Part shown: positions 1 through 64,000 of the stretch, piece by piece
Layout: each line of letters starts with the position of its first letter
Numbering within the stretch: position 1 is the first letter of the stretch
From: Egibacteraceae bacterium
Lineage (GTDB): Bacteria; Actinomycetota; Nitriliruptoria; Euzebyales; Egibacteraceae
Assembly (NCBI GenBank): GCA_030447925.1
Contig: JAUJNX010000003.1
Coordinates: 1-64,000, forward strand
Length of the DNA: 64,000 nucleotides
Direction of reading: 5' to 3'
The notes under the pieces: model-generated
The model's input: only the letters and a program-made list of their open reading frames with translations
Databases searched by the model: none
What the model was told of the DNA's origin: nothing
Program-made: the position numbers and the translations under genes

Positions 1-332
1 AGACGACGCCACGCCCCCCCCCCCCCCCCCCCCCGCCCGCCCCCCCCCCGCCCCCCCCCCACCTCTCCCCCCACCTGCCCGCCGTCCGCCGCGCGCCGGC
101 TGCGGGGGCCCACCGGCGGGCCCCCCGGCCCGCCCCGCCCGTGCACCCGGGGGCGTTGGCCCCCGGCCCCCCCGGCCCCAACCTCGTGGTAGGAGGGATC
201 AATGAAGTCGGGACCGACCTTGGCCCCCGCCACCCGCCGCCCCCGCGCCGCTAGCGCGGCCATGAGCCCTGTGGCAACCGTGGTCTTGCCCACACCCGAC
301 TGGGTGCCTGCGATCACAACCCGGGCGGTCAC
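1..332 (-). CDS. cobB: cobyrinate a,c-diamide synthase, N-terminal part, runs off the window
   Basis: From GTG at 332 (minus) the translation begins [20 protein letters not shown] and continues through [14 protein letters not shown]. This is the P-loop and the KVGPDxIDP block of CobB/CbiA, the ATP- and glutamine-dependent enzyme that amidates carboxyls a and c of cobyrinate in the cytoplasm. After about residue 55 the sequence becomes almost pure G/C (positions 1-165) and no further family block can be read, so the rest is either outside the window or mis-assembled. The GTG overlaps the TGA of an unrecognised open frame (329-673). Cobalamin genes surround it, which supports the call. Confidence 0.7.
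15..60. repeat. C-rich low-complexity tract at the window edge
   Basis: Almost uninterrupted C, broken by a few G, inside what should be cobB coding sequence. Such a tract has no plausible coding meaning and is most likely a contig-end or homopolymer artefact. Confidence 0.7.
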
Positions 333-819
333 GCCGCCCCCGTGGTCATCCCGGCCACCTCGGCCGGCAGTTTCTCCAGCCGCGAGGGTGTTCGGTTCCG
401 AGCCGCACCCGGCGGTAGGTCCACCTCCTGCCGCGACGATCCCCGCCGTGTGACGGCAACCACCGCCGCCATGCGTGGACCGGCATCTACACCTCGCCGG
501 TCCGGGCGGGGTAGGACCATCAGGGCGGGACCGTAAACGTCGACGACGTTCGTGCGTTGGCACCCTGCCATGCCATCGCCGTCCCAATCGGGGGATGGTC
601 GCTTCACACCTCGTCCGCCTCCATCGCTACGTGCTGAAACGCCTACTCCGCGTTCGGTAGCCCAGGGCACCACGACCTCATGGAGCGACGCCTTGGAGCT
701 TCCACCCGGGCGTCACAGGAGGCATGTAGGGCCCCACGACCGAACCTTACATGCCGGGCGGCGCCTGCACAGGTCGATGCGCCCCTGGCCGATGGCAACT
801 GGGACCATCTGCAACGAGA
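333..819. other. stretch without a recognisable gene
   Basis: Lies between the cobB start and the GNAT gene. An open frame on the minus strand (329-673) overlaps the cobB start by GTGA, but its product resembles nothing I know and is rich in Arg/Pro/Gly, as out-of-frame G+C-rich DNA usually is. No promoter, hairpin or RNA is evident. Confidence 0.4.
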
Positions 820-1341
820 CTATGTTGCCACCGTCTGGGTACGCGGCTGGCGCGCGTCACGCTCCAGCAGCAAGGATCTGCCGTAGTCGTCCGTGTACTC
901 ACCGACAATTCGGCATTGGTTGGCAGTGTAGAACTCGATCAGCCGTCCGTTGTCGGCATTGCAGTATCCTCTGAGGTACCGCCTGCCCTCGGAGCGGACG
1001 AAGGCACTGGCCCATGACAGGATGTTGGTCCCAATCCCCCGGCCGGCATGATCACGTCGCACTGCTACTCTATTGAGGTATCCGGCTGGCGGAAGTGTTG
1101 GAGTCTCCATGAGTGGATCACACCAGCTGATCGAGAAGGTCGCCACTGCCTCGTCCCCCAGCCAGCCCAGGAAGACGTCCGCTTCGGTGAAGTACGACTC
1201 GATATCCGACTCCCTGAAACGTGGAGGCCATTGTACGACACCCCTCGATGAGAGCCACTCCGCAGCCTCGTTCAGTATTCGAAGGATCATCGTGGCATCT
1301 TCTCGGGAAGCCACGGGACGGAAGTCAACTCTGCCGCTCAC
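820..1341 (-). CDS. GNAT-family N-acetyltransferase
   Basis: A 173-residue single-domain acyl-CoA-dependent N-acetyltransferase. The acetyl-CoA loop is visible as VRRDHAGRGIGTNILSWA (around residues 93-110), preceded by the beta-4 segment GYLNRVAV and followed by LRGYCNADNGRLIEFY and a C-terminal EYTDDYGRSLLL strand, the usual GNAT order and length. The acceptor cannot be told from sequence. It lies 33 bases downstream of the PduO-type adenosyltransferase on the same strand, so the two may be cotranscribed. A role in corrinoid metabolism is only suggested by position. Confidence 0.85.
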   Translation of the reverse strand: MSGRVDFRPVASREDATMILRILNEAAEWLSSRGVVQWPPRFRESDIESYFTEADVFLGWLGDEAVATFSISWCDPLMETPTLPPAGYLNRVAVRRDHAGRGIGTNILSWASAFVRSEGRRYLRGYCNADNGRLIEFYTANQCRIVGEYTDDYGRSLLLERDARQPRTQTVAT

Positions 1342-1374
1342 GCCAACATCCTCCTTCTGCTTTCGCGTCGGGCG

Positions 1375-1968
1375 TCAGGTGCGGCCCATTGTCCTCCTCG
1401 ACCACTCAACGTCACCGACGCCGTCCTCATGATTACAGTATCGCGCCGCTACGTACAACAAGTCGGAAAGCCTGTTGAGATAGGTCATGACGACGGAGCT
1501 CACCGTCTCCGCCTCATTGAGCTCCGCTGTGGCCCGTTCACTCCTCCTGCAGACAGCCCTCGCATGATGCAGCACTGCCGCCGCACGCGACCCGCCAGGC
1601 AGGACGAAGCTTCGGACGTCCGGCAACCGGGCTTGCAGGGAGTCGATAGCCCGCTCGAGCCTCGTGACATCGGCGTCCGATAGCCTAGGAAGATCATCTC
1701 CAGGATCGGCCCCGGGAGGCACCATGAGCTCGGTGCCCACCACGAACAGCACCGACTGCGCAGGCTTCACCACGTCGACGACAACGGACGGTAGCTGTTC
1801 GCACAGGGCGAGCCCGATAACCGTGTTGCACTCATCGACGGCACCGATCGCATGGACGCGCAGGGATCCCTTCCCAACCCTACGGTTCCTCCACAGACCT
1901 GTCTCCCCCTGATCACCAGTTCGCGTGTAGATTCTGATGACGATCACTTCCCATCGGTCGCATACCAT
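1375..1968 (-). CDS. pduO: PduO-type cob(I)alamin adenosyltransferase
   Basis: A 197-residue protein with the PduO/MMAB signatures: RIYTRTGDQGETGL near the N terminus (ATP binding), a DECN..IG segment, FVLPGGS, and LHHARAVCRRSER with the conserved Arg pair, then NRLSDLLYVAARY. It transfers the adenosyl group of ATP to cob(I)alamin or an earlier cob(I)inamide, in the cytoplasm. The family usually starts just before RIYTRTGD, so GTG at codon 8 is an alternative start, but no clear ribosome binding site decides. It is unrelated in fold to the two CobO-type enzymes also present, so the window has three genes for adenosylation. It follows cobK by 168 bases on the same strand. Confidence 0.93.
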   Translation of the reverse strand: MVCDRWEVIVIRIYTRTGDQGETGLWRNRRVGKGSLRVHAIGAVDECNTVIGLALCEQLPSVVVDVVKPAQSVLFVVGTELMVPPGADPGDDLPRLSDADVTRLERAIDSLQARLPDVRSFVLPGGSRAAAVLHHARAVCRRSERATAELNEAETVSSVVMTYLNRLSDLLYVAARYCNHEDGVGDVEWSRRTMGRT

Positions 1969-2136
1969 CAGCTCTGAGCGAGTACGTCGCGCTGGGGTCG
2001 GTGGCCCAAGGCCTACGACCTGCCGCGCTACAGGATGGTATGCGCCAGCGCAAACCGGGGTCGGGTCGTCCCCCTTCCCCCGGGCCGCCGCGATCTCCTG
2101 CGCCGGGCTCGGCTGGTGCGCCGACAGGCGGGGGAG

Positions 2137-2886
2137 CTACGCGTATCTGATGTGAGATGCCACCCAGCGCTCAGCGTCTTCGACAGTCGTCACCGCAGGC
2201 ACGCCAGAGGGCACCGGAGGTCGGGCGACGATTACAACGCTGACGCCGAGGCTCCGTGCAGCGGCGACCTTTGCCGCTGTCATCGATCCGCCACTGTCCT
2301 TGGTGACCAGCATCGTAACGGCGTGCTCCACCATCAACGTGTGCTCGGTCTCGATGGTGAAGGGTCCCCGGTCCAGCACCAGCGTCATCGACGGCGGAAG
2401 TGGACCCACCGGCGGGTTGATGCTCCGGACGATGTAGTGATGGGTGGCGTCGCCTGCGAAGCTGCTCACTGCTCGACGGCCGGCCGTGAGGAGCACTCGG
2501 CCCGGGGGTGCGAGTGCGACGGTCGCGGCAGCGGCCGCCATCGACCTGACCCATACCCAGTCGTCACCGACTTGTGGAGTCCAGCCCGGCCGGCGCAGGA
2601 CCAGCAGCGGGATCCGCAGTTGTGCCGCTGCCTGTGCCGCGGTCGCTGTGATCTGCTGAGCGAAGGGATGCGTGGCGTCCACCACTACGCCGAACCGCTC
2701 TTGGAGCAGGTACGAGACCAGTCCCTCGACGCCCCCGAAGCCACCGGTTCGCACCCGGCCCGGCGGCGGCGGTGAGTCGAGGACGACCCCTGCGAGGGAG
2801 GTGGTCACCGACAGCTCCCCGTGGGCGCATAGGCGGGCCGAAAGCAAGCGGGCCTCAAGGGTGCCGCCGAGCACGAGCACACGCAC
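2137..2886 (-). CDS. cobK: precorrin-6A reductase
   Basis: A 249-residue protein matching CobK/CbiJ, which uses NADPH to reduce the macrocycle of precorrin-6A in the aerobic cobalamin route. Visible signatures are VLVLGGTLEARLLSARL at the N terminus, VVDATHPFAQQITATA near residue 90, GRVLLTAGRRAVSSFA in the middle and TKDSGGSMTAAKVAAARSLG near the C terminus, in the normal order and at normal length. Downstream on the same strand come the PduO-type adenosyltransferase and the GNAT gene. Nothing regulatory is clear in its upstream region. Confidence 0.95.
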   Translation of the reverse strand: MRVLVLGGTLEARLLSARLCAHGELSVTTSLAGVVLDSPPPPGRVRTGGFGGVEGLVSYLLQERFGVVVDATHPFAQQITATAAQAAAQLRIPLLVLRRPGWTPQVGDDWVWVRSMAAAAATVALAPPGRVLLTAGRRAVSSFAGDATHHYIVRSINPPVGPLPPSMTLVLDRGPFTIETEHTLMVEHAVTMLVTKDSGGSMTAAKVAAARSLGVSVVIVARPPVPSGVPAVTTVEDAERWVASHIRYA

Positions 2887-3865
2887 CCGACCAGTATATG
2901 CGGGCCGGGCCGGGCCGAGACCACGAGCGCCGGATGGCCGATCACCGAGCTATCCCCCAGCGGCTGCAGCGATCAGCATCAAGCTCTGGGTGCCTCGGCG
3001 GCAACCAACCATAGGGGGTCAACGGGTAATGGCGCTCCCCGCAACTCAACGAGGAGGGCACGGCCCGCAACAGGCCGCCCCTGTCCGGCCCGCCGGCAGC
3101 CCTCGACCACGTCCCTCGACCGCACGTGCTTGCCGTCCGTTGCCGCTAATGCGCGCAGCACGACCACGGCCTCCGGCACGTCGTAGAGGCCCTCACGGGT
3201 CGCGCCCCACCCTGCCTTGTCTTACTGACTCTGCCCTGGCGCCTCCGCAGAGAGCGTTGGACGAGTGGTTCCGACCGCGCGACATGGGCGTCGGCCCCGT
3301 CTCGCATGCTCGTCACCAGCCCGACGCGCGGGGACCACCGCGCTCGCTTCCGCAGCTCCTGTTGCCGGCCCGCACGGTCTCCCATCTGGGCGCCCCGCCG
3401 GCCTGCCGTCTGCCTGGTTCACGCACCGGCCCCCGTGCTCGGGTCCGTCGCCTACGGTAACTAGGCGGCTGCTCATCAGGGATCACGAGAGCCAGCGAGT
3501 GCTTCCCTTGAGGAGTCACAGCCCGTGGCGGACCAGATCTGGAGGGAAAGGCATCGTGATCGTCGTCATCATGATGACGGCCAGTTGACCGAGTAACCGA
3601 GCGGATTCACGGGTTCAGCCGTCTGTAATGCGGGCAGCGACTGTTGTGTCTTGATTTTCTACCGGGGGTGTGTTCAACTGAGTGCGATGTACCGCGTCGG
3701 CGGAAGGACCAGCTGACGGACATCGTTGCCGTCCTTGCTGAGTCAGGGAAGCTGCCAACGCCTTGCGAGACCAGGGGGTCTTCGCCCCATGCCCAACGAG
3801 AACATCAGGTTTCGATGCCACTGCGCGCCGTTGGGCGTACGTGGTGACACGCGCCCCGCGGCTGA
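2887..3865. other. 979-base stretch without a convincing gene
   Basis: It separates divergent cobK (minus) and cobD (plus), so both promoters should lie here. Short open frames exist on both strands (for example 2979-3179 minus and 3222-3476 minus), but their products are Arg/Gly/Pro-rich and unrecognisable. A 16-base perfect palindrome is present at 3564-3579. I searched both strands for the cobalamin riboswitch core and did not find it. Confidence 0.5.
3564..3579. promoter_or_regulatory. 16-bp perfect palindrome, possible operator
   Basis: CGTCATCATGATGACG is its own reverse complement and lies in the cobK-cobD divergent intergenic stretch, about 290 bases before cobD. A regulator site is possible. 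A palindrome of this size is expected about once by chance in a window this long. Confidence 0.25.
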
Positions 3866-4894
3866 GTGACTATGGGTAGGGGGTTGGCGCCTCAGGCGAG
3901 AGCGACGCGCTGGTTGAGTTGCTCGCGCGGCTCCGCTGGGCGAGCGACTCAGACCATCGGGATACTGCTAGGCGTTCTGCTGGACTGGGTGATCGCCGAT
4001 CCGCCGCGGCGCCATCCCGTGACTCTGTTCGGAAAAGCAGCTAATCGCCTGGAGCAGGTAGTCTACAGGGACACCAAGGCCAGTGGCGTCGTGTATACGG
4101 CCGTCATTCTGACGGCAGTCGGGGTCCCTGCGTTCGCCCTCGAACGCCTCTTGCGCCGACTCCCGCTCGCCCACACCGCGTTCGTCGCCTGGGCGACGTG
4201 GGTTGCGCTGTGCGGCACGGAGTTGCGGCGTCGGGCCCGCGACATCATTAAGCCCGTAGAGAACGGCGACTTCTCGACAGCCCGGGTCAGGCTACCGATG
4301 CTCTTCTTCGGCCAGGCGCCGCTCATGAGGGATGACGACATTGTACAACGCACAGTGCGCACCGTGGCCGAGAACACACTGGACGCCGCCGTTGCACCGC
4401 TTCTCTGGACGGCGGCGGCTGGGGCGCCAGGCGCTCTCGTGTACCGCGCGATCAATACACTAGACGGCAAGGTCGGCTATCTGTCGGCCAGATACGTCAA
4501 CTTCGGCTGGGCGTCTGCTCGCCTCGATGATGTCGTGAACTGGGTGCCAGCGAGGTTCGCCAGTTGGGTAGGAGCGATCACCGCGCCGGTTGTCGGGGGA
4601 GCGCCGCAGGCCGCCCGGTTCGTTACGAAGCGCGATGCAGCGAACGACCTCAGTCCCAATTCCGGGCAGCTGTACGGAACATTCTCCGGCGCCCTCGGGA
4701 TTCGGATAGAGCGGCCTCACGTCGATCCCTCCAACCCCACGACCTTCAGTTTCGGGTCCGGCGCCCCGCCGGTCGCGAGCGATGCACGGAGGGCAGTAAG
4801 GCTGTCGGCCGCCATGTCCGCGGTCGCCGCGATCGTGTCGCTGAGCCTTCGTGCCGCCTACGACCATATAAGGGGGGAGGCACGTTGTTCCTGA
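3866..4894 (+). CDS. cobD: adenosylcobinamide-phosphate synthase, copy 1
   Basis: A CobD/CbiB membrane protein that joins aminopropanol (phosphate) to adenosylcobyric acid. Family blocks are IGILLGVLLDWVIADPPRRHPV, VAENTLDAAVAPLLW, NTLDGKVGYLS and LSPNSGQLYGTFSGALGIRI, with several hydrophobic membrane segments. The open frame starts at GTG 3866, but the conserved part begins about 30 residues later, so the true start may be further in. Its base composition is clearly less G+C-rich than the second cobD at 19.3-20.2 kb. It overlaps cobQ by about 10 bases, implying one operon. Confidence 0.93.
   Translation: MTMGRGLAPQARATRWLSCSRGSAGRATQTIGILLGVLLDWVIADPPRRHPVTLFGKAANRLEQVVYRDTKASGVVYTAVILTAVGVPAFALERLLRRLPLAHTAFVAWATWVALCGTELRRRARDIIKPVENGDFSTARVRLPMLFFGQAPLMRDDDIVQRTVRTVAENTLDAAVAPLLWTAAAGAPGALVYRAINTLDGKVGYLSARYVNFGWASARLDDVVNWVPARFASWVGAITAPVVGGAPQAARFVTKRDAANDLSPNSGQLYGTFSGALGIRIERPHVDPSNPTTFSFGSGAPPVASDARRAVRLSAAMSAVAAIVSLSLRAAYDHIRGEARCS
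4871..4880 (+). promoter_or_regulatory. strong Shine-Dalgarno that sets the cobQ start
   Basis: AGGGGGGAGG ends four bases before a TTG at 4885 inside the 3' end of cobD. No ATG or GTG is nearby in the cobQ frame, so this site argues for a TTG start and for an N-terminal extension on CobQ. Confidence 0.6.
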
Positions 4895-7032
4895 GATCGC
4901 CCCGTCTGTGTCTGTTGGCCAAAGACGACGAGACTAGCCTACGGGCCGCCCTCACCCTGACGGCGGAGCTGATTGAGTGGGACATCGACGCCGTCGTCTG
5001 GCGGCTCCCGCAGGCTTGGCGAACAGGATCGTCGGTCGGACACGGCCCAACCGACGTACAGGACGTCGGCTCGGTGGAGTCACTGATTCGCTTAACTCCT
5101 GTCGAGGACCCCACGTACCTGCAGAACGGCGGTGACGTCACGATCCTTATCGGCGGTGACGTTCGAGTGACGGATGCGGGCGAGCACGCGAGCCGACAGT
5201 TCCGGACATGGGCGCTTGGAACCAAGACTCCTGTGGTCTGGGTGACCACGGGGGAGGCCCAGGCGTCCGGAATGCCCCCGGACGGGAATCCGTGGATCGC
5301 TGGCAGTCTGCGTCTCGAGGTCGAGACGAAGCCCGCGGGGACTGGGGCGACCACCACCGCCTCGCCAGCGAGCCCGCCGACGGGAGATCCTGTAGATACT
5401 TATGTCGTTGGCGGTACTGTCCGCTCGCTCAGCAGCCTGCTGACGATCGCCGGCCGCGCACTGTTCCTTGCTTCCCCCAATGCGTGGGGCGGGGCCGCGA
5501 GGGAAGCCTACCGTCCACTGCCAGCGAACGGCTCTCGGACTACCCGGCACCCGAAGACGACCAACCCGAGAACGACCAAGAGGGCAAGGGGCCGCGCCCT
5601 CATGGTCGCTGGGACGCACAGCAACGCCGGCAAGACGTTCATCACGACCTTGCTGGCGCGGTACTTCGCTATGCGTGGTCTAGCCGTAGCACCGTTTAAG
5701 GGCCAGAACATGTCGAACAACGCCAGAATCGTGAGTGGAGGCGAGATCGGTGTTGCGCAGTACCTGCAGGCGCAGGCGGCAGGGGTCCAGCCGGACGTCC
5801 GGATGAATCCCGTACTGATCAAGCCTCACACGGCGGGGAGCCAGGTCATCGTAATGGGGAAGCCCTGGCCCGATGTTTCCTCACTGCCCTGGCGCATACG
5901 CAAACCCATCGTGTGGGATCAGGTGCGCATGGCCTTGAGGAGCTTGCTCGGGACACATGACCTCGTCCTGATCGAGGGTGCGGGAAGTCCCGCTGAAGTG
6001 CACCTCTACCGCAACGATATCGTGAACATGCGCGTGGCCGCTGAGGCGGATGCTAGCGTCGTCCTAGTGACCGATGCTGGCAGAGGAGGAGCCATTGCGC
6101 ATGTCCTGGGGACCTGGCAGCTGCTCCCGCCTCGCGACCGGGGCCGCCTCCGCGGTTATATCTTCAACCGATTCTATCCCGGTGGGAACCCCGCGCTGTT
6201 CGACGCCGGTATCAGGTTTCTCGAGGAGGCGACCGGTGTGCCTTCGCTCGGTGTCCTTCCAGAGCTAGCACATGGCCTCCCCGACGAAGACCGATACGGC
6301 CTGCAGGCGACTGACCTCCCCGCCTCCAGGTTCGTCGTGGCCGTCGTGGCGTACCCCTTCATGTCGAACTTTGACGAGTTCGCCCCGCTCAAGCAGATGG
6401 AGGGCGTAGCCGTGAAGTGGGCTCAGGATCCGAATGACCTACGAGGGGCCGACCTGATCATCCTGCCAGGTTCGAGGGACGTCGGCGCCGACCTCTCCTG
6501 GATGAAGCGACGTGGTATGGACGCCGCCGTCGTATCGGCCGGCAACTCGAATCGGAGAGTCCTGGGGATCTGTGGAGGGCTGCAGATCCTTGGACTCCAT
6601 TTCCACGACGAGACAGGTGTGGAGGGCTCCGGGAACGGGCTGGGGTTGCTGCCCCTGACGACGCAGCACAAGGCGGATAAGATCCAGCGCATGACGGTAT
6701 GCTCGTTCGCGGACTTGCCGACTACATGGCAAGCCCTGGAAGGCTTGTCGTTCAAGGGCTATGAGATCCGCCATGGTCGAAGCGCTCCGAGCGGCGCCCA
6801 CAAGGACGCCGAAGACTTGGCCGAGGTTCTACCTGGAGGACTGGGCTTCGCGCGAAACAACGTTCTCGGCGTCTATGCCCACGGGATGCTTGAGGACGAA
6901 TGCGTTGCTCGTGCGCTTGTAGGCGGAGAACGTGAGGCTCGCACAACGCCCCTCCCTACCCTGGACCAGCTCGTAGATCGACTCAGGGAGCACGTTGACA
7001 TGACGGCTCTAGAGGAGCTCGTCATGGACTAG
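4885..7032 (+). CDS. cobQ: cobyric acid synthase with an extra N-terminal domain, copy 1
   Basis: Residues from about 235 onward are a complete CobQ: P-loop [46 protein letters not shown], the amidotransferase nucleophile segment LGICGGLQILG, and the catalytic His segment VYAHGML. It amidates carboxyls b, d, e and g of adenosylcobyrinate diamide using glutamine and ATP. Before it lie about 235 residues not normal for CobQ, with strand-like VTILIGGDVRVTDAGEHAS and TPVVWVTTGEAQASG, joined by a Thr/Arg/Pro-rich linker. The frame is open throughout, so a fusion is likely, but a lost stop between two genes cannot be excluded. Start chosen at TTG 4885 because of the preceding Shine-Dalgarno. Confidence 0.92.
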   Translation: MFLRSPRLCLLAKDDETSLRAALTLTAELIEWDIDAVVWRLPQAWRTGSSVGHGPTDVQDVGSVESLIRLTPVEDPTYLQNGGDVTILIGGDVRVTDAGEHASRQFRTWALGTKTPVVWVTTGEAQASGMPPDGNPWIAGSLRLEVETKPAGTGATTTASPASPPTGDPVDTYVVGGTVRSLSSLLTIAGRALFLASPNAWGGAAREAYRPLPANGSRTTRHPKTTNPRTTKRARGRALMVAGTHSNAGKTFITTLLARYFAMRGLAVAPFKGQNMSNNARIVSGGEIGVAQYLQAQAAGVQPDVRMNPVLIKPHTAGSQVIVMGKPWPDVSSLPWRIRKPIVWDQVRMALRSLLGTHDLVLIEGAGSPAEVHLYRNDIVNMRVAAEADASVVLVTDAGRGGAIAHVLGTWQLLPPRDRGRLRGYIFNRFYPGGNPALFDAGIRFLEEATGVPSLGVLPELAHGLPDEDRYGLQATDLPASRFVVAVVAYPFMSNFDEFAPLKQMEGVAVKWAQDPNDLRGADLIILPGSRDVGADLSWMKRRGMDAAVVSAGNSNRRVLGICGGLQILGLHFHDETGVEGSGNGLGLLPLTTQHKADKIQRMTVCSFADLPTTWQALEGLSFKGYEIRHGRSAPSGAHKDAEDLAEVLPGGLGFARNNVLGVYAHGMLEDECVARALVGGEREARTTPLPTLDQLVDRLREHVDMTALEELVMD

Positions 7033-7045
7033 CCCGTTGTTCGTC

Positions 7046-7076
7046 CCCGTACCGTCGCAGACTCAAGGGGTACGGG
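7046..7076 (+). terminator. hairpin after cobQ, weak terminator candidate
   Basis: CCCGTACC (7046-7053) pairs with GGTACGGG (7069-7076) across a 15-base loop, just after the cobQ stop. There is no T-run after it, so it could equally be a structured leader of cobI. Confidence 0.35.
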
Positions 7077-7275
7077 CTTCCCGGAACAGCATCGCACGAT
7101 CCAGGCTTGTTGACGTGGATCGGCCTGGCGGAGGGAACAGGTGCACGCTCATGTACTTAGACCGACCTGCCAATCAAGGTGCCGCGTTGGGCAGTTGGAG
7201 TCGTCGGTGTCGTGACGAGCATCCGCATGTTGAGGCTGATCCATCTGCGGCCGGCACACCTCTGGCAACGCAGCG

Positions 7276-8010
7276 ATGACGGCAGTGCTGATCGGGGTAG
7301 GGGTGGGGCCCGGCGACCCCGAGCTCATGACGCTACGGGCCCTCCGGATCCTGCGGGAGTCGGACACTGTCGTGGTTCCGGTCATGGAGGGGGGAGGAAG
7401 CGGTTACGCGGAGGAGGTGGTCAAGGCTTGGGTGGATGGCAGCAAGGTGGTGCGGGTGGGCTTCGCCTTGGACGATCGCGGAGGAGTCACCGATCGGCGA
7501 CTGCAGGCGTGGGATCGCGCTGCGCGTATCGTCGTCGAGGCGTTCGAGGGAGGAGACGAGACGATCGCCTTCGCAACGCTAGGCGATCCGAACGTGTACT
7601 CGACCTTCACGTACCTCTCCCAGACGGTCCGGCGGATGCAGCCGCATGTAGAGGTCCAAACGGTCCCCGGGATCACCGCCATGCAGGATCTCGCAGCTCG
7701 AAGTGGCGTCGTGCTGTGTGAGGGGAAAGAGACGGTGACACTGCTGCCGGGCACCGCAGGGCTGGATGCGGTAGAGGCTGCCCTGGACCGTCCCGGGACC
7801 GTCGTCGCCTACAAGGGGTGGCGGATGTTGCCGCAGCTGACTGAAGCGCTTCGTCGCCGCGGACGCCTCGATGATGCAGTAGTTGGCAGCAAACTGGGGC
7901 TCGCGGATGAGTGCGTAACCCCGGCGAGCGAAGCAGCACTCCACCCCATGGAATACCTCGCGACGCTTCTCGCTCCAGCTCGCCGGCAACGACGAGGAGG
8001 CAAGCTGTAG
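7276..8010 (+). CDS. cobI: precorrin-2 C20-methyltransferase
   Basis: A 244-residue tetrapyrrole methylase. IGVGVGPGDPELMTLRALR at the N terminus is the SAM/precorrin-binding glycine loop, and FATLGDPNVYSTFTYL and VQTVPGITAMQDLAAR are the CobI/CbiL-type middle motifs. It methylates C20 of precorrin-2 with S-adenosylmethionine, the first committed step of the corrin branch. It begins a plus-strand run cobI-cobM-cbiX and ends with a one-base overlap with cobM. The 243 bases between cobQ and cobI hold a hairpin and no other gene. Confidence 0.95.
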   Translation: MTAVLIGVGVGPGDPELMTLRALRILRESDTVVVPVMEGGGSGYAEEVVKAWVDGSKVVRVGFALDDRGGVTDRRLQAWDRAARIVVEAFEGGDETIAFATLGDPNVYSTFTYLSQTVRRMQPHVEVQTVPGITAMQDLAARSGVVLCEGKETVTLLPGTAGLDAVEAALDRPGTVVAYKGWRMLPQLTEALRRRGRLDDAVVGSKLGLADECVTPASEAALHPMEYLATLLAPARRQRRGGKL

Positions 8011-8957
8011 TGAGCCAGACGGGCCAATCGACGACGCAACCGATCGATGACCGGAACCGGGTGCTCGAGGACCCCAAGGGCAAGGTTTGGTTTGTAGGTG
8101 CAGGTCCGGGTGCGGCGGACCTACTCACCATCCGAGCCGCCGAGGTGATCGCCCGTGCCGACGTGGTGGTCTGGGCGGCGAGCCTGGTCCACCCGGACGT
8201 GCTGAGGCACGCCCGTCCCGGTGCGAAAATCGTCGACTCGTCGCAGCTACCGCTGGAGGGGATGCTGCCGCTGTTGCGGCGGGCTGCGGATGACGTGCTC
8301 AATCTGGCCCGAATCCACTCCGGCGACCCGGCGCTCTGGGGCGCCATCCAGGAGCAGATCGATCTGTGCACGGACCTCGGGCTCGACGTGGAGATCGTCC
8401 CCGGAGTCTCGTCGTTTACGGCAGTAGCGGCGATCGCCCAGCGCGAGCTCACGATCCCCCAGGTAGCCCAGTCCGTGATACTCACACGCTTGGAGGGAGG
8501 CAAGACCCCATCGCCACCCGGTGAGAAGGTGCGTGACTTCGCGCGCCACGGGACCACCATGGCCGTCTTCCTGTCGGCGGCGAGATCAGGACAACTGCAA
8601 GCCGAGCTGCTCGCAGGTGGCTATCCCCCCGACACACCGGTCATCATTGCCTATCAGGCCACCTGGCCTGACGAGCTAGTAATCCACTGCTCGGTCGGCA
8701 CGATCGAGGCGGCGATGAAAGCGCACCGACTGTGGAAGCACACGCTGTTCCTGATCGGGCCTGCACTCAATGCTCGAGGAACGCGGTCGCACCTGTACAA
8801 CCCTGGCCACTTTCATGGCTTCCGCAAGGCTGATCCAAAGGCACGACGCGATCTCCGTCACTCGTCGCCTTCCCAGGCCCTGGAGGCGGCCGTCCCGGAG
8901 GAGAACACACGTCCCGAGGACGCAGAACCTTCCTCGCCGATACATAGAAAGCCGTGA
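8010..8957 (+). CDS. cobM: precorrin-4 C11-methyltransferase
   Basis: A tetrapyrrole methylase recognised by VWFVGAGPGAADLLTIRAAE, the segment VVWAASLVHPDVL, SGDPALWGAIQEQ and IVPGVSSFTAVAAIAQRELT, all CobM/CbiF hallmarks. It methylates C11 of precorrin-4. I place the start at GTG 8010, overlapping the cobI stop and preceded by GAGGAGG about ten bases upstream. A longer open frame exists but runs inside cobI. The C-terminal 50 residues after HFHGF are basic and Pro/Glu-rich and are probably a poorly conserved tail. Confidence 0.95.
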   Translation: MSQTGQSTTQPIDDRNRVLEDPKGKVWFVGAGPGAADLLTIRAAEVIARADVVVWAASLVHPDVLRHARPGAKIVDSSQLPLEGMLPLLRRAADDVLNLARIHSGDPALWGAIQEQIDLCTDLGLDVEIVPGVSSFTAVAAIAQRELTIPQVAQSVILTRLEGGKTPSPPGEKVRDFARHGTTMAVFLSAARSGQLQAELLAGGYPPDTPVIIAYQATWPDELVIHCSVGTIEAAMKAHRLWKHTLFLIGPALNARGTRSHLYNPGHFHGFRKADPKARRDLRHSSPSQALEAAVPEENTRPEDAEPSSPIHRKP

Positions 8958-9045
8958 TCCTCTCGGACGCCATGTTGTTTCCATCGCGCGCCGCCGCAGG
9001 AAGGCGGCAACGCGTTCTGTCCTCGTGCACCCGCAACGGGAGAAC

Positions 9046-9999
9046 ATGATGGTACTTGACCGGCACCCACTTCTTATCGTCGGGCACGGCACACGAAGCG
9101 CCGCGGGCGTCGCACAGTTCCGTGCGCTTACGGAGCGAGTACGCGCCCGATCTCGGGGGGCTGTCCCGATGGTCGAGGGAGGATTGATCGAGCTAGCCCG
9201 ACCTACCGTCGCAGAGGCTACAACTCGCCTCGTGGGGGATCGAGGCGAAAGAGATCCCGCGCCTCACGTGGTAGTTATTCCCCTCGTGTTGATCGCAGCC
9301 GGACATAGCAAAGGTGATATACCGGCATCGATGGCACGCGAGCAAGTGCGTCATCCAGGGCTGACATACTCGTACGGGCGGCCCCTGGGCCCGCACCCGA
9401 TGCTCCTGAGCATCCTGGAGGGCAGGATCGCAGCCTCGTCGAAGGGTTGCGATTTGAGCGACACCCACATAGTCCTTGTCGGCCGCGGTTCCACAGACCC
9501 TGACGCCAACGCTGAACTCACCAAGGTGGCCCGCTTGCTGTGGGAGGGTCGTGGTTATGCGGGAGTGGAACCCTGCTTCATCTCGCTGGCGGAGCCGTCA
9601 GTGCCGTCAGCCCTGAACCGGGTCCGCCTACTCGGCGCCAGGAGAGTGGTGGTGGCGCCATACTTCCTGTTCTCCGGCGTGCTCCCGGACAGGATCGCGG
9701 CGCAGAGTCACGGCTTCGCTGCGCAGCATCCTCACATCGATGTGCGGGTGGCCGGCCTCATCGGTGACTGTGATGGGCTAGCCGACCTAGTGATCGAACG
9801 CTACTGGGAAGCGACCCGTGGTGACATCCGCATGAACTGCGACACGTGCGCCTATCGTACCGCCCTTCCTGGTTTCGCGGACAAAGTGGGGCGCCCCCAG
9901 ACACCCCACGACCATCCACACGACCCCGCGCACACCCACACGCATAATCACGCTGACGACTGGTCCCCTGCTCACGGGCGGGATCAGTCCTTGAAGTGA
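9046..9999 (+). CDS. cbiX: CbiX-type sirohydrochlorin chelatase
   Basis: A 317-residue two-repeat chelatase. LLIVGHGTRSAAGVAQF carries the metal-binding His of the first half, VVIPLVLIAAGHSKGDIP a second His, and VVVAPYFLFSGVLPDRI belongs to the second half. It inserts Co2+ or Fe2+ into sirohydrochlorin, so the product could feed B12 or siroheme. The C terminus has CDTCAYR, then a tail with about ten His among Asp/Pro/Thr, suited to metal storage or delivery. Start is ATG 9046, followed at once by a second ATG. The gene converges on cobF 52 bases away. The window also has CobN, the late cobalt chelatase, so iron is a real alternative here. Confidence 0.9.
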   Translation: MMVLDRHPLLIVGHGTRSAAGVAQFRALTERVRARSRGAVPMVEGGLIELARPTVAEATTRLVGDRGERDPAPHVVVIPLVLIAAGHSKGDIPASMAREQVRHPGLTYSYGRPLGPHPMLLSILEGRIAASSKGCDLSDTHIVLVGRGSTDPDANAELTKVARLLWEGRGYAGVEPCFISLAEPSVPSALNRVRLLGARRVVVAPYFLFSGVLPDRIAAQSHGFAAQHPHIDVRVAGLIGDCDGLADLVIERYWEATRGDIRMNCDTCAYRTALPGFADKVGRPQTPHDHPHDPAHTHTHNHADDWSPAHGRDQSLK

Positions 10000-10051
10000 T
10001 GAACCTGCTCACCGCGCTGGAATGAAGCGCAGGCGCAGGTAGCAGCACGCG

Positions 10052-10804
10052 TCAGCGGCGCAGCAGGTAGAGGTCCATAATCCACCCTTTCTGGTCTCGC
10101 GCCTCCTCTCTCGCATCCACGATCTGTTGTGCGACGTCTCCGACTCGTCCTTTGATGAGTATCTCGTCAGGCGTGCCGACATACGCGCCCCAGAAAATCT
10201 CCGCCGCGGGATCCACCTGCGTGAAGGCGGAACTCGAGTCAAGCATGACCACCACGTCGTCGACCTTCTCCGGAAAGCCATCCGCCAGTAGCCGCCGTCC
10301 AGTGGTTACCTGCACTGGCTGACCAACGCGATTCACGGTGGTGCGGAAAGCTGCAGTGAGAGCGGCGACACTGCTCACACCGGGCACCACCTCAAACCGG
10401 AAGGGCACGTTGCCCCGCCTGTTGACCTCCTCAAGCACTGACGTGGTGTTGTCATAGAGAGTGGGGTCGCCCCACGCGAGGATCCCGGCGCACTGATCGT
10501 GCGCCACTTCGGCAACCAACAGCTCTTCGTACAGGTCGGCCCGCTGCGCGTGCCAAGCGCGGATGGTTGCCTCGTAGTCCGACGGTCGTCGGTCCCGCGA
10601 TACCTCCTGGCGCTCCACGACGCGATACTCGCGGTGCCCGGCATAACGACGGATGATCTCTCGGCGCGCTTGAGCCAGGTCGCGCGTCTGCTCCCCTTTA
10701 TCGATGAACAGGAAGACGTCCACCTCACTGATGCGCCTGACAGCCTCCACGGTTATGTGCTCAGGATTGCCCGCTCCGATGCCGACGACGTACACCATGC
10801 GCAT
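10052..10804 (-). CDS. cobF: precorrin-6A synthase (deacetylating)
   Basis: A 250-residue tetrapyrrole methylase with the CobF-specific N terminus VYVVGIGAGNPEHITVEAV and VDVFLFIDKGEQTRDLAQAR, plus WGDPTLYDNTTSVLE, EVVPGVSSVAALTAAF and VNRVGQP. CobF methylates C1 and releases the C20-derived acetyl group, a step found only in the aerobic route. Together with CobK and CobM it shows the pathway type. ATG at 10804 or the next at 10798 may be used. It lies alone on the minus strand, convergent with cbiX. Confidence 0.95.
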   Translation of the reverse strand: MRMVYVVGIGAGNPEHITVEAVRRISEVDVFLFIDKGEQTRDLAQARREIIRRYAGHREYRVVERQEVSRDRRPSDYEATIRAWHAQRADLYEELLVAEVAHDQCAGILAWGDPTLYDNTTSVLEEVNRRGNVPFRFEVVPGVSSVAALTAAFRTTVNRVGQPVQVTTGRRLLADGFPEKVDDVVVMLDSSSAFTQVDPAAEIFWGAYVGTPDEILIKGRVGDVAQQIVDAREEARDQKGWIMDLYLLRR

Positions 10805-11066
10805 GATCCATCCTTCCGGAGCTGCTCACCACACCCGGCCCGCAGTCGATACTAGCGATATCTACTCAAACCGCATCTCGATTGACAAGAGGTCGGCGCT
10901 GTGGGGACCCCCGCGCTCGTGGCTGGGGCGGAGCAGCTAGAAATGCTGACCTGTGTGGCGGGCGCCAGTCCGCCCGCGGGTAGGGCGACTGGTCCATGGC
11001 AACCCCGTTCGCGGACGTCCACTGCTGTCCGAAGTGTTGGGCCATTCCTACCCCAAACCGCTCCAC

Positions 11067-11085
11067 CTGGGTCGCCTACAGGTCG
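11067..11085. repeat. 19-bp sequence shared with 61757-61775
   Basis: CTGGGTCGCCTACAGGTCG is identical here and at 61757-61775. Here it sits exactly where base composition changes and where a gene that begins at 11155 is cut off. At the other site it covers the end of a GNAT gene. The copies are direct. Confidence 0.6.
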
Positions 11086-11155
11086 GCCCCTCACCGACCG
11101 GCTCGGCCGCCCCGTCGGGCACCAGCAGCACGCGCCGCCCGGCGCCGCCGGTCAC
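11081..11155 (-). pseudogene. 5' fragment of a phosphoglycerate-mutase-like gene
   Basis: A GTG at 11155 overlaps the cobO stop (GTGA) and opens [21 protein letters not shown], which resembles the start of cofactor-independent phosphoglycerate mutases of the archaeal (ApgM) type. After about 25 residues the frame meets TAG at the point where base composition changes, so only the first few per cent of the gene remain. The assignment rests on one short motif. Confidence 0.4.
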
Positions 11156-11727
11156 CACTCGATGGCCTTCTGGCCGCGGCGGCCGTCGTCGAAGGGGTGC
11201 TTGACCTTGGTGACCTCGCTGACGAGGTCGGCGGCCTCGACCAGCTCGGCGGGGGGCGTCGCGGCCGGTCACCACGACGTGCTGGAAGCCAGGGCGCTCC
11301 TGGAGCACCGCGACGACCTCGGCGGTGTCGACCCAGCCGAAGGCCATCGGGTAGGTGAACTCGTCGAGGACCAGCAGCCGGTAGGTCTCGTCGGCGAGCC
11401 GGCGCTTGACCTCCTCCCAGCCCTCGCGGGCGAGGTCGGCGGACTCGGCGAGGTCGCGCGAGGTCCACGTCCAGCCGTCGCTCATCTTGAACCAGTCGAT
11501 GCGCCCGCCCGTCCCGGCGGCGGTCAGCGCCGCTGCGGCGGCCTCCTCGCCCACCTTCCGCTTGCCGGACTTCACGAACTGGTAGACGCCGATCGGCCAC
11601 CCTGCGTCCAGCCGCGCAGGAGCAGCCCGAACGCGGCCGTCGACTTGCCCTTGCCACGGCCGGTGTTGACCACGAGCAACGGGTGCTCGCGGGCGGCGCG
11701 GCGGGGACGCTGCTCGGCGGTGGTCAT
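11152..11727 (-). CDS. cobO: CobO-type cob(I)yrinic acid a,c-diamide adenosyltransferase, copy 2, frameshifted
   Basis: ATG 11727 overlaps the chlID stop. The N-terminal frame reads [20 protein letters not shown] (P-loop), then shifts at GWTQGG. The middle frame reads [13 protein letters not shown], the [13 protein letters not shown] segment and VVVTGRDAP, then shifts again in a C6 run to reach [20 protein letters not shown] and the end. Two compensating one-base shifts at G and C runs suggest sequencing error rather than decay. Corrected, the protein is about 191 residues. CobO/BtuR adenosylates cob(I)yrinate diamide using ATP. It is the last complete gene of the riboswitch-led operon. Confidence 0.88.
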
Positions 11728-13888
11728 GCGGCCCTCGCGGTCGTGACGGTGCGGACGACGCCGGCCAGGGCGCCGGCCTGGAGCTGCTCCAGGCGCAGGC
11801 ACGGCGCGGCCAGCCCGGCGGCGACCCCGCCGGCCAGCCCCAGGCGCACGTGCCCCTCCTCGGTGTCGACGACGACCGCGGCGATCCCGCGGGCGGCCAG
11901 CGCCGCGGCCTCGGGCAGAGGGTCGGGTCCGGTCGTCACCCGGCCGTCGGTGAGCAGGACCAGCAGCGGGCGCCGCGACGGGTCGCGCACCGCCTCTGCG
12001 TCCAGGAGGGCGCCGGCGCGGCGCAGCCCGGCCGCGAGCGGGGTCCGCCCGCCGGTCGGCAGGTCTGCGAGGCGGCGCGCGGCCAGGTCGACCGAGGAGG
12101 TCGGCGGCAGGGTCACGGCGGCGTCCTGCCCGCGGAAGGTGACCAGGCCGACGCGGTCGCGGCGGCGGTAGGCGTCCAGGAGCAGGCTCTGGACCGCGCC
12201 CTTCACCGCGGTCATGCGCCGGCGGGCGGCCATCGATCCGCTCGCGTCGACGACGAACAGGACGAGGTTGGCGACGCGGCCCTCGCGGACCTTGACGCGT
12301 AGGTCGCCGGCGCGCAGGACCAGACCGGGGCCGCTGCGGCCGCGCTCGGCCTGGCGCGGGGCCGCGGCGCGCAGGGTCGCGCCGACCGCGAGGTCCCCCG
12401 CCCGCCCCTCCGGCGCCCGGGCCCCCACGTGCCGCCCCCGCGGCGTCCGCGCGGGGCTCCGCCGCCCGCTCGGCCCCTCCCGCCCCGCCGCCACCTGCAG
12501 CAGCAGCGGATCGAAGGCCATGCCCACCGGCAGCACCGCCCCGCCACCGTCGCCGGGGTCGCCGGCCAGGAAGCGATCACCCGCGCCGTCCCGGTTGCCC
12601 GCCCCCGGCCCGTCGCTGCGGCGCCCCGACCGGTCGCGCTCCCCGGCGCGCCGGTCGCGCTCGCCCGCTCGCCCGTCGCGATCGCGGTCGCCTGGCCGTC
12701 CGTCGCGATCGCCCGGGCGGCGGCCGGCGGCGTCGCCGTCCTGGTGGTGGGCGCGGGCCGCCTGGTCGGCGCGGTCGTCGCCCACTGGGGTGTCGGCGGG
12801 GGCGGGCTCGCCGGCGCCGTCGGCGCCGTGGCCGTCGCCGGGCGCGCCGTCAGGGCCGTCGCCGTTGGGGCCCGGGTCGTCGGTGGCGTCGGCGAGGGCC
12901 TCATCGAGGCGGTCCTCGTCCAGGCCGGGGTGTCGAAGGGCTGACGGCGACGGCGGTGCGGCAGGGCGAGCAGGGCGGCGGCGCGGACGTCGGCGACTGT
13001 CACCGCGATGCGGCCCGACCAGGCCGCCAGGGCGGTCGCGGCCTTGGCGGTCACCAGGTCCGCGCGCAGCCCGTCGACCTCGAAGGCGGTGCAGGCGGCG
13101 ACGACCGCCCGCAGCGCGGCCTCCCCGAGCACGACGCGGGGCAGCAGGGCCCGCGCGGCGCGGATGCGCTCGGCCACCGCGTCGTCGGCCGCGCCCCAGC
13201 GCGCCGCGAAGCCCTCGGGGTCGGCCTCGTAGGCCAGGCGCCGGCGCACGACCTCCGCGCGCTCGCCCACGTCGCGCGGCGCGCGCGCCTCGACGCTCAA
13301 CCCGAAGCGGTCGAGCAGCTGGGGCCGCAGCTCCCCCTCCTCGGGGTTCATGGTGCCGACCAGCTGGAAGCGCGCAGCGTGGCGGACCGAGACGCCCTCC
13401 CGCTCGACGTGGTTGACACCCATCGCCGCGGCGTCGAGCAGCAGGTCGACGAGATGGTCGCCGAGCAGGTTGACCTCGTCGATCGACAGCACCCCGCGGT
13501 GCGCCCGGGCCAGGAGCCCCGGCTCGAAGGCCCGGCGCCCCTCCACGAGCGCGCGCTCGAGGTCAAGCGACCCGGCGAGGCGGTCCTCGCTGGCCCCGAC
13601 GGGCAGCTCGACCAGGCGGGCCGGCCGCAGCTCGAGCTCGACCTGAGCGTGCGGCCCCGCCGGGCAGGTGGGGTCGGGCGCCGCCGGGTCGCAGGTGAAC
13701 GGGCAGCCCGCGACCACGGCGACCGGCGGCAGCAGCGCCGCCAGCCCGCGCACGGCGGTCGACTTCGCCGTCCCCTTCTCGCCACGCACGAGCACCCCGC
13801 CGACCGCCGGCGACACGGCGTTCAGCAGGAGCGCGAGCTGGAGGTCGTCGGCCCCGACCAGCGCGGAGAACGGGTAGGGGGCGATCAC
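11724..13888 (-). CDS. chlID: ChlI-ChlD fused magnesium/cobalt chelatase ATPase, frameshifted in the linker
   Basis: GTG 13888 overlaps the cobN stop. The first half is a ChlI/BchI AAA+ ATPase: [20 protein letters not shown] (Walker A), a Cys-containing insert, [19 protein letters not shown] (Walker B) and [20 protein letters not shown] (sensor). After [10 protein letters not shown] one C is missing. The other frame continues through an Asp/Gly/Arg-rich linker into a von Willebrand A domain with the MIDAS motif [13 protein letters not shown] and [11 protein letters not shown]. Such fused proteins pair with CobN to insert cobalt into hydrogenobyrinate diamide at the cost of ATP. The shift lies in a C run, so it is probably a sequence error. 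Confidence 0.88.
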
Positions 13889-16800
13889 GTGCGCTCCTCC
13901 AGGTCGCCCTCGGTGGCGAGGTAGGCGTCGCGCAGGTCGTCGAGGACGTCGGGGTCGGGGTCGGCCCACAGCTGGCGGTCCGCGGCCTCGAGCAGGCGCT
14001 CGGTGATGGCGCGCAGCGCCCAGGGGTTCGAGCGCTCGAGGAACGCGCGCGTCTCGGCGTCGAAGACGTAGCGCTCGGCCAGCCTGCGGTACATCCAGTC
14101 CTCGACCACACTGGCGGTCGCGTCGTAGCCGAACAGGTAGTCCACGGTCGCGGACAGCTCGAATGCGCCCTTGTAGCCGTGCCGGCGCATGGCCCCGATC
14201 CACTTCGGGTTCGCGACCCGAGCGCGGAAGACGCGGGCGGTCTCCTCGCGCAGGTCGCGGGTGCGGATGCGCGCCGGGTCGGCGCTGTCGCCGATGTAGG
14301 CCTTGGGGGCCGAGCCGGTAAGGTGGCGGACCGTCGCCACCATGCCGCCGTGGTACTGGAAGTAGTCGTCGCTGTCGACGAGGTCGTGCTCGCGGGTGTC
14401 GGCGTTCTTGACCGCGACCTCCATGCGCCGGAACGCGCGTTCCATAGCCGGGCGGGCCTCGGCGCCGTCCAGCCCGCGCCCGTAGGCGTAGCCGCCCCAG
14501 ACCGAGTAGACCTCGGCGAGGTCGGCGTCGTCGGACCAGGTGCGCGCGTCGAGGAGCGGGAGCAGGCCCGCGCCGTACGCGCCCGGCTTGGAGCCGAACA
14601 CGCGCGCGGTGGCCTCGCGCCGGGGGACGCCGGCGGCGAGGTCGGCGCGCACGGCCTCGGCGACGGGGTTGCCGGGTTCGTCGGCGTCGGCGACCAGGGC
14701 GACCGCGTCGTCGAGGAGTTGCACGAGGTGCGGGAAGGCGTCGCGGAAGAACCCGCTGATACGCACGGTGACGTCGACCCGGGGGCGGCCCAGCTCCTGG
14801 GCGGGGACGAGCTCGAGGCCGGTCACCCGGCGGGTCTCGGGGTCCCAGACCGGCCGCACGCCGAGCAGGGCCAGGGCTTCGGCGACGTCGTCGCCGTGGG
14901 TGCGCATCGCGGCCGTGCCCCACACCACGATGCCGATCGAGGTGGGCGGGCGGCCCTCCTCGCGGACGTGGCGGGCGACGAGGTCGTCGGCGAGGCGCTG
15001 GCCGACCTGCCAGGACAGCTCGCTGGGCAGGGCGCGCGGGTCTACCGAGTAGAAGTTGCGCCCGGTCGGCAGGACGTCGACCCGGCCGCGCGTCGGCGAT
15101 CCGCTCGGTCCGGCGGGCACGTAGCGCCCGGCCAGCCCGTCCAGCAGCCGGTCGATCTCGGCCGCGGTCCCGTCCAGCCGCGGGACGACCTCCTCCGCGG
15201 CGAACCGCAGCACGCCTACCACCTCCCCGGACCAGCCGCCGGCCGGCGCGACCGGCGCGGCACCCGCCTCGGCGCCGGTGAGCGGCGGGGGTAGGAGGGT
15301 CACCGCGATCGAGTCGGCGGCGCCGGGGTCCCAGGCCTTGGCGTCGAGGGCCTCGACGAGGGCGCGGGCGGCGTCCTCGAGGCGGTCGAGGGCGTCGGAG
15401 GCGGTGTGGGCCGGGCCGGCGAAGGCGCGGGCTAGGACGCCGGCGCCAGGGCGCTCGGTCGCGGTCAGGACCCGGCCGGCCTCGGCGGCAAGGGCGTCGG
15501 CGTCGAGCCCGTAGACCGCGCCGATCGCCTGGCGCAGGCCCGGCAGCCCCGCCTGGGGCAGGCGCAGGATCGCCAGCACCAGCCCGAGCCGCTCCTCCCC
15601 CGCCGGCACCTGTCCCAGCACGTGCAGCCCGCCACGGATCTGGGCGTCTTTGATCTCGCACAGGTAAGAGTCGACGTGCACGACGAGGTCGTCGAAATCA
15701 GCTGGCGGGTCGACAGCGGCCGGATCGTCGCCGTCGGCGAGGCGCAGGTCGCGGGTGAGCTCCGCGCTGCGCAGCAGGTGCCACAGCTCCCCGCGCAGGG
15801 CCGGCGCCTTGGCCGGGTCCAGCGTCAACACCTGGTAGTACTCATCGAGCAGCTGCTCCAGGCGCGCGAGCTCGTCGTAGGTCTCCGCCCGCGTCATCGG
15901 CGGGACGAGGTGGTCGACGACGATGGCGTGCGCCCGGCGCTTGGCCTGCGTGCCCTCGCCCGGGTCGTTCACCACGAAGGGGTAGAGGAACGGCTGGTCG
16001 CCGAGCAGCGCGTCCGGCGCGCACGACGCCGACAGCCCCAGGCCCTTGCCCGGCATCCACTCGAGGGTCCCGTGCTTGCCGAGGTGCACGACCGCGTCGG
16101 CCCCCCACCCCCGGTCGAGCCAGCGGTAGAACCCCAGATAGTGGTGGGTCGGGGGCAGTTCGGGGTCGTGGTAGATCGCGACGGGGTTCTCGCCGAACCC
16201 GCGCGGCGGCTGGATCGCCAGCAGCACGTTGCCGAAGCGCAGCCCCGCGAAGCACAGGTCGCCGTCGTGGCGGTACAGCTCGCCGGGGGGCGGGCCCCAG
16301 CGCTGCTCGACCGACGCGCGCAGGTCGGCCGGCAGCTCGGCGAACCAGGCGCGGTAGGCGGCGGCGGGCAGGCGGAACGGGTCCGTGTCGAGCTGCTCCT
16401 CGGTGAGGAACTCCGCGTCGAACCCGCCCGCGTCGATGAGCGCGTGGACCAGCGCGTCGCCGTCCAGGCCGGCCGTCGCCCAGTCGCCGGTGTCGTAGCC
16501 CGCCGCGGTCAGCGCGTCGAGCAGCCGGACCGCCGACACCGGCGTGTCGAGCCCGACCGCGTTGCCGACCCGGCTGTGCTTCGTGGGGTAGTTCGACAGC
16601 ACCAGCGCGACGCGCTTGTCGGCGTTGCCCGCCCGGCGCAGGCGGGCCAGGCGCACGGCCGTGCCCGCCACGCGCGCGGCGCGCTCCTGGTCGGCGGCGT
16701 AGCGCACGACGCCGTCCTCGCCGCGCTCTTTGAACGAGAACGGGACGCCGACCACCCGCCCGTCGAACTCGGGCAGCGCGACCTGCCAGGCGGTGTCCAG

Positions 16801-17649
16801 CGGTGACAGCCCCTGGTCGCTGCCGCGCCACGCTTCGCGCGTCGAGGTCGCCGTGACGGCCTGGAGCACCGGCACCCCCAGGCGGGCGAGCGCCGGCGCG
16901 CTCCAGCCAGGGTCGACCCCGCCCCCGGCCGGGTCGCTCGCGCCCATGGCCAGCACGGTGGTGACCAGCACGTCGACCCGGCCGGCCAGCAGGTCGTCGA
17001 GGGCCGGCACGGCGCCGTCCCCCTCCGGGCGCAGCGAGTAGGTGAAGACGGGCAGCGCGTCGGCGCCCGCGGCCTCGACCGCGCGCACGAGCGCGGCGAT
17101 CGAGTCGGTGTTCCCGCTCTGCCAGTGGGTCCGGTAGAAGACGATCCCGACGGTGGGGCGGTCCGGGTCGCGGCGGGCGAGCAGCTCGGTCTCGCCGAGG
17201 TCGGGGTGCCACCAGCCCTGGCGCGGGAGCGGCGCGGGCGGGTCAAAGCCGAAGCCGGTGCGCAGGAGCGTGTCGGCGAGGAAACGCAGAAGGTTCGCCG
17301 TGTTGGCGACCCCGCCCTCGACGAGGTAGGCGAAGGCCTCGGCGACGACGCCGCCCGGCGCCGTCGAGGCGGCGGTCAGCTCCGCGTCGGGGGTCGCCTC
17401 GCCACCGAGGGCGACGAGCGGCACGCCGGCGGCGTGGCAGCGCGCCGCGAGCGCGTCGAACCCGTCCCACGCCCGCCGACCGCCGAGCAGCCGGACGACG
17501 ACGACCTGCGCGGCCTCGACGTCCTGCGCGGTGGGGGGCGCCACGACCGGGTTGCGCGCGACCACGCCGGGATGGCCTACGGGCAGCACCCGCGCCGCCG
17601 CGCTGGCCGCCAGCACCTCGGTGTCGCCGCTGGTGAGGAACAGGATCAC
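13885..17649 (-). CDS. cobN: cobaltochelatase large subunit
   Basis: A complete 1254-residue CobN, the large porphyrin-binding subunit of the oxygen-tolerant late cobalt chelatase. Recognisable blocks include [60 protein letters not shown], the hallmark [15 protein letters not shown] near residue 520, and [20 protein letters not shown] near the C terminus. ATG 17649 overlaps the cobQ stop and its own stop overlaps chlID, which encodes the partner ATPase. The reading frame is intact despite the errors around it. Confidence 0.97.
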
Positions 17650-19297
17650 GGGGCGACCTCCCGGGCGGCGCGGCTGGTGCCCCCGACGGGTGGCGCGACG
17701 CCGGCGGCGGCAGGGCCGGCCGGGGGCGGGGGCCCGACGGTGACGTCGATGAGGCGCGCCGGCGGCGCGGTGCCGTGGTCGGCGCGGCCCAGGGTGAGCG
17801 ACACCGGCGGCAGGGACGGCGCGCCGACCTCGATGAGGCGGGCGAGGGCGGCCGTGTCGAGGTGGTCGGCCACGAGGTCGCCGAGGCGGTCGAGGCGGGC
17901 CTCGCGTACGGCGGCGAACGACACGCCCGCGGGCTCGAAGGACAAGCTACGGCGCCGGGCGACCCAGCGCAGCAGAGCGCCGCGGTAGCGGTCGTCCTCG
18001 AGCAGCCCGTGCCACGAGGTCCCCAGCACCGCGCCCGCCGCGCAGCCGTCCTCGCCGCCGTCGTCGCGCAGCAGCAGGGGCGCGCCGCCGAGGCGCACGG
18101 TGCGGCCGTGGTGGATCTCGTAGCCGGACGCCGGGACGCCGGGCGCGACGGCGGCGCCGCGGCCGCGCGGGCGGGTCAACACCTTGTCGGCCGCGAAGCG
18201 GGTGGTGACCGGCAGGAGGCCCAGCCCGTCGACCCGCCCGGCGCCGCTCTCGACCTCGTCCTCGATCGTGCGGCCCAGCAGCTGGTACCCGCCGCAGATC
18301 CCTAGGGTCGGTGCGCCCGCGGAAGCCCGCCGCGCCAGGGCGACGTCGATGCCCAGGGCGCGCAGGCGGGCGAGGTCGAGGACCGTCGCCTAGGTGCCGG
18401 CCACGACGGCGAGGTCGGAGCGCGCGACCACGACCGGCGAGCTGGTGCGCCGGACGGCGACGCCCGGCTCCGCAGCGAGCGCGTCGACGTCGGTGACGTT
18501 GGACAGGCGGCGCAGGTGCACGACCGCGACGGTCAGCCCGTCGCGCCCGGCCGGGCGCGTGACCCCCGGGGCCGCGAAGGGCGCGAGCGAGTCCTCCGCG
18601 TCGAGGCCGAGCCCTCGGCGAACGGCACGACGCCGAGGACCGGGCGGCCGGTCGCGGCCTCGACCGCTCCGAGCCCGGGCGCGAGCACCGCGCGCGACCC
18701 GCGGAACTTGTTGACCACGAAGCCGGCGATCAGCGCCTGGTCGGCGGGCTCGAGCAGCGCGAGCGTGCCGGCGAAGGCGGCCAGCACCCCGCCGCGGTCG
18801 ATGTCGCCGACGACCACGGTGGGCAGTCCGGCGGCGCGCGCCAGCCCCAGGTTCGCGATGTCGTCGCGGCGTAGGTTGACCTCCGCGGGCGAGCCCGCGC
18901 CCTCCCAGACCACGACGTCGAAGCGGGCGCGCAGGTCGGCCAGCGCCTCGAGCACAGGTGCGCGCAGGGCGGCCTTGCGGCGCTGGTAGCTGCGCGCGTC
19001 CTCCGTGCCGGCGGGCCGGCCGAGCAGGACCACCCGGCTGGTGTGGTGCCCGGAGGGCTTTAGCAGGACCGGGTTCATGGCGACCTCGGGCGGGATCCCG
19101 GCGGCGGCGGCCTGCATGGCCTGCGCGCGCCCGACCTCCGCGCCGCCGACCGTCACCGCGCTGTTCAGCGCCATGTTCTGCGCCTTGAACGGCGCGACCC
19201 GCACCCTCTGCCGCGCCAGCCAACGGCACAGCCCGGCCACCACCGTGCTCTTGCCCGCGTCCGAGGTCGTCCCCGCGACCAGCAGCGCCCCCCTCAC
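17646..19297 (-). pseudogene. cobQ: cobyric acid synthase, copy 2, with a frameshift and an in-frame TAG
   Basis: ATG 19297 opens [38 protein letters not shown] and [20 protein letters not shown], standard CobQ. Near 18610 (VVPFAEG) the frame shifts to [15 protein letters not shown]. At 18392-18390 the conserved Lys codon expected in GTKATV is TAG. Beyond it the same frame continues with LGICGGYQLLG (amidotransferase Cys) and GYEIHHGR to the end. Without the two lesions it would be a typical cobQ lacking the N-terminal extension of copy 1. Whether these are true mutations or base-calling errors cannot be settled here. Copy 1 is intact and could cover the step. Confidence 0.88.
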
Positions 19298-20226
19298 GGG
19301 CGCCTCCTAGCCACGAGCACGGCGAGGCCGAGGGCGGCGGCGGTAACCGCGCGGGACAGGCGGACCGCGCAGACGACGTGGCCAGGCACCGGTGGCGGGC
19401 CGTCGCCGAGGGGGCCGCGCACCTCGACGCGGTCGCCGTAGCGGTTCACGCCGCCGAGGCGGACCCCGAGGGCGCCGGCGAAGGCCGCCTCGCTGCGGCC
19501 CGCGTTCGGGCTCGGCGAGTTGGCGCCGTCGCGCACCGCCACCCGCGCCGGCGACCCGCCCGCCGCCGGCGCCAGCAGCGCCGCCAGCAGCGCGGCGAGG
19601 CCCGCGGGCAGCCGGGCGAGCAGGTCGTCGAGCCACGACGAGGCCTCCCCGAAGCGCAGGTGGCGGGGGCTGCGGTGGCCGACCATCGCGTCGAGGGTGT
19701 TCGCGCAGCGGTGCGCGACGACGCCCGCGGGCCCGGCCAGCGCGCCCCAGACCAGCGGGACGACGACCGAGTCGGCGCTGTTCTCCGCGACGCTCTCGAC
19801 CGCGGCGCGGCACAGCTCGGGGCCGTCGAGGCCGCTCGGGTCGCGCCCGACCAGGGCGGGGACGCGCCGGCCTGCGGTCGGGAGGTCGGCCGCGGCCACC
19901 GCCGCGCCGACCCCGAGCGCCTCGCGGCCCAGCAACCGCCCGCCCAGCGCCGCCCAGGTCACCGCGGCCAGCAGCGCCCCGCGCCCCGCCCCAGCCCGCC
20001 GGTCCAGCAGCCCCGCCAGCAACGTTGGCACGCCCACGAGCAGCGCGGTGTAGGCCGCCCCCACCCGCCGGTCGTCGCGCCAGAGCGCCCGCTCGACCCG
20101 GTCGGCGGCCGCCCCGAACAGCGCGAGGAGGTGCCCCCGCCGCGGGTCCGCGACCGCGACGTCGAGCAGCGCCGCCCCGACCAGCCCGCCCACGCCCCCG
20201 CCGCTGACCGCCGGCGCGGGGCTCAC
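19294..20226 (-). CDS. cobD: adenosylcobinamide-phosphate synthase, copy 2
   Basis: A 310-residue CobD/CbiB starting at GTG 20226, which overlaps the cobC stop. Diagnostic parts are [55 protein letters not shown] and [23 protein letters not shown], with four to five Ala/Leu-rich membrane helices. Same reaction as the cobD at 3.9-4.9 kb, but with the extreme G+C content and Ala/Arg richness of the riboswitch-led operon. The pair are clearly different lineages rather than a recent duplication. Its stop overlaps the cobQ start. Confidence 0.93.
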
Positions 20227-20867
20227 CGGGCCACCTCCGCGGTAGCGGGCCGCGTGCCGAAGGTGGCCAGGGCGGGGGTCCAGTTGAGGCGGACCAGGCG
20301 CCAGGTGGGGTCGGTGCGGTGCAGCTCGGTGACCGACGCCGGGGCGGCGTCGAGGCGCCAGACCGCCGCGTCGGGCAGGTCCAGGACCTCCAGGAGCGCG
20401 GCCTTGACCAGGCCGCCGTGGGTGACCGCGAGCGTGGTGCCGCCCAGCGCGGCGGCCCGCTCCAGCACTCGCCGCGCCCGGGCGCGCACCGCGCCGAGCC
20501 CTTCCCCGCCGTGCGCCGCCGAGCTGGGGTCGGCGTACCACGCGGCCAGCCCGGCGGGGTCCTCGGCGTGCACCTCGTCCGGTGTGCGCCCCGCCCAGCG
20601 CCCGAAGTCGCACTCGGCGAGGTCGCCGACGGGGTCCGCCGCCGCCCCCCAGGCCGCGGCCGTGCCGACCGAGCGCCGCGCCGCCGACGACCACACCCGG
20701 TCCGCCGCCGGCAGGTGCGCGCCGAGCTCGGCGGCGGCCGCCCGTCCCGCCCGGTCGAGCGGCTCGTCGCCCGCGGCCGCCCGCGCGCCGGTGGTGGCGG
20801 GGAACGCCGCGCGGCGGGTGGTGGCCGTGGTCGCGTGGCGCACGAGCAGAAGCGCGGTCGCCCTCAT
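20223..20867 (-). CDS. cobC: histidine phosphatase, probable alpha-ribazole phosphatase
   Basis: A 214-residue branch-1 histidine phosphatase: LLLVRHATT holds the catalytic RH, ECDFGRWAGRTPDEV the conserved E-G-W segment, and LAVTHGGLVKAALLEVL the second catalytic His. In cobalamin clusters this family removes the phosphate from alpha-ribazole phosphate or adenosylcobalamin phosphate (CobC/CobZ step). The function here rests on position between cbtA and cobD, to both of which it is coupled by 4-base overlaps. A general phosphatase role is the alternative. Confidence 0.82.
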   Translation of the reverse strand: MRATALLLVRHATTATTRRAAFPATTGARAAAGDEPLDRAGRAAAAELGAHLPAADRVWSSAARRSVGTAAAWGAAADPVGDLAECDFGRWAGRTPDEVHAEDPAGLAAWYADPSSAAHGGEGLGAVRARARRVLERAAALGGTTLAVTHGGLVKAALLEVLDLPDAAVWRLDAAPASVTELHRTDPTWRLVRLNWTPALATFGTRPATAEVAR

Positions 20868-21556
20868 CGTTCGGCCCCGTCCGCGAGCAGCCCGTAGCCG
20901 ATCGCCGTCGCGCCCAGCAGGACCGCCTGGGTCGCCAGCGAGCCCAACCGGAACGACCAGAGCAGCTCGGCGGGCACGGCAGCGCCCGCGTCGAGGTCGG
21001 GCAACGCCGCCGCGACGACCACGGCCACAAGCCCGACCCCGGCGCCCACCAGCACCTGACGCGCGGGAACGCGCAACCGGGCCAGCGCCGGCAGGCGCCC
21101 GACCGCCCAGCCGATCGCGGCGAGCACGAGCCCCAGCGCCACCAGCCCGAGGTACAGGGTCGTCCGCGCTGACAGCGTGACGGGGTCGCCCGCCCCTGGC
21201 GGGTTGGCCGGGTACTTGATCGCGGGCAATACGACCACTGCGGCGACCAGCACCGCCCCGAGCTTCAGGCTGCGCGCCCAGGCCCCGCCCTCGACTCGCC
21301 CGACCGCCCAGGCCGCTGCGACGCCGAACAGCGCGCCGACCGCCAACCCGGCCAGCGACGTGCCGACCACCAGCCCCGCCCGCTGCCCACCGCGCGCCAC
21401 CGCCGACCCCGGCCCACGCGCAGCCAGGTCAGCGGCCTCCTCGAGGGCAACCGCGCGCCCGAGGGCGGGCTCGCCGGCGACCAGGCCGACCAGGCCCGCG
21501 AGCACGCCGGCCACCAGCCCCGCGGCCAGGCCGCGGCGCACGGCTGCGCCGATCAC
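20864..21556 (-). CDS. cbtA: CbtA-family cobalt transporter subunit
   Basis: About 230 residues from GTG 21556 (VIGAAVRRGLAAGLVAGVLA). Five or so hydrophobic helices are visible, with LVVGTSLAGLAVGALFGVAA and VVVLPAIKYPANPPGAGDP, the latter typical of CbtA. The family is predicted to import cobalt together with CbtB and is often controlled by B12 riboswitches, as here. The longer open frame upstream overlaps cbtB and is discarded. It ends by overlapping the cobC start. Confidence 0.9.
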   Translation of the reverse strand: MIGAAVRRGLAAGLVAGVLAGLVGLVAGEPALGRAVALEEAADLAARGPGSAVARGGQRAGLVVGTSLAGLAVGALFGVAAAWAVGRVEGGAWARSLKLGAVLVAAVVVLPAIKYPANPPGAGDPVTLSARTTLYLGLVALGLVLAAIGWAVGRLPALARLRVPARQVLVGAGVGLVAVVVAAALPDLDAGAAVPAELLWSFRLGSLATQAVLLGATAIGYGLLADGAER

Positions 21557-21566
21557 CGGAGGGCCG

Positions 21567-21770
21567 CTAGTGGCAGGGCACGCCCAGCAGGTGCCGGGCG
21601 TCGTGGAAGAACTCGTGCAGGACGCCGCCGTCCTCGGCCATCGCGGTGGTGACCGGCGCGGCGAGCGCACCCTGGTCAAAGGCCAGCGCGTACAGGACCA
21701 AGGCGGCCAGCAGGAGCGCACCGAGGAACGGCCAGGTAAGCGCCCTCAAAGGCACGGGACGTGCGGTCAT
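21567..21770 (-). CDS. cbtB: CbtB-family small cobalt transporter subunit
   Basis: A 67-residue protein with one membrane helix (LTWPFLGALLLAALVLYALA) and the C-terminal CbtB signature HEFFHDARHLLGVPCH, whose His residues are the likely metal ligands. ATG 21770 is preceded by GAGGAGG and is chosen over an upstream ATG that lacks such a site. It is the first gene after the cobalamin riboswitch, 10 bases ahead of cbtA. Confidence 0.93.
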   Translation of the reverse strand: MTARPVPLRALTWPFLGALLLAALVLYALAFDQGALAAPVTTAMAEDGGVLHEFFHDARHLLGVPCH

Positions 21771-21802
21771 GGAGCCCTCCTCGGGGATCAACCGTCCCCT
21801 GG

Positions 21803-21962
21803 GTCGTCACGCAGGGCCAGTATCTGGCTGCCGGTCGCCTGGGCGACCGGTCACAGTGGCGGGACCGCGCCGGACTTGCACCGGCTTCCTGGACCCCTGC
21901 GCCTCTTGGTGGCCGGACCCTACGCCCTCGGCCCCTCGCCGGTCAACGCGGGGGCGCACCCC
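21803..21962 (-). promoter_or_regulatory. cobalamin riboswitch
   Basis: On the minus strand the core reads GGAAGCCGGTGCAAGTCCGG followed by CGCGGTCCCGCCACTGTGA, the conserved AdoCbl-aptamer sequence, and then AGCCAGATACTGGCC as the B12 box. It ends about 30 bases before cbtB. Binding of adenosylcobalamin in this class normally lowers expression of the genes behind it, here cobalt uptake and late corrin synthesis from cbtB to cobO. Confidence 0.95.
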
Positions 21963-22073
21963 GTCCGGCACACTCGTGCGTCAGGGGGGCTCGGGCTGGG
22001 CCGCAGACACGCCCTAGGGCTCCTGCTGTGCGTCCCGAGCGAGCCCCCGACGCGCGTTGGTTAGAGTGCTCGC

Positions 22074-22595
22074 ATGACCACTACCTCGCGCTTCCTTGTG
22101 AACACCGGCACGGGCAAGGGAAAGACCTCGGCCGCTATGGGGGTCATGGCGAGGGCTTGGGCTCGCGACTGGACGGTCTGCGTCGTCCAGTTCGTGAAGA
22201 GCGCCAGATGGCGTGTCGGCGAGCGGGCATTGGCGGAGCACTTGGGGATTGAGTGGGCGACGCTCGGTGACGGCTTCACATGGGAGTCGACGGACCTCGA
22301 CGAGACGGCAGCGAAGGGTCGCCATGCCTGGGAGGTCGCTGCCGGGAAGATCTCCTCCGGTGACTACGACCTCGTGATCTTGGATGAGGGGACGTACATC
22401 GCGCGGTACGGCTGGGTGAGCGTGGCAGAGATGGTCCGAGTCATCGCTGGTCGTCCCGACCGGACCAACGTCGTGCTGACCGGTCGTTATGCAGCGCCGG
22501 AGCTCATCGACATCGCGGACACTGTCACGGAGATGACGAACGTCAAGCACGCGCTGGATCGGGGGGTCAACGCCCGCCGCGGGGTCGAGTACTGA
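22074..22595 (+). CDS. cobO: CobO-type cob(I)yrinic acid a,c-diamide adenosyltransferase, copy 1
   Basis: An intact 173-residue CobO/BtuR: FLVNTGTGKGKTSAAMGVMA (P-loop), VVQFVKSARWRVGE, the FTWESTDLDETA segment, DLVILDEGTYIARYGWV and VVLTGRYAAPELIDIADTVT, ending TNVKHALDRGVNARRG. It adenosylates the corrinoid cobalt with ATP. It is clearly less G+C-rich than the frameshifted copy at 11.2-11.7 kb and marks the return to the first composition after the G+C-rich block. It heads a plus-strand run with the HAD hydrolase 31 bases later. Confidence 0.95.
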   Translation: MTTTSRFLVNTGTGKGKTSAAMGVMARAWARDWTVCVVQFVKSARWRVGERALAEHLGIEWATLGDGFTWESTDLDETAAKGRHAWEVAAGKISSGDYDLVILDEGTYIARYGWVSVAEMVRVIAGRPDRTNVVLTGRYAAPELIDIADTVTEMTNVKHALDRGVNARRGVEY

Positions 22596-22626
22596 CCACC
22601 GGGGTGAGCCTGCGAGGGCTTCCGAC

Positions 22627-23291
22627 GTGATGATTGGACCGTCCAAGGTACGCGGCTGCCTGTTCGACATGAACGGCATTCTCGTGGACGATGAGCATCT
22701 GCACGAGGAGGCGTTTCGTAGTGCGCTGAAGCCCATTGGCTTGGCATTGACCTCGGAAGACTACATGCGCTACTTCATCGGGAAACTGACCGGCGAGGAT
22801 TGGAGGAGTATCGTCGAGCTACGGAGGGCAGGTACGACGTCGAGCTAATTATCGGCAGCAAGGTCCGCGAGTACCAGGATCTGGTCAGCGAGGGAGTGCG
22901 GGGTTACGAAGGCGTCAGCAGCTTCATCGCCGTCCTAGAGGAGCGCGGGTGCAAGTTGGCCGTCGTGACGAGCTCGTTGCGGGCAGAGGCAGAAGCAGTG
23001 CTAGCAGGCTTAGGGTTATCAAGCCAGCTATCCACTGTGGTGGTGGTGGCAGCAGAAGACGTGAGGCGTAGCAAACCCGATCCGGAAGGCTACATCGTGG
23101 CCGCGAGGGCGTTGGGAGTCGCCGCACGCGACTGCCTGGCCATCGAGGACGCACCCAGCGGCGTGGCCGCGGCCAAGGCCAGCGGAATGAACGTAGTCGC
23201 CGTCACCAATACACATAGTGGCGAGGAATTGCGCCAGGCCGATGCGGTCGTGACGTCACTTGATGCTGATCTGGCGAACAGAGTCTCGTGA
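22627..23291 (+). pseudogene. HAD-superfamily hydrolase (phosphoglucomutase-like), frameshifted
   Basis: The first frame (GTG 22627 or ATG 22630) has the HAD motif I as VRGCLFDMNGILVDDEHLHEEA. Asn stands where most members have the second Asp, a known variation but one that may weaken phosphatase activity. Around 22800-22830 the frame shifts. The second frame continues with YEGVSSFIAVLEERGCKLAV (motif II region with Thr/Ser-Ser), RRSKPDPEGYIVAARALGV (motif III Lys) and CLAIEDAPSGVAAAKASGM (motif IV). Corrected, it would be a beta-phosphoglucomutase-like phosphatase of about 220 residues. Its substrate is unknown. Confidence 0.8.
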
Positions 23292-23329
23292 CACCTGTAC
23301 GCGATTGGGCGTCAGGGTCTCGCAGGAGC

Positions 23330-23480
23330 GGTTCATCCTTGGGCGATCCTCACACCCCCGACCCGGCGGCGCCCCCGCTGCGGCGCGTCAGGTAACCTGC
23401 AACACCGCGGCCGCCACCCAAGGCGTCCGCGGCGAGGGGGCCGACCACCAGCGCGCATGCCTCCCCCGATGCCGCCATTC
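23330..23480 (+). promoter_or_regulatory. structured leader candidate before the monooxygenase gene
   Basis: The 215-base gap before the monooxygenase gene holds GCGTCAGGTAACCTGCAAC, close to a B12-box sequence, and several C/G-rich complementary runs (CCGCGGCC...GTCCGCGGCGAG). The complete AdoCbl aptamer core is not seen, and an S-adenosylmethionine-type leader is an alternative. No aptamer class is proven. Confidence 0.3.
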
Positions 23481-23506
23481 TAGGAGAGCACGGAGAGGAG
23501 CAGGCG

Positions 23507-24622
23507 GTGCACGTGCATTTCATTGGGTACCTGGGAACGTCGAGACCGGACGCGTCCCCGTCGCTCGACGTGCTGGACCTCGGTTACGTGCGCGAGATGG
23601 CGCGACTCCATGAAGAGTACGGATGGGACACTGTTTTGCTCGGCTATGGGCCGAGTGATCCCGACCCCATCCAGGTGGCTGGTTACGCCGCTCAGCACTG
23701 CACCTCGCTACGCATGATGCCCGCCCATCGACCCGGAATTCTCTTCCCTACCCTGGCCGCCCGAGTCTTCGCTTCCCTCGATCACATCACTGGGGGGAGG
23801 ACCGATATCAATGTGGTGGCGGGAGCGACGGAGCTGGAGGCGCGCAGGGAGGGGGAGTTCGTATCCAAGGACGAGCGGTACGAGAAGGCTGTGGAATACT
23901 TGACCGTGATGAGGAGGGCGTGGTCGGCGTCCGAGCCGTTCTCCCACAGCGGACAGCACTATCGGTTCGAACAGTACGAGCCTCGTGTAAAGACCCTGCA
24001 AGCCCCTTCTGTTCCAATCTACACCTCCGGGTCCTCTCTAGCCGCACAGCGCCTGGCCGCTCGGTGTGCAGACTGGCACATCTTTTTCGGTGAGTCCTTG
24101 GCGGCCACCGCGGGCGTGATGGACAACGTCCGGAAGCTCGCCCTAGACGCTGACCGGCGCGACGGACCGCGTTTCGCCGTACGACTGACGCTCATCCCGG
24201 CCAGGACTGACGACCTGGCATGGGAGCGGGCGATCCGCTACGTGGAGGAGACGGGGGGAGGGATCCAGGTTGCGCCGCTCCCAGGCAGGTATGACCCGAG
24301 CGAGAGCGAGCGACGACTGGCTGAGCAGGCCCGCTCGGGGCAACGACATGACCGGGCGCTATGGATGGTCCAGGGAGTGCGGTGGGGAGCAACCATGAAC
24401 GCCCTCGTCGGTAGCCCGCAGACGATTGCCGCGGCCCTATCAGACTACGTACAGATCGGCGTAGCCGGGTTTCGACTGCACGTGCTCGACATCGTTGAGG
24501 ACACCCAGGTGGTGGGCTCCGACATCCTTCCCTTGGTGAGAGACGATGTTAGTGGTATGGGCGAGGCTAGGCAGCCCGTTTACGGCCGCGAGGGCGGGGG
24601 CAAAGATGAGCGCCGACCTTGA
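23507..24622 (+). CDS. luciferase-like (LLM) flavin-dependent monooxygenase
   Basis: A 371-residue TIM-barrel flavin monooxygenase of the SsuD/DmoA branch: LGYVREMARLHEEYGWDTVL, PGILFPTLAARVFASLDHIT, GRTDINVVAGATELEARREG and VPIYTSGSSLAAQRLAARCA follow the family order. Such enzymes use reduced FMN and oxygen to oxidise sulfonates, sulfides or other small organic substrates. The substrate cannot be read. GTG 23507 has a GAGGAG site before it. The gene overlaps the following methyltransferase-like gene by 17 bases, so the two are coupled. Confidence 0.9.
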   Translation: MHVHFIGYLGTSRPDASPSLDVLDLGYVREMARLHEEYGWDTVLLGYGPSDPDPIQVAGYAAQHCTSLRMMPAHRPGILFPTLAARVFASLDHITGGRTDINVVAGATELEARREGEFVSKDERYEKAVEYLTVMRRAWSASEPFSHSGQHYRFEQYEPRVKTLQAPSVPIYTSGSSLAAQRLAARCADWHIFFGESLAATAGVMDNVRKLALDADRRDGPRFAVRLTLIPARTDDLAWERAIRYVEETGGGIQVAPLPGRYDPSESERRLAEQARSGQRHDRALWMVQGVRWGATMNALVGSPQTIAAALSDYVQIGVAGFRLHVLDIVEDTQVVGSDILPLVRDDVSGMGEARQPVYGREGGGKDERRP

Positions 24623-25475
24623 GGATCTGCGTGCACGATGGGAGCGCTGGGAAGCGTCGGCGGTAGCGTGGGACAAGAACCTGCATCCTCCCGTATCACC
24701 TAGTACAGAGGACATCGCACACCTGCTGGACCCGCTCCGTGAGCATGAGCGTCGAGGGCTACTTCGCTCTGTGGGACTGCTTGGATGTACGCCGCAGGTC
24801 AGGGCGGCCATCCTGGCCAGCTTCCCGGCCGTGTTGCTTTACCTGGTCGACTTCTCGCTTGCCATGTACCAAGCTACGACGGACCTTGCGGGTCGTGATG
24901 CTCCGGAGCGGGAGTTCTTGATCCACGACGAGTGGCTGTCCTCGAGGTCTTGGCCTGGGAGTCCCTTCTCCGCCATGGTCGGGGACCGTGCACTGGATCA
25001 TCTGGCCTTGCCGGAGTGGCCGGAGTTCTTCAGGAGAATGCACGGCCGGTTGTCGGACGGCGCACCGCTGGTCCTCCACGTGACGTTCCTTGACGAGTCG
25101 CTGCAGGGCAGACCGTTCAAGCAGCTGCACGATACCTGGGCTCAGCGACTGCGCAGGGGCGAGACCGATCTTGACGGAGCAGCTTGTGGCCTGTTTGAGG
25201 ATCTCCTCAGCGCGGGGGCGGAGGGGTCTCTCTACGTGACGTTGGCCCCATACTGGGATGACCTATTGCGGCACGGTTCGCCTCCCTCCTCGGATCCCTT
25301 GTCTGCGCGCATGGTGGAGCTGTTCCGTCGAAGCCGCAACGAGACATGGACGAACTTTAAGTTCTCGCATATTTCGGAGGCCAGCAACAGCTACTTCGAA
25401 ATCGTCGACCTTAGGACGAGTCATGATTATTTCGGCAGCGAGCGCCAACCGACCATCATCTTCAGACGCCTGTGA
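24606..25475 (+). CDS. class I SAM-methyltransferase-like protein
   Basis: A 289-residue protein with a methyltransferase-like core: LLRSVGLLGCTPQVRAAILA in place of motif I, an acidic strand LLYLVDFSLAMYQA, SPFSAMVGDRALDHLALPEW and FRRMHGRLSDGAPLVLHVTF, as in class I SAM-dependent enzymes. The glycine loop is unusual (GLLGCTP), so SAM binding is not certain. ATG 24606 lies within the end of the monooxygenase gene. The open frame extends further upstream but overlaps that gene in another frame. Substrate unknown. Confidence 0.6.
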   Translation: MSADLEDLRARWERWEASAVAWDKNLHPPVSPSTEDIAHLLDPLREHERRGLLRSVGLLGCTPQVRAAILASFPAVLLYLVDFSLAMYQATTDLAGRDAPEREFLIHDEWLSSRSWPGSPFSAMVGDRALDHLALPEWPEFFRRMHGRLSDGAPLVLHVTFLDESLQGRPFKQLHDTWAQRLRRGETDLDGAACGLFEDLLSAGAEGSLYVTLAPYWDDLLRHGSPPSSDPLSARMVELFRRSRNETWTNFKFSHISEASNSYFEIVDLRTSHDYFGSERQPTIIFRRL

Positions 25476-25610
25476 CGCGGTAGTCCTGTGGGGACATCGC
25501 TCCATCCTAGGGAAGCGCCATGTCCACGCCCGACCGGGTGGAGCGAGCCCCGCGCCTCTCCAAGCAGGCAGTGGACTCGCGACGCTGCGGGCTGCAGCGG
25601 CGGCACGGCT

Positions 25611-26303
25611 GTGACCAGTGGGACGCTCGCCGACGTGGAGGCAGCCGTCCGGGACGCTGCGCCGTACCTGTGCCTCTCGACTGACCCATACTCCGAGAAG
25701 GGCTGGTCGCGCTGCTCCGCATTGATCGCGCGTCCGTCGCTGCTCCTAGGGTCCATCCTCTCGACGGCGCCTGGTCGCGGAACCTCCGACGTTCGGGTCG
25801 CCGGCTCGCTCTGGCTACAGTCGTACGCATTCCGAGTACCCAGCGTCGTCCTGGCAGCGCATGCTCTCGGCTTGCCCCTCCCCACCATGGATCTTGACAG
25901 CACCTGGGTGCGCATCGTCAGGGACCGTCCCGGCCAGGTGGCGGTCAGCGACATCAGTGTGCGGCGGAACCCGGGGACAACGGCGTTGGCTCAGTCTATC
26001 GTGCGCGACCACTTAGCAATCATGGCCCGCGCGGTCAGCGACACCACCGGCGCCTCCCTCAGGGTTCTTCACAGCAACGTCGCGTCCTCGATCGCCCGCT
26101 TGTTCGTTGCCGTTGAGCGTCCCGGCGTCGGTCACCCCTTTCTTGCCGCCGCAGCTCCCTGGCTCCCCCTTGCGGGACATTGGGAGGGGAACGCTGAGGG
26201 CGGCCAGTGGGTCCGTGATGCGTGTTGCTTGTGGTACCAGACCTCCGGAGGTCATTACTGCGACGACTGCATTATTCCCCTTCGATCACCGCCCAATGAC
26301 TGA
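25611..26303 (+). CDS. FhuF-like [2Fe-2S] protein
   Basis: About 230 residues from GTG 25611. The C terminus RDACCLWYQTSGGHYCDDC has the Cys-Cys-x10-Cys-x2-Cys pattern that binds the [2Fe-2S] cluster in FhuF siderophore-iron reductases, and VAGSLWLQSYAFRVPSVVLA matches the family middle. FhuF proteins reduce Fe(III) in imported hydroxamate siderophores. Beside cobO and corrin genes, reduction of a cob(II/III) corrinoid is a conceivable alternative job but is only inference. The open frame begins at 25488. The start chosen removes an Arg/Pro-rich stretch that does not look like this family. Confidence 0.8.
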   Translation: MTSGTLADVEAAVRDAAPYLCLSTDPYSEKGWSRCSALIARPSLLLGSILSTAPGRGTSDVRVAGSLWLQSYAFRVPSVVLAAHALGLPLPTMDLDSTWVRIVRDRPGQVAVSDISVRRNPGTTALAQSIVRDHLAIMARAVSDTTGASLRVLHSNVASSIARLFVAVERPGVGHPFLAAAAPWLPLAGHWEGNAEGGQWVRDACCLWYQTSGGHYCDDCIIPLRSPPND

Positions 26304-26391
26304 TCAATGCCCCCTCAGCCCCCTCGGCGGCAAGAACGACCCTCCTTACCGGCGTCCCTCCTGCGCTGAACGCAAACACACTTCCCGCCAG

Positions 26392-27303
26392 TCAGCCGGC
26401 GACGTCGCCCCACTCCGACAGATCCCAGCTCGGATAGCGGGCTTGCAGATTGATCAGGGTCTGCGTCGTCCAGTAGGGATGACCAGGGCGGGGAACACCG
26501 AGGGTGGCAAGCTGATCTACGGTGGCATTCTCGAGCAACAAAGGCCAGTTTTTGTCAAGACTGGTCGCGAACCAGCGCAACCCCCCCATGAAGGTACACT
26601 CCGCCGCGTAGAAGCTCGACGTCAGTGACCATCTCCTGGCTCCTTGTCCAACGAGATTCGTTCCGCGGTGGTAGAGGTCGTCAGGACTGTACATGAGCAG
26701 TGTCCCTGCTGAGACGCAGAGGGCGCGCTCCCTGTGCCGCAGGGCGAGCGTCTCTTCAACTGTCAGGACGCTGCGCTGCGGTGGTAGGTGCGCCGTGAAC
26801 TCCTTTGGTACGTAGGCGAACGGTCCGTTGGCTTCGCCGACGTCCGTCAGGAAGATGGTGCATATAACAGTGCGGAACCGGCGCTCAGCTGCGGGCACCA
26901 ACAACGTGTGCATCTCGTAGTCGAGGTGGAGCGGCTGATCGTAATCGGCTATCCCGGCGTGCTTGACGTGAACGAGGTTCTGGTGCATCAAGACCTGGCT
27001 CGTCTGGAGATATGCGCTGGCGGCGTTCAGGAGCCGCTGGTCGAGGCCGAGAAGGTTCAGTTCGGTCCCGCTCGGGTAGGGAAGGAAACGCTGCCCCTCG
27101 AACTGCTTAGCGGACAGACCAATACCCTTCTCGGCGACACCATCGCCTCGGGGTCCATATAGGAGTTCGGGCGAGTCGGCGTAGAGGAGGCGCACATGCT
27201 GCTGGGCGGCTTCGAGAGTCGCCCTCGACAGAAATCCCTCCACGACGCAGATGCTGTCGCGGACCAGGCTCTGTAGGTGTGTGGGAGAAACTGGTGGACC
27301 CAC
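26392..27303 (-). CDS. phytanoyl-CoA dioxygenase (PhyH) family oxygenase
   Basis: A 303-residue Fe(II)/2-oxoglutarate oxygenase. The metal site appears as HLDYEMHTLLVP (His-x-Asp) and LYHRGTNLVGQGARRW, which gives the distal His and the Arg that holds 2-oxoglutarate. VVEGFLSRATLEAAQQHV and GPFAYVPKEF are further PhyH features. The family hydroxylates or halogenates small molecules. The substrate is unknown. It converges on the FhuF-like gene from the other strand 88 bases away and closes the less G+C-rich region. Confidence 0.9.
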   Translation of the reverse strand: MGPPVSPTHLQSLVRDSICVVEGFLSRATLEAAQQHVRLLYADSPELLYGPRGDGVAEKGIGLSAKQFEGQRFLPYPSGTELNLLGLDQRLLNAASAYLQTSQVLMHQNLVHVKHAGIADYDQPLHLDYEMHTLLVPAAERRFRTVICTIFLTDVGEANGPFAYVPKEFTAHLPPQRSVLTVEETLALRHRERALCVSAGTLLMYSPDDLYHRGTNLVGQGARRWSLTSSFYAAECTFMGGLRWFATSLDKNWPLLLENATVDQLATLGVPRPGHPYWTTQTLINLQARYPSWDLSEWGDVAG

Positions 27304-27589
27304 GTCAGCGCCTTCCGAAACCAGTAGTACCTGACATCTTCTCCACGAGTATAAACTATACGGTCAACACGCTCAGCGGTCAATACGAGCGCCGACATCG
27401 TGGCGAGCTGGGCGGAGGCAAGAGGCACCAGCAAACCCGGTGCGTAGCTCGTAACCGTTGGTTCACGCTTGCGAGAGCGAGGACCAGGTGCGTCCTGCGT
27501 CAGGATTCTTGGCAGGGGGTGATATTTGTCGCCTCTCGTGAAGGAGTCGTGATGCCCCCGTGCGCCCGCCATCCCGGTTGCCGACAAGG

Positions 27590-29090
27590 TCCGGGTCGTG
27601 TTCTCTTCGTCTACGATGCGGCGGGCAACCGCACCGCCGAGGTCACCCCGACCGGCGCGCGCACCACCCACACCTATGACCTGGCCGGCCGACGTGTCGC
27701 GACGGTCGACTCGCGCGGCAACGCCGCCGCCGCGGACCCGGCGCTGTTCACCACCGCCTACGGCTATGACGCCAACGGCAACCAGATCAGCGTCACCGAC
27801 GCCCACGGCGCGGTCACCACCGTCGCCTACGACGAGCTGAACCGGCCGACCGCCGTCACCGGTCCGCTCGGGCGGGTGTCGACCACCAGCTATGACGCTG
27901 CCGGCAACGTCGTGGCGACCCGCGACCCGCTGGGCAACACCACCGCCACCGTCTATGACCGGTTGAACCGGCCGGACTCGATGACCGATCCGCACGGCAA
28001 GACCAACGTCACCGGCTATGACCCCGCCGGCAACCCGACCAGCGCGACCAGCGCGACCGGCGACGTCACGCGGATGTCGTATGACGACGACGGCCGGCTC
28101 ATCGGCCGGATCGACCCGCGCGGCACCGTCGCCGGTGCGGACCCGGCCGCCTACATCACCACCGTGCGCTACGACGCCGACGGCAACGTCGTCGAGACCA
28201 TCGACCCGCTCGGCGCGGTCACCGGTGAGGCGTTCGACGCCGGACAGCGCACCCAGCGGACCGACGCGAACGGCCACACCACCACCTGGACCTACGACCC
28301 CTCGGCCGGGTCGCCACCGTCACCGCGCCTGGCCACCGCCACCGACGCCGCCGGCACCGTCGCCTACGACCACGACCCCGCCGGCCATCTGGCCACCACC
28401 ACCCACCCGACCGCCAGCGGCCACGTCGAGACCCGCACCCCCGACGCTCGCCGGACGGCTCACCGGCCTGCACAACACCCGCGGCGGTCAGACGATCTCG
28501 GGCTACCAGGTCACCCGCGACCGCGTCGGCAACCCCACCTCCGTCGTCACCCTGCGCGGCGAGACGACCACCGTCGAGGCGTACCTGTACGACCCCGCCG
28601 ACCGGCTCACCGGCGTCTGTGACACCCCACCTGCAACCCCGCCACCGCCGACACCGCCTTCACCTCCGACGGCGTCGGCAACCGCCTCACCTCCACCCCC
28701 GCCGGTGCGGCCGCGACCAGCTACAGCTACAACGCCGCCGACCAGCTCACTGCCACCACCGGTGCGACGGCGACCAGCGACGCCAACGGCAACCAAACCG
28801 GCGCCGGCGACCGCACCTTCACCTACGACCGCGCCAACCGGCTCACCACCACTACCGCCGGCACGACGACGGTTGGTTACACCTACGACGGCGACGGCAT
28901 CCGCGCCACCCAAACCCGCAACGGCAACCCGGAGCTGCGCTGCGCCTGGACATCAACTATCCCCTCCCGCAGCTCGCCGTCGAGCGCGACGGCGACGGCA
29001 ACCTGGTCCGGCGGACCAGCCACGCCGCCGGCCAAGCACTCACCGTCACCTCCGGCATGATCGGCTGGTCGACACATGATTACCTGCAAG
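27590..29090 (+). pseudogene. RHS/YD-repeat protein fragment, frameshifted and truncated
   Basis: Many tandem YD repeats of about 20 residues are visible: FVYDAAGNRTAEVTPTG, YDLAGRRVATVDSRGN, YDANGNQISVTDAHG, YDELNRPTAVTGPLG, YDAAGNVVATRDPLGN. Such repeats build the shell of RHS/teneurin-like toxins and surface proteins. Near 28430 the frame shifts to LAGRLTGLHNTRGGQTISGY, and near 28620 again to TSDGVGNRLTSTPAGAAATS. There is no start, signal peptide or C-terminal toxin domain. Both ends look cut: the left at about 27590, where composition rises sharply, and the right near 29090. Confidence 0.85.
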
Positions 29091-29250
29091 CGAGATGTCT
29101 CAGCGATCCACGGGCCGGCCCGAGCCGGCCGAGTGCGTTGGCAGTGTGGTGGTTGGCCGTCCAGCAGCGCACAGCGGTTCGCCCTCGGGACCGTCGGGGT
29201 GGTTAGCTGCGTACCCCCGAGTCAAGGCGGTCGTCGAAGTCGCGGGCGAC

Positions 29251-29463
29251 CTACACCGGCACCCGCCCCGCCGACTCCGCGCCGCCCTCGTCGTCGTCGT
29301 CGTCGTCGTCGTCGAGCTGACCCCTTTGTAGCCGGATGACGCGGCCGAAACTTGTGCGCGGGGATCTCGCGCGGTCGATCAGCCGGTACAACATGCAAGT
29401 GCCGATCCCCAGGTACTTGGGCGCGGCGGCGGTGCTGAGCCAGCGCCGCTGGGTTCCTGTCAC
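29251..29463 (-). CDS. excisionase-type small HTH protein with an Asp8 tail
   Basis: From GTG 29463, 70 residues: LSTAAAPKYLGIGTCMLYRL followed by FGRVIRLQRGQLD matches the MerR-like helix-turn-helix of excisionase/AlpA-type DNA-binding proteins (usual form: AAKYLGIGxRxLYRLIDRGELPAxKxGR). A run of eight Asp follows, encoded by a (TCG)9 microsatellite on the plus strand. Such proteins control excision or transcription of mobile elements. The adjacent 192-residue plus-strand gene is also of mobile-element type. Confidence 0.65.
   Translation of the reverse strand: MTGTQRRWLSTAAAPKYLGIGTCMLYRLIDRARSPRTSFGRVIRLQRGQLDDDDDDDDEGGAESAGRVPV
29288..29314. repeat. (TCG)9 trinucleotide microsatellite
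   Basis: Nine uninterrupted TCG units, read on the minus strand as the GAC codons of an eight-Asp run in the small HTH protein. Changes in copy number would alter the length of the acidic tail without shifting the frame. Confidence 0.9.
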
Positions 29464-29667
29464 AGCAGCCGAGGCTGGCCCTGCTGCCGATGTACCTGAA
29501 ACGCTGGCCTCGTCCACACGCCGCAGGCGCCGCTCGTCACTGCTCGGGAAGCATCGACGTTCGGTGTCGCAACCTGTTGGTGGCCGTGACTCCTGCCGCG
29601 TGCAGAACGCGAGCAGTGGCATCCTGCACAACAATGGCTGATCGGTTTCGACGCTTGGGGATGATTC

Positions 29668-30246
29668 ATGGCTAACGAGACGGCTGAGTCGGTTGTGCGC
29701 GACTACCTGCGCGTGCTGAAGGATCCTGCTTCCCTGCGGGATGAGGACACGATCAACGACCTCACCAAGCGACTGGAGCAGTCCGACGACGCGCTGGAAC
29801 GGCTGCGGCTGCGCCAGCAGTTGCTGGATGCCGAAGCGCCCGATGCGGATCGGTTGGAGGAGGGTTTCGTCACCCACGCCAAGGCCTGGGCCGACGACAT
29901 CCCCATCAGCGCCAACGCCTTCGTTGCCGAAGGCGTCCCCGCCGACGTGCTGCGCCGCGCCGGCTTCCAGCTCCCCGGCGCTGGCCAGCGCCGCGGCCGC
30001 GGCGGCGCCCGCCAGCCGGCGGCCCAGCGGGCGCGGCGCTCGCGGGTGACGGTGGACGAGGTCCGCGCACCCATCCCCGACGGCACCTTCACCGTCAAGA
30101 CGCTGCAGGAGGTCTCCGGCGCGTCGCCCGCGGTCGTGCGCAAGGTCGTGGCCGAGGAGGAGTCCGCCGGACGGCTGCGCAGCGAGGGCACCGACCCCGA
30201 CCACCGCGGCCCCGGCCGCGCCCCGGTCCTGTACCGCAAGAACTGA
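29668..30246 (+). CDS. hypothetical protein with a C-terminal winged-helix-like part
   Basis: 192 residues. The N-terminal part SVVRDYLRVLKDPASLRDED and ERLRLRQQLLDAEAPDADRL is helical and charged, the middle is an Arg/Gly/Gln-rich linker, and the C terminus (TVKTLQEVSGASPAVVRKVV...GRAPVLYRK) looks like a small helix-turn-helix. I do not recognise a named family. The clean start and codon bias support a real gene. No partner is evident on either side. Confidence 0.7.
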   Translation: MANETAESVVRDYLRVLKDPASLRDEDTINDLTKRLEQSDDALERLRLRQQLLDAEAPDADRLEEGFVTHAKAWADDIPISANAFVAEGVPADVLRRAGFQLPGAGQRRGRGGARQPAAQRARRSRVTVDEVRAPIPDGTFTVKTLQEVSGASPAVVRKVVAEEESAGRLRSEGTDPDHRGPGRAPVLYRKN

Positions 30247-30799
30247 CACAACCCCCCGCCCGGCACCAGCCGCTCCGCCCTGCCAACCTGCTGACCGTAG
30301 TGACAGCCAGACCTCTGGACGAAGAGCCAGGCAACCAGATGGGCCCGAGCTGCGCAGCAGCGCAAGTCCGTCGGCTTGGTGCGTCACGCTGTGAACCGAT
30401 AGCGGGGAAGCCGCCATGTACCTCTTCGCGACTTTCGCTTTTCAGTCCAACTGGTTCGAGTAGGGCAGCGGGGCCGTCGGCGGCGCGGGACGGCGCCGCC
30501 GTACCCCTGATCGACGGTCGTGACTCCGCGGGCGCTGCCGCCAGCACGGCCTGGTTGCGGGCCGCCGCGCCGGGCCGCCTCGTCGTGGTCGGCGGTCCGG
30601 CTGCGGGTGGGCGAGGCCGTAACCGGCGCGCTGGAGCGCCTGCTCGGATCTTGGCCGTCGGCGTCACTGGCGCAGCGTCCGGACGAGCAACCTCAGCCAC
30701 CAGGCTGTGGAAGGTCGCCACGTGCACGTCGGCCGTGTGAAGCAACCGGATCGCCGGCATCGGGCCAGTCAACACCGGTGGCTGCGACGGTGTGTCCCG
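30247..30799. other. 553-base stretch without an intact gene
   Basis: Between the hypothetical gene and the IS5-type element. Open frames on both strands give Ala/Arg/Pro-rich products of no known type, apart from a short racemase-like piece on the minus strand at its right end. No promoter or RNA stands out. Confidence 0.4.
30680..30760 (-). pseudogene. possible N-terminal scrap of an Asp/Glu racemase-like gene
   Basis: MPAIRLLHTADVHVATFHSL followed by VAEVA resembles the first strand and helix of aspartate/glutamate racemase-family proteins, then the similarity stops. The piece lies just left of the IS5-type element. The evidence is one short motif only. Confidence 0.25.
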
Positions 30800-31882
30800 C
30801 TAGGGCGTGTCTGACGAAGGTGGTTGCGCGGGTTTGGGGGTGCGGGCCGGTAGACCGGCGGCATGCAGAGTCGTCATGATCTTTCGGATGCGGAGTGGGC
30901 GGTGATCGAGCCGTTGCTGCCGGATGCCACGCCGCGGCGGGGGGCCGGTGGCGGGATCACCGGCAGGTGGTCAACGGGGTGGTGTGGCGGGCCCGGACGG
31001 GGTGTCCGTGGCGGGACTTGCCGCCTGGGTATGGGCCGTGGCAGACGGTGTATGAGCGGCATCGCCGCTGGTCTGGCGACGGGACGTGGGAGCGGGTGCT
31101 GGACGGGCTGCGGGTCGGCTGTGACGCCGGGGAGGGCGAGTGGACGGTGGGGATCGACTCGACGGTGGTGCGGGCGCATCAGCACGCCGCCGGCGCCCGC
31201 CACGCCCCGCCCGCCGACGTGCCCGCCGCCCGGCTGGTCGGCGTGCTGGAGGGTGTGGCGGGACCCTCCGGTCCCACAGGGGGCGCTACCGAATCACAAC
31301 GATCCGCCGCCTGACCGCACTGACGGTGACGTTGGTGACCGCCGGTCGCGGCGGCGGGCGGATCGGGAGGGGATCGGGCGGTCCCGCGGCGGGCTGAGCA
31401 CCAAGATCCATCTGCTGGCCGACGCCCGCGCCAGGCCGCTGGCCAGGGTCACCACCGCCGGCCAGCGCGGCGACGCGCTGGCCGCCGGGCCGCTGCTGGA
31501 CCGGCTCAAGGTCCGCCGGCCAGGGCGGGGCCGCCCGCGGACCCGGCCGGGCCGGCTGCTGGGCGACAAGGCCTACTCCAACCGGGCGCTACGCGCCCAG
31601 CTGCGCCGCCGGCGCGTCCGGGCGGTGATCCCCGAACCGGCCGACCAGCAGGCCAACCGGCGCCGCCGCGGCAGCACCGGCGGCCGCCCTCCCGTCTTTG
31701 ACGCCCAGGTCTACAAGCAGCGCAACAGCACCGAGCGGTGCGTCAACAAGATCAAGGCCTACCGGGCGGTCGCGATGCGCACCGACAAACGCCTGTACGT
31801 CTTCGAAGGCACCATCGACGTCGCCTCCATGCGCATCTGGACCCGCGACCTCACCCGCCACCATCCGTCAGACACGCTCTAG
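30800..31882 (+). mobile_element. IS5-family insertion sequence
   Basis: The left end GGGCGTGTCTGACG and the right end CGTCAGACACGCTC are inverted repeats with one mismatch, and each is bordered by CTAG (30800-30803 and 31879-31882). The transposase gene fills the inside. The element abuts the middle of an MFS gene whose 5' part is absent on the other side, so insertion was accompanied or followed by a deletion. Confidence 0.85.
30863..31882 (+). CDS. IS5-family DDE transposase, two frameshifts
   Basis: Starts MQSRHDLSDAEWAVIEPLLP, then loses one G in a G-run and continues in another frame as WRDHRQVVNGVVWRARTGCP, WTVGIDSTVVRAHQHAAGAR (first catalytic Asp). It returns near 31290 to the original frame as RSRGGLSTKIHLLADARARP, LLGDKAYSNRALRAQL (second Asp) and NSTERCVNKIKAYRAVAMR (Glu). 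Either sequence errors or decay explain this. Some IS5 members use two frames, so programmed frameshifting is a lesser alternative. The stop codon lies in the right inverted repeat. Confidence 0.85.
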   Translation: MQSRHDLSDAEWAVIEPLLPDATPRRGAGGGITGRWSTGWCGGPGRGVRGGTCRLGMGRGRRCMSGIAAGLATGRGSGCWTGCGSAVTPGRASGRWGSTRRWCGRISTPPAPATPRPPTCPPPGWSACWRVWRDPPVPQGALPNHNDPPPDRTDGDVGDRRSRRRADREGIGRSRGGLSTKIHLLADARARPLARVTTAGQRGDALAAGPLLDRLKVRRPGRGRPRTRPGRLLGDKAYSNRALRAQLRRRRVRAVIPEPADQQANRRRRGSTGGRPPVFDAQVYKQRNSTERCVNKIKAYRAVAMRTDKRLYVFEGTIDVASMRIWTRDLTRHHPSDTL

Positions 31883-32820
31883 GGGCGGCGCTGCTCGGCG
31901 CCAGCTTCCTGCTCATGCCCGTGCTGGAGTCGCCCGGCTGGTGGCTGGCGCTGCGCTTCGTCTCCGGTGCCGGTCTCGCACTGCCGTGGCTCGTCGGCGA
32001 GACCTGGATCAACACCGTTACCACCGACGCCGTCCGAGGCCGGGTTCTGGCCACCTACACCGTGCTGCTGTTCGGCGCGTGGGCGACCGGGCCCATCATC
32101 CTCGAGCGACTGGGCACGACAGGCACGGCGCCGTACTTCATCGGCACGCTCGGCGCAGCCCTCGTGATTGCGCCTCTCGTCCTGGCCCGCCGGCTCGCCC
32201 CGTCTGTCGCCAGCCACGGCCGCTTCTCCCTCACCCAAGCAGCAGCCCTCGCGCCGCTGGCCATCGGAGCCGCCGCGGTCGGCGGCGTCGCCGAGTTCAG
32301 CACGATCTCCCTGCTGCCGATCTGCGCCGTCGGAGCAGGGATGACCGCGGAGCATGGCCTGCGCCTGCTCACCGTCCTCATGGTCGGCGGCGTCGTGCTG
32401 CAGTTCGCCATCGGGTGGCTCGCCGACCGGATGCCCAGGGCGTCGCTGCTCGCCGCCCTCGGCGTCAGCCTCGCCGCAGCGTCAGCCCTGCTGGGCGTCA
32501 CGGCCCAGCAACCCCCACTCGCCTTCGCTGCCGCCTTCGTCCTCGGCGGTGTCTGCCTGGGGTTCTACGCCGTCGGACTGGCGATGCTCGGCGAGCGCGT
32601 GGCTCCCGGACAGCTCGCGCTCGCCAACGCCGCATTCCTGATGACCTACGAGGCGGGCGCGATCGGCGGTCCACTGCTCGGCGGAGCCGCGATGGACATC
32701 TGGCAGCCTCACGGCCTCCTGCTCGTCACAGGCATCGTCGGCCTCACATTCGCCCTGTGGATCACCCGCCGACCGTCGGGTGCACGCTCGCCCGATCCAT
32801 CGCCCACCAAGGAACGTTGA
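31883..32820 (+). pseudogene. MFS transporter, 3' part only
   Basis: About 311 codons in open frame from the right end of the IS5 element: LRFVSGAGLALPWLVGETWI, VRGRVLATYTVLLFGAWATG, VLQFAIGWLADRMPRASLLA and LANAAFLMTYEAGAIGGPLL match the second half of the first six-helix bundle and all of the second in an MFS exporter of the YcaD/MFS_1 kind. The first three or so helices and any start codon are missing, removed at the IS boundary. Not expected to work. Confidence 0.85.
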
Positions 32821-32958
32821 ATCTTCCGAACGACTCGGAGGCGTCTTCGCGGAACGAGGACTGCTCCCCGTGGCTGCCGCCTGACGGGTCGACAGCGAGA
32901 CCCGACCTCGGCGGTCCAGATGTGTAGGACTGGCTGGGTGAACATCCAAGACGGCAAG

Positions 32959-33279
32959 AGAAGAACTCGGTGTCGGCGACGTAGCCGGGTGAGACCACGT
33001 TGGCGGTGATCCCGCGGGGGCCGAGTTCGGCAGCGAGGTCGACGTTCCACGCCACGGCTGCCTTAGCGGGCCGCCGTAGGCGCCGGCGCCCTTGTCCGCG
33101 GCGATGGATCCGATGTTGACCACAGTCCCGCGCGCAAGCCGGTTGCTGACCGCAGCGGTTGTCAGCACCGCGGTGAGCAGGTTGGCGTAGAGGTTGGCCT
33201 GCCAGTTCGCGCCAGGGACGACAGGTCGTGCGGGGCGGGGCGGTCAAAGTCGGTGTTGCCGCCGGCGCAGTGCACCACC
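32959..33279 (-). pseudogene. short-chain dehydrogenase (SDR) fragment, frameshifted
   Basis: Pieces in three frames join to HCAGGNTDFDRPAPHDLSSL, NLLTAVLTTAAVSNRLARGT, VVNIGSIAADKGAGAYG, AKAAVAWNVDLAAELGPRGI and TANVVSPGYVADTEFF. This is the middle of an SDR, with the Ser of NIGSIA and the expected Tyr/Lys zone (GAYG...AKAA) near the breaks. The N-terminal NAD loop and the C terminus are absent. Its 5' side ends exactly where the IS3 fragment starts. Confidence 0.75.
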
Positions 33280-33408
33280 CGCCTGGAGCTGGCGAACGCG
33301 ATCTTTGAGTACCTCGAGATCTTCCACAACCGCCAGCGCCGCCACTCAGCGCTGGGCATGCTCACCCCCATCGAGTACGAACACCGACAGCTACACGTCG
33401 TGGCATGA
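33280..33408 (+). pseudogene. IS3-family transposase, C-terminal fragment
   Basis: The last 42 codons of an OrfB integrase: RLELANAIFEYLEIFHNRQ then RRHSALGMLTPIEYE. This is the C-terminal part with the HSALG/TPIEYE motif, after the catalytic Glu region. About 70 bases beyond the stop, typical of the right end of such elements, follow before hicA. The rest of the element is absent. Confidence 0.85.
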
Positions 33409-33522
33409 GAATCCAGCCAGCCGACTCCACCAAACCAGGGGCAGGCCACTCCACGGAACCCGGGGCGGTTCAGTCCGATTGATGCGACGATCTGCTCGGC
33501 GGTGGCCCCTCGGCGGCTCGGG

Positions 33523-33714
33523 TCAGTTGACGTTGCCGGGTGCGGGGACGTCGAGCTGGCGGCAGATGGCGCGCACCAGGTTCGGCTTGATCTCGCGGTG
33601 ACGTGGGATCGAGGCGCGTCCGGACGGGCCCACCCACCAGGAGTGCTGGCCCCCCTCGCGATCGAGCTGGCAGCCGTGTTCGATCAGGTGGCGCTCGAGG
33701 TCACGACGCTTCAC
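33523..33714 (-). CDS. hicA: HicA-family toxin
   Basis: 63 residues starting at GTG 33714: VKRRDLERHLIEHGCQLDRE, GGQHSWWVGPSGRASIPRH and EIKPNLVRAICRQLDV. HicA toxins are small double-stranded-RNA-binding-fold mRNA interferases. The catalytic His and the Gly before it (EGGQHSWW) are present. It overlaps the 3' end of hicB by 14 bases. The gene order hicB-hicA is one of the two known arrangements. Confidence 0.88.
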   Translation of the reverse strand: MKRRDLERHLIEHGCQLDREGGQHSWWVGPSGRASIPRHREIKPNLVRAICRQLDVPAPGNVN

Positions 33715-33949
33715 GGATGAGGAGTTCCACCGGCTCGACGTGCGCGTTGGCAGGGAGCTCCTCGACCGCTCCGTGCTCCTCCACGTAGAGCTCCAGGTAC
33801 TCCTGCAGGGCGGACAGCACGAGGGCTCGCGCCTCGTCGACCGTGGCCCCCTGCGTGAGCACGGCCGGGAACTGCGGGATCCGCGCCATGACCCAACCGT
33901 CGCCCGCGTCCTCGTAGACCACGGACAGTCGCAGCGCATGGTCGGCCAT
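33701..33949 (-). CDS. hicB: HicB-family antitoxin
   Basis: 82 residues from ATG 33949: LSVVYEDAGDGWVMARIPQF followed by PAVLTQGATVDEARALVLSA is the HicB partial RNase-H-like fold that blocks the HicA active site. No additional C-terminal DNA-binding domain of the longer HicB type is present, so autoregulation may be weak or use the same fold. The pair sits directly upstream of the CRISPR-Cas genes on the opposite strand. Confidence 0.88.
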   Translation of the reverse strand: MADHALRLSVVYEDAGDGWVMARIPQFPAVLTQGATVDEARALVLSALQEYLELYVEEHGAVEELPANAHVEPVELLIREAS

Positions 33950-34328
33950 GGCCCAACGATACGTCGGGGGACACCCCAACCCGCTCCTGAAAGTCGTGCG
34001 GCGCTCGCCATGAGCCCCTCGGCTCCGCATGGGTCGGAAACCTAGACCGCTTGGCCGGTCGTTCACAACGTCCGAATGCTGGTCGCTCCTTCTAGCAATG
34101 CTTCTAGCCAAGGCTGCAGCTCCGTGGTACACGTTGGTTGTCAGATGCTCCTGACCCCAGTTGCGGCGCTCGAAGCGTTGCTTGCAAACGCCGAGGTCCA
34201 GTTCTTCCGGTGTTCTCGCCGGCCCCCTTCGGCCTCAGGGTTCGCGGCTGGTCGTCCTTGGGGAGGGCCGGCCGCGACACCTCGACGGACATCGACGTCA
34301 TAGGTACCACAACCCGGCGGGGGCGGAT
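33950..34328. other. intergenic stretch between divergent hicBA and cas3
   Basis: About 380 bases that must carry both promoters. I see no clear -35/-10 pair or hairpin. A cas3 open frame extends upstream to 34161, but the protein there has no family resemblance. Confidence 0.4.
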
Positions 34329-36725
34329 GTGCGCGGGCAAGATGGACTCTTCGACGAGCTGGTTGGGGCGGCGGCGGGACACCTGCCATACGGGTACCAG
34401 CGACGCCTGGCACTCGACGGCGCACCCGAGGTGCTGGACGTGCCGACCGGCGCGGGAAAGACGCTTGCGGCCGTCCTGCCATGGCTGTTCCGCCGCCGCT
34501 TCCATCCCGATCCGGCCGTCCGCCACCGGACGCCTCGGCGTCTCGTGCTGGTCCTGCCCATGCGCGTGCTGGTCGAGCAGACCACCGACGCCGTCAAGGG
34601 TTGGCTGGCGGCCTTGCGCGAGGACCCGCGCTTCGACGTCGCCGGCGTCCAGGTCGAGGTCGTGATGGGCGGCGAGCCCGAACGCGAGGACGACTGGCGG
34701 CTCCGGCCGGAGGCCGACACCGTCCTGATCGGGACCCTCGACATGCTCCTGTCGCGGGCGCTGAACCGCGGCTACGCGCAGAGCCGCTGGGCCTGGCCGA
34801 TCGACTTCGGGCTGCTGAACTCCGACTGCCACTGGGTCCTCGACGAGGTCCAGCTCATGGGCCCGGCCCTGCCGACCTCCCGGCAGCTCCAGGCCTTCCG
34901 CGACCGGCTCGGCACCGCAGCCGCGTGCACATCCACCTGGATGTCCGCGACGGTCGACCCGGCCGCCCTGGAGACCGTCGACAACCCCCGTTTCGCTCCG
35001 CCCTTGGGAATCACCGACGAGGACCGCGCGGGCCCGCTCCGTGCTCGCCTGGCGGCGCCCAAGCGCGTCGAGGAGCTCCGCCTCGGCGGCAAGGACCGCG
35101 AGCGCCAGCTCGCCGACGCGCTGCTCGCCCGCCACCGTCCCGGGACCCTGACCCTCGCGATGCTCAATAGCGTCCAGCGCGCCCAGGCGCTGTTCGCGGC
35201 CCTCGCGGACCGCGAACCGGTCGCACCCCTGGTTCTCCTGCACGCGCGCTTCCGTCCGGACGACCGTGCCCGGCAGGTCGCGGAGGCCCTGGCCTCGCCC
35301 AAGGGTTCGGGCCGCATCGTCGTTTCCACGCAGGTGCTGGAGGCCGGTGTGGACATCTCGGCCGCCACCATGCTGATCGAGGCCGCGTCCTGGCCGTCGG
35401 TCGTCCAGCGCGCGGGACGGTGCAACCGCGACGGCCGGACGCCTGGCGCGACCCTCGTCTGGGTCGAGCCCCCGAAGCCCGATCCCTACCACGCCGAGGA
35501 CGTCACGGCCACCGTGGCGGCGCTCCGCCGCCTCGAGGGCACCATGGTCACGCCACAGTCGCTGCCCATGGAGCGGGTTGAGCAGCGCCGCGTCGATCAT
35601 CCCGTCCTCCGCCGCCGCGACCTCGTCGAGCTGTTCGACACCGCCCCGGACCTGAGCGGCGACGACCTCGACGTCAGCCGCTTCCTGCGTGAGGCGGACG
35701 ACAGCGACGTCCAGGTGGCCTGGCGCCTGTCACCGTCCGGCGGCGACCGCACCGCGATCCCCGTGCCCACTCGCGAGGAGCTGTGCCCCGTGCCGGTCGG
35801 CCAGCTCGTCGCCTGGCTGCGCGCCCGCGTGACCGTCGCCTGGCGGCTGGACCACCAGGACGACATCTGGAAGCCCGTGTCCCGGCCCCACGAGCTCCGC
35901 CCCGGCCACGTGCTGGTCGTGGACGCCGCCGTCGGCGGCTACACTGCCGAACGCGGATGGGACCCGGCCAGTCGCCGACCGGTCGATGTGGTCGTCGGTG
36001 GGGACCCCTCGCCGCTGGCCGCCGCCGAGGAACCCGTCGCAGACGACCCGCTCACCGTCCTGCCGGGCCGCTGGGTGCCCCTGGTCGAGCATCTGGCCGA
36101 CGTCGAGCGCGAGGTCCGCGCCCTCGCTCCGGACCTGGGCCTCCCGCAGGCCCACGCGGAGGCTGCAGCGCTGGCCGCGCGCCTCCACGACGTGGGCAAG
36201 GCGCACGACGTGTTCCAGGCTTCCCTGCAAAGGGCGGCGGGGCAGCCGGCCGGCGAGGGCGGACCCTGGGCGAAGTCGCCACGGAGCGGGGTGCTGCGCC
36301 ACACCCGCCGCGGGTTCCGTCACGAGCTGGTCTCGGCGCTTGCGCTGCTGGGCCCCGGCGCACAGCTTCTTGATGGAGCGGAGGAGCCGGACCTCGTGCG
36401 CTACCTCGTGGCCGCCCACCACGGGCGTGTGCGCGTGGCCATCCGATCGTTGCCGGGCGCGGACCAGGACCCGGAGGACCCCACCCGCCGGGTGGCGCTG
36501 GGCGTGCGCGACGGCGAGCCCTTCGGCCCCGTGGATGTCCCCGGCGGGACCGTCCCGGCGGGGGAGCTGGATCTGGCGGTGATGGAGCTCGGCGCTCGGG
36601 CGGACGGGAGTCCGTCCTGGACCGCCTGCGCCCTCGCACTGCGCGACCGGCCCGACCTCGGACCCTTCCGTCTGGCCATGCTGGAGGCCGTCGTGCGCCT
36701 CGCCGACTGGCGGGCCAGCCGATGA
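34329..36725 (+). CDS. cas3: type I-G Cas3 helicase with C-terminal HD nuclease
   Basis: 798 residues from GTG 34329, preceded by a GGGGGCGG site. Superfamily-2 helicase first: LDVPTGAGKT (residues about 36-45), HWVLDEVQLMG (DEAH-type box, about 170), TQVLEAGVDISAATMLIEAA and VVQRAGRCNRDGR. The HD nuclease follows: LAARLHDVGKAHDVF (about 615-630), RHELVSALALLG and LVAAHHGRVRVA. Cas3 is recruited to target-bound Cascade and unwinds and degrades the invader. The order helicase then HD is the reverse of most type I Cas3 proteins and fits I-U/I-G. It ends in a 4-base overlap with csx17. Confidence 0.95.
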   Translation: MRGQDGLFDELVGAAAGHLPYGYQRRLALDGAPEVLDVPTGAGKTLAAVLPWLFRRRFHPDPAVRHRTPRRLVLVLPMRVLVEQTTDAVKGWLAALREDPRFDVAGVQVEVVMGGEPEREDDWRLRPEADTVLIGTLDMLLSRALNRGYAQSRWAWPIDFGLLNSDCHWVLDEVQLMGPALPTSRQLQAFRDRLGTAAACTSTWMSATVDPAALETVDNPRFAPPLGITDEDRAGPLRARLAAPKRVEELRLGGKDRERQLADALLARHRPGTLTLAMLNSVQRAQALFAALADREPVAPLVLLHARFRPDDRARQVAEALASPKGSGRIVVSTQVLEAGVDISAATMLIEAASWPSVVQRAGRCNRDGRTPGATLVWVEPPKPDPYHAEDVTATVAALRRLEGTMVTPQSLPMERVEQRRVDHPVLRRRDLVELFDTAPDLSGDDLDVSRFLREADDSDVQVAWRLSPSGGDRTAIPVPTREELCPVPVGQLVAWLRARVTVAWRLDHQDDIWKPVSRPHELRPGHVLVVDAAVGGYTAERGWDPASRRPVDVVVGGDPSPLAAAEEPVADDPLTVLPGRWVPLVEHLADVEREVRALAPDLGLPQAHAEAAALAARLHDVGKAHDVFQASLQRAAGQPAGEGGPWAKSPRSGVLRHTRRGFRHELVSALALLGPGAQLLDGAEEPDLVRYLVAAHHGRVRVAIRSLPGADQDPEDPTRRVALGVRDGEPFGPVDVPGGTVPAGELDLAVMELGARADGSPSWTACALALRDRPDLGPFRLAMLEAVVRLADWRASR

Positions 36726-38950
36726 CCCGGCACAGCCACGAGATCCCGGGTGCACGCCCCGCCCCGCTCGGGTCGTACCTCAAGGGGTTGGGCCTGCTCC
36801 GCCTCCTGGGCGAGCAGGCGGACCCGATGGCTGCGGCCGCTTGGGAGGGCGACACCCTCGCCGTCACGACCCGCCTGGACCGTGACGAGCTGCTCGCCTT
36901 CCTGCTCGACGACTACGCGCCGACACCGCTGGTGTCCCCGTGGAACGGCGGCAGCGGCTTCTACCCGGGCGACAAGAAGGCCCGCGAGGAGATCGCGCTC
37001 ATCGACGGCGACGACAGGCAGCGCCTGCGCACGTACCGCGAGACCCTCCGGACCGCGAGGAACCTGGTCGCGGAGGCCCAGGTCGACGGCTGGGAACCCA
37101 AGGACCCGAAGCACAAGGAGCGCTTCGTCCAGCGCTGCCGTGCCCGGCTTCCCGACCAAGCGGTCGCCTGGATCGACGCGGCCGTCGTCCTCACCGGGTC
37201 CGGGCTCACGTTCCCCACCCTGCTGGGCGGGTCGGGCGGGAACCTCGGGCGCCTGGACCTGTCCGCCAACTTCATGGCACGGGTTGCTGACGTGCTCTGC
37301 CTCCGCACGGGCCGCGGGGCTCCCGATCGCCGCACGTCTCGGAAGTGGCTCAACGGGGCCCTGTTCGGCACCGCCGCGCCGGCCGTCAAGGCGAGCATCG
37401 GGCAGTTCGATCCGGTGGCGGCGTCGGGGCCGACCTCGTCCGCCTTCGGGTCGGCGGATGCACTGATCAACCCCTGGGACGTGGTCCTGCTCCTGGAGGG
37501 GGCGCTGCTGTTCACCGCCGCCGCCGCCCGCCGCCTCGCTATGAGTGCACCGGGCACCGTCGCGATGCCCTTCATGGTGGCGTCGACCGCGGTCGGCTAC
37601 CCGTCGAGCGCCCCGGACGAGAACGCCAAGGGCGAGGTCTGGGCGCCGCTGTGGTCATGCCCCGCCACCCTGCCCGAGGTCGCCCGCCTGATCGGCGAGG
37701 GCAGGTCGACCTGGAACCGCCGCCAGGCCAGCACCGGCCTGGACTTCGCGCGGGCGGCGGCCAGTCTCGGCGTGGACCGGGGCATCGAGGCGTTCGCCCG
37801 CCACGCCCTGGTGGAGCGCCACGGCCAGAGCATGCTCGCCGTGCCGGTCGGGCGGTTCGCGGTGACGGCCCGCCCACAGATCCCCGTGCTGCGCCAGCTC
37901 GACGGCTGGCTCGACCGGGTCCGCGGCACGAGCAGGCTACCCCCCGGGGCGGCGACGGCCCTCCGTCGCGTGGAGTCGGCGATGTTCGACGTCGCCGGCC
38001 ACGGCGGGAGCGACCGGCTGGTTCGCGTGCTGGTCGAGGCCGCCGACCTGGAGGCGGTGATCGGGCGGTCCGGGAACCTGCGCGGGACACTCGGGCCGGT
38101 GCCGGACCTGGCGGCCCGCGGGTGGCTGCCGCAGGTGCTCGGCGAGCGGCCGGCCCCGGAGGCCGTGCTGGCCGCTGCGCTGGCCTCCCAGCGCGACCTC
38201 GACGGTTCCAGCCTCCGGTTCCTGCTGCGGCCGATGGCCCGGAGCGCCGGCCGCGGCGGGCGGCGGCTGGCCTTCACGGCCGCGCCGGCACCGGTCCTCG
38301 GCCTCGGGCGCCGCCCGCTCGCCGCGGTCCTCGCCGACGCGCTCGTGCTCCGCACCCGGCAGGCCGAGGAGCGCGCGGCCCGGCTGGCCGAGCGGGAGGA
38401 GCAGGAGGTCGGGGTCGTCGTGGGCTTCGACCGCGGGGACCCCGTCCCGGCGGGGGCGGTCGCGGCGCTCCTGGACGGGCGCCTCGACGAGGACCTGCTG
38501 GCCCGCCTGCTGGCCGGGATGCTGCTGCTGACGTGGCCCGGGGGCGAGGCCGACGAGCCCCTTGGTGACGCGGGGGAGTTCGCAATGGCGCACCTGGCCG
38601 ACCCGGCGTACGCCCTGCTCGCGCCGTTCTTCCAGCGTCGTGCGATCCCGGGCTGGGGCCGCGACCCATTCCGTCCCAGGATCCAGGCCACGTGGCCGGC
38701 TCAGCTCCGCGCGGGGCGGGTCGAGGAGGTCCTCAGGGAGGCCCACCGCCGCCTGCGCATCGCCGGCCTCCAGCCCGCGCTGCGGGTTCCCTCCCGTGAC
38801 GACGAGGCGACGGGTCTCCGCCCGGCCGTGCCCGGCGCGCGGCTCGCGGCGGCGCTGCTCGTCCCCATCCACCCGGCCGACGCCCGGAAGCTCCTGCTCC
38901 GCGTCGCGCCCAAACGAGTGACCGACGAGGGCGCCGGCACGGCGGCCTGA
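36722..38950 (+). CDS. csx17: Csx17, the Cas8-like large subunit of type I-G Cascade
   Basis: 742 residues with the Csx17 start PLGSYLKGLGLLRLLGEQAD, then PTPLVSPWNGGSGFYPGD, LTFPTLLGGSGGNLGRLDLS and WDVVLLLEGALLFTAAAARR, which occur in Csx17/Cas8u2 proteins. In the interference complex this subunit takes the Cas8 position, where PAM recognition is expected. Intact and at normal length. ATGA overlap with cas3. Confidence 0.92.
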   Translation: MTRHSHEIPGARPAPLGSYLKGLGLLRLLGEQADPMAAAAWEGDTLAVTTRLDRDELLAFLLDDYAPTPLVSPWNGGSGFYPGDKKAREEIALIDGDDRQRLRTYRETLRTARNLVAEAQVDGWEPKDPKHKERFVQRCRARLPDQAVAWIDAAVVLTGSGLTFPTLLGGSGGNLGRLDLSANFMARVADVLCLRTGRGAPDRRTSRKWLNGALFGTAAPAVKASIGQFDPVAASGPTSSAFGSADALINPWDVVLLLEGALLFTAAAARRLAMSAPGTVAMPFMVASTAVGYPSSAPDENAKGEVWAPLWSCPATLPEVARLIGEGRSTWNRRQASTGLDFARAAASLGVDRGIEAFARHALVERHGQSMLAVPVGRFAVTARPQIPVLRQLDGWLDRVRGTSRLPPGAATALRRVESAMFDVAGHGGSDRLVRVLVEAADLEAVIGRSGNLRGTLGPVPDLAARGWLPQVLGERPAPEAVLAAALASQRDLDGSSLRFLLRPMARSAGRGGRRLAFTAAPAPVLGLGRRPLAAVLADALVLRTRQAEERAARLAEREEQEVGVVVGFDRGDPVPAGAVAALLDGRLDEDLLARLLAGMLLLTWPGGEADEPLGDAGEFAMAHLADPAYALLAPFFQRRAIPGWGRDPFRPRIQATWPAQLRAGRVEEVLREAHRRLRIAGLQPALRVPSRDDEATGLRPAVPGARLAAALLVPIHPADARKLLLRVAPKRVTDEGAGTAA

Positions 38951-38965
38951 GACCGAGGAGACCCG

Positions 38966-39946
38966 ATGACGAGGCGTCACCTGTTCGAGATCGACCTGGC
39001 CCCCGCCGTCGGGAGCCGCTTCCAGCCCACCGGCTTCCCCGACATCGGCCACGCACGCTTCGAGCGCCCCGTCGGCGACCACGGCTGGGAGGACGTCCTG
39101 CTCGTCGAGTCCGCCCAGTCGATGGCCAACCACCTGGAGGGGACGGCCTGGGACGGCGCACCGCAGGCCCCGGACCCGACCCTCGACGGGCTGCCCTACG
39201 TGCGGGTCGTGGCCGACGAGGACGGCCGCTACCTCACGTCGAGCCGGACGGAGGCGCACCGGCTGGCGTCGGCGTTCGTGAAGGACTCGCTGCTCGACGG
39301 GACGCCGATGCGCGAAGTGATCCGCGATCGCCTGGACCTGCGCGCCGACACCCCGCTCCAGCGCCACGCCGTCGCCCGCGAGGTCTTCCGGCTGGACCCG
39401 CTGTCCCTGCTGCACGGCGTGTTCTTCGCCGAGAAGGCCGAGGTGTGGCCGGCGCAGCCGCGCTTCACCCGCGCCATCACCGGCTTCGTCGAGGCGATGG
39501 ACGTGAAGGCCGCCGTCTCGGGCGGAGTGAAGCGCGACGACGTTCGCCACCAGCGTGACGAGAGCGGCAGCTCCGCGGAGGGTTACGGGTCGATCCCCTT
39601 CCACCGCACCGAGTGGACCGCGCGGCGGATCGTCGCCTCCTTCGCGATCGACGAGGGGCTGCTGGCCTCGTATGGGCTGGGCGACGCGGCGACGGCCCTG
39701 CTCGTAGCGGTCGGGCGCTGGGAGATCCGCAGCCTCCTGGACCGCGGCCTGCGCCTGCGCAGCGCGTGCGACCTGGAGCCCCTCGCACCAGAGGTCATCG
39801 ACAGGGATCGCCGACCTCTCCCTTCGGCGAAGGAGCTGCACGACGAGATCCGCGAGCACGTCGCGGCCTGTGCGGCCCTCCTGGAGGGCACCGGTCCGAT
39901 CGAGGTCCGCTGGAACATCGAGCGGGCCCGGCCCAAGAAGCGGTGA
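38966..39946 (+). CDS. csb1: Csb1, the Cas7 backbone subunit
   Basis: 326 residues with the GSU0053-family blocks GSRFQPTGFPDIGHARFERP, LVESAQSMANHLEGTAWD, GSIPFHRTEWTARRIVASFA and GRWEIRSLLDRGLRLRSACD. Csb1 is the Cas7-type RRM protein that polymerises along the crRNA spacer. A GAGGAG site precedes ATG 38966. Eight bases separate its stop from csb2, so all four effector genes form one transcript. Confidence 0.93.
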   Translation: MTRRHLFEIDLAPAVGSRFQPTGFPDIGHARFERPVGDHGWEDVLLVESAQSMANHLEGTAWDGAPQAPDPTLDGLPYVRVVADEDGRYLTSSRTEAHRLASAFVKDSLLDGTPMREVIRDRLDLRADTPLQRHAVAREVFRLDPLSLLHGVFFAEKAEVWPAQPRFTRAITGFVEAMDVKAAVSGGVKRDDVRHQRDESGSSAEGYGSIPFHRTEWTARRIVASFAIDEGLLASYGLGDAATALLVAVGRWEIRSLLDRGLRLRSACDLEPLAPEVIDRDRRPLPSAKELHDEIREHVAACAALLEGTGPIEVRWNIERARPKKR

Positions 39947-39953
39947 CGCGGCG

Positions 39954-41405
39954 ATGCCCGTGACGCTGGCGGTAGTCCTGCCCTGGGGCCGCTTCCACGC
40001 GACGCCGTGGGACCGCAACGTGAACGAGGGCGCCGTGGAGTGGCCACCCTCGCCGTGGCGGTTGCTGAGGACCCTGTACGCGACCTGGCGATCGCGGGCA
40101 CCGGAGCTGGAGCAGGGCGTGGTCGCGGGTCTGCTCGGGCGGCTGGCCGTTCCGCCGGCCTACCTGCTCCCGCGGACCTCCCAGGGCCACACTCGCCACT
40201 ACCTGCCGGACTGGACCAGCGGGGCTCCCAAGTGGGATCCGGCGAAGAAGGAGTTCCGACTGCGCCGCACCGACAAGGTGGTCGACGCCTTCGTGGTCGC
40301 GGAGCGGGGCGCGGAGCTGCGGGTCCGCTGGGACGTGGACCTCGCCGCGGCCGAGCGCGGGGCGCTGGCCGTTCTGGCCGGCCATCTCGGCTACCTGGGG
40401 CGGGCGGAGTCGCTGTGCGAGGCGCGCCTGCTCGGCACCGACGGCGACGCGGGCCGGCCGCCGTCGCTGGCTCGGTCGGCATGGCTGCGGCCCGGAGACC
40501 TCGACGGCGCGCCGTCGACCCCGGTGCTGTGTCCTGAGCAGCCGCTGGACCTGGAGGCGCTGACGGTGGAGACCGCGACGATGCGCACCGCCCGGCTGCT
40601 GCAGCCGGCGGGGTCACGCTGGGTCGAGTACCCGACGGTGGGGGAGGACACGGGGCCGGTGCCCTCCGCGCGACCCCCGCGGCGCGTCGGGACGCGCCCG
40701 GTGATGGTGCGCTGGGCGATCTCCGCCCCCGCCAACCCGCCGGTGACCGCGGCCGTGGCGATGGCCGACGTGCTGCGCGGGGCCTGTCTGTCCCAGTTCG
40801 GCACCCCGTCCTCGACGACGCTGTCGGGCAAGCACCCCGACGGCTCGCCGCTGGAGGGGCACCGGCACGCCCACTATCTCGCTCACGACGAGGACGGCGA
40901 CGGGCTGCTCGACACGCTCTACGTCTGGGCCCCGGGAGGTCTGGGGCCGCAGGAGGTGGCCGCGCTCGCGAAGGTGGTCGAGCTGCGCCGGCGGAAGGGC
41001 CTGCCCCCGGAGGACTACCGGCCCTGCAACCTGGGGCTTGAGGGCGCAGGCCCCGCCCAGGTGATCGCTCCGCGGCTGGTCGGGCCAAGCACGCGGTGGA
41101 TCAGCGCGACCCCCTTCGCGCCGACGCAGCACCCGCGCCGCCAGGACACTGCGACCTTCGTCGACCACCAGGTCCGCCTGGAGCTGGGGCGGCGCGACCT
41201 GCCGGAGCCGGTCGCCGTCGGCCTCGTCGTGGACGGGCGGCGCCGGCAGGCGACGGAGTTCCGCCGCCACCGCATCGCCGAGCGCCGACAGGCCGACATG
41301 CGGCGCGCGTTCATGGTCCAGGTGACGTTCCCGGTGGAGGTGCCGGGGCCGATCGCCCTGGGCGCCCTGAGCCACTTCGGCCTCGGGCTCATGGTGCCGG
41401 GATGA
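39954..41405 (+). CDS. csb2: Csb2, the Cas5-Cas6 fusion subunit
   Basis: 483 residues beginning VTLAVVLPWGRFHATPWDRN and VEWPPSPWRLLRTLYATW, the GSU0054 family (Cas5 half). The later RHAHYLAHDEDGDGLLDTLY with two His, and the C terminus ALGALSHFGLGLMVPG (the Gly-rich loop of Cas6), form the RNase half that cuts the repeat RNA into crRNAs. I start it at ATG 39954. The open frame reaching back into csb1 is discarded. Its stop overlaps the next start by ATGA. Confidence 0.92.
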   Translation: MPVTLAVVLPWGRFHATPWDRNVNEGAVEWPPSPWRLLRTLYATWRSRAPELEQGVVAGLLGRLAVPPAYLLPRTSQGHTRHYLPDWTSGAPKWDPAKKEFRLRRTDKVVDAFVVAERGAELRVRWDVDLAAAERGALAVLAGHLGYLGRAESLCEARLLGTDGDAGRPPSLARSAWLRPGDLDGAPSTPVLCPEQPLDLEALTVETATMRTARLLQPAGSRWVEYPTVGEDTGPVPSARPPRRVGTRPVMVRWAISAPANPPVTAAVAMADVLRGACLSQFGTPSSTTLSGKHPDGSPLEGHRHAHYLAHDEDGDGLLDTLYVWAPGGLGPQEVAALAKVVELRRRKGLPPEDYRPCNLGLEGAGPAQVIAPRLVGPSTRWISATPFAPTQHPRRQDTATFVDHQVRLELGRRDLPEPVAVGLVVDGRRRQATEFRRHRIAERRQADMRRAFMVQVTFPVEVPGPIALGALSHFGLGLMVPG

Positions 41406-41677
41406 CCCTCGAGGACGTGCCGGAGCTCGTCCCGGCGCGCATGGTCAACGAGTTCAGCTACTGCCCCCGCCTGTTCTTCCTGGAGTGGGTGCAGGCCCGC
41501 TTCGCCGACAGCGTCGACACGGTGGAGGGGCGGGACCACCACCGGCGCGTCGACACCGAGCAGGGCGCGCCGCCGCTCCCCGAGGACGGCGAGCTGTCCG
41601 CGGCCCGCGGCATGGACTGCTTCGAGTTCCTCGGTGTGACCACGGGCCTTCCCACTGGCGGTCCCCGTATCGTGTAG
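41402..41677 (+). pseudogene. deletion scar of the adaptation genes: Cas4 N terminus fused to a Cas2-like C terminus
   Basis: ATG 41402 overlaps the csb2 stop. The first 60 codons, VPARMVNEFSYCPRLFFLEW and DSVDTVEGRDHHRRVD, are the start of the Cas4 half of I-G Cas4-Cas1 fusions. From about codon 66 the reading changes to ARGMDCFEFLGVTTGLPTG followed by GPRIV, which looks like the last residues of Cas2 (typically ..D.IE.LG.. ending in P.IV). The frame is kept across the join. The rest of Cas4, all of Cas1 and most of Cas2 are missing, so no spacer integrase is encoded here. The Cas2 assignment is inference from about 25 residues. Confidence 0.8.
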
Positions 41678-41846
41678 CCCGCGAGCGCTCCGGTGCTGCC
41701 CCCGGCCCCGCCACCCCTCGCACGCCGCTGACCAGCCCTTTCGCCCCTTGACAACTGCACAGCGAGCTTCATCGGCCCACTCCCAGAGCGCACCTCTCGC
41801 CCGCCCACCCAAACCCGCTGGTCAGCGCACCCAACATGACCAAGCG
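41678..41846 (+). promoter_or_regulatory. CRISPR leader
   Basis: 169 bases between the Cas4 remnant and the first repeat, less G+C-rich than its surroundings and with TTGACA at 41748-41753 as a possible -35 element. The uniform repeats begin here and the degenerate ones lie at the far end, so transcription runs to the right from this stretch. Confidence 0.7.
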
Positions 41847-43910
41847 GTCCCCGCAGCCTCCGAGCCGCGGCCCCATTGCGGCAAGCCTGGAAGTGGTTTC
41901 GTCTGCCATTCATGCGGAGTCCCCGCAGCCTCCGAGCCGCGGCCCCATTGCGGCGAGTTCTGGGAGCTGGTGGTGGCCCACCTGCTGCTGGTCCCCGCAG
42001 CCTCCGAGCCGCGGCCCCATTGCGGCGACCAGCACCTCAACGCCGCCCACACCGCCCACGCCCGCGTCCCCGCAGCCTCCGAGCCGCGGCCCCATTGCGG
42101 CAAGCAGCGCATCGAGGAGATCGAGGGCATCGGCGTCGTCCCCGCAGCCTCCGAGCCGCGGCCCCATTGCGGCGTCCAGTTCGACATTCTTGCTGCCCGT
42201 CTCGAGGATGTCCCCGCAGCCTCCGAGCCGCGGCCCCATTGCGGCACGACCGTCACGTTGATGTTTCTGCCCGACGATCTCGTCCCCGCGGCCTACGAGC
42301 CGCGGCCCCATTGCGGCTTCCTGACCTGCGGGCTGACCCACCTGGAGATGGCCGTCCCCGCAGCCTCCGAGCCGCGGCCCCATTGCGGCAAGTCCTCGGT
42401 GCTGGCGTTCTCCCCCGCTTGGCACGTCCCCGCAGCCTCCGAGCCGCGGCCCCATTGCGGCCTGACGCCCTCTCCCGACCAGGGGCCCCAGTGAGCCGTC
42501 CCCGCAGCCTCCGAGCCGCGGCCCCATTGCGGCCTCCTCCCGCGTCGCGGGCGTGGAGACGGGTGGGGCGTCCCCGCAGCCTCCGAGCCGCGGCCCCATT
42601 GCGGCGGCATGCCGACCGCGCACAACATTACCGCGGCCACGGTCCCCGCAGCCTCCGAGCCGCGGCCCCATGGCGGCACGTCCCCGCGGAGCAGCCCGTC
42701 AACGACGTACTCCGGTCCCCGCAGCCTCCGAGCCGCGGCCCCATTGCGGCGTCTGCACGCCCGCCGGATCGCAGAAGTCCAGCACGGTGGTCCCCGCGGT
42801 CTACGAGCCGCGGCCCCATGGCGGCGCGCTGAGCGCCGCGCCTCTCGCCGCCGGGCCGAGCCCGGTCCCCGCGGCCTACGAGCCGCGGCCCCATTGCGGC
42901 ATCACCGCCGAGTCCGGCTACTTCGACCGGTGACCGGGTCCCCGCGGCCTACGAGCCGTGGCCCTGTTGCGGCTGCCGGTTGACCGTCTGCTTCCACGTC
43001 ATGACGTCAGGGTCCCCGCGGCCTACGAGCCGCGCCCCATTGCGGCACCAGCGGGTGCGGCTGGAGGTCCTGGTTCTCGTCATGGTCCCCTCGGCCTACG
43101 AGCCGCGCCCCCCATTGCGGCGCGACCGCCGCCTCCCCCACCGCGCCGGACTCGCGGGGTCCCCGCGGCCTACGAGCCGCGGCCCCATTGCGGCAACAGT
43201 TCCGAGACGGCCTGCCAGGTCTGAGGGGTGGCGGTGGTCCCCGCGGCCTACGAGCCGTGGCCCCATTGCGCCACGGTGACCGCAGCGGCGGCGCCGGGGA
43301 TCAGGAAGGTCCCCGCGGCCTACGAGCCGCGGCCCCATTGCGGCCTCATGCCCATCCGCCTGCTTGGCTTCCTGCGCTGCGGTCCCCGCGGCCTACGAGC
43401 CGTGGCCCCATTGCGGCGCGACGGCGGCGGTCAACTTCGACCGGATCTCGGCGTGGCCCCCGCGGCCTACGAGCCGGGGCCCCATTGCGGCCTCCAGCTG
43501 GGCAGCGAGCCCAACGGTTCTCGTGCGCGGTCCCCGCGGCCTACAAGCCCCGGCCCCATTGCGGCTCGTTGACGACGTGCTGCAGCAGCCCGACCGCTGC
43601 TGGGTCCCCGCGGCCTACGAGCCGCGGCCCCATTGCGGCGCCAACGCCGTCGTCGTCCGCGGCGCCGATGGGACGGGTCCCCGCGGCCTACGAGCCGCGG
43701 CCCCACTGCGGCTTACCGCCGCGACATCATGACCCGCTGTCTGCGAGTCCCCGCGGCCTACAAGCCGCGGCCCCATTGCGGCTTCATGAACCGGTAGTCG
43801 ATCCCTTCGCGTCGTGGTGTCCCGCGGCCTACGAGCCGCGGCCCCATTGCGGCCGGTGGATCAAGGACACCGAGGCGCGGTTCGGGGCGTCCCCGCGGCC
43901 TCATTGCGGC
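41847..43910 (+). CRISPR. CRISPR array, 29 repeats and 28 spacers
   Basis: The unit is 36 bases: GTCCCCGC..., then a stem CCGCGGC-CTACGA-GCCGCGG in the distal form, then CCCCATTGCGGC. Spacers are mostly 36 bases (range about 36-39). Repeats 1-13 carry A at position 9 and C at position 14, except repeat 7, which has the distal form. Repeats 14-29 have G and A there. Distal repeats accumulate single changes (for example 42938, 43012, 43085, 43237, 43456) and the last (43889-43910) is only 22 bases, with an internal deletion. The array follows the I-G effector genes directly. The orientation comes from this decay gradient. Confidence 0.97.
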
Positions 43911-43924
43911 GTCCTCGACGCGAA

Positions 43925-45337
43925 CACCCTGCGAGTCGACGGGCGCGCCAGACCAGCACGCTGGCGGGATCCTCGGCGCTGGTCAGCTCTCGAGCGGTAA
44001 GCGCGGCCACGAGTTGCTCGGCGTGGGCGCCGGCCTGAAGGCAGGCGCTGATGGTCTCGGCCAGGGCGGCGGAGGACCGGGCGGCGGCCGCGGACTCCGG
44101 GTCGAGACCGGCGGTCAGCTGGTCGACGACGGCGTGGACCTCGGGCCTGTCGGCGTCGGCGAGTGCGTCGCTGGTGAGGCGAACGGTTGCCGCGGCCCGG
44201 TCGTCCAGAAGGGCGTCGGCGAGCGCTTCGGCTTGGGCGGCGGTGGCGATGCCCGGGGCGAGCTGCTCAGCGAAGCCGCGGATGACGTCGCGGCGGGTGA
44301 AGGTGGACAACTGAGCGGTCAGCCCTGCGTCGCCGGCGAGCGTGTCGACGGCGGCGGTCGCCTGGTCGAGGGTGACGGGCTGGTGCTCGACGGCGTGGAG
44401 CAGGGCCAGCAGCTGCTCCTCGGTCCAGCCGAGCGCCTCGGCTTGCTCGCCAGCGCTGCTGGAGCGCACCCGGGTCGACGCCGTAGTCGCGGGAACCGGG
44501 GGCGGGCAGAACCGCGTGGTCGGCAGGGGCGGTCTTGGCCCTGCGGGTGGCCAGGGCGGCGATCTGAGCGGCCGTGGCGGACGCCAGCCCGAGATGGTTC
44601 AGGAGCTTGAGGACCTCGGCGCGTCGCGTCGAGAACGCCTCGATCAGCCAGCGGGGGATGCCGGCGAGGTCGGCGGAGCCGTTGACCACCGGGCCCCACT
44701 GCACGCCGAGGAGCCGGGTGAGCTCGTGGCGGAGCACGGACTGGTACAGGAACCCGGCGGTGCGGGCGTGAGTGAGCAGGCTGCGGCCGTCCAGAGTACG
44801 GCACTGCCCGTCGTCAGTGGTGAGGGCGTGGTTGGCGAGCAGGACGTGAGTGTGCAGCAGTGGGTCGCCGGCGCGGCTGGTGCGGTGGCGGAACGCGGCC
44901 GCCACGAACCCCTCGACGGGCACCTGGCGTCCCTGGCGACGCACCGCCGCGGCGTTGCGCTCGAGGTAGCCCAGCGCCTCGGCGACGGCACGGTCGTGGG
45001 CCCAGCGCACGAGCCGGGCGGTAGAGGCATCGCTGAGGGCCCACAGCAACGACACGCTCTTCGGCGCGCGGAAGGTGGCGTCCCAGCCGGGGACGGTGCG
45101 CTTGCGGCCGCGGCCATGCCCGGTCAGCTGCTCGCCGGTGCGGGGGTCGGTTCCCGCGAGGACCGCCCGGAGGGCGGCCGCGTCGACCTGGCCGTGCAGG
45201 TCGAACCGGGCGGCGGACTCGCCGGTCCAGTAGCCGGGCGCCTCGCCCGCGCCGGTGTAGTAGTCCTCGACGCCGGAGGCCACGGTCTCCAGGTAGTAGG
45301 ACTCTCGGCCCGCTGCGAGGGGGGTGATGTTCAGCAT
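43925..45337 (-). pseudogene. MobF-family (TrwC/TraI) conjugative relaxase, 3'-truncated and frameshifted
   Basis: ATG 45337 opens MLNITPLAAGRESYYLETVA, ARFDLHGQVDAAALRAVLAG, GWDATFRAPKSVSLLWALSD and the metal-binding segment HRTSRAGDPLLHTHVLLAN, the relaxase domain that nicks oriT. Near 44465 one base is lost and the other frame continues SSSAGEQAEALGWTEEQLLA and STFTRRDVIRGFAEQLAPGI, the start of the TraI-type middle region. Similarity ends near 43930, just beside the terminal CRISPR repeat, so the helicase half is missing. Upstream genes overlap it (TGATG). Confidence 0.85.
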
Positions 45338-45818
45338 CAGAGGACGAGTTCGACCTCGGCCTCCGTAGGGGCAGGGGGTCGCAGGACCGCCGCGGGAACG
45401 GTGATTCCAGCGGAATCGGGGATGGGCGGGCCGGGTGCGACGGTCGCGGGCTGCTGGCCCGGGGCGAGGTCGTGTCGTTCCCAGCCCCGGTCGCCCCAGC
45501 GCAGCGCCACTCGGACGCCGTCAGGGGCGCTGACCACCATCACGTCGCCGCGGCGGAAGGCGCGCTCGGCGTGGGCGCGGTACAGGCGAGCCCGTTCGCG
45601 CCAGGGCTCGGGCAGCTGGCGTGGGTCGACGGTGGCCAGCTCCCAGGCCAGTCTGCGGCGGTCTCCACACGGGTGGTGTGGGGGACTGGCTGTATGGCGT
45701 CCGTGGGCAGGGCGAACAGGTGCACGGGCTCGAGCCGCACCTTGCCGCGGCCGGGCGGGTCGCCGCCGACTGGCTCGCTGTGCATGACGGTGACGAGGTA
45801 GGCCGAGGACAGCGTCAC
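45337..45818 (-). CDS. hypothetical protein between primase and relaxase, frameshifted
   Basis: GTG 45818 overlaps the primase stop. The first frame reads VTLSSAYLVTVMHSEPVGG and LEPVHLFALPTDAIQPVPH. Near 45650 it shifts to RRLAWELATVDPRQLPEPWR, ARLYRAHAERAFRRGDVMVV and ends VLRPPAPTEAEVELVL next to the relaxase start. Corrected length is about 160 residues. I do not know the family. Its place between two transfer/replication genes with overlapping ends suggests it belongs to the conjugative element. Confidence 0.65.
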
Positions 45819-48322
45819 AGGTCCGGCCCCAGATCGAGTCCGGGGCCGGCCGCGTACAGCTCGTACTGCCCGGCGATCACCTCGGCGCGCGCGTCGAGGG
45901 GCATGGTCGGCCCTTCGGGGCCCCACTCGATCTGCGGTGTGTCGGGGTCATGGCCGGGCGGTCCGAAAGGGGGCGGCTCCGCCAGTTCGCGGAATGCGAC
46001 GGTGTCGGACGGCAACGCGCTGGCGCTGCCGTCCGGGCCGGTGACCAGCAGCGCGGGCGTGTCCGGCTGGAGCGCCGACTGGACCGCTGGCGGTTCGGGC
46101 AGCCGCTGCCACTGCCGATCAGGCAGGTGCTGCAGCGCGGCCCTGGCGCCGGCGGGGTCGGTGACCAGTACGACGTCGCCGGGGGTGATGGGGCCGCTGG
46201 CGGTCAGGAATTCTTGAGCCATCGTGGCGAGCGGCTCGAGCCGCTCGTCGGGATCCCACACGCCCAGCTCCCACGCCAGCGCGGCGGCGGCCTCGGCGGG
46301 ATCCAGCTGCTCACCGGGGGTCTCGCGCAGCTCGGCGAGGTAGCTGCCCACCACCGTCGCCGACAAGGTGAGCGTGTGGGCGTGGCGCAGCACGTCCGGG
46401 GCGACGGGCTTGAGGATGTCGACCTGGTAGCCGGCGTCGGGCAGGGCCGCCTCCGACGGCTCAGGCTGGCTGGCGGTCAGCGCCGTGGCCGCGTCGACCT
46501 CGCGCATGCCGTCTTCAGCCCAGGCGAGGGTGGTCGCGTCAGCGTCGGGGGCGGTGACGAGGAACACGTCGCCGAGCGCCACGGGCCGGACGCCGGTGTC
46601 GTGGTAGCCGCTGGCCAAGCTCCGGTAGGGCTGGACGTAACGCTCCGGCTCGTCGGTCCCGCCCAGGTCGGCGGCGAGTTGGGCGGCGACGACCGGCAGG
46701 TCGGCAGGCTGCCCCGCTGCCCGCGCACGCTCGGCGTCCTCGGCGAGCAGCGCCGCGGGGATCGCGAAGGTGTGGGCCAAGGTCAACGGGCGGTCGTCGG
46801 CGGTGCCGGGCTGGGCGTGCCAGACCTGGACGTGGTAGTCGCCGGACGCGGGCATGGAGTACCTCGCTTGGTCGGGGCTTGACGGGGCGAGTGATTCCGG
46901 CGGAATCACAGGCGCGGCGAGCTCGGCGACGTGGCGGCGGAGCTGGAAGGCGAACTCGCGGCGGGTCAGGCGGAGCCACTCGTTGAGGTCGCCGTGGTCG
47001 GGGGTGACGGCGGTGATCCGGCCGGGTACCGCCCTGCCCGCGGCGAGGAGGTCGGCGAGGTTGGCCGTCGCGGTACGGCCGGCATCGTCGTCATCGAACG
47101 CCAGCACCAGCCGCCGGGACGGGTAGCGGTCCAGCAGCGCATGGGCGACGTGCTCATCGGGCAGACCGGCGGACAGCACAGCAGCGGCCGCGTAGCCGGC
47201 CTGCGCTGCCGACAGCGCGTCCAGCTGCCCCTCGCACACCAGCACCACGTCGGGGTCGACCTCCGGCCCGGGTGGGCGGATGAACGCGACCCTTGGCGAG
47301 GCACCAGCGAGCCGTTCGGCGACGTTGTCGTAGCGGCGCTCTTCAGCGGGGGCGAGGTAGCGCGCCTGGAGGTAGATCGGCGTGTCCCAGCCGCCGACCA
47401 CCGGCATGACGATGGCGGGGCCGCGACGAGGAAGCCCCGAGGGGCGCGACAGCAGCGCTGGGCCAGGGTCATAGCCCACCCGGTTGGCGCGCAGCACGGG
47501 CTCCTCGAGCCCGCGGCGGGCCAGGAACGCCCGGCCCGGCATCCCCACGCTGTCCCATAGCAGGCTCTCGCAGCGCTCGACGTACCGGGCGACCGCCGCG
47601 CGGGAATCCGCCGTGGGCGCGGGGGCGGGCGCTGGCGGGATGGGACGAGGGCCGCTGGTCGGCGCGGCGCCGAGTCGGTCGGTGAGGTAGGCGAACGCCT
47701 GACTGGTGTCGATCCCTTGCACGGCCATGACCAAATCGATCGCGGTGCCGCCGGCGCCGCAGCTGAAGCACTTCCACCGCTGGGTGCCGTTGGCGGTGCG
47801 GATGCTCACCGGCGGGGTCCTGCCGGTCTGCGGGCCGTGCTGAGGTGACGGGCAAGGCCAGGTGCGCGACCGCCCGCGGCCGCGGCCTCCGCGTACCAGC
47901 TCGTCGGCGAGCTGGGGCAGGTCGAAAGAGGACAGCAGCACGTCACGCGAAACCCGTGGCCGAGCGGGCGGGGCCGGCTGCTCGGCGGCGCCGTCGCCTG
48001 CCTGCATCTCGTCGGCCAGGTCGTCAAGCAGGCGCAGCGCCTCGGGGAAGGCCCGCTGCTGAGTGGCCATGACCAGATCGATGGCGGTGCCGTGCTCGCC
48101 GCAGGTGCGGCACTTCCAGCGCTGGACGCCGTCGCCGCCGCGGAACACCCCGATGCTGGGGCGCCGGTCGGCGGCGGGGTGGCCGGGCGCCGGGCACGGC
48201 CAGCGGCGCCTGCTGCCCGCGCCGCTGGCGGCGCCGAGGAACCGGTCGGCCGCGACGGCGAGGTCCACGCGGGCGAGGACCTCGCGGCGGTCGGGCCCTC
48301 GAGCCGGTGCTGCGCGCGTCAC
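45815..48322 (-). CDS. DnaG-like primase with two CHC2 zinc fingers
   Basis: 835 residues from GTG 48322. Two zinc-finger modules follow each other: CPAPGH...WKCRTCGEHGTAIDLVM (about residues 44-95) and CPSPQH...WKCFSCGAGGTAIDLVM (about 157-205). The TOPRIM core follows: VVLVCEGQLDALSAAQAGYA with the catalytic Glu and RLVLAFDDDDAGRTATANLA with the Asp pair (about 360-410). The C-terminal 350 residues are unlike chromosomal DnaG. Such primases serve plasmids and conjugative elements. The gene lies in a minus-strand run with an M15 peptidase and a relaxase, all joined by 4-base overlaps. Confidence 0.88.
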   Translation of the reverse strand: MTRAAPARGPDRREVLARVDLAVAADRFLGAASGAGSRRRWPCPAPGHPAADRRPSIGVFRGGDGVQRWKCRTCGEHGTAIDLVMATQQRAFPEALRLLDDLADEMQAGDGAAEQPAPPARPRVSRDVLLSSFDLPQLADELVRGGRGRGRSRTWPCPSPQHGPQTGRTPPVSIRTANGTQRWKCFSCGAGGTAIDLVMAVQGIDTSQAFAYLTDRLGAAPTSGPRPIPPAPAPAPTADSRAAVARYVERCESLLWDSVGMPGRAFLARRGLEEPVLRANRVGYDPGPALLSRPSGLPRRGPAIVMPVVGGWDTPIYLQARYLAPAEERRYDNVAERLAGASPRVAFIRPPGPEVDPDVVLVCEGQLDALSAAQAGYAAAAVLSAGLPDEHVAHALLDRYPSRRLVLAFDDDDAGRTATANLADLLAAGRAVPGRITAVTPDHGDLNEWLRLTRREFAFQLRRHVAELAAPVIPPESLAPSSPDQARYSMPASGDYHVQVWHAQPGTADDRPLTLAHTFAIPAALLAEDAERARAAGQPADLPVVAAQLAADLGGTDEPERYVQPYRSLASGYHDTGVRPVALGDVFLVTAPDADATTLAWAEDGMREVDAATALTASQPEPSEAALPDAGYQVDILKPVAPDVLRHAHTLTLSATVVGSYLAELRETPGEQLDPAEAAAALAWELGVWDPDERLEPLATMAQEFLTASGPITPGDVVLVTDPAGARAALQHLPDRQWQRLPEPPAVQSALQPDTPALLVTGPDGSASALPSDTVAFRELAEPPPFGPPGHDPDTPQIEWGPEGPTMPLDARAEVIAGQYELYAAGPGLDLGPDL

Positions 48323-48997
48323 CGCGCTCCTCCCGCGTCGGTGCCGAACTCCCAGTGCCAGGGCTCCTCCTTGCCGCCGCCCTGGCGCGCCCAGTGGGGG
48401 TTGTGCCAGCCGAAGGCGGGCGCGTTGGCCTGCATCCAGTCGTGCGGGGCGGTGCCGAAGTCGTTGATCCCGCCGCCGAGGTCCAGCGCCAGGCCCCAGC
48501 CGTGGTTGGAGGTGCCAGGTGTGGCGGCCATGTGGCAGGCGCCGCGGTCGCACCAGGACGCCTTGAGCCGCACCTGGTCGTCGTAGGAGCGGTAGCTGTC
48601 GGTGATGCTGATGCCGCTGCCGAACCGGGCGCGGTAGGCGGCGTCCAGCTGGGCGAACGCCGCGGCGGCGTCGCAGCGCAGCCGCTGCTCACCGGACGGG
48701 TCGATGGGGCACAGCGCCTCGGCGGGGATCCGGCCGTTGGCGTGGTCGCCCCAGGCGCCTGGGCCGGAGGCCGGCTGGGGCTCGGCGGGCTGGGCATAGC
48801 CGTCGGCGATCGCCAGGACCCGGTCGGCGTAGCCCATCCCGGCGGCGGGGTTGCCGGGCCCGGCGTTGTAGGAGGCGACCGCGGTGCGCAGGTCGGTGTC
48901 GGCGCCGAGGTGGCACAGGTAGCCGGCGGCCGCCTGGATCGCGTCGGCAGGGTCATAGACGTTGGCGACCCCGTCGCCGTTGCCGTCGACGCCGTAG
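48319..48997 (-). pseudogene. M15 (VanY-type) peptidase with the end of a transglycosylase-like part, 5' end cut by IS481
   Basis: Open frame from the IS481 border. First YGVDGNGDGVANVYDPADAI and LRTAVASYNAGPGNPAAG, the C-terminal half of lytic-transglycosylase domains in actinobacterial cell-wall hydrolases. Then ISITDSYRSYDDQVRLKASW, SNHGWGLALDLGGGIND (metal-binding SxHxxGxAxD) and EEPWHWEFG (catalytic Glu, His), a D,D-carboxypeptidase/dipeptidase of family M15. In conjugative elements such enzymes open peptidoglycan for transfer. The start and N-terminal part are missing or lie beyond the IS. Confidence 0.85.
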
Positions 48998-49002
48998 CCT
49001 AG

Positions 49003-50127
49003 GTCTTGAAGTGCACGGGTTGAGGTTGCACCTCCGCTGAGAAGCGGGTCATGGGGTGGACCATCTGGAAGCGACCAAGCGACCAGATCGGACTCACCCC
49101 ATGACCCTTGCGGAGGTTATCCACCGACGTCGGCTGGCGGTGCTGGACCACGCCGCGCGCATCTCGGTCACCGAGGCGTGCCGGGTGTCGGGCATCAGCC
49201 GTACGACCTTCTACCGCTGGCGGGACCGGGCCGCCCGCTACGGGCTGGACGCGTTGATACCCAAGCCGCGGTGCACCCCGTCCCAGCCCAACACCACCCC
49301 GCCCTGGCAGATCGAGATCGTGCTGGCCGAGGCGCTGGCCCGCCCCACCCTGGGCGCTCGCCAGCTGCTGGAACCCCTCGCCGACCGCGGCGTGCACCTG
49401 TCGGCTTCCGGCGTGCAGAAGATCCTGCGGCGGGTCAACCTCGCCACACGTGCCCAGCGAGTCGCCGCCCTGGCCCAGATCACCGCCGCCGACAGCGGCC
49501 TGGCCGCCGAGGCGGCGCTGGACGGCCCGTTCGGGTTCTGCCACTTCGCCGCCCAACCCGGCGACCTGGTCGCGCTGGACGCCTTCTACGTCGGCCAGCT
49601 CAAGGGCATCGGCAAGGTCTTCCAGCTCACCGCCGTGGACACCGCCACTCGCTGGGCCGTCGCCCAGCTGATCATCGGCGACAAGACCGCCCAGGCCGCC
49701 GCGGCCTTCCTGGACCTGGTCGTCGCCCGGCTCGCCGCGGTCGGCGTCGAGCTGACCGGCGTACTGACCGACAACGGGCCGGAGTTCATCGGCCGGGCCT
49801 TCCGCGATCACCTCGCCGACCTCGACGTCACCCACCACCGCATCCCGCCCCGGTCGCCCAACCACAACGCCGTCTGCGAACGCTTCCAAGGCACCGTCCT
49901 GGACGAGTTCTACCGGCCGGCGTTCCACCGGCAGCGGTTCGACCACCTGGGCCACCTCGACGGTCAACTCCAGGGCTGGCTGGACCGCTACAACACCCGC
50001 CGACGCAACCACAGCGACTTCATGCGCGGCCGAACGCCGCTGCAGGTCCTCACCAGCCACCTGTCGACCGCCGCCTAAGCTGCCGATCAGATGGTCCACC
50101 CGTCACCTCAACCTGTGCGCAGGTGGG
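49003..50127 (+). mobile_element. IS481-family insertion sequence
   Basis: The ends contain GGTTGAGGT (49018-49026) and its inverted copy ACCTCAACC (50105-50113), with the longer GGGTGGACCATCTG motif also repeated in inverted form further in. CCTAG borders both sides (48998-49002 and 50128-50132). This is compatible with a target duplication or with the CTAG preference known for the family. The element separates two parts of a minus-strand run. Confidence 0.85.
49101..50078 (+). CDS. IS481-family transposase
   Basis: 325 residues from ATG 49101 (an in-frame GTG at 49056 lies within the terminal repeat zone). The N-terminal helix-turn-helix is ARISVTEACRVSGISRTTFY, and the rve integrase core follows with VALDAFYVGQLKGIGKVFQL, GVLTDNGPEFIGRAFRDHLA and HNAVCERFQGTVLDEFYRPA, supplying the Asp, Asp, Glu triad. 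Intact and of normal length, so this element may be active. Confidence 0.95.
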   Translation: MTLAEVIHRRRLAVLDHAARISVTEACRVSGISRTTFYRWRDRAARYGLDALIPKPRCTPSQPNTTPPWQIEIVLAEALARPTLGARQLLEPLADRGVHLSASGVQKILRRVNLATRAQRVAALAQITAADSGLAAEAALDGPFGFCHFAAQPGDLVALDAFYVGQLKGIGKVFQLTAVDTATRWAVAQLIIGDKTAQAAAAFLDLVVARLAAVGVELTGVLTDNGPEFIGRAFRDHLADLDVTHHRIPPRSPNHNAVCERFQGTVLDEFYRPAFHRQRFDHLGHLDGQLQGWLDRYNTRRRNHSDFMRGRTPLQVLTSHLSTAA

Positions 50128-50132
50128 CCTAG

Positions 50133-51355
50133 CGGGGCGCCGGAGGGTCGGCGCGGCAAGAGGTAGGCGTCACGCGACAGGTCGCGACGGAACTGTGCCC
50201 GCCGCGAGTCGCCGCTGACGTCCTCCGGGCCCTCGGGATCGACGGTCCACCCCATCCCGCCACGATCGGCGTCGATCATGCCCTGGTAGTCGTAGGCGGA
50301 CTTGCCGTTGGCCTGCAACGTGTCCCGGATGGCCTCCAGGTCCCGCACGGTCTGCCAGGTGACCAGGCGCCGGGCGGCGTGGTTGACCGGGAGCTCCTCG
50401 TACTCCCCGAGGCGCCGCGCCTCCTTGGTCAGGGCCCTGTTGATCCCCTGCTGGAGCAACCCGGTGTAGGAGACCCACCCGAGGTGAACGAGGCGATGCC
50501 GTGGTGGGCGGTGCGGATGCCCATGGCCCGGAACTGGTCGAGCACCTCCACCTCTTGCTGGAGCCACCTGCCGGGCCTTCCCGGGTGCTGGTTGGCGAGC
50601 TTCACGACCAGCGGCGGGCGCCCCTGGTCACCGCCACGGCGCTTCACCACGCGGACGTGGCCCCTGCTCCCGCGGCCCAGCTCCCGGCCCAGCGTCGAGT
50701 CGCCGCGGTCGAGCGCCGCCACCTCGGCCGCCAGGTCCACGGGCGCCACGCGCACGTCGCGCAGGTCGGTGAAGACCGGCAGCTTCACCCCACCGGAGGT
50801 GATCGGGACCGGCACCGGAGGCCTGATGCCGTTGGACGACAGCGCGTCCCGCGAGTTCGACCGCGAGGAACCGCATCTCCGCCCCGGGAGGAGCGTCGAC
50901 CTTTCCGGACAGCTCGGCGGAGCCGGGCGTCCCGTACGTCGTGCGGTCGGTTCCGTTCACCTCGACGCTGACGCCCACGGACTACAGCGTGCGGGGGTCG
51001 GCGGACACGTGGGTCTGGCGGGGGAACAGGCGCCAGCGAACCTTGCCCGGGGTGCTGGCGTCGACCTTGATGAAGGGGTCGCCCGGGCCGGCGGTCGCGG
51101 GGACACCGGTGGTGCCGGCACCGACCTCCTGGAGCTCGTAGCAGCCGTCCCCGAAGGCGTTGCAGGCCAGGTTCTCGATGCCGTCGAGGAAGCGGTGGAC
51201 CGGACCGGGGCGCTCCCCGGCGGGGACTAGCAGGCCCGGGGGTTCGGGGTCGTCCGCCGGCGGGAGGGCGGGCGGGCCGGCCACGAGCGTCACCGGCTCG
51301 GCGGCGACGACCGGTGCCGGGTTCCGTGCAGGCGGTCGCGGTGGTGGTGCACAGG
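50133..51355 (-). pseudogene. unrecognised conjugative-element gene, broken at several points
   Basis: Read on the minus strand, the pieces are FLDGIENLACNAFGDGCYEL, VRWRLFPRQTHVSADPRTL, TAG at 50984-50982, then in the same frame SVGVSVEVNGTDRTTYGTPG. After a shift near 50860 come PVPITSGGVKLPVFTDLRDV and LAAEVAALDRGDSTLGRELG. After another near 50480 come LLQQGINRALTKEARRLGEY and YDYQGMIDADRGGMGWTVDP. The chain may be one gene with a nonsense codon and two shifts, cut at its 5' end by a transposase fragment and at its 3' end by IS481. The N-terminal part is beta-rich with two Cys and could be surface-exposed. No family recognised. Confidence 0.5.
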
Positions 51356-51850
51356 GCCCGCCGGTCGGCACGAACGCCAGCGGGCGGCCCTTGCCGTCGG
51401 CGGCGGTGTGGATCTTGGTCGTCAGCCTGCCTCGGGACCGGCCCCAAGCATGATCAACCGGCTCAGCGAACACCGGATCCTTGTGATTCGACCCAGCCCC
51501 CCTTACCGGCCGGGCGCCTGCGGCGTGCTGGTGGGCCCGCACGATCGTGGAGTCGACCCCCACCAGCCAGTCCAGATCCCCGGCCGCGTCAACCTGCGCC
51601 TGCACCGCGGCCACCACCCGGTCCCAGGTGCCGTCCCGACTCCACGTCGCGTGCCGCTTCCAGGCCGTCTGCCACGGCCCGAACCGTTCCGGCAGGTCCC
51701 GCCACGGCGACCCCGTCCGGTACTTCCACACGATCGCCGACACCACCGTGCGGTGGTCCCGGAACCGCCGGCCCGCCGATGAGCATCCGACGGCAACAAC
51801 GGCGCGGTCCGCGACCAGGCCACATCCGAAATCACCGCGCTGTCATCCAC
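51356..51850 (-). pseudogene. second IS5-type transposase, truncated
   Basis: ATG 51850 gives MDDSAVISDVAWSRTAPLLP. A shifted frame continues as VVSAIVWKYRTGSPWRDLPE, WDRVVAAVQAQVDAAGDLDW and VGVDSTIVRAHQHAAGARPV (catalytic Asp), then RSRGRLTTKIHTAADGKGRP. After FVPTGGP the similarity stops and unrelated coding sequence begins, so the second Asp and Glu are lost. It is of the same broad type as the IS5 element at 30.8 kb but not the same element. Confidence 0.8.
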
Positions 51851-51915
51851 ACCGCCCAGTCGACACCATCCCGCCGACCAAACCCCACAACCCCATCAGG
51901 AGACACGGCCTAGCG

Positions 51916-52105
51916 CTAGGAGACCGCTGAACCACGGTTCACGTTGCCGGCCGTCACGGTGTTGGCCAGGATCAGCCCGGTCCCGGGCTCGACCGCCAGG
52001 TGGGCCTTGAACCCGTCGTGATGCTGAGCGATTGACGTGTGGACGTGCCGGGAGTGCGGGTCGACGGTGGAGACCACCCATCGGTGGCCACGGCCCGGGC
52101 GGTCC
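51916..52105 (-). pseudogene. IS1182-type transposase fragment
   Basis: About 60 codons: GHRWVVSTVDPHSRHVHTSI then HDGFKAHLAVEPGTGLILAN and TVTAGNV. This is the block around the catalytic Asp (STVDPxSRH...DGFKAH) in IS1182-family transposases. Nothing else of that element is recognisable. It lies against the truncated IS5-type gene. Confidence 0.7.
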
Positions 52106-52232
52106 GCCACGTCCCCGGCTCATCGCCGGGTTCGACGTCTTGGCCGGCGACCAGGGCGAGCAGCGCGACCGCCTCTTCCTGGCATCGTGCAGCCCGGCGG
52201 CGGGTCGCCCTGACCCGCCGCCGCTCGTGGCT

Positions 52233-52577
52233 TCAGGCCGTGGTGCCGGGAGCGGGGTGGGGGCGCAGGATCTGGTCGTGCGCGGGCGGCGGGACCGCCT
52301 CGGCCTCGACCGTGACGATGCTCCCGGGAGCGCGCAGGTCGGCGGTCCGCAGGCCCTGGCCCGTCAGCTGCAGTGCCCGCTCCGCGGCGCCAAGCGCGTC
52401 GTCGGCCCGCACCGCGACGACGAGCTGCGCGGCGGCCTTGACCAGGTCGACGACCACCTCCGCCCCGGCGCCGTCAGGCAGCGCGGCGACCGCGTTCTGC
52501 AGCGCGACGGCGCGGCGCTCCAGCGTCGCCACTTCCACGCTGTCCTGCCCCAACCCCACCGTGACCCGGAACTCCAC
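52233..52577 (-). CDS. small hypothetical protein
   Basis: 114 residues, MEFRVTVGLGQDSVEVATLE then a helical Ala/Val-rich middle (VVVDLVKAAAQLVVAVRADD) and a Pro/His-rich end. No known family. Amino-acid composition is balanced and the frame clean, so it is probably real. It has no evident partner. Confidence 0.5.
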   Translation of the reverse strand: MEFRVTVGLGQDSVEVATLERRAVALQNAVAALPDGAGAEVVVDLVKAAAQLVVAVRADDALGAAERALQLTGQGLRTADLRAPGSIVTVEAEAVPPPAHDQILRPHPAPGTTA

Positions 52578-52941
52578 TGCCGCCTCCTCGCTGTAGGACC
52601 GCGGTCATACCCCCGATGGCCACGGTTCGAGCAGGTGGCGGGCGCGCGCTGCACGACCTGCGCTGCACGGCGCGGGGCTGCTGGTCCTCGAGGCCCGCCA
52701 GGAGCGGCTGAACCAGCGCGATGGCGCACCGGCGCCGCCAGCCGCTACGAGGGTCTGGTTCGCGGTGGCCTACGGGTTCCGCCGTCTGGCGACGGGCCGT
52801 CGGGTGGTGGGTCGGAAGCGCTGCCCGCATGCGGAGCGGACGGTGACAACGGGGACCCGCGCGAGCGGCGGCCCGCGAGGTCGCCGGCTGAGCCTCGGCT
52901 GGTGGAGTCTGCTGTTCGTCTGCTCGGGATGCTGGTCGGGT
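52578..52941. other. 364-base stretch without a gene
   Basis: Between the small hypothetical gene and the MocR stop. Open frames here are Arg/Pro-rich shadows. I see no hairpin or promoter that I would defend. Confidence 0.4.
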
Positions 52942-54366
52942 TCAGCGGTGGCCGGTCTGGACGTGTCGCTTCCAGGTGGCGGCCAGGTGTGCGGCGGCGT
53001 CGGCGAGTTCGGCGGCGGGGTGGTAGTAGGGGATGCGGATCGTGTCGGCCGGGCCGTTGGGGCGGGCGGCGAAGGCGTCCCCGGCGATGACCGGGGTACC
53101 GTCGCGCGCGGCACGGGTGGCGAAGGTCCGGGCGCTGGGGTGGGGCAGCCGGACCCAGAGGCTGGGGCCTCCGGCGGGTTGGGTGTAGCGCCAGCCCAGG
53201 TCGGCGTCGTCGATCGCGCGGGTGAGGGCGTGCAGGGAGGCGGTCAGCGTGCTGGTCCGCCACCGCCGGGTGTGCTCGAGGTGGTCGTCGAGCAGGGTCG
53301 CGGCGAGCAGGTGGATGGGGGTGGGGCCGCCGAGGTCCACTGCTCGGCGGCGTTGGCGGAGGTGGGCGGCCAAGGTGCGGTTGGTGTGGATCCAGCCGAT
53401 CCGCAGGCCGCCCCAGAACAGCTTGGACAGGCTGCCGATGGTGACGACGGCCGCGCTGGAGTCCAGCGACGCGAGCGGCGGCGGGATCGAGTCGTCGCGG
53501 AGGGACAGGTCGGCGAGGGTGCGGTCCTCGACCAGCGGCGTGCCGGCTGTCGAGGCGGCGGCCAGCAGCGTCTGGGCTGCGGGCAGGTCGAGCGCCGCGC
53601 CGGTGGGGTTGTGGAAGTTCGTCAGGTAGGCGACCGCCGGCGCGGCGGCCCTGATCAGGCGGGCTGCGGCGTCGCCTCGCGGCTCGGTGCCGTTGACGGG
53701 GAGCGCGACCAGACGATCCCGGGCGCGGCGGGTGACGACGTCGAGGACGCCCGGGTAGGTCAGGGCCTCGACGGCGACCGGCCGCTGTGGTCGGTGCAGC
53801 GCGTCGGCGACCAGTGACAGGGCCTGCTGCGCGCCGTTGGTGATGACGATCTCGTCGGGATGGGCATCGATGCCGTCCTGCTGGAGCTTGCGGGCCACGG
53901 CTCGCAGCAGGTCGGGGTGGCCGGCGGGGTGGTACCCGGTGCCCGCGGTCAGCTCGTCCAGACCGGGCAGCAGCGTCGCCGGGCGGGCCAGCAGGGCCAG
54001 GACGGACGGCGCGGCCGCCGGGCTGGCGATCGTGAGGTCCAGCATCACGCGCCCGCGGCTGCCGAACAGCTCGGCGAGCGGGTTGTCGGCGGCGACGCCC
54101 GTCGCGGCGCCGACCCTGGGGACGGCTCCGCGGCGCAGGACCAGCCAGCCCGCGTCGCTCAGCCGGCTGTAGGCGGCGGTCACGGTGTTGCGCGAGACGC
54201 CGAGCGTCTGCGCCAGCGCCCGCTCGGAGGGCAGCGAGTCGCCGGTCGCGAGCGCGCCGGTCTGCACGAGACCGCACAGCGCGTCGGCCAGCCGGACGGA
54301 CAGCGGGCCGGGCCCGTCCTCCCAGTCCTGCAGGCCGGCGACGAGGTGCTGCACCGGCATGCGCAT
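52942..54366 (-). CDS. MocR/PdxR-type regulator (GntR HTH plus aminotransferase-like domain)
   Basis: 474 residues from ATG 54366. The N-terminal winged helix is PLSVRLADALCGLVQTGALA then GDSLPSERALAQTLGVSRNT and YSRLSDAGWLVLRRG. A fold-type I aminotransferase domain follows with GTGYHPAGHPDLLRAVARKL, TNFHNPTGAALDLPAAQTLL and the PLP lysine in VVTIGSLSKLFWGGLRIGWI. MocR proteins sense PLP or an amino-acid adduct and control neighbouring PLP-enzyme or vitamin B6 genes. It is divergent from a PLP decarboxylase across 60 bases containing an inverted repeat, which is its likely target. Confidence 0.93.
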   Translation of the reverse strand: MRMPVQHLVAGLQDWEDGPGPLSVRLADALCGLVQTGALATGDSLPSERALAQTLGVSRNTVTAAYSRLSDAGWLVLRRGAVPRVGAATGVAADNPLAELFGSRGRVMLDLTIASPAAAPSVLALLARPATLLPGLDELTAGTGYHPAGHPDLLRAVARKLQQDGIDAHPDEIVITNGAQQALSLVADALHRPQRPVAVEALTYPGVLDVVTRRARDRLVALPVNGTEPRGDAAARLIRAAAPAVAYLTNFHNPTGAALDLPAAQTLLAAASTAGTPLVEDRTLADLSLRDDSIPPPLASLDSSAAVVTIGSLSKLFWGGLRIGWIHTNRTLAAHLRQRRRAVDLGGPTPIHLLAATLLDDHLEHTRRWRTSTLTASLHALTRAIDDADLGWRYTQPAGGPSLWVRLPHPSARTFATRAARDGTPVIAGDAFAARPNGPADTIRIPYYHPAAELADAAAHLAATWKRHVQTGHR

Positions 54367-54368
54367 CA

Positions 54369-54410
54369 GGCCAGTGTCGCACCGACTGGCCCTTGTGATC
54401 GAGGGCCAGC
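54369..54410. promoter_or_regulatory. candidate MocR operator
   Basis: GGCCAGT (54369-54375) is followed after nine bases by its inverted copy ACTGGCC (54385-54391), and a third near-copy GGCCAGC lies at 54404-54410. The group fills most of the 60-base gap between divergent mocR and the decarboxylase gene, where MocR regulators bind. Confidence 0.55.
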
Positions 54411-54426
54411 TGGTGATGCTGGGGGG

Positions 54427-55818
54427 ATGGAGACCATCCCCGCGCACGACGTCGACCGCAACGGCAAGGCCGATCTGGTGCTCGCCGCCGCCCAGCGCGC
54501 CGCGGCCTACCTCCAGGCCAGCCGCCGGCGCGGCGTGTACCCCAGCGATCAGGCCCTGCTGGACCTCCAGCGGTTCCCGCGTGACCTGCCCGCCGGGCCG
54601 ACCGCCGCCGCTGCCGTGCTGGCGATGCTGGACGAGCTCGGCTCACCGGCGACCGTCGCGTCCACCCGTGGCCGCTACTACGGGTACGTCAACGGCGGGA
54701 CTGACCCCGCCGCGGCCGCAGCCGCTGTGCTGGTGGGGGCCTGGGACCAGAACGTCGCCCTGCCGGTGCTGGCGCTGGTGGCGGCGCTGCGGGACGATCT
54801 CGCCGCCCGCTGGGCCTGCGAGCTGCTCGGACTGCCGGGCGGTGCTGTCGCGACGTTCTGCTCCGGCGCGTCGATCGCGAACCTCACCTGCCTGCTGGCC
54901 GCCAGGGACGCGCTGCTGGACCGGGCGGGCTGGAGCGTGGACCAGCGTGGCCTGGGCGGAGCGCCGCCGCTGCGGGTGGTCGCGTCGGCTGAGATCCACG
55001 CCTCGGTGAACAAGGCGCTGCGGGCCGCGGGGATCGGCAGGGACGCGGTCGTGCTCGCGCCGACCGACGAGGCGGGGCGGGTCGTCGCCGAGGAGTTCCC
55101 CGCCGTCGACGACCGGACGCTGGTGCTGCTGCAGGCCGGCAACGTCAACACCGGACACAGCGACCCGTTCGCGGCGATCATCCCTGCGGCACGGGCGCGT
55201 GGAGCGTGGGTGCACGTCGACGGCGCGTTCGGGCTGTGGGCCGCCGCCTCGCCGGCACAGCGGCACCTGGTCGCGGGGGTGGAACTGGCCGACTCGTGGG
55301 CGACCGACGCGCACAAGTGGCTCAACGCGCCGTACGACTCGGGCCTGGCCATCTGCCGGAACCCAGCCGACCTGCGCCGGGCCATGGCCTTTGACGCCGC
55401 CTACGCCGCCACCGGCGCCGAGCGGGCCCTCACCCACCTGGGGCTGCAGATGTCCCAGCGCGCCCGAGGGGTCGAGACCTGGGCCATCCTCGCCACGCAC
55501 GGCCGCGCCGGGATCGCCGACCTCGTCGACCGGCTGTGCGAGCACGCCCAGCACATGGCCGTACTGCTCGGTCAGGCGGGCGCCGACGTGCTCGTCGCGA
55601 CCGCCCTCAACCAGGTCCTCGTACGCTTCGACGACGACACCACCACCGACGCCGTCATCGCCGCGGTCCAGGCCGACCGCACCTGCTGGACCGGCGGCAC
55701 CGCCTGGCAGGGACGACGCGCGATGCGCATCAGCATCTGCGACGCCGCCACCACCGGTGACGACATCGCCACCTCCGCCGCCGCCATCCTGCGCTGCTGG
55801 CACTCGCGTCGGATCTGA
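54427..55818 (+). CDS. group II PLP-dependent amino-acid decarboxylase
   Basis: 463 residues from ATG 54427. Features in order: SPATVASTRGRYYGYVNGGT, GAVATFCSGASIANLTCLLA, VVASAEIHASVNKALRAAGI (ring-stacking His), WVHVDGAFGLWAAASP (Asp to the PLP nitrogen) and SWATDAHKWLNAPYDSGLAI (PLP lysine). Members decarboxylate aromatic amino acids, glutamate or diaminobutyrate. The substrate cannot be fixed. Expression is probably controlled by the divergent MocR. PhzF follows 327 bases later. Confidence 0.92.
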   Translation: METIPAHDVDRNGKADLVLAAAQRAAAYLQASRRRGVYPSDQALLDLQRFPRDLPAGPTAAAAVLAMLDELGSPATVASTRGRYYGYVNGGTDPAAAAAAVLVGAWDQNVALPVLALVAALRDDLAARWACELLGLPGGAVATFCSGASIANLTCLLAARDALLDRAGWSVDQRGLGGAPPLRVVASAEIHASVNKALRAAGIGRDAVVLAPTDEAGRVVAEEFPAVDDRTLVLLQAGNVNTGHSDPFAAIIPAARARGAWVHVDGAFGLWAAASPAQRHLVAGVELADSWATDAHKWLNAPYDSGLAICRNPADLRRAMAFDAAYAATGAERALTHLGLQMSQRARGVETWAILATHGRAGIADLVDRLCEHAQHMAVLLGQAGADVLVATALNQVLVRFDDDTTTDAVIAAVQADRTCWTGGTAWQGRRAMRISICDAATTGDDIATSAAAILRCWHSRRI

Positions 55819-56145
55819 TCGCTGACGCCCAGGCAGGTGCGGTGAATGCGAGTCGGCCGCCGGCCTCAACGGCAACTGGTCCGGACCCACCAACCCCGGG
55901 CACGCCGTACCCACGGCGTGCAAGCGCCCGGGGAAACCCGACGTCCTGCCGCCTGCTCAGCGGCTTCACGGCCCTCTCCACGTTCGCCGTGGATGTCGCC
56001 GTCGTCCGGGAACCGACGCGCCGGGCGCTGCGCTTGCTTGCCGGGGCGACCGTGCTCAACGCGCCAGCAACCGCCGGGCGGGCCAGACGTCGGCGGGCAC
56101 CTGCGCGAGGCCTCACCCAGCCCGACCCATGACCAGGAGCAACTC
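55819..56145. other. 327-base stretch holding a hairpin but no gene
   Basis: Between the decarboxylase and phzF. Apart from the hairpin at 55900-55921 it contains only short frames of Ala/Arg/Pro-rich composition. Confidence 0.4.
55900..55921 (+). terminator. perfect hairpin after the decarboxylase gene
   Basis: GCACGCCGT pairs perfectly with ACGGCGTGC across the loop ACCC, 82 bases after the decarboxylase stop. There is no T-run, which is common for terminators in very G+C-rich actinomycetes, so termination is plausible but unproven. Confidence 0.5.
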
Positions 56146-56847
56146 GTGACCCAGATGCATGTGCTGCGGGTGTTCACCGCCGACGACGGAACGGCCGGCA
56201 ACCCGCTCGGCGTGTTCCTCCACGGGGCGGCGATCCCCTCCGAGCACCGACAGGCCGTCGCCACCGACGTGGGCTTCAGCGAGACGGTCTTCGTCGACGA
56301 CCTCGAGCAGGCCCGGGTGCAGATCTTCGACCCCGCCTCGCCGGTGCCATTCGCCGGTCACCCGATGGTAGGGACGGGCTGGCTCATCGCGCAGCAAGGC
56401 CACCAGCCCGGCACGCTGCGTCCGGCGGCGGGACCGGTCGACTGCTGGACGGAGGGCGAACAGACCTGGATCCGCGGCCGGCCGGACTGGGGCCCGCGCT
56501 GGGACATCGTCGCGATCGGCTCTCCGGCAGAGGTCGACGCCCTGGACGACTCGCCAGGCGGCCTGATCCGGGCGATGGCCTGGGCCTGGGAGGACGAGCC
56601 GGCGGGTCGCGTGCGCGCCCGCGTGTTCGCGATGTACTGCGGCGTATTCGAGGACCCGGCCACGGGGTCGGCGGCCATGCGGCTGGCCGGCTACCTCGGC
56701 CGCAACATCACCGTCCGCCAAGGCCAGGAAAACTCGGTCGTCCGCGCACGCGTATCCGCCGAGCCCGGATTCACCGAGGTCGGCGGGCGCACCGCCATCG
56801 AGGAGATCCGCGACTATGACGTCAAACGGGCGACCGGCGACCGCTGA
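56146..56847 (+). CDS. PhzF-family protein
   Basis: 233 residues. HVLRVFTADDGTAGNPLGVF then HRQAVATDVGFSETVFVDDL with the catalytic Glu, ASPVPFAGHPMVGTGWLIAQ and GVFEDPATGSAAMRLAGYLG are the signature blocks of PhzF/diaminopimelate-epimerase-fold enzymes. The middle is shorter than usual (family about 260-300). Reaction unknown: isomerase-type chemistry is known for PhzF itself. GTG 56146 has AGGAG seven bases before it. ATG 56155 is an alternative. Confidence 0.9.
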   Translation: MTQMHVLRVFTADDGTAGNPLGVFLHGAAIPSEHRQAVATDVGFSETVFVDDLEQARVQIFDPASPVPFAGHPMVGTGWLIAQQGHQPGTLRPAAGPVDCWTEGEQTWIRGRPDWGPRWDIVAIGSPAEVDALDDSPGGLIRAMAWAWEDEPAGRVRARVFAMYCGVFEDPATGSAAMRLAGYLGRNITVRQGQENSVVRARVSAEPGFTEVGGRTAIEEIRDYDVKRATGDR

Positions 56848-56862
56848 ATCAGCCGCCTCGCG

Positions 56863-57587
56863 TTGCTGGCCGCGGTGGCGGTGGCCGCCGGCGCGGTGAT
56901 CACGCTCGAGCTGGCGCCAGGCAGCCTCCGCGACCGCGTCGCCTCCACGGGGACCACGCCGGGGTCGGGGACATCGCCGGCCGTGACCCCGGCGCCCGAG
57001 CCCAGCGCGCCGATCCCGACGCCATCCCCAACCGCTCCCGCTGGGCTGACCTTCGTCGCCACCGGGCTTCCGGGACCGATGGGGGCGCCGCTGGACCCCT
57101 CGCAGGCCCCGGCGGTGCTGCTGGAGGAGTGGCGCGAGGCGGGTTCAGACCGGTCCTGCGCGCCGCTGGCCTTCACGGGCCTGGGTGCGGGCGAGGGTGG
57201 GACCCCGCGCCGGGTGAACCGGCACGGGGAGTGGGCTGTGGCTTATGACAACCGGGCATGCCCGGCCTCGGGGGCGACGGGTACGACTGTCCGGACTGCG
57301 GTCGCGGCGTGTTCGGCGTCGGTTCCGGCCGGCCGGCCCCACCGCCTCCCCGGGACAGCGACCGCGGGCGGGCCTTGGTCCTGGGACGGGCCTGGGACGA
57401 CGGCAGCATCGCCCGGTACGGGGAGACGCCCGCTGTCGCGGGGTCCGCCACCAACTCCAACCCGCAGGCCATCGCGCACGTCGAGGTGCCGCAGCAGCGC
57501 TGCCACTACGACGTGTGGTCCTACCTGGGTCGGGAGCATCTGGAGGTGCTGCTCGACGGTCTCCGGGTGGTGGCGGTCCCGTCCTGA
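56863..57587 (+). CDS. secreted or lipid-free anchored hypothetical protein, frameshifted
   Basis: Starting near TTG 56863 there is one hydrophobic segment (LAAVAVAAGAVITLELAPG), then a Pro/Thr/Ser-rich linker typical of exported actinobacterial proteins, and a globular part AVLLEEWREAGSDRSCAPLA. Near 57260 the frame shifts to ARYGETPAVAGSATNSNPQA, VPQQRCHYDVWSYLGREHLE and VLLDGLRVV. The last block (C.Y.VWS.LG..HLE.LL..LR) recurs in uncharacterised actinobacterial cell-surface proteins. The start is uncertain because no ribosome site is seen. Confidence 0.6.
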
Positions 57588-57794
57588 GCCGCGCTCGGCC
57601 GGCTCCTCGGGATCCGGTGTCGTCGGGTCCATCGGGATGACGCGGGCCACGGGCCGTCATGCTGCCCGCTGGGGGGCCGCGCGTGGAGGTCGGGGATGAG
57701 GTCGTGTTCAACGCCAAGCCGTACGAGGAGCGCTACCTGCTGACCGCCGGTGGCACGTCCAGCCGTGGCGGCGCCGAGGAGCGGACCGGCGCGG
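57588..57794. other. short stretch without an assigned gene
   Basis: Contains a plus-strand piece VEVGDEVVFNAKPYEERYLL (near 57680-57740) that looks like genuine protein but is not recognised and has no start or continuation. Confidence 0.3.
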
Positions 57795-57965
57795 GGGGCC
57801 GTCTAGGACCACTGGGTCGACGAAGTGCTCGTGCAGGTGATCGACGTACTCCAGCACCCGGCCCTGGACGCCTACGCTGACGTGCAGGCGGTCGAACACG
57901 CGGCCACCCCGACCGGGCGCGACCGCGGCGTGGGTCGGTTCCTCGATCCACAGCGGATCGCGCCT
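57795..57965 (-). pseudogene. scrap of a mandelate-racemase-type (fuconate dehydratase-like) enolase gene with an internal deletion
   Basis: On the minus strand RRDPLWIEEPTHAAVAPGR is joined to FDRLHVSVGVQGRVLEYVDH and LHEHFVDPVVL. The first piece is the metal-ligand EEP strand. The second resembles the C-terminal EGRVIEYVDHLHEHFVDPV block of fuconate dehydratases, normally about 110 residues further on. The join removes the intervening catalytic segment, and both ends are missing. Confidence 0.6.
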
Positions 57966-58089
57966 TGGGACGACGGTGGTCGGTCGCGGTGGTGGTCGAG
58001 GGATCGGCCGCGGCGTTGCAGGATGGCGACGAGGGGTGTGGAGGGCGAGGGCGAGGGGGTGAGCGGCGGACGTCGACCGGCGCAGGAGG

Positions 58090-59443
58090 GTGTTGGCGTT
58101 CACCTGTGTTGCCGCGTTCGCTGTGGCGCTCAACGCCACGATGCTGCCGGTCGCGCTGGGCCGGATCGGCGACGACTTCTCGCTGGGTGCGTCGGCGCTG
58201 GGGTGGCTGCTGACCAGCTACTTCCTGGCCAATGGTGTCGCGGTGCCCTTCTTCGGCCGTCTGGCCGACCTGCAGGGTCTTGGTCGGGCCTTCGCCGGCG
58301 GGCTGGTCGCCTTCGGGTTCGGGTCGCTGTTGTGCGCCCTCGCGCCCGACTACCTGGCGCTGGTCATCGGCCGGGGCCTGCAAGGCGTCGGCGCGGCGGC
58401 GGTCGTCGGGCTCGGGCCCACCGCGTTGAGCCTGTCCTACCCGCCCCAACGGCGCGGCGCGGCGATCGGGACGCTGGGCGCCACGGTCGGGGTCGCCTAC
58501 GCCGCCGGGCCGGTGGTGGGCGGGCTGCTGATCGAGGTGATCGGGTGGCGGTGGCTGTTCGCAGCCGGCGTGCTGTTCGGGGCGTTGTTCCCGCTCGCCG
58601 CCAGGGCGCTGCCCAAGGGCAGCCCGTCGACCGGCGGTCGGCTGGACCTGCCCGGCGGGCTGTTCCTCGGCGTCGCGCTGGCGGGCGGCCTGTTCGCCCT
58701 CACCGAGGGCGGCCAGGACACGGGCGCACCCGCGCTGATCGCGCCGCCGCCGGGGTGTCCGCGGTCGGCCTGGCCGCGCTGGTGGTCCGGCAGCGGACAG
58801 CGCGCGAGCCGTTCGTTCCCCGCCCCTGCTCGCCAACGGTCCGTACCTGCTGCTGAGCCTGCTGACCTTGCTGTTCGTGGGCTCCAACATCACCGTGAAC
58901 ACCACGCTCCCGCTGCCATTGGCGCAGATCGGGGGCTCAGCGCGTCGCGGACGGGCCTGGCGCTGCTGCCGGCCGCGCTGGCCACCATCCTGGCCGCGCG
59001 GTTGTCCGGCTGGGCGGTCGACACCTTCGGCACCGTGACGCCGATCCGCGCCGGCGTCGCCGCCGTCGTCGTGTCGCTGGTGCTGCTGTCGGCGTTCGGG
59101 GTGGACGGACCGCTGTGGACGGCGAGCAGCCTGGCGGCGCTGGCCAGCGTGGGCGCGGTGCTCGCCAAGGTCGCCACCACCAAAGCCGTCTCCTTGTCGG
59201 TCCCCCGCCACAGCTTGGCGTCGGCCATCTCGATCAACGAGTCGGTGTGGTTCGTCGGCGCCAGCCTCGGGACCGTCCTGTTCTCCGCCACGGTGAGCGC
59301 CCGCGCCGCGGCGGACGCAGCGGTGAACCCTCCACAGCGGCGCCGGAGCCGCCTACAGCGACGCCTACCTCGCGCTGGCCCTCCCACTCACGGCCGTATT
59401 CATCGTCACCAGCAGACTCCCACGCCGCGACCGCCAGACGTGA
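58090..59443 (+). pseudogene. DHA2-type MFS drug exporter, several frameshifts
   Basis: The first frame has AFAVALNATMLPVALGRIGD, LLTSYFLANGVAVPFFGRLA and IGRGLQGVGAAAVVGLGPTA, with helices 1-6 of an EmrB/QacA-like exporter. Near 58750 it shifts (GVSAVGLAALVVRQRTAREP, SLLTLLFVGSNITVNTTLPL), near 58930 back (LSASRTGLALLPAALATILA), and near 59335 once more (AYLALALPLTAVFIVTSRLP) to a TGA at about 59441. The shifts occur in C/G runs. If these are sequence errors the gene is whole. The start is unclear: GTG 58090 or a little upstream. Confidence 0.8.
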
Positions 59444-59609
59444 CCGACCGTGCCCGGCCCTCGGCCTCAGGCACCGTCCACGACCACGTGCCCCGCTGAG
59501 CTGCTCCAGATCGTGCGTGCCGGCGCAGCGTTGCAGCGGGTGCCCGGCGTGGACTGCTGAGGGCGGGACAGCCTGCATGGGGGCCGTACTCGTCCGTTTG
59601 GGCGGAGGT

Positions 59610-60038
59610 TCATGCGTCTCCGGTCGGGGTGCTGCGGGCCTGTAGGCGAGCGGTGAAGCGCTGCAGGTCGATGACGGCTCGGCGGTGCGTGCCGCGGCTG
59701 ATGACCGCGGCCTCGTCGCGGGCTTGGACGTCGAAGACCAGAACACGGCCTTGGACTGCTGTTAGTGCGGCGACGACGGTGACGGTGCCGCCGGGTGGGG
59801 TGGGGGCGTCGTGGCTGACGTCGATGTGGACGCCGAGGGTGGCTTCCCCCTCGTCTAGGTCCGCGGCCAGGGCGCGGATGCAGGTCCACTCCAGGACGCC
59901 CACGAGGTAGCCGGTCGCCAGGACCTGTGGCAGGGCGGCGAACTCGGGGGACTCGGGGAGCAGGTGGGGCACGGTGCGTTCGACCGGGACGGTCCAGGAC
60001 AGGGAGGCCGTCAGGCCCGCTCGCATGGTGCTCTTCAT
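59610..60038 (-). CDS. FlK-like hotdog thioesterase
   Basis: 142 residues: LPESPEFAALPQVLATGYLV then VGVLEWTCIRALAADLDEGE, TLGVHIDVSHDAPTPPGGTV and VFDVQARDEAAVISRGTHRR. This is the single-hotdog family of fluoroacetyl-CoA thioesterase FlK, with the conserved Glu of the VLEW helix and the THxAxTPxG-like segment (here SHDAPTPPG). Relatives hydrolyse small acyl-CoAs. No fluorometabolite genes are nearby, so the substrate is open. Confidence 0.85.
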   Translation of the reverse strand: MKSTMRAGLTASLSWTVPVERTVPHLLPESPEFAALPQVLATGYLVGVLEWTCIRALAADLDEGEATLGVHIDVSHDAPTPPGGTVTVVAALTAVQGRVLVFDVQARDEAAVISRGTHRRAVIDLQRFTARLQARSTPTGDA

Positions 60039-60523
60039 GTCGTGGCGTCCTCTCGTTGCTGTTGTGGCACCGGTGGTGCGCCGCGCTGGGGTCGGCGGTG
60101 CCTGGGGGGTCTGTGGATCAGCCCGTGCCGGTGTGGTCGCACCCGCGGCGGAAGTCCAGGCGGTGCACGACTCGGCCGTCCTGCTCGACCGCGGAGGTCA
60201 CGGCAAGTACTCGCGCCAGCGACAGCCGGCCAGAGCAGCTGGTGCACGAGACCGCCGACACCGGTCGTCATCGTTGCGCTCAGGTACGCCGCCTGGCGTG
60301 CGATGCCAGGGTTGGAGCTTGTCGAGGCGGACATCACGCAGGCGGCGCTGGCGCTGGTCGAGTTCGCCGAGGACGCGTCCGCCGCGGGCGACGTTGGCGG
60401 TGAGGTCCGGGAGGGTCCAGGTCCATCAGGCCAGCCGTTCGTGGCGGGGGATGGCGCTACGCCCAGGGCGGCGAGGAGCACGGTGAGGAGCAGCAGGAAC
60501 AGAAGCGTCGCCGTGCCGGTCAC
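60035..60523 (-). CDS. possible small membrane protein between MFS and thioesterase genes
   Basis: GTG 60523 overlaps the MFS stop and the TGA at 60035 overlaps the thioesterase start, both by four bases. The product starts VTGTATLLFLLLLTVLLAAL, one membrane helix, but after about residue 40 it becomes Ser/Pro/Arg-rich. An alternative minus-strand frame there reads WTLPDLTANVARGGRVLGEL and is more protein-like, so a frameshift may hide the true sequence. No family recognised. Confidence 0.35.
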   Translation of the reverse strand: MTGTATLLFLLLLTVLLAALGVAPSPATNGWPDGPGPSRTSPPTSPAADASSANSTSASAACVMSASTSSNPGIARQAAYLSATMTTGVGGLVHQLLWPAVAGASTCRDLRGRAGRPSRAPPGLPPRVRPHRHGLIHRPPRHRRPQRGAPPVPQQQREDATT

Positions 60524-61755
60524 CTCTTCGTGGGCGGTGGGTTCGCGGCGACCGCCGCGTCGGGTTCGGCCGCCTCGGGCCGGCGCTCCGGGTCGTGCTT
60601 GGTGCCCTGCAGCGAGGCGGCCGCGGTGGCCAGGACCAGCAGCGCGGCGGCGGCTGCCAGGCCGCCGCGCAGGCCGACGTGGTCGGCCAGCTGCCCGGTC
60701 AGGACGGGGCCGATGACCTGGCCGGCCCCGAACGCGGCGGTGAACCCGGCCAGGGTCCGGGGCCACTGCGGTTGCGGTCGACTCTGGCGGATGACTGCGG
60801 TGGTTGCGGCGGACACGGCCAGGAAGGCGCCGCCGAACAGCGCCGCGGAGACGGCCAGGACCGGGGTCGTGGTGGAGGCCAGCGGCAGCGCCACCGCGAC
60901 CGTGACGACCGCCAGCAGCACCACCATGGCCTCGTGGGGGCGCGTGAGCAGGCTGGCCCACACCCATCCGGATGCGGTGGCCGCTGCCGCGAGCAGCGCC
61001 CACAGGGCGGTCACCGTCGCCACGCCGGTGCTGGACTGCTGCCAGTAGGCGACCGCGAAGGTGGCGTAGGGGACGTAGCCGACGCCGAACAGGGTGAATG
61101 CCGCCAGCGCCCAGCCCAGCCGCCCGCTGCGCGACGTCCCGCCGTGGGGTACAGGCGGAGGGGCAGGGAGCCGGGCAGCGGCTGTGCCAGCGATCGTCGC
61201 GCATGCTGTGGCCAGAGCCCCGAGCAGGAGCCATCCGACCTGCCACCGGCCCGGGTCGGTCAGGACCACGGGGGCGAGCAGCGCGGTGAGCAGGATGCCG
61301 GGACCGACGCCGGCGTAGTAGACGCCGAGCACCGCGCCCGCGCGGTCGGTCGCGGTCGCCAGCTGGGCCGCGAGCAGGGCGCCGGCGACGAACAGCGCGG
61401 CTGCGGCGGCGCCGCCGACCCCGCGCAGCGCCAGCAGCACCGGCAAGCTGCCGGTGGTGGCGCACCCGAGCAGGCTCGCCGTCGTCACCGCAGCGCAGAT
61501 GCTCAGCGTGGCGGCCGGTCCGGCGCGGGACATGAGCACTGGGCACAGCAGCGCGCCGGCGAGGTAGCCCACGGCGTTGGCGGTGTCCAGCAGCCCGGCC
61601 TGGGCGTAGCTCCAGCCCAGCTCGGTGCGCATCGCGGGCAGCAGCACGCCGTAGCCGAACCGCGACAGGCCGAGCACGGTCGCGGCCAGACTGAGCGCGA
61701 CCGCGCAAGCCGCCCGGTCGCTCGTCCGGGTGGCGCGTGCTGGCGGGCTGGACAT
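60520..61755 (-). CDS. MFS transporter, YbfB/YjiJ type
   Basis: An intact 411-residue, 12-helix transporter. Family features are VLGLSRFGYGVLLPAMRTEL near the N terminus, WSYAQAGLLDTANAVGYLAG, VLGVYYAGVGPGILLTALLA and FAVAYWQQSSTGVATVTALW, with FGAGQVIGPVLTGQLADHVG in the C-terminal half. Substrate unknown: members are linked to export of small metabolites. It is followed by the small membrane frame and the thioesterase, probably cotranscribed. The GNAT stop lies 10 bases upstream. Confidence 0.92.
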   Translation of the reverse strand: MSSPPARATRTSDRAACAVALSLAATVLGLSRFGYGVLLPAMRTELGWSYAQAGLLDTANAVGYLAGALLCPVLMSRAGPAATLSICAAVTTASLLGCATTGSLPVLLALRGVGGAAAAALFVAGALLAAQLATATDRAGAVLGVYYAGVGPGILLTALLAPVVLTDPGRWQVGWLLLGALATACATIAGTAAARLPAPPPVPHGGTSRSGRLGWALAAFTLFGVGYVPYATFAVAYWQQSSTGVATVTALWALLAAAATASGWVWASLLTRPHEAMVVLLAVVTVAVALPLASTTTPVLAVSAALFGGAFLAVSAATTAVIRQSRPQPQWPRTLAGFTAAFGAGQVIGPVLTGQLADHVGLRGGLAAAAALLVLATAAASLQGTKHDPERRPEAAEPDAAVAANPPPTKR

Positions 61756-61756
61756 G

Positions 61757-61775
61757 CTGGGTCGCCTACAGGTCG
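61757..61775. repeat. 19-bp sequence shared with 11067-11085
   Basis: Identical to the copy at the composition break near 11.08 kb. Here it spans the GNAT stop codon (RDL-stop) and the gap before the MFS start. Confidence 0.6.
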
Positions 61776-62296
61776 CGGGCCCAGTTCTGCCCGACCAGGT
61801 CGTGACCGAAGCTGTGGTGGCGCTGCTGTTCGACCAGTGCGAACCCGGCCGCCTGGTAGATCCGCCGGGCGGAGATCAGCACGTCGTTGGTCCACAGCGT
61901 GATGCGCCGGTAGCCGGCCGCCCGGGCGAAGTCCAGGCAGGTGTCCACCAGGCGGGCGCCCAGGCCGTGGCCCCGTGCGGCGGGGTGGACCAGCAGGATC
62001 CGCAGCTTGGCGGTCGTCTCGTCGGCCGCCACGCAGACGACGCACCCGGCGCGCCGGCCGTGGATCTCGGCGATCCAGGCGGCCTCCCGCGCGGGGTCGT
62101 GGCCGGCGGCGTAGTCGGCGACGATGCGCGCCACCAGGGCCTCGAAGCTGGTGTCCCAGCCGAACTGCTCGGCGTAGACCTCGCCGTGGGCCATCACCAC
62201 CCAGCCGAGGTCGCCCGGCTGGTCCAGCGGGCGGATCGTGACCCGCGCTCGGTCCTGAGGCTTTCGCATCCGGTGTTCCTGGACCACCCCGCCCAT
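61766..62296 (-). CDS. GNAT-family acetyltransferase (MarR-associated type)
   Basis: 176 residues from ATG 62296, which has GAGGAGGAG just upstream. The acetyl-CoA loop is LRILLVHPAARGHGLGARLV then DTCLDFARAAGYRRITLWTN and FALVEQQRHHSFGHDLVGQN, matching the acetyltransferase half of MarR-GNAT proteins. The LxTN..L..AR..Y...GF pattern is complete. Substrate unknown. It is divergent from the TetR gene, separated by 65 bases with an imperfect palindrome. Confidence 0.9.
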   Translation of the reverse strand: MGGVVQEHRMRKPQDRARVTIRPLDQPGDLGWVVMAHGEVYAEQFGWDTSFEALVARIVADYAAGHDPAREAAWIAEIHGRRAGCVVCVAADETTAKLRILLVHPAARGHGLGARLVDTCLDFARAAGYRRITLWTNDVLISARRIYQAAGFALVEQQRHHSFGHDLVGQNWARDL

Positions 62297-62324
62297 GGCT
62301 CCTCCTCGCATGCCGCCCACCGCG

Positions 62325-62344
62325 ACTGACACGACTGTTTCAGT
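62325..62344. promoter_or_regulatory. candidate TetR operator
   Basis: ACTGACACGACTGTTTCAGT is an imperfect 20-base palindrome (14 of 20 positions symmetric, perfect ACTGA/TCAGT ends) in the gap between the divergent GNAT and tetR genes, 17 bases before tetR. Confidence 0.5.
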
Positions 62345-62361
62345 GAGGCCAGAATGGCAGC

Positions 62362-63000
62362 ATGACGGCTGAGGACGCAACCCCTTCGGCGCGCAAGACC
62401 GAACTGCTGGAGGCCGCCTACCGGTACGTGCTGGAGCACGGCCTGGCGGACCTGTCGCTGCGTCCGCTGGCGGCGGCGGTGGGGTCGAGCCCGCGGGTGC
62501 TGCTGTACCTGTTCGGCAGCAAGCACGGCCTGGTTCGCGCGCTGCTGGCCCGCGCCCGCGCCGACGAGCTTGACCTGCTGGACCGGGTCCACGACCACGG
62601 TGCCGAGGGCCCCGGCGGGCTGGTCGTGGTCGCCGGGCAGGTGTGGTCCTGGCTGGCCGCCGAGGAGCACCGGGCGCTGCTGACGCTGTGGGTGGAGGGC
62701 TACGCCCGCTCGCTGGTCGACCCGGACGGACCGTGGGCCGGGTTCGCCCGCGCCACCGTCCAGGACTGGCTGGCGGTGCTGGCCGCCGCCCAACCGCCCA
62801 CCGAACGCCACACCGCCGCTGCGCAGGCGCAGCGGACGGCGGTGCTCGCTGTCCTGCGCGGAGCCCTGCTGGACCTGCTCGCCACCGGCGACCTCGAGCG
62901 CACGACCGCCGCGGTGCACCAGCAGCTCGCCGCCCTGCCCTCCCACGGCGGACACCGACCCGGCACCGGCCATGGTCAGGGCGGGACCACGTCGCCGTAG
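62362..63000 (+). CDS. TetR-family transcriptional regulator
   Basis: 212 residues. The helix-turn-helix lies in ELLEAAYRYVLEHGLADLSL then RPLAAAVGSSPRVLLYLFGS, with the usual LLYxxFGSKxxL helix. The remainder is a helical ligand domain with no clear family hint and a Gly/His-rich end. Likely represses itself and the divergent GNAT-MFS-thioesterase run through the palindrome between them. Confidence 0.92.
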   Translation: MTAEDATPSARKTELLEAAYRYVLEHGLADLSLRPLAAAVGSSPRVLLYLFGSKHGLVRALLARARADELDLLDRVHDHGAEGPGGLVVVAGQVWSWLAAEEHRALLTLWVEGYARSLVDPDGPWAGFARATVQDWLAVLAAAQPPTERHTAAAQAQRTAVLAVLRGALLDLLATGDLERTTAAVHQQLAALPSHGGHRPGTGHGQGGTTSP

Positions 63001-63032
63001 GTGAAGACAAGGCGAAAGGAGCAAGCCGATGT

Positions 63033-63473
63033 ATGTCGGCGCTGGACGGCGGCCGCCTGGGGATCGCCGCGTGCGCGGTCGGGTTGGTGCAGGCGCTTTG
63101 GACGTGGCGGTCGGCTATGCCACCGAGCGTCGGCAGTTCGGCCGGGTGATCGCCGACTTCCAGGGGGGTCCTTCCTGCTGGCCGACATGGCTACCGGCGT
63201 GGAGGCCGGCCGCGCGCTGTACCTGGCTGCGGCCGGCTTTGGGACGCCGGACAGCCATACTCCAAGGAGGCGTCGATGGCCAAGCTGTTCTGCATCGACA
63301 TGGCCATGCGGGTCACCATCGATGCGGTGCAGGTCCTGGGCGGCTACGGCTGCATCCAGGACTTTCCGGTGGAGCGGTACATGCGCGAGGCCAAGGTGCT
63401 GCAGAGCTTCGAAGGCACCAACCAGATCCGGCGCCTGGCCATCGGCCGCGCTCTGACCAGGCCGGCACGGTGA
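63033..63473 (+). pseudogene. acyl-CoA dehydrogenase, C-terminal part, frameshifted
   Basis: From ATG 63033, MSALDGGRLGIAACAVGLVQ, then in shifted frames ALDVAVGYATERRQFGRVIA, LLADMATGVEAGRALYLAAA and AKLFCIDMAMRVTIDAVQVL, GGYGCIQDFPVERYMREAKV, EGTNQIRRLAIGRAL. These are the last two fifths of an acyl-CoA dehydrogenase, with the FAD-binding QVLGGYG and EGTNQI motifs. The flavin/substrate N-terminal domains are absent although a GGAG site precedes the ATG. Unlikely to be catalytic. Confidence 0.85.
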
Positions 63474-63531
63474 CCGGCACGACGGCTACCGGACGGCACA
63501 TCAGGTCGATTCCACCATCAGGCGGGGTGCG

Positions 63532-64000
63532 ATGCGGCTGAGCGACCGGCCCACGGTGCAGGGCGACGTCGAGATCGACGCGCGCAGGGCGGTCGTCTGG
63601 GCGCTGGTCACCGATCCGGCCCGGATGGGCGAGTTCTCCCCCGAGAACACCGGCGGCGCCTGGGACCCGCCACACACCGGGCCGGCCCTGGGTGCCCGCT
63701 TCACCGCCGGCAACGCCCGCGGAGCGATGCGCTGGCATCGCACCGCCACCGTCATCCAGTGCGAGCCAGAGCGGGTCCTCGCCTTCGCCGTCACCGACCC
63801 GGCGGACCCGGCCGCCGACCCCGCCCGCCCGATCGCGGTCTGGCGCTACCAGCTGCACCCCACCCGCAGTGGCGGAACGTGGCTGGTGGAGTCGGTCGAG
63901 TTCGGCACCGCCGCCTCCCCGCTGACCGCCCGCATCGCCCAGGTCCCCGAGAAGGAGGAGCAAGTCGTCGCCGCCCGCTGCGCCGAGCACGCCCGCAACA
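63532..64000 (+). CDS. SRPBCC (START-like) family protein, runs off the window
   Basis: 156 codons to the window edge. VEIDARRAVVWALVTDPARM then EFSPENTGGAWDPPHTGPAL and GARFTAGNARGAMRWHRTAT follow the polyketide-cyclase/dehydrase branch of the START-like fold, with RVLAFAVTDPADPAADPARP and WRYQLHPTRSGGTWLVESVE. Such proteins bind small hydrophobic ligands. Many are uncharacterised. Start ATG 63532, 58 bases after the acyl-CoA dehydrogenase remnant. No stop is reached. Confidence 0.85.
   Translation, partial: MRLSDRPTVQGDVEIDARRAVVWALVTDPARMGEFSPENTGGAWDPPHTGPALGARFTAGNARGAMRWHRTATVIQCEPERVLAFAVTDPADPAADPARPIAVWRYQLHPTRSGGTWLVESVEFGTAASPLTARIAQVPEKEEQVVAARCAEHARN

Follow-up and report, generated by a model that had tools for sequence, protein, structure and literature searches.

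CRISPR loci of types III, IV, and VI that lack an adaptation module are well known. All systems that acquire spacers use Cas1 and Cas2 (PMC10504553), and loci without cas1 and cas2 have been described for type I-B in haloarchaeal proviruses (PMC12596717) and for type I-E in Streptomycetaceae (PMC8730458). Four haloarchaeal genomes without the adaptation module were also without any other helper system (PMC12596717). The type III-A system of Lactococcus lactis pKLM is interference-competent with an incomplete set of adaptation genes, and its ability to acquire spacers is unclear (PMC3519859).

We analyzed a type I-G locus within a stretch of 64,000 nucleotides (the window) from an Egibacteraceae bacterium (assembly GCA_030447925.1, contig JAUJNX010000003.1, positions 1 to 64,000). 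Two complete type I-G loci served for comparison: G011 (contig C55), from the same family, and L008 (JANYCT010000037.1), from an actinomycete MAG. Like this locus, both have the order cas8g-csb1-csb2-(cas4-cas1)-cas2-leader-array, a homologous leader, and repeats that end in CCCCATTGCGGC or CTTCATTGCGGC; unlike it, they keep 1.68–1.69 kb of cas4-cas1 and cas2.

All four effector genes lie on the forward strand, and their products match the family profiles over nearly the whole length, indicating that Cas3g, Cas8g, Cas7g, and Csb2 are full length. The first gene, cas3g (34266–36725, its start chosen inside a longer open frame), encodes a helicase with a C-terminal HD nuclease (TIGR02621, E 2.4e-232; PADLOC Cas3g, E 2.9e-265) and contains the motifs TGAGKT, DEVQ, SAT, QRAGR, HDVGK, and HH. 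It is followed by cas8g/csx17, encoding the large subunit (36722–38950; TIGR04113, E 5.4e-151, positions 2–716 of 718), cas7g/csb1, encoding the backbone subunit (38966–39946; PF09617, E 1.4e-34; also TIGR02570), and csb2, encoding the Cas5-Cas6-like subunit that processes crRNA (39957–41405; TIGR02165, E 8.7e-42, positions 3–491 of 492). The set thus comprises the type I-G effectors: Cas8g/Csx17, Csb1 plus Csb2, and a Cas3g with both helicase and HD nuclease. Judged from these sequences, interference is likely retained at the locus.

Where the relatives carry cas4-cas1 and cas2, the list of open reading frames in the window contains a single forward frame of 91 codons (41402–41677), whose ATG overlaps the csb2 TGA at 41403–41405, as ATGA. 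The left part (41402–41593) corresponds to the first 64 codons of cas4-cas1: residues 9–64 matched positions 1–56 of the 546 in the NCBIfam profile cas4g_cas1g (E 3.3e-19), residues 10–58 matched PADLOC Cas1g (E 4.1e-13), and residues 2–64 aligned to the Cas4 start of G011 with a BLOSUM62 score of 238. The right part (41606–41677), assigned by alignment and shuffle tests, corresponds to the last 23 codons of cas2 and its stop. Residues 70–91, GMDCFEFLGVTTGLPTGGPRIV, aligned over their full length and without gaps to the final 22 residues of G011 Cas2, GSDCFEFLGAASDLPDQGPHIV, with 15 of 22 identical; at the DNA level, the scar and G011 cas2 have 20 consecutive bases in common, GACTGCTTCGAGTTCCTCGG. 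In local alignments the tail scored 76 against G011 Cas2 and 65 against L008 Cas2, and the maxima from 20,000 shuffles were 46 and 45, respectively. With a profile of diverse Cas2 proteins the tail again ranked above all 20,000 shuffles, yet at just 6.5 bits it was barely separated from them; the alignments to the two close relatives provided the clear separation. What is left at the locus, 56 of 546 profile positions on one side and the last 23 codons alone on the other, constitutes neither a Cas4-Cas1 nor a Cas2.

These results bear out the initial annotation, which had described a 91-codon frame of about 60 Cas4 codons followed by about 25 Cas2-like codons; its reading of the tail would have failed if the tail had shown no similarity to Cas2, and none of the 20,000 shuffles scored as high. 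Its further claim, that cas4-cas1 and cas2 were lost by one in-frame deletion with effectors, leader, and array preserved, agrees with the profile matches and with the comparison to the relatives. The stretch between the corresponding points is 1693 bp in G011 and 1677 bp in L008, so that approximately 1.68–1.69 kb of the relatives' sequence is absent at the junction zone (codons 65–69, 41594–41608, forward strand). We conclude that a single deletion of approximately 1.7 kb very probably took out the larger part of cas4-cas1 and almost the whole of cas2, leaving a locus that can probably interfere and cannot adapt.

The leader (41678–41846, forward strand) starts straight after the Cas2 stop, as it does in G011, and holds CCTTGACAACT, which includes the −35-like hexamer TTGACA. 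The leader is conserved: its alignment with G011 scored 109 (best shuffle, 75) and that with L008 scored 62 (best shuffle, 44). The array lies at 41847–43853 (forward strand), with 28 repeats of 36 bp and spacers of 34–42 bp. This array, which has regular repeats, unique spacers, and a leader, is present once in the genome; a shortened extra repeat lies past its end at approximately 43890. Repeats 1–13 are near-identical, one (repeat 7) being of an older type and one having a single change, and repeats 14–28 are of the older type and degenerate. Private changes numbered 1 in repeats 1–13 versus 19 in repeats 14–28 (permutation p 0.0004). The position of repeat 7 (42282), an older-type repeat amid the newer-type run, suggests recombination within the array.

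New repeats are copies of the leader-proximal repeat. Because of this, and because the leader side is almost uniform, decay of the distal repeats had already set in while the array was still being extended, and acquisition of spacers went on until recently. The deletion itself was probably a late event, since the repeats on the leader side have stayed uniform and neither a stop nor a frameshift has arisen in the scar.

Spacer 4 (42102–42137, forward strand) matches a conserved phage portal-protein gene. It matched phages of Arthrobacter and Microbacterium in their portal gene and a Pseudomonas plasmid in a DUF935 gene, each with 4–5 mismatches of 36, and the 5′ side of these protospacers reads TTC, ATG, or TAC. 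A pattern modelled on these known matches was used to scan viral contigs and found 21, with TTC in 20 of 21; these contigs represent one spacer and are not independent, because the encoded protein keeps the codon flanking the target conserved (Phe in most). The TTC fits the TTN PAM that has been reported for type I-G (PMC9638904), with one spacer as the basis for the comparison. Exact scans of viral contigs with spacers 1, 2, 4, and 6 gave no match.

The DNA flanking the locus contains several mobile-element genes. Transposase genes of the IS4/5 and rve types flank the island (30863–31882, 49056–50078, and 50982–51746). On the reverse strand, a MobF/TrwC relaxase gene (43861–45337; PF08751, E 3.6e-77) has a frame change at approximately 44470, lacks its C-terminal part, and terminates where the array has its distal end; the broken relaxase gene indicates that the DNA around the CRISPR locus is left over from a conjugative element. 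Just upstream of cas3, and transcribed away from it, is a toxin-antitoxin pair of the HicB-HicA type (33523–34132, reverse strand; HicA PF07927, E 1.4e-11; HicB-like UPF0150, E 2.4e-4). The idea that HicA generally accompanies type I-G loci was rejected, as HicA was near the locus in just 2 of 24 genomes with csb2.

The decay of the distal repeats, together with the transposases and the broken relaxase, could mean that the entire locus is defunct or on the way to being so, with adaptation lost first and interference already inactive through lack of expression or point mutations. We consider this unlikely, though worth weighing: all four effectors are full length with the Cas3 motifs in place, and the leader and the leader-side repeats are conserved.

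Another explanation for the missing genes is an assembly artefact, in which cas4 was joined to cas2 and 1.7 kb was dropped, the living cell having a full module. The assembly is a draft in 27 contigs, and a mixed population could hold both forms; however, the join lies well within a contig of 472,932 bases, the missing genes were found nowhere else in the assembly, and a mis-join would keep the frame one time in three. Short-read mis-joins usually need approximately 20 bases or more of shared sequence, whereas the stretch of the junction that belongs to neither gene or could belong to both spans only about 15 bases (residues LSAAR, before G, whose letters could be supplied by either gene), with no long repeat at the join, and the matching places in G011 were found by inspection to share no such repeat. 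An artefact is therefore very unlikely. A genuine deletion at a short shared sequence would fit this absence of a long repeat.

To search for adaptation genes outside the locus, we used the whole assembly (4,657,027 bases in 27 contigs, 93.18% complete) and the same Cas1, Cas2, and Cas4-Cas1 searches that recovered these families in control genomes. Elsewhere in the genome there was no Cas1 (PF01867), no Cas2 of either large family (PF09827 and PF09707), and no second Cas4-Cas1. A candidate second copy at G000:C12:171845-172219 was rejected, being a weak match (E 9.7e-4, profile positions 55–174, one stop) that covers no Cas1. Because the assembly is 93% complete and in 27 contigs, an adaptation module could possibly lie on a missing piece. 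Loss of adaptation in this type I-G locus is nevertheless supported, and the initial annotation, which had called for a search of the rest of the genome for cas1 and cas2, had proposed just such a system that can no longer learn.

Adaptation might also be provided in trans, or a substitute, for example a transposase encoded nearby, might take over the role of the missing proteins. Supply in trans is known for types III, IV, and VI, and tnsB-tnsC beside type I-E loci without cas1-cas2 have been proposed as a substitute (PMC8730458, PMC12596717); here an rve transposase is present at 49056–50078. With no Cas1 in the assembly, and with nearby transposases of ordinary IS types (rve integrase core, IS4/5) and not tnsB with tnsC, we regard this explanation as highly improbable.

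The frequency of such a loss was examined in samples of 66 genomes of the class and 397 of the phylum. The phylum sample contained csb2 in 24 genomes: by the positions of Cas4-Cas1 matches, 20 had adaptation genes (including G183, where they are on another contig), three (G214, G297, and G333) had csb2 at contig ends without a Cas4-Cas1 match, and one, the locus in the window, had none. With those three set apart, 21 type I-G loci could be resolved, and all but the one in the window have either Cas4-Cas1 or Cas4 plus Cas1. The same scar was found in none of the other genomes of either sample, and no relative of Cas7g was found on plasmids. In one genome of the same family as the window's (L010, G003:C1, 9797–11739), cas4 and cas1 are separate overlapping frames beside type I-G effectors and not the usual fusion.

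An N-terminal Cas4 fragment in G168 was examined as a possible second instance of the scar and rejected. It is a partial duplicate (L070, G168:C2, approximately 634733–635393), in which 52 codons of the cas4 start are followed by a HicB-HicA-like pair and then by the complete cas4-cas1 of a type I-G locus. In Thioalkalivibrio, csb2 and cas4-1 are reported to be separated by two toxin-antitoxin systems (PMC9638904), and insertion of toxin-antitoxin genes ahead of cas4 may be recurrent.

The product of the 91-codon frame would contain the first Cas4 cysteine and the last strand region of Cas2, without nuclease motifs and without the Cas2 body; a structure prediction from the single sequence (mean pLDDT 46.4) gave no usable model. 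It is most likely a non-functional remnant. The initial annotation had suggested instead that a short protein was kept for another role, and a Cas4-Cas2 product could be retained for a function such as partner binding or operon control, given that no stop codon interrupts the frame between the csb2 overlap and the Cas2 stop. This suggestion is not supported: an unbroken frame arises by chance one time in three, a homologue with both halves was found in none of the 397 phylum genomes, plasmids (Cas4 half only), or viral contigs, and the product has neither catalytic motifs nor a confident fold. Retention for function is thus extremely doubtful, and it is scarcely credible that the remnant is translated by coupling to csb2 and acts as a modulator of the I-G effector or of the leader, the loss of adaptation having been selected and not accidental.

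For a locus that lost adaptation by a single deletion and kept its effectors, the effector complex should not depend on the adaptation proteins for its activity. Csb2 would still process crRNAs, Cas7g, Cas8g, and Csb2 would continue to bind targets next to a TTN motif, and Cas3g would go on degrading the bound targets. Because no integrase is left, no new spacer could be added; immunity would be fixed at the present spacers, with existing protection kept and none gained. The locus is a clean natural case of type I-G with a frozen memory, in which the scar and the repeat pattern let the order of events be read as array growth followed by loss of acquisition. Closely related strains, if sampled, could show how long interference outlasts adaptation. 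The mechanistic gain is small, since loci without adaptation genes are well known.

The locus adds a further case to an already known class of reduced CRISPR loci. Compared with the Cas4-Cas1 and Cas2 of type I-G (PMC10504553), both ends of the gene pair are recognizable here, and the whole of Cas1, almost the entire Cas2, and the nuclease of Cas4 are gone. It resembles the haloarchaeal I-B, the Streptomycetaceae I-E, and the type III, IV, and VI loci in having effectors and an array without cas1-cas2. In pKLM, cas2 alone is missing and a RelE-like gene is in its place (PMC3519859), whereas here one deletion spans cas4-cas1 and cas2. Unlike the I-B, I-E, III, IV, and VI loci, this one is of type I-G, and it represents a known type of decay in which the deletion scar can still be read.
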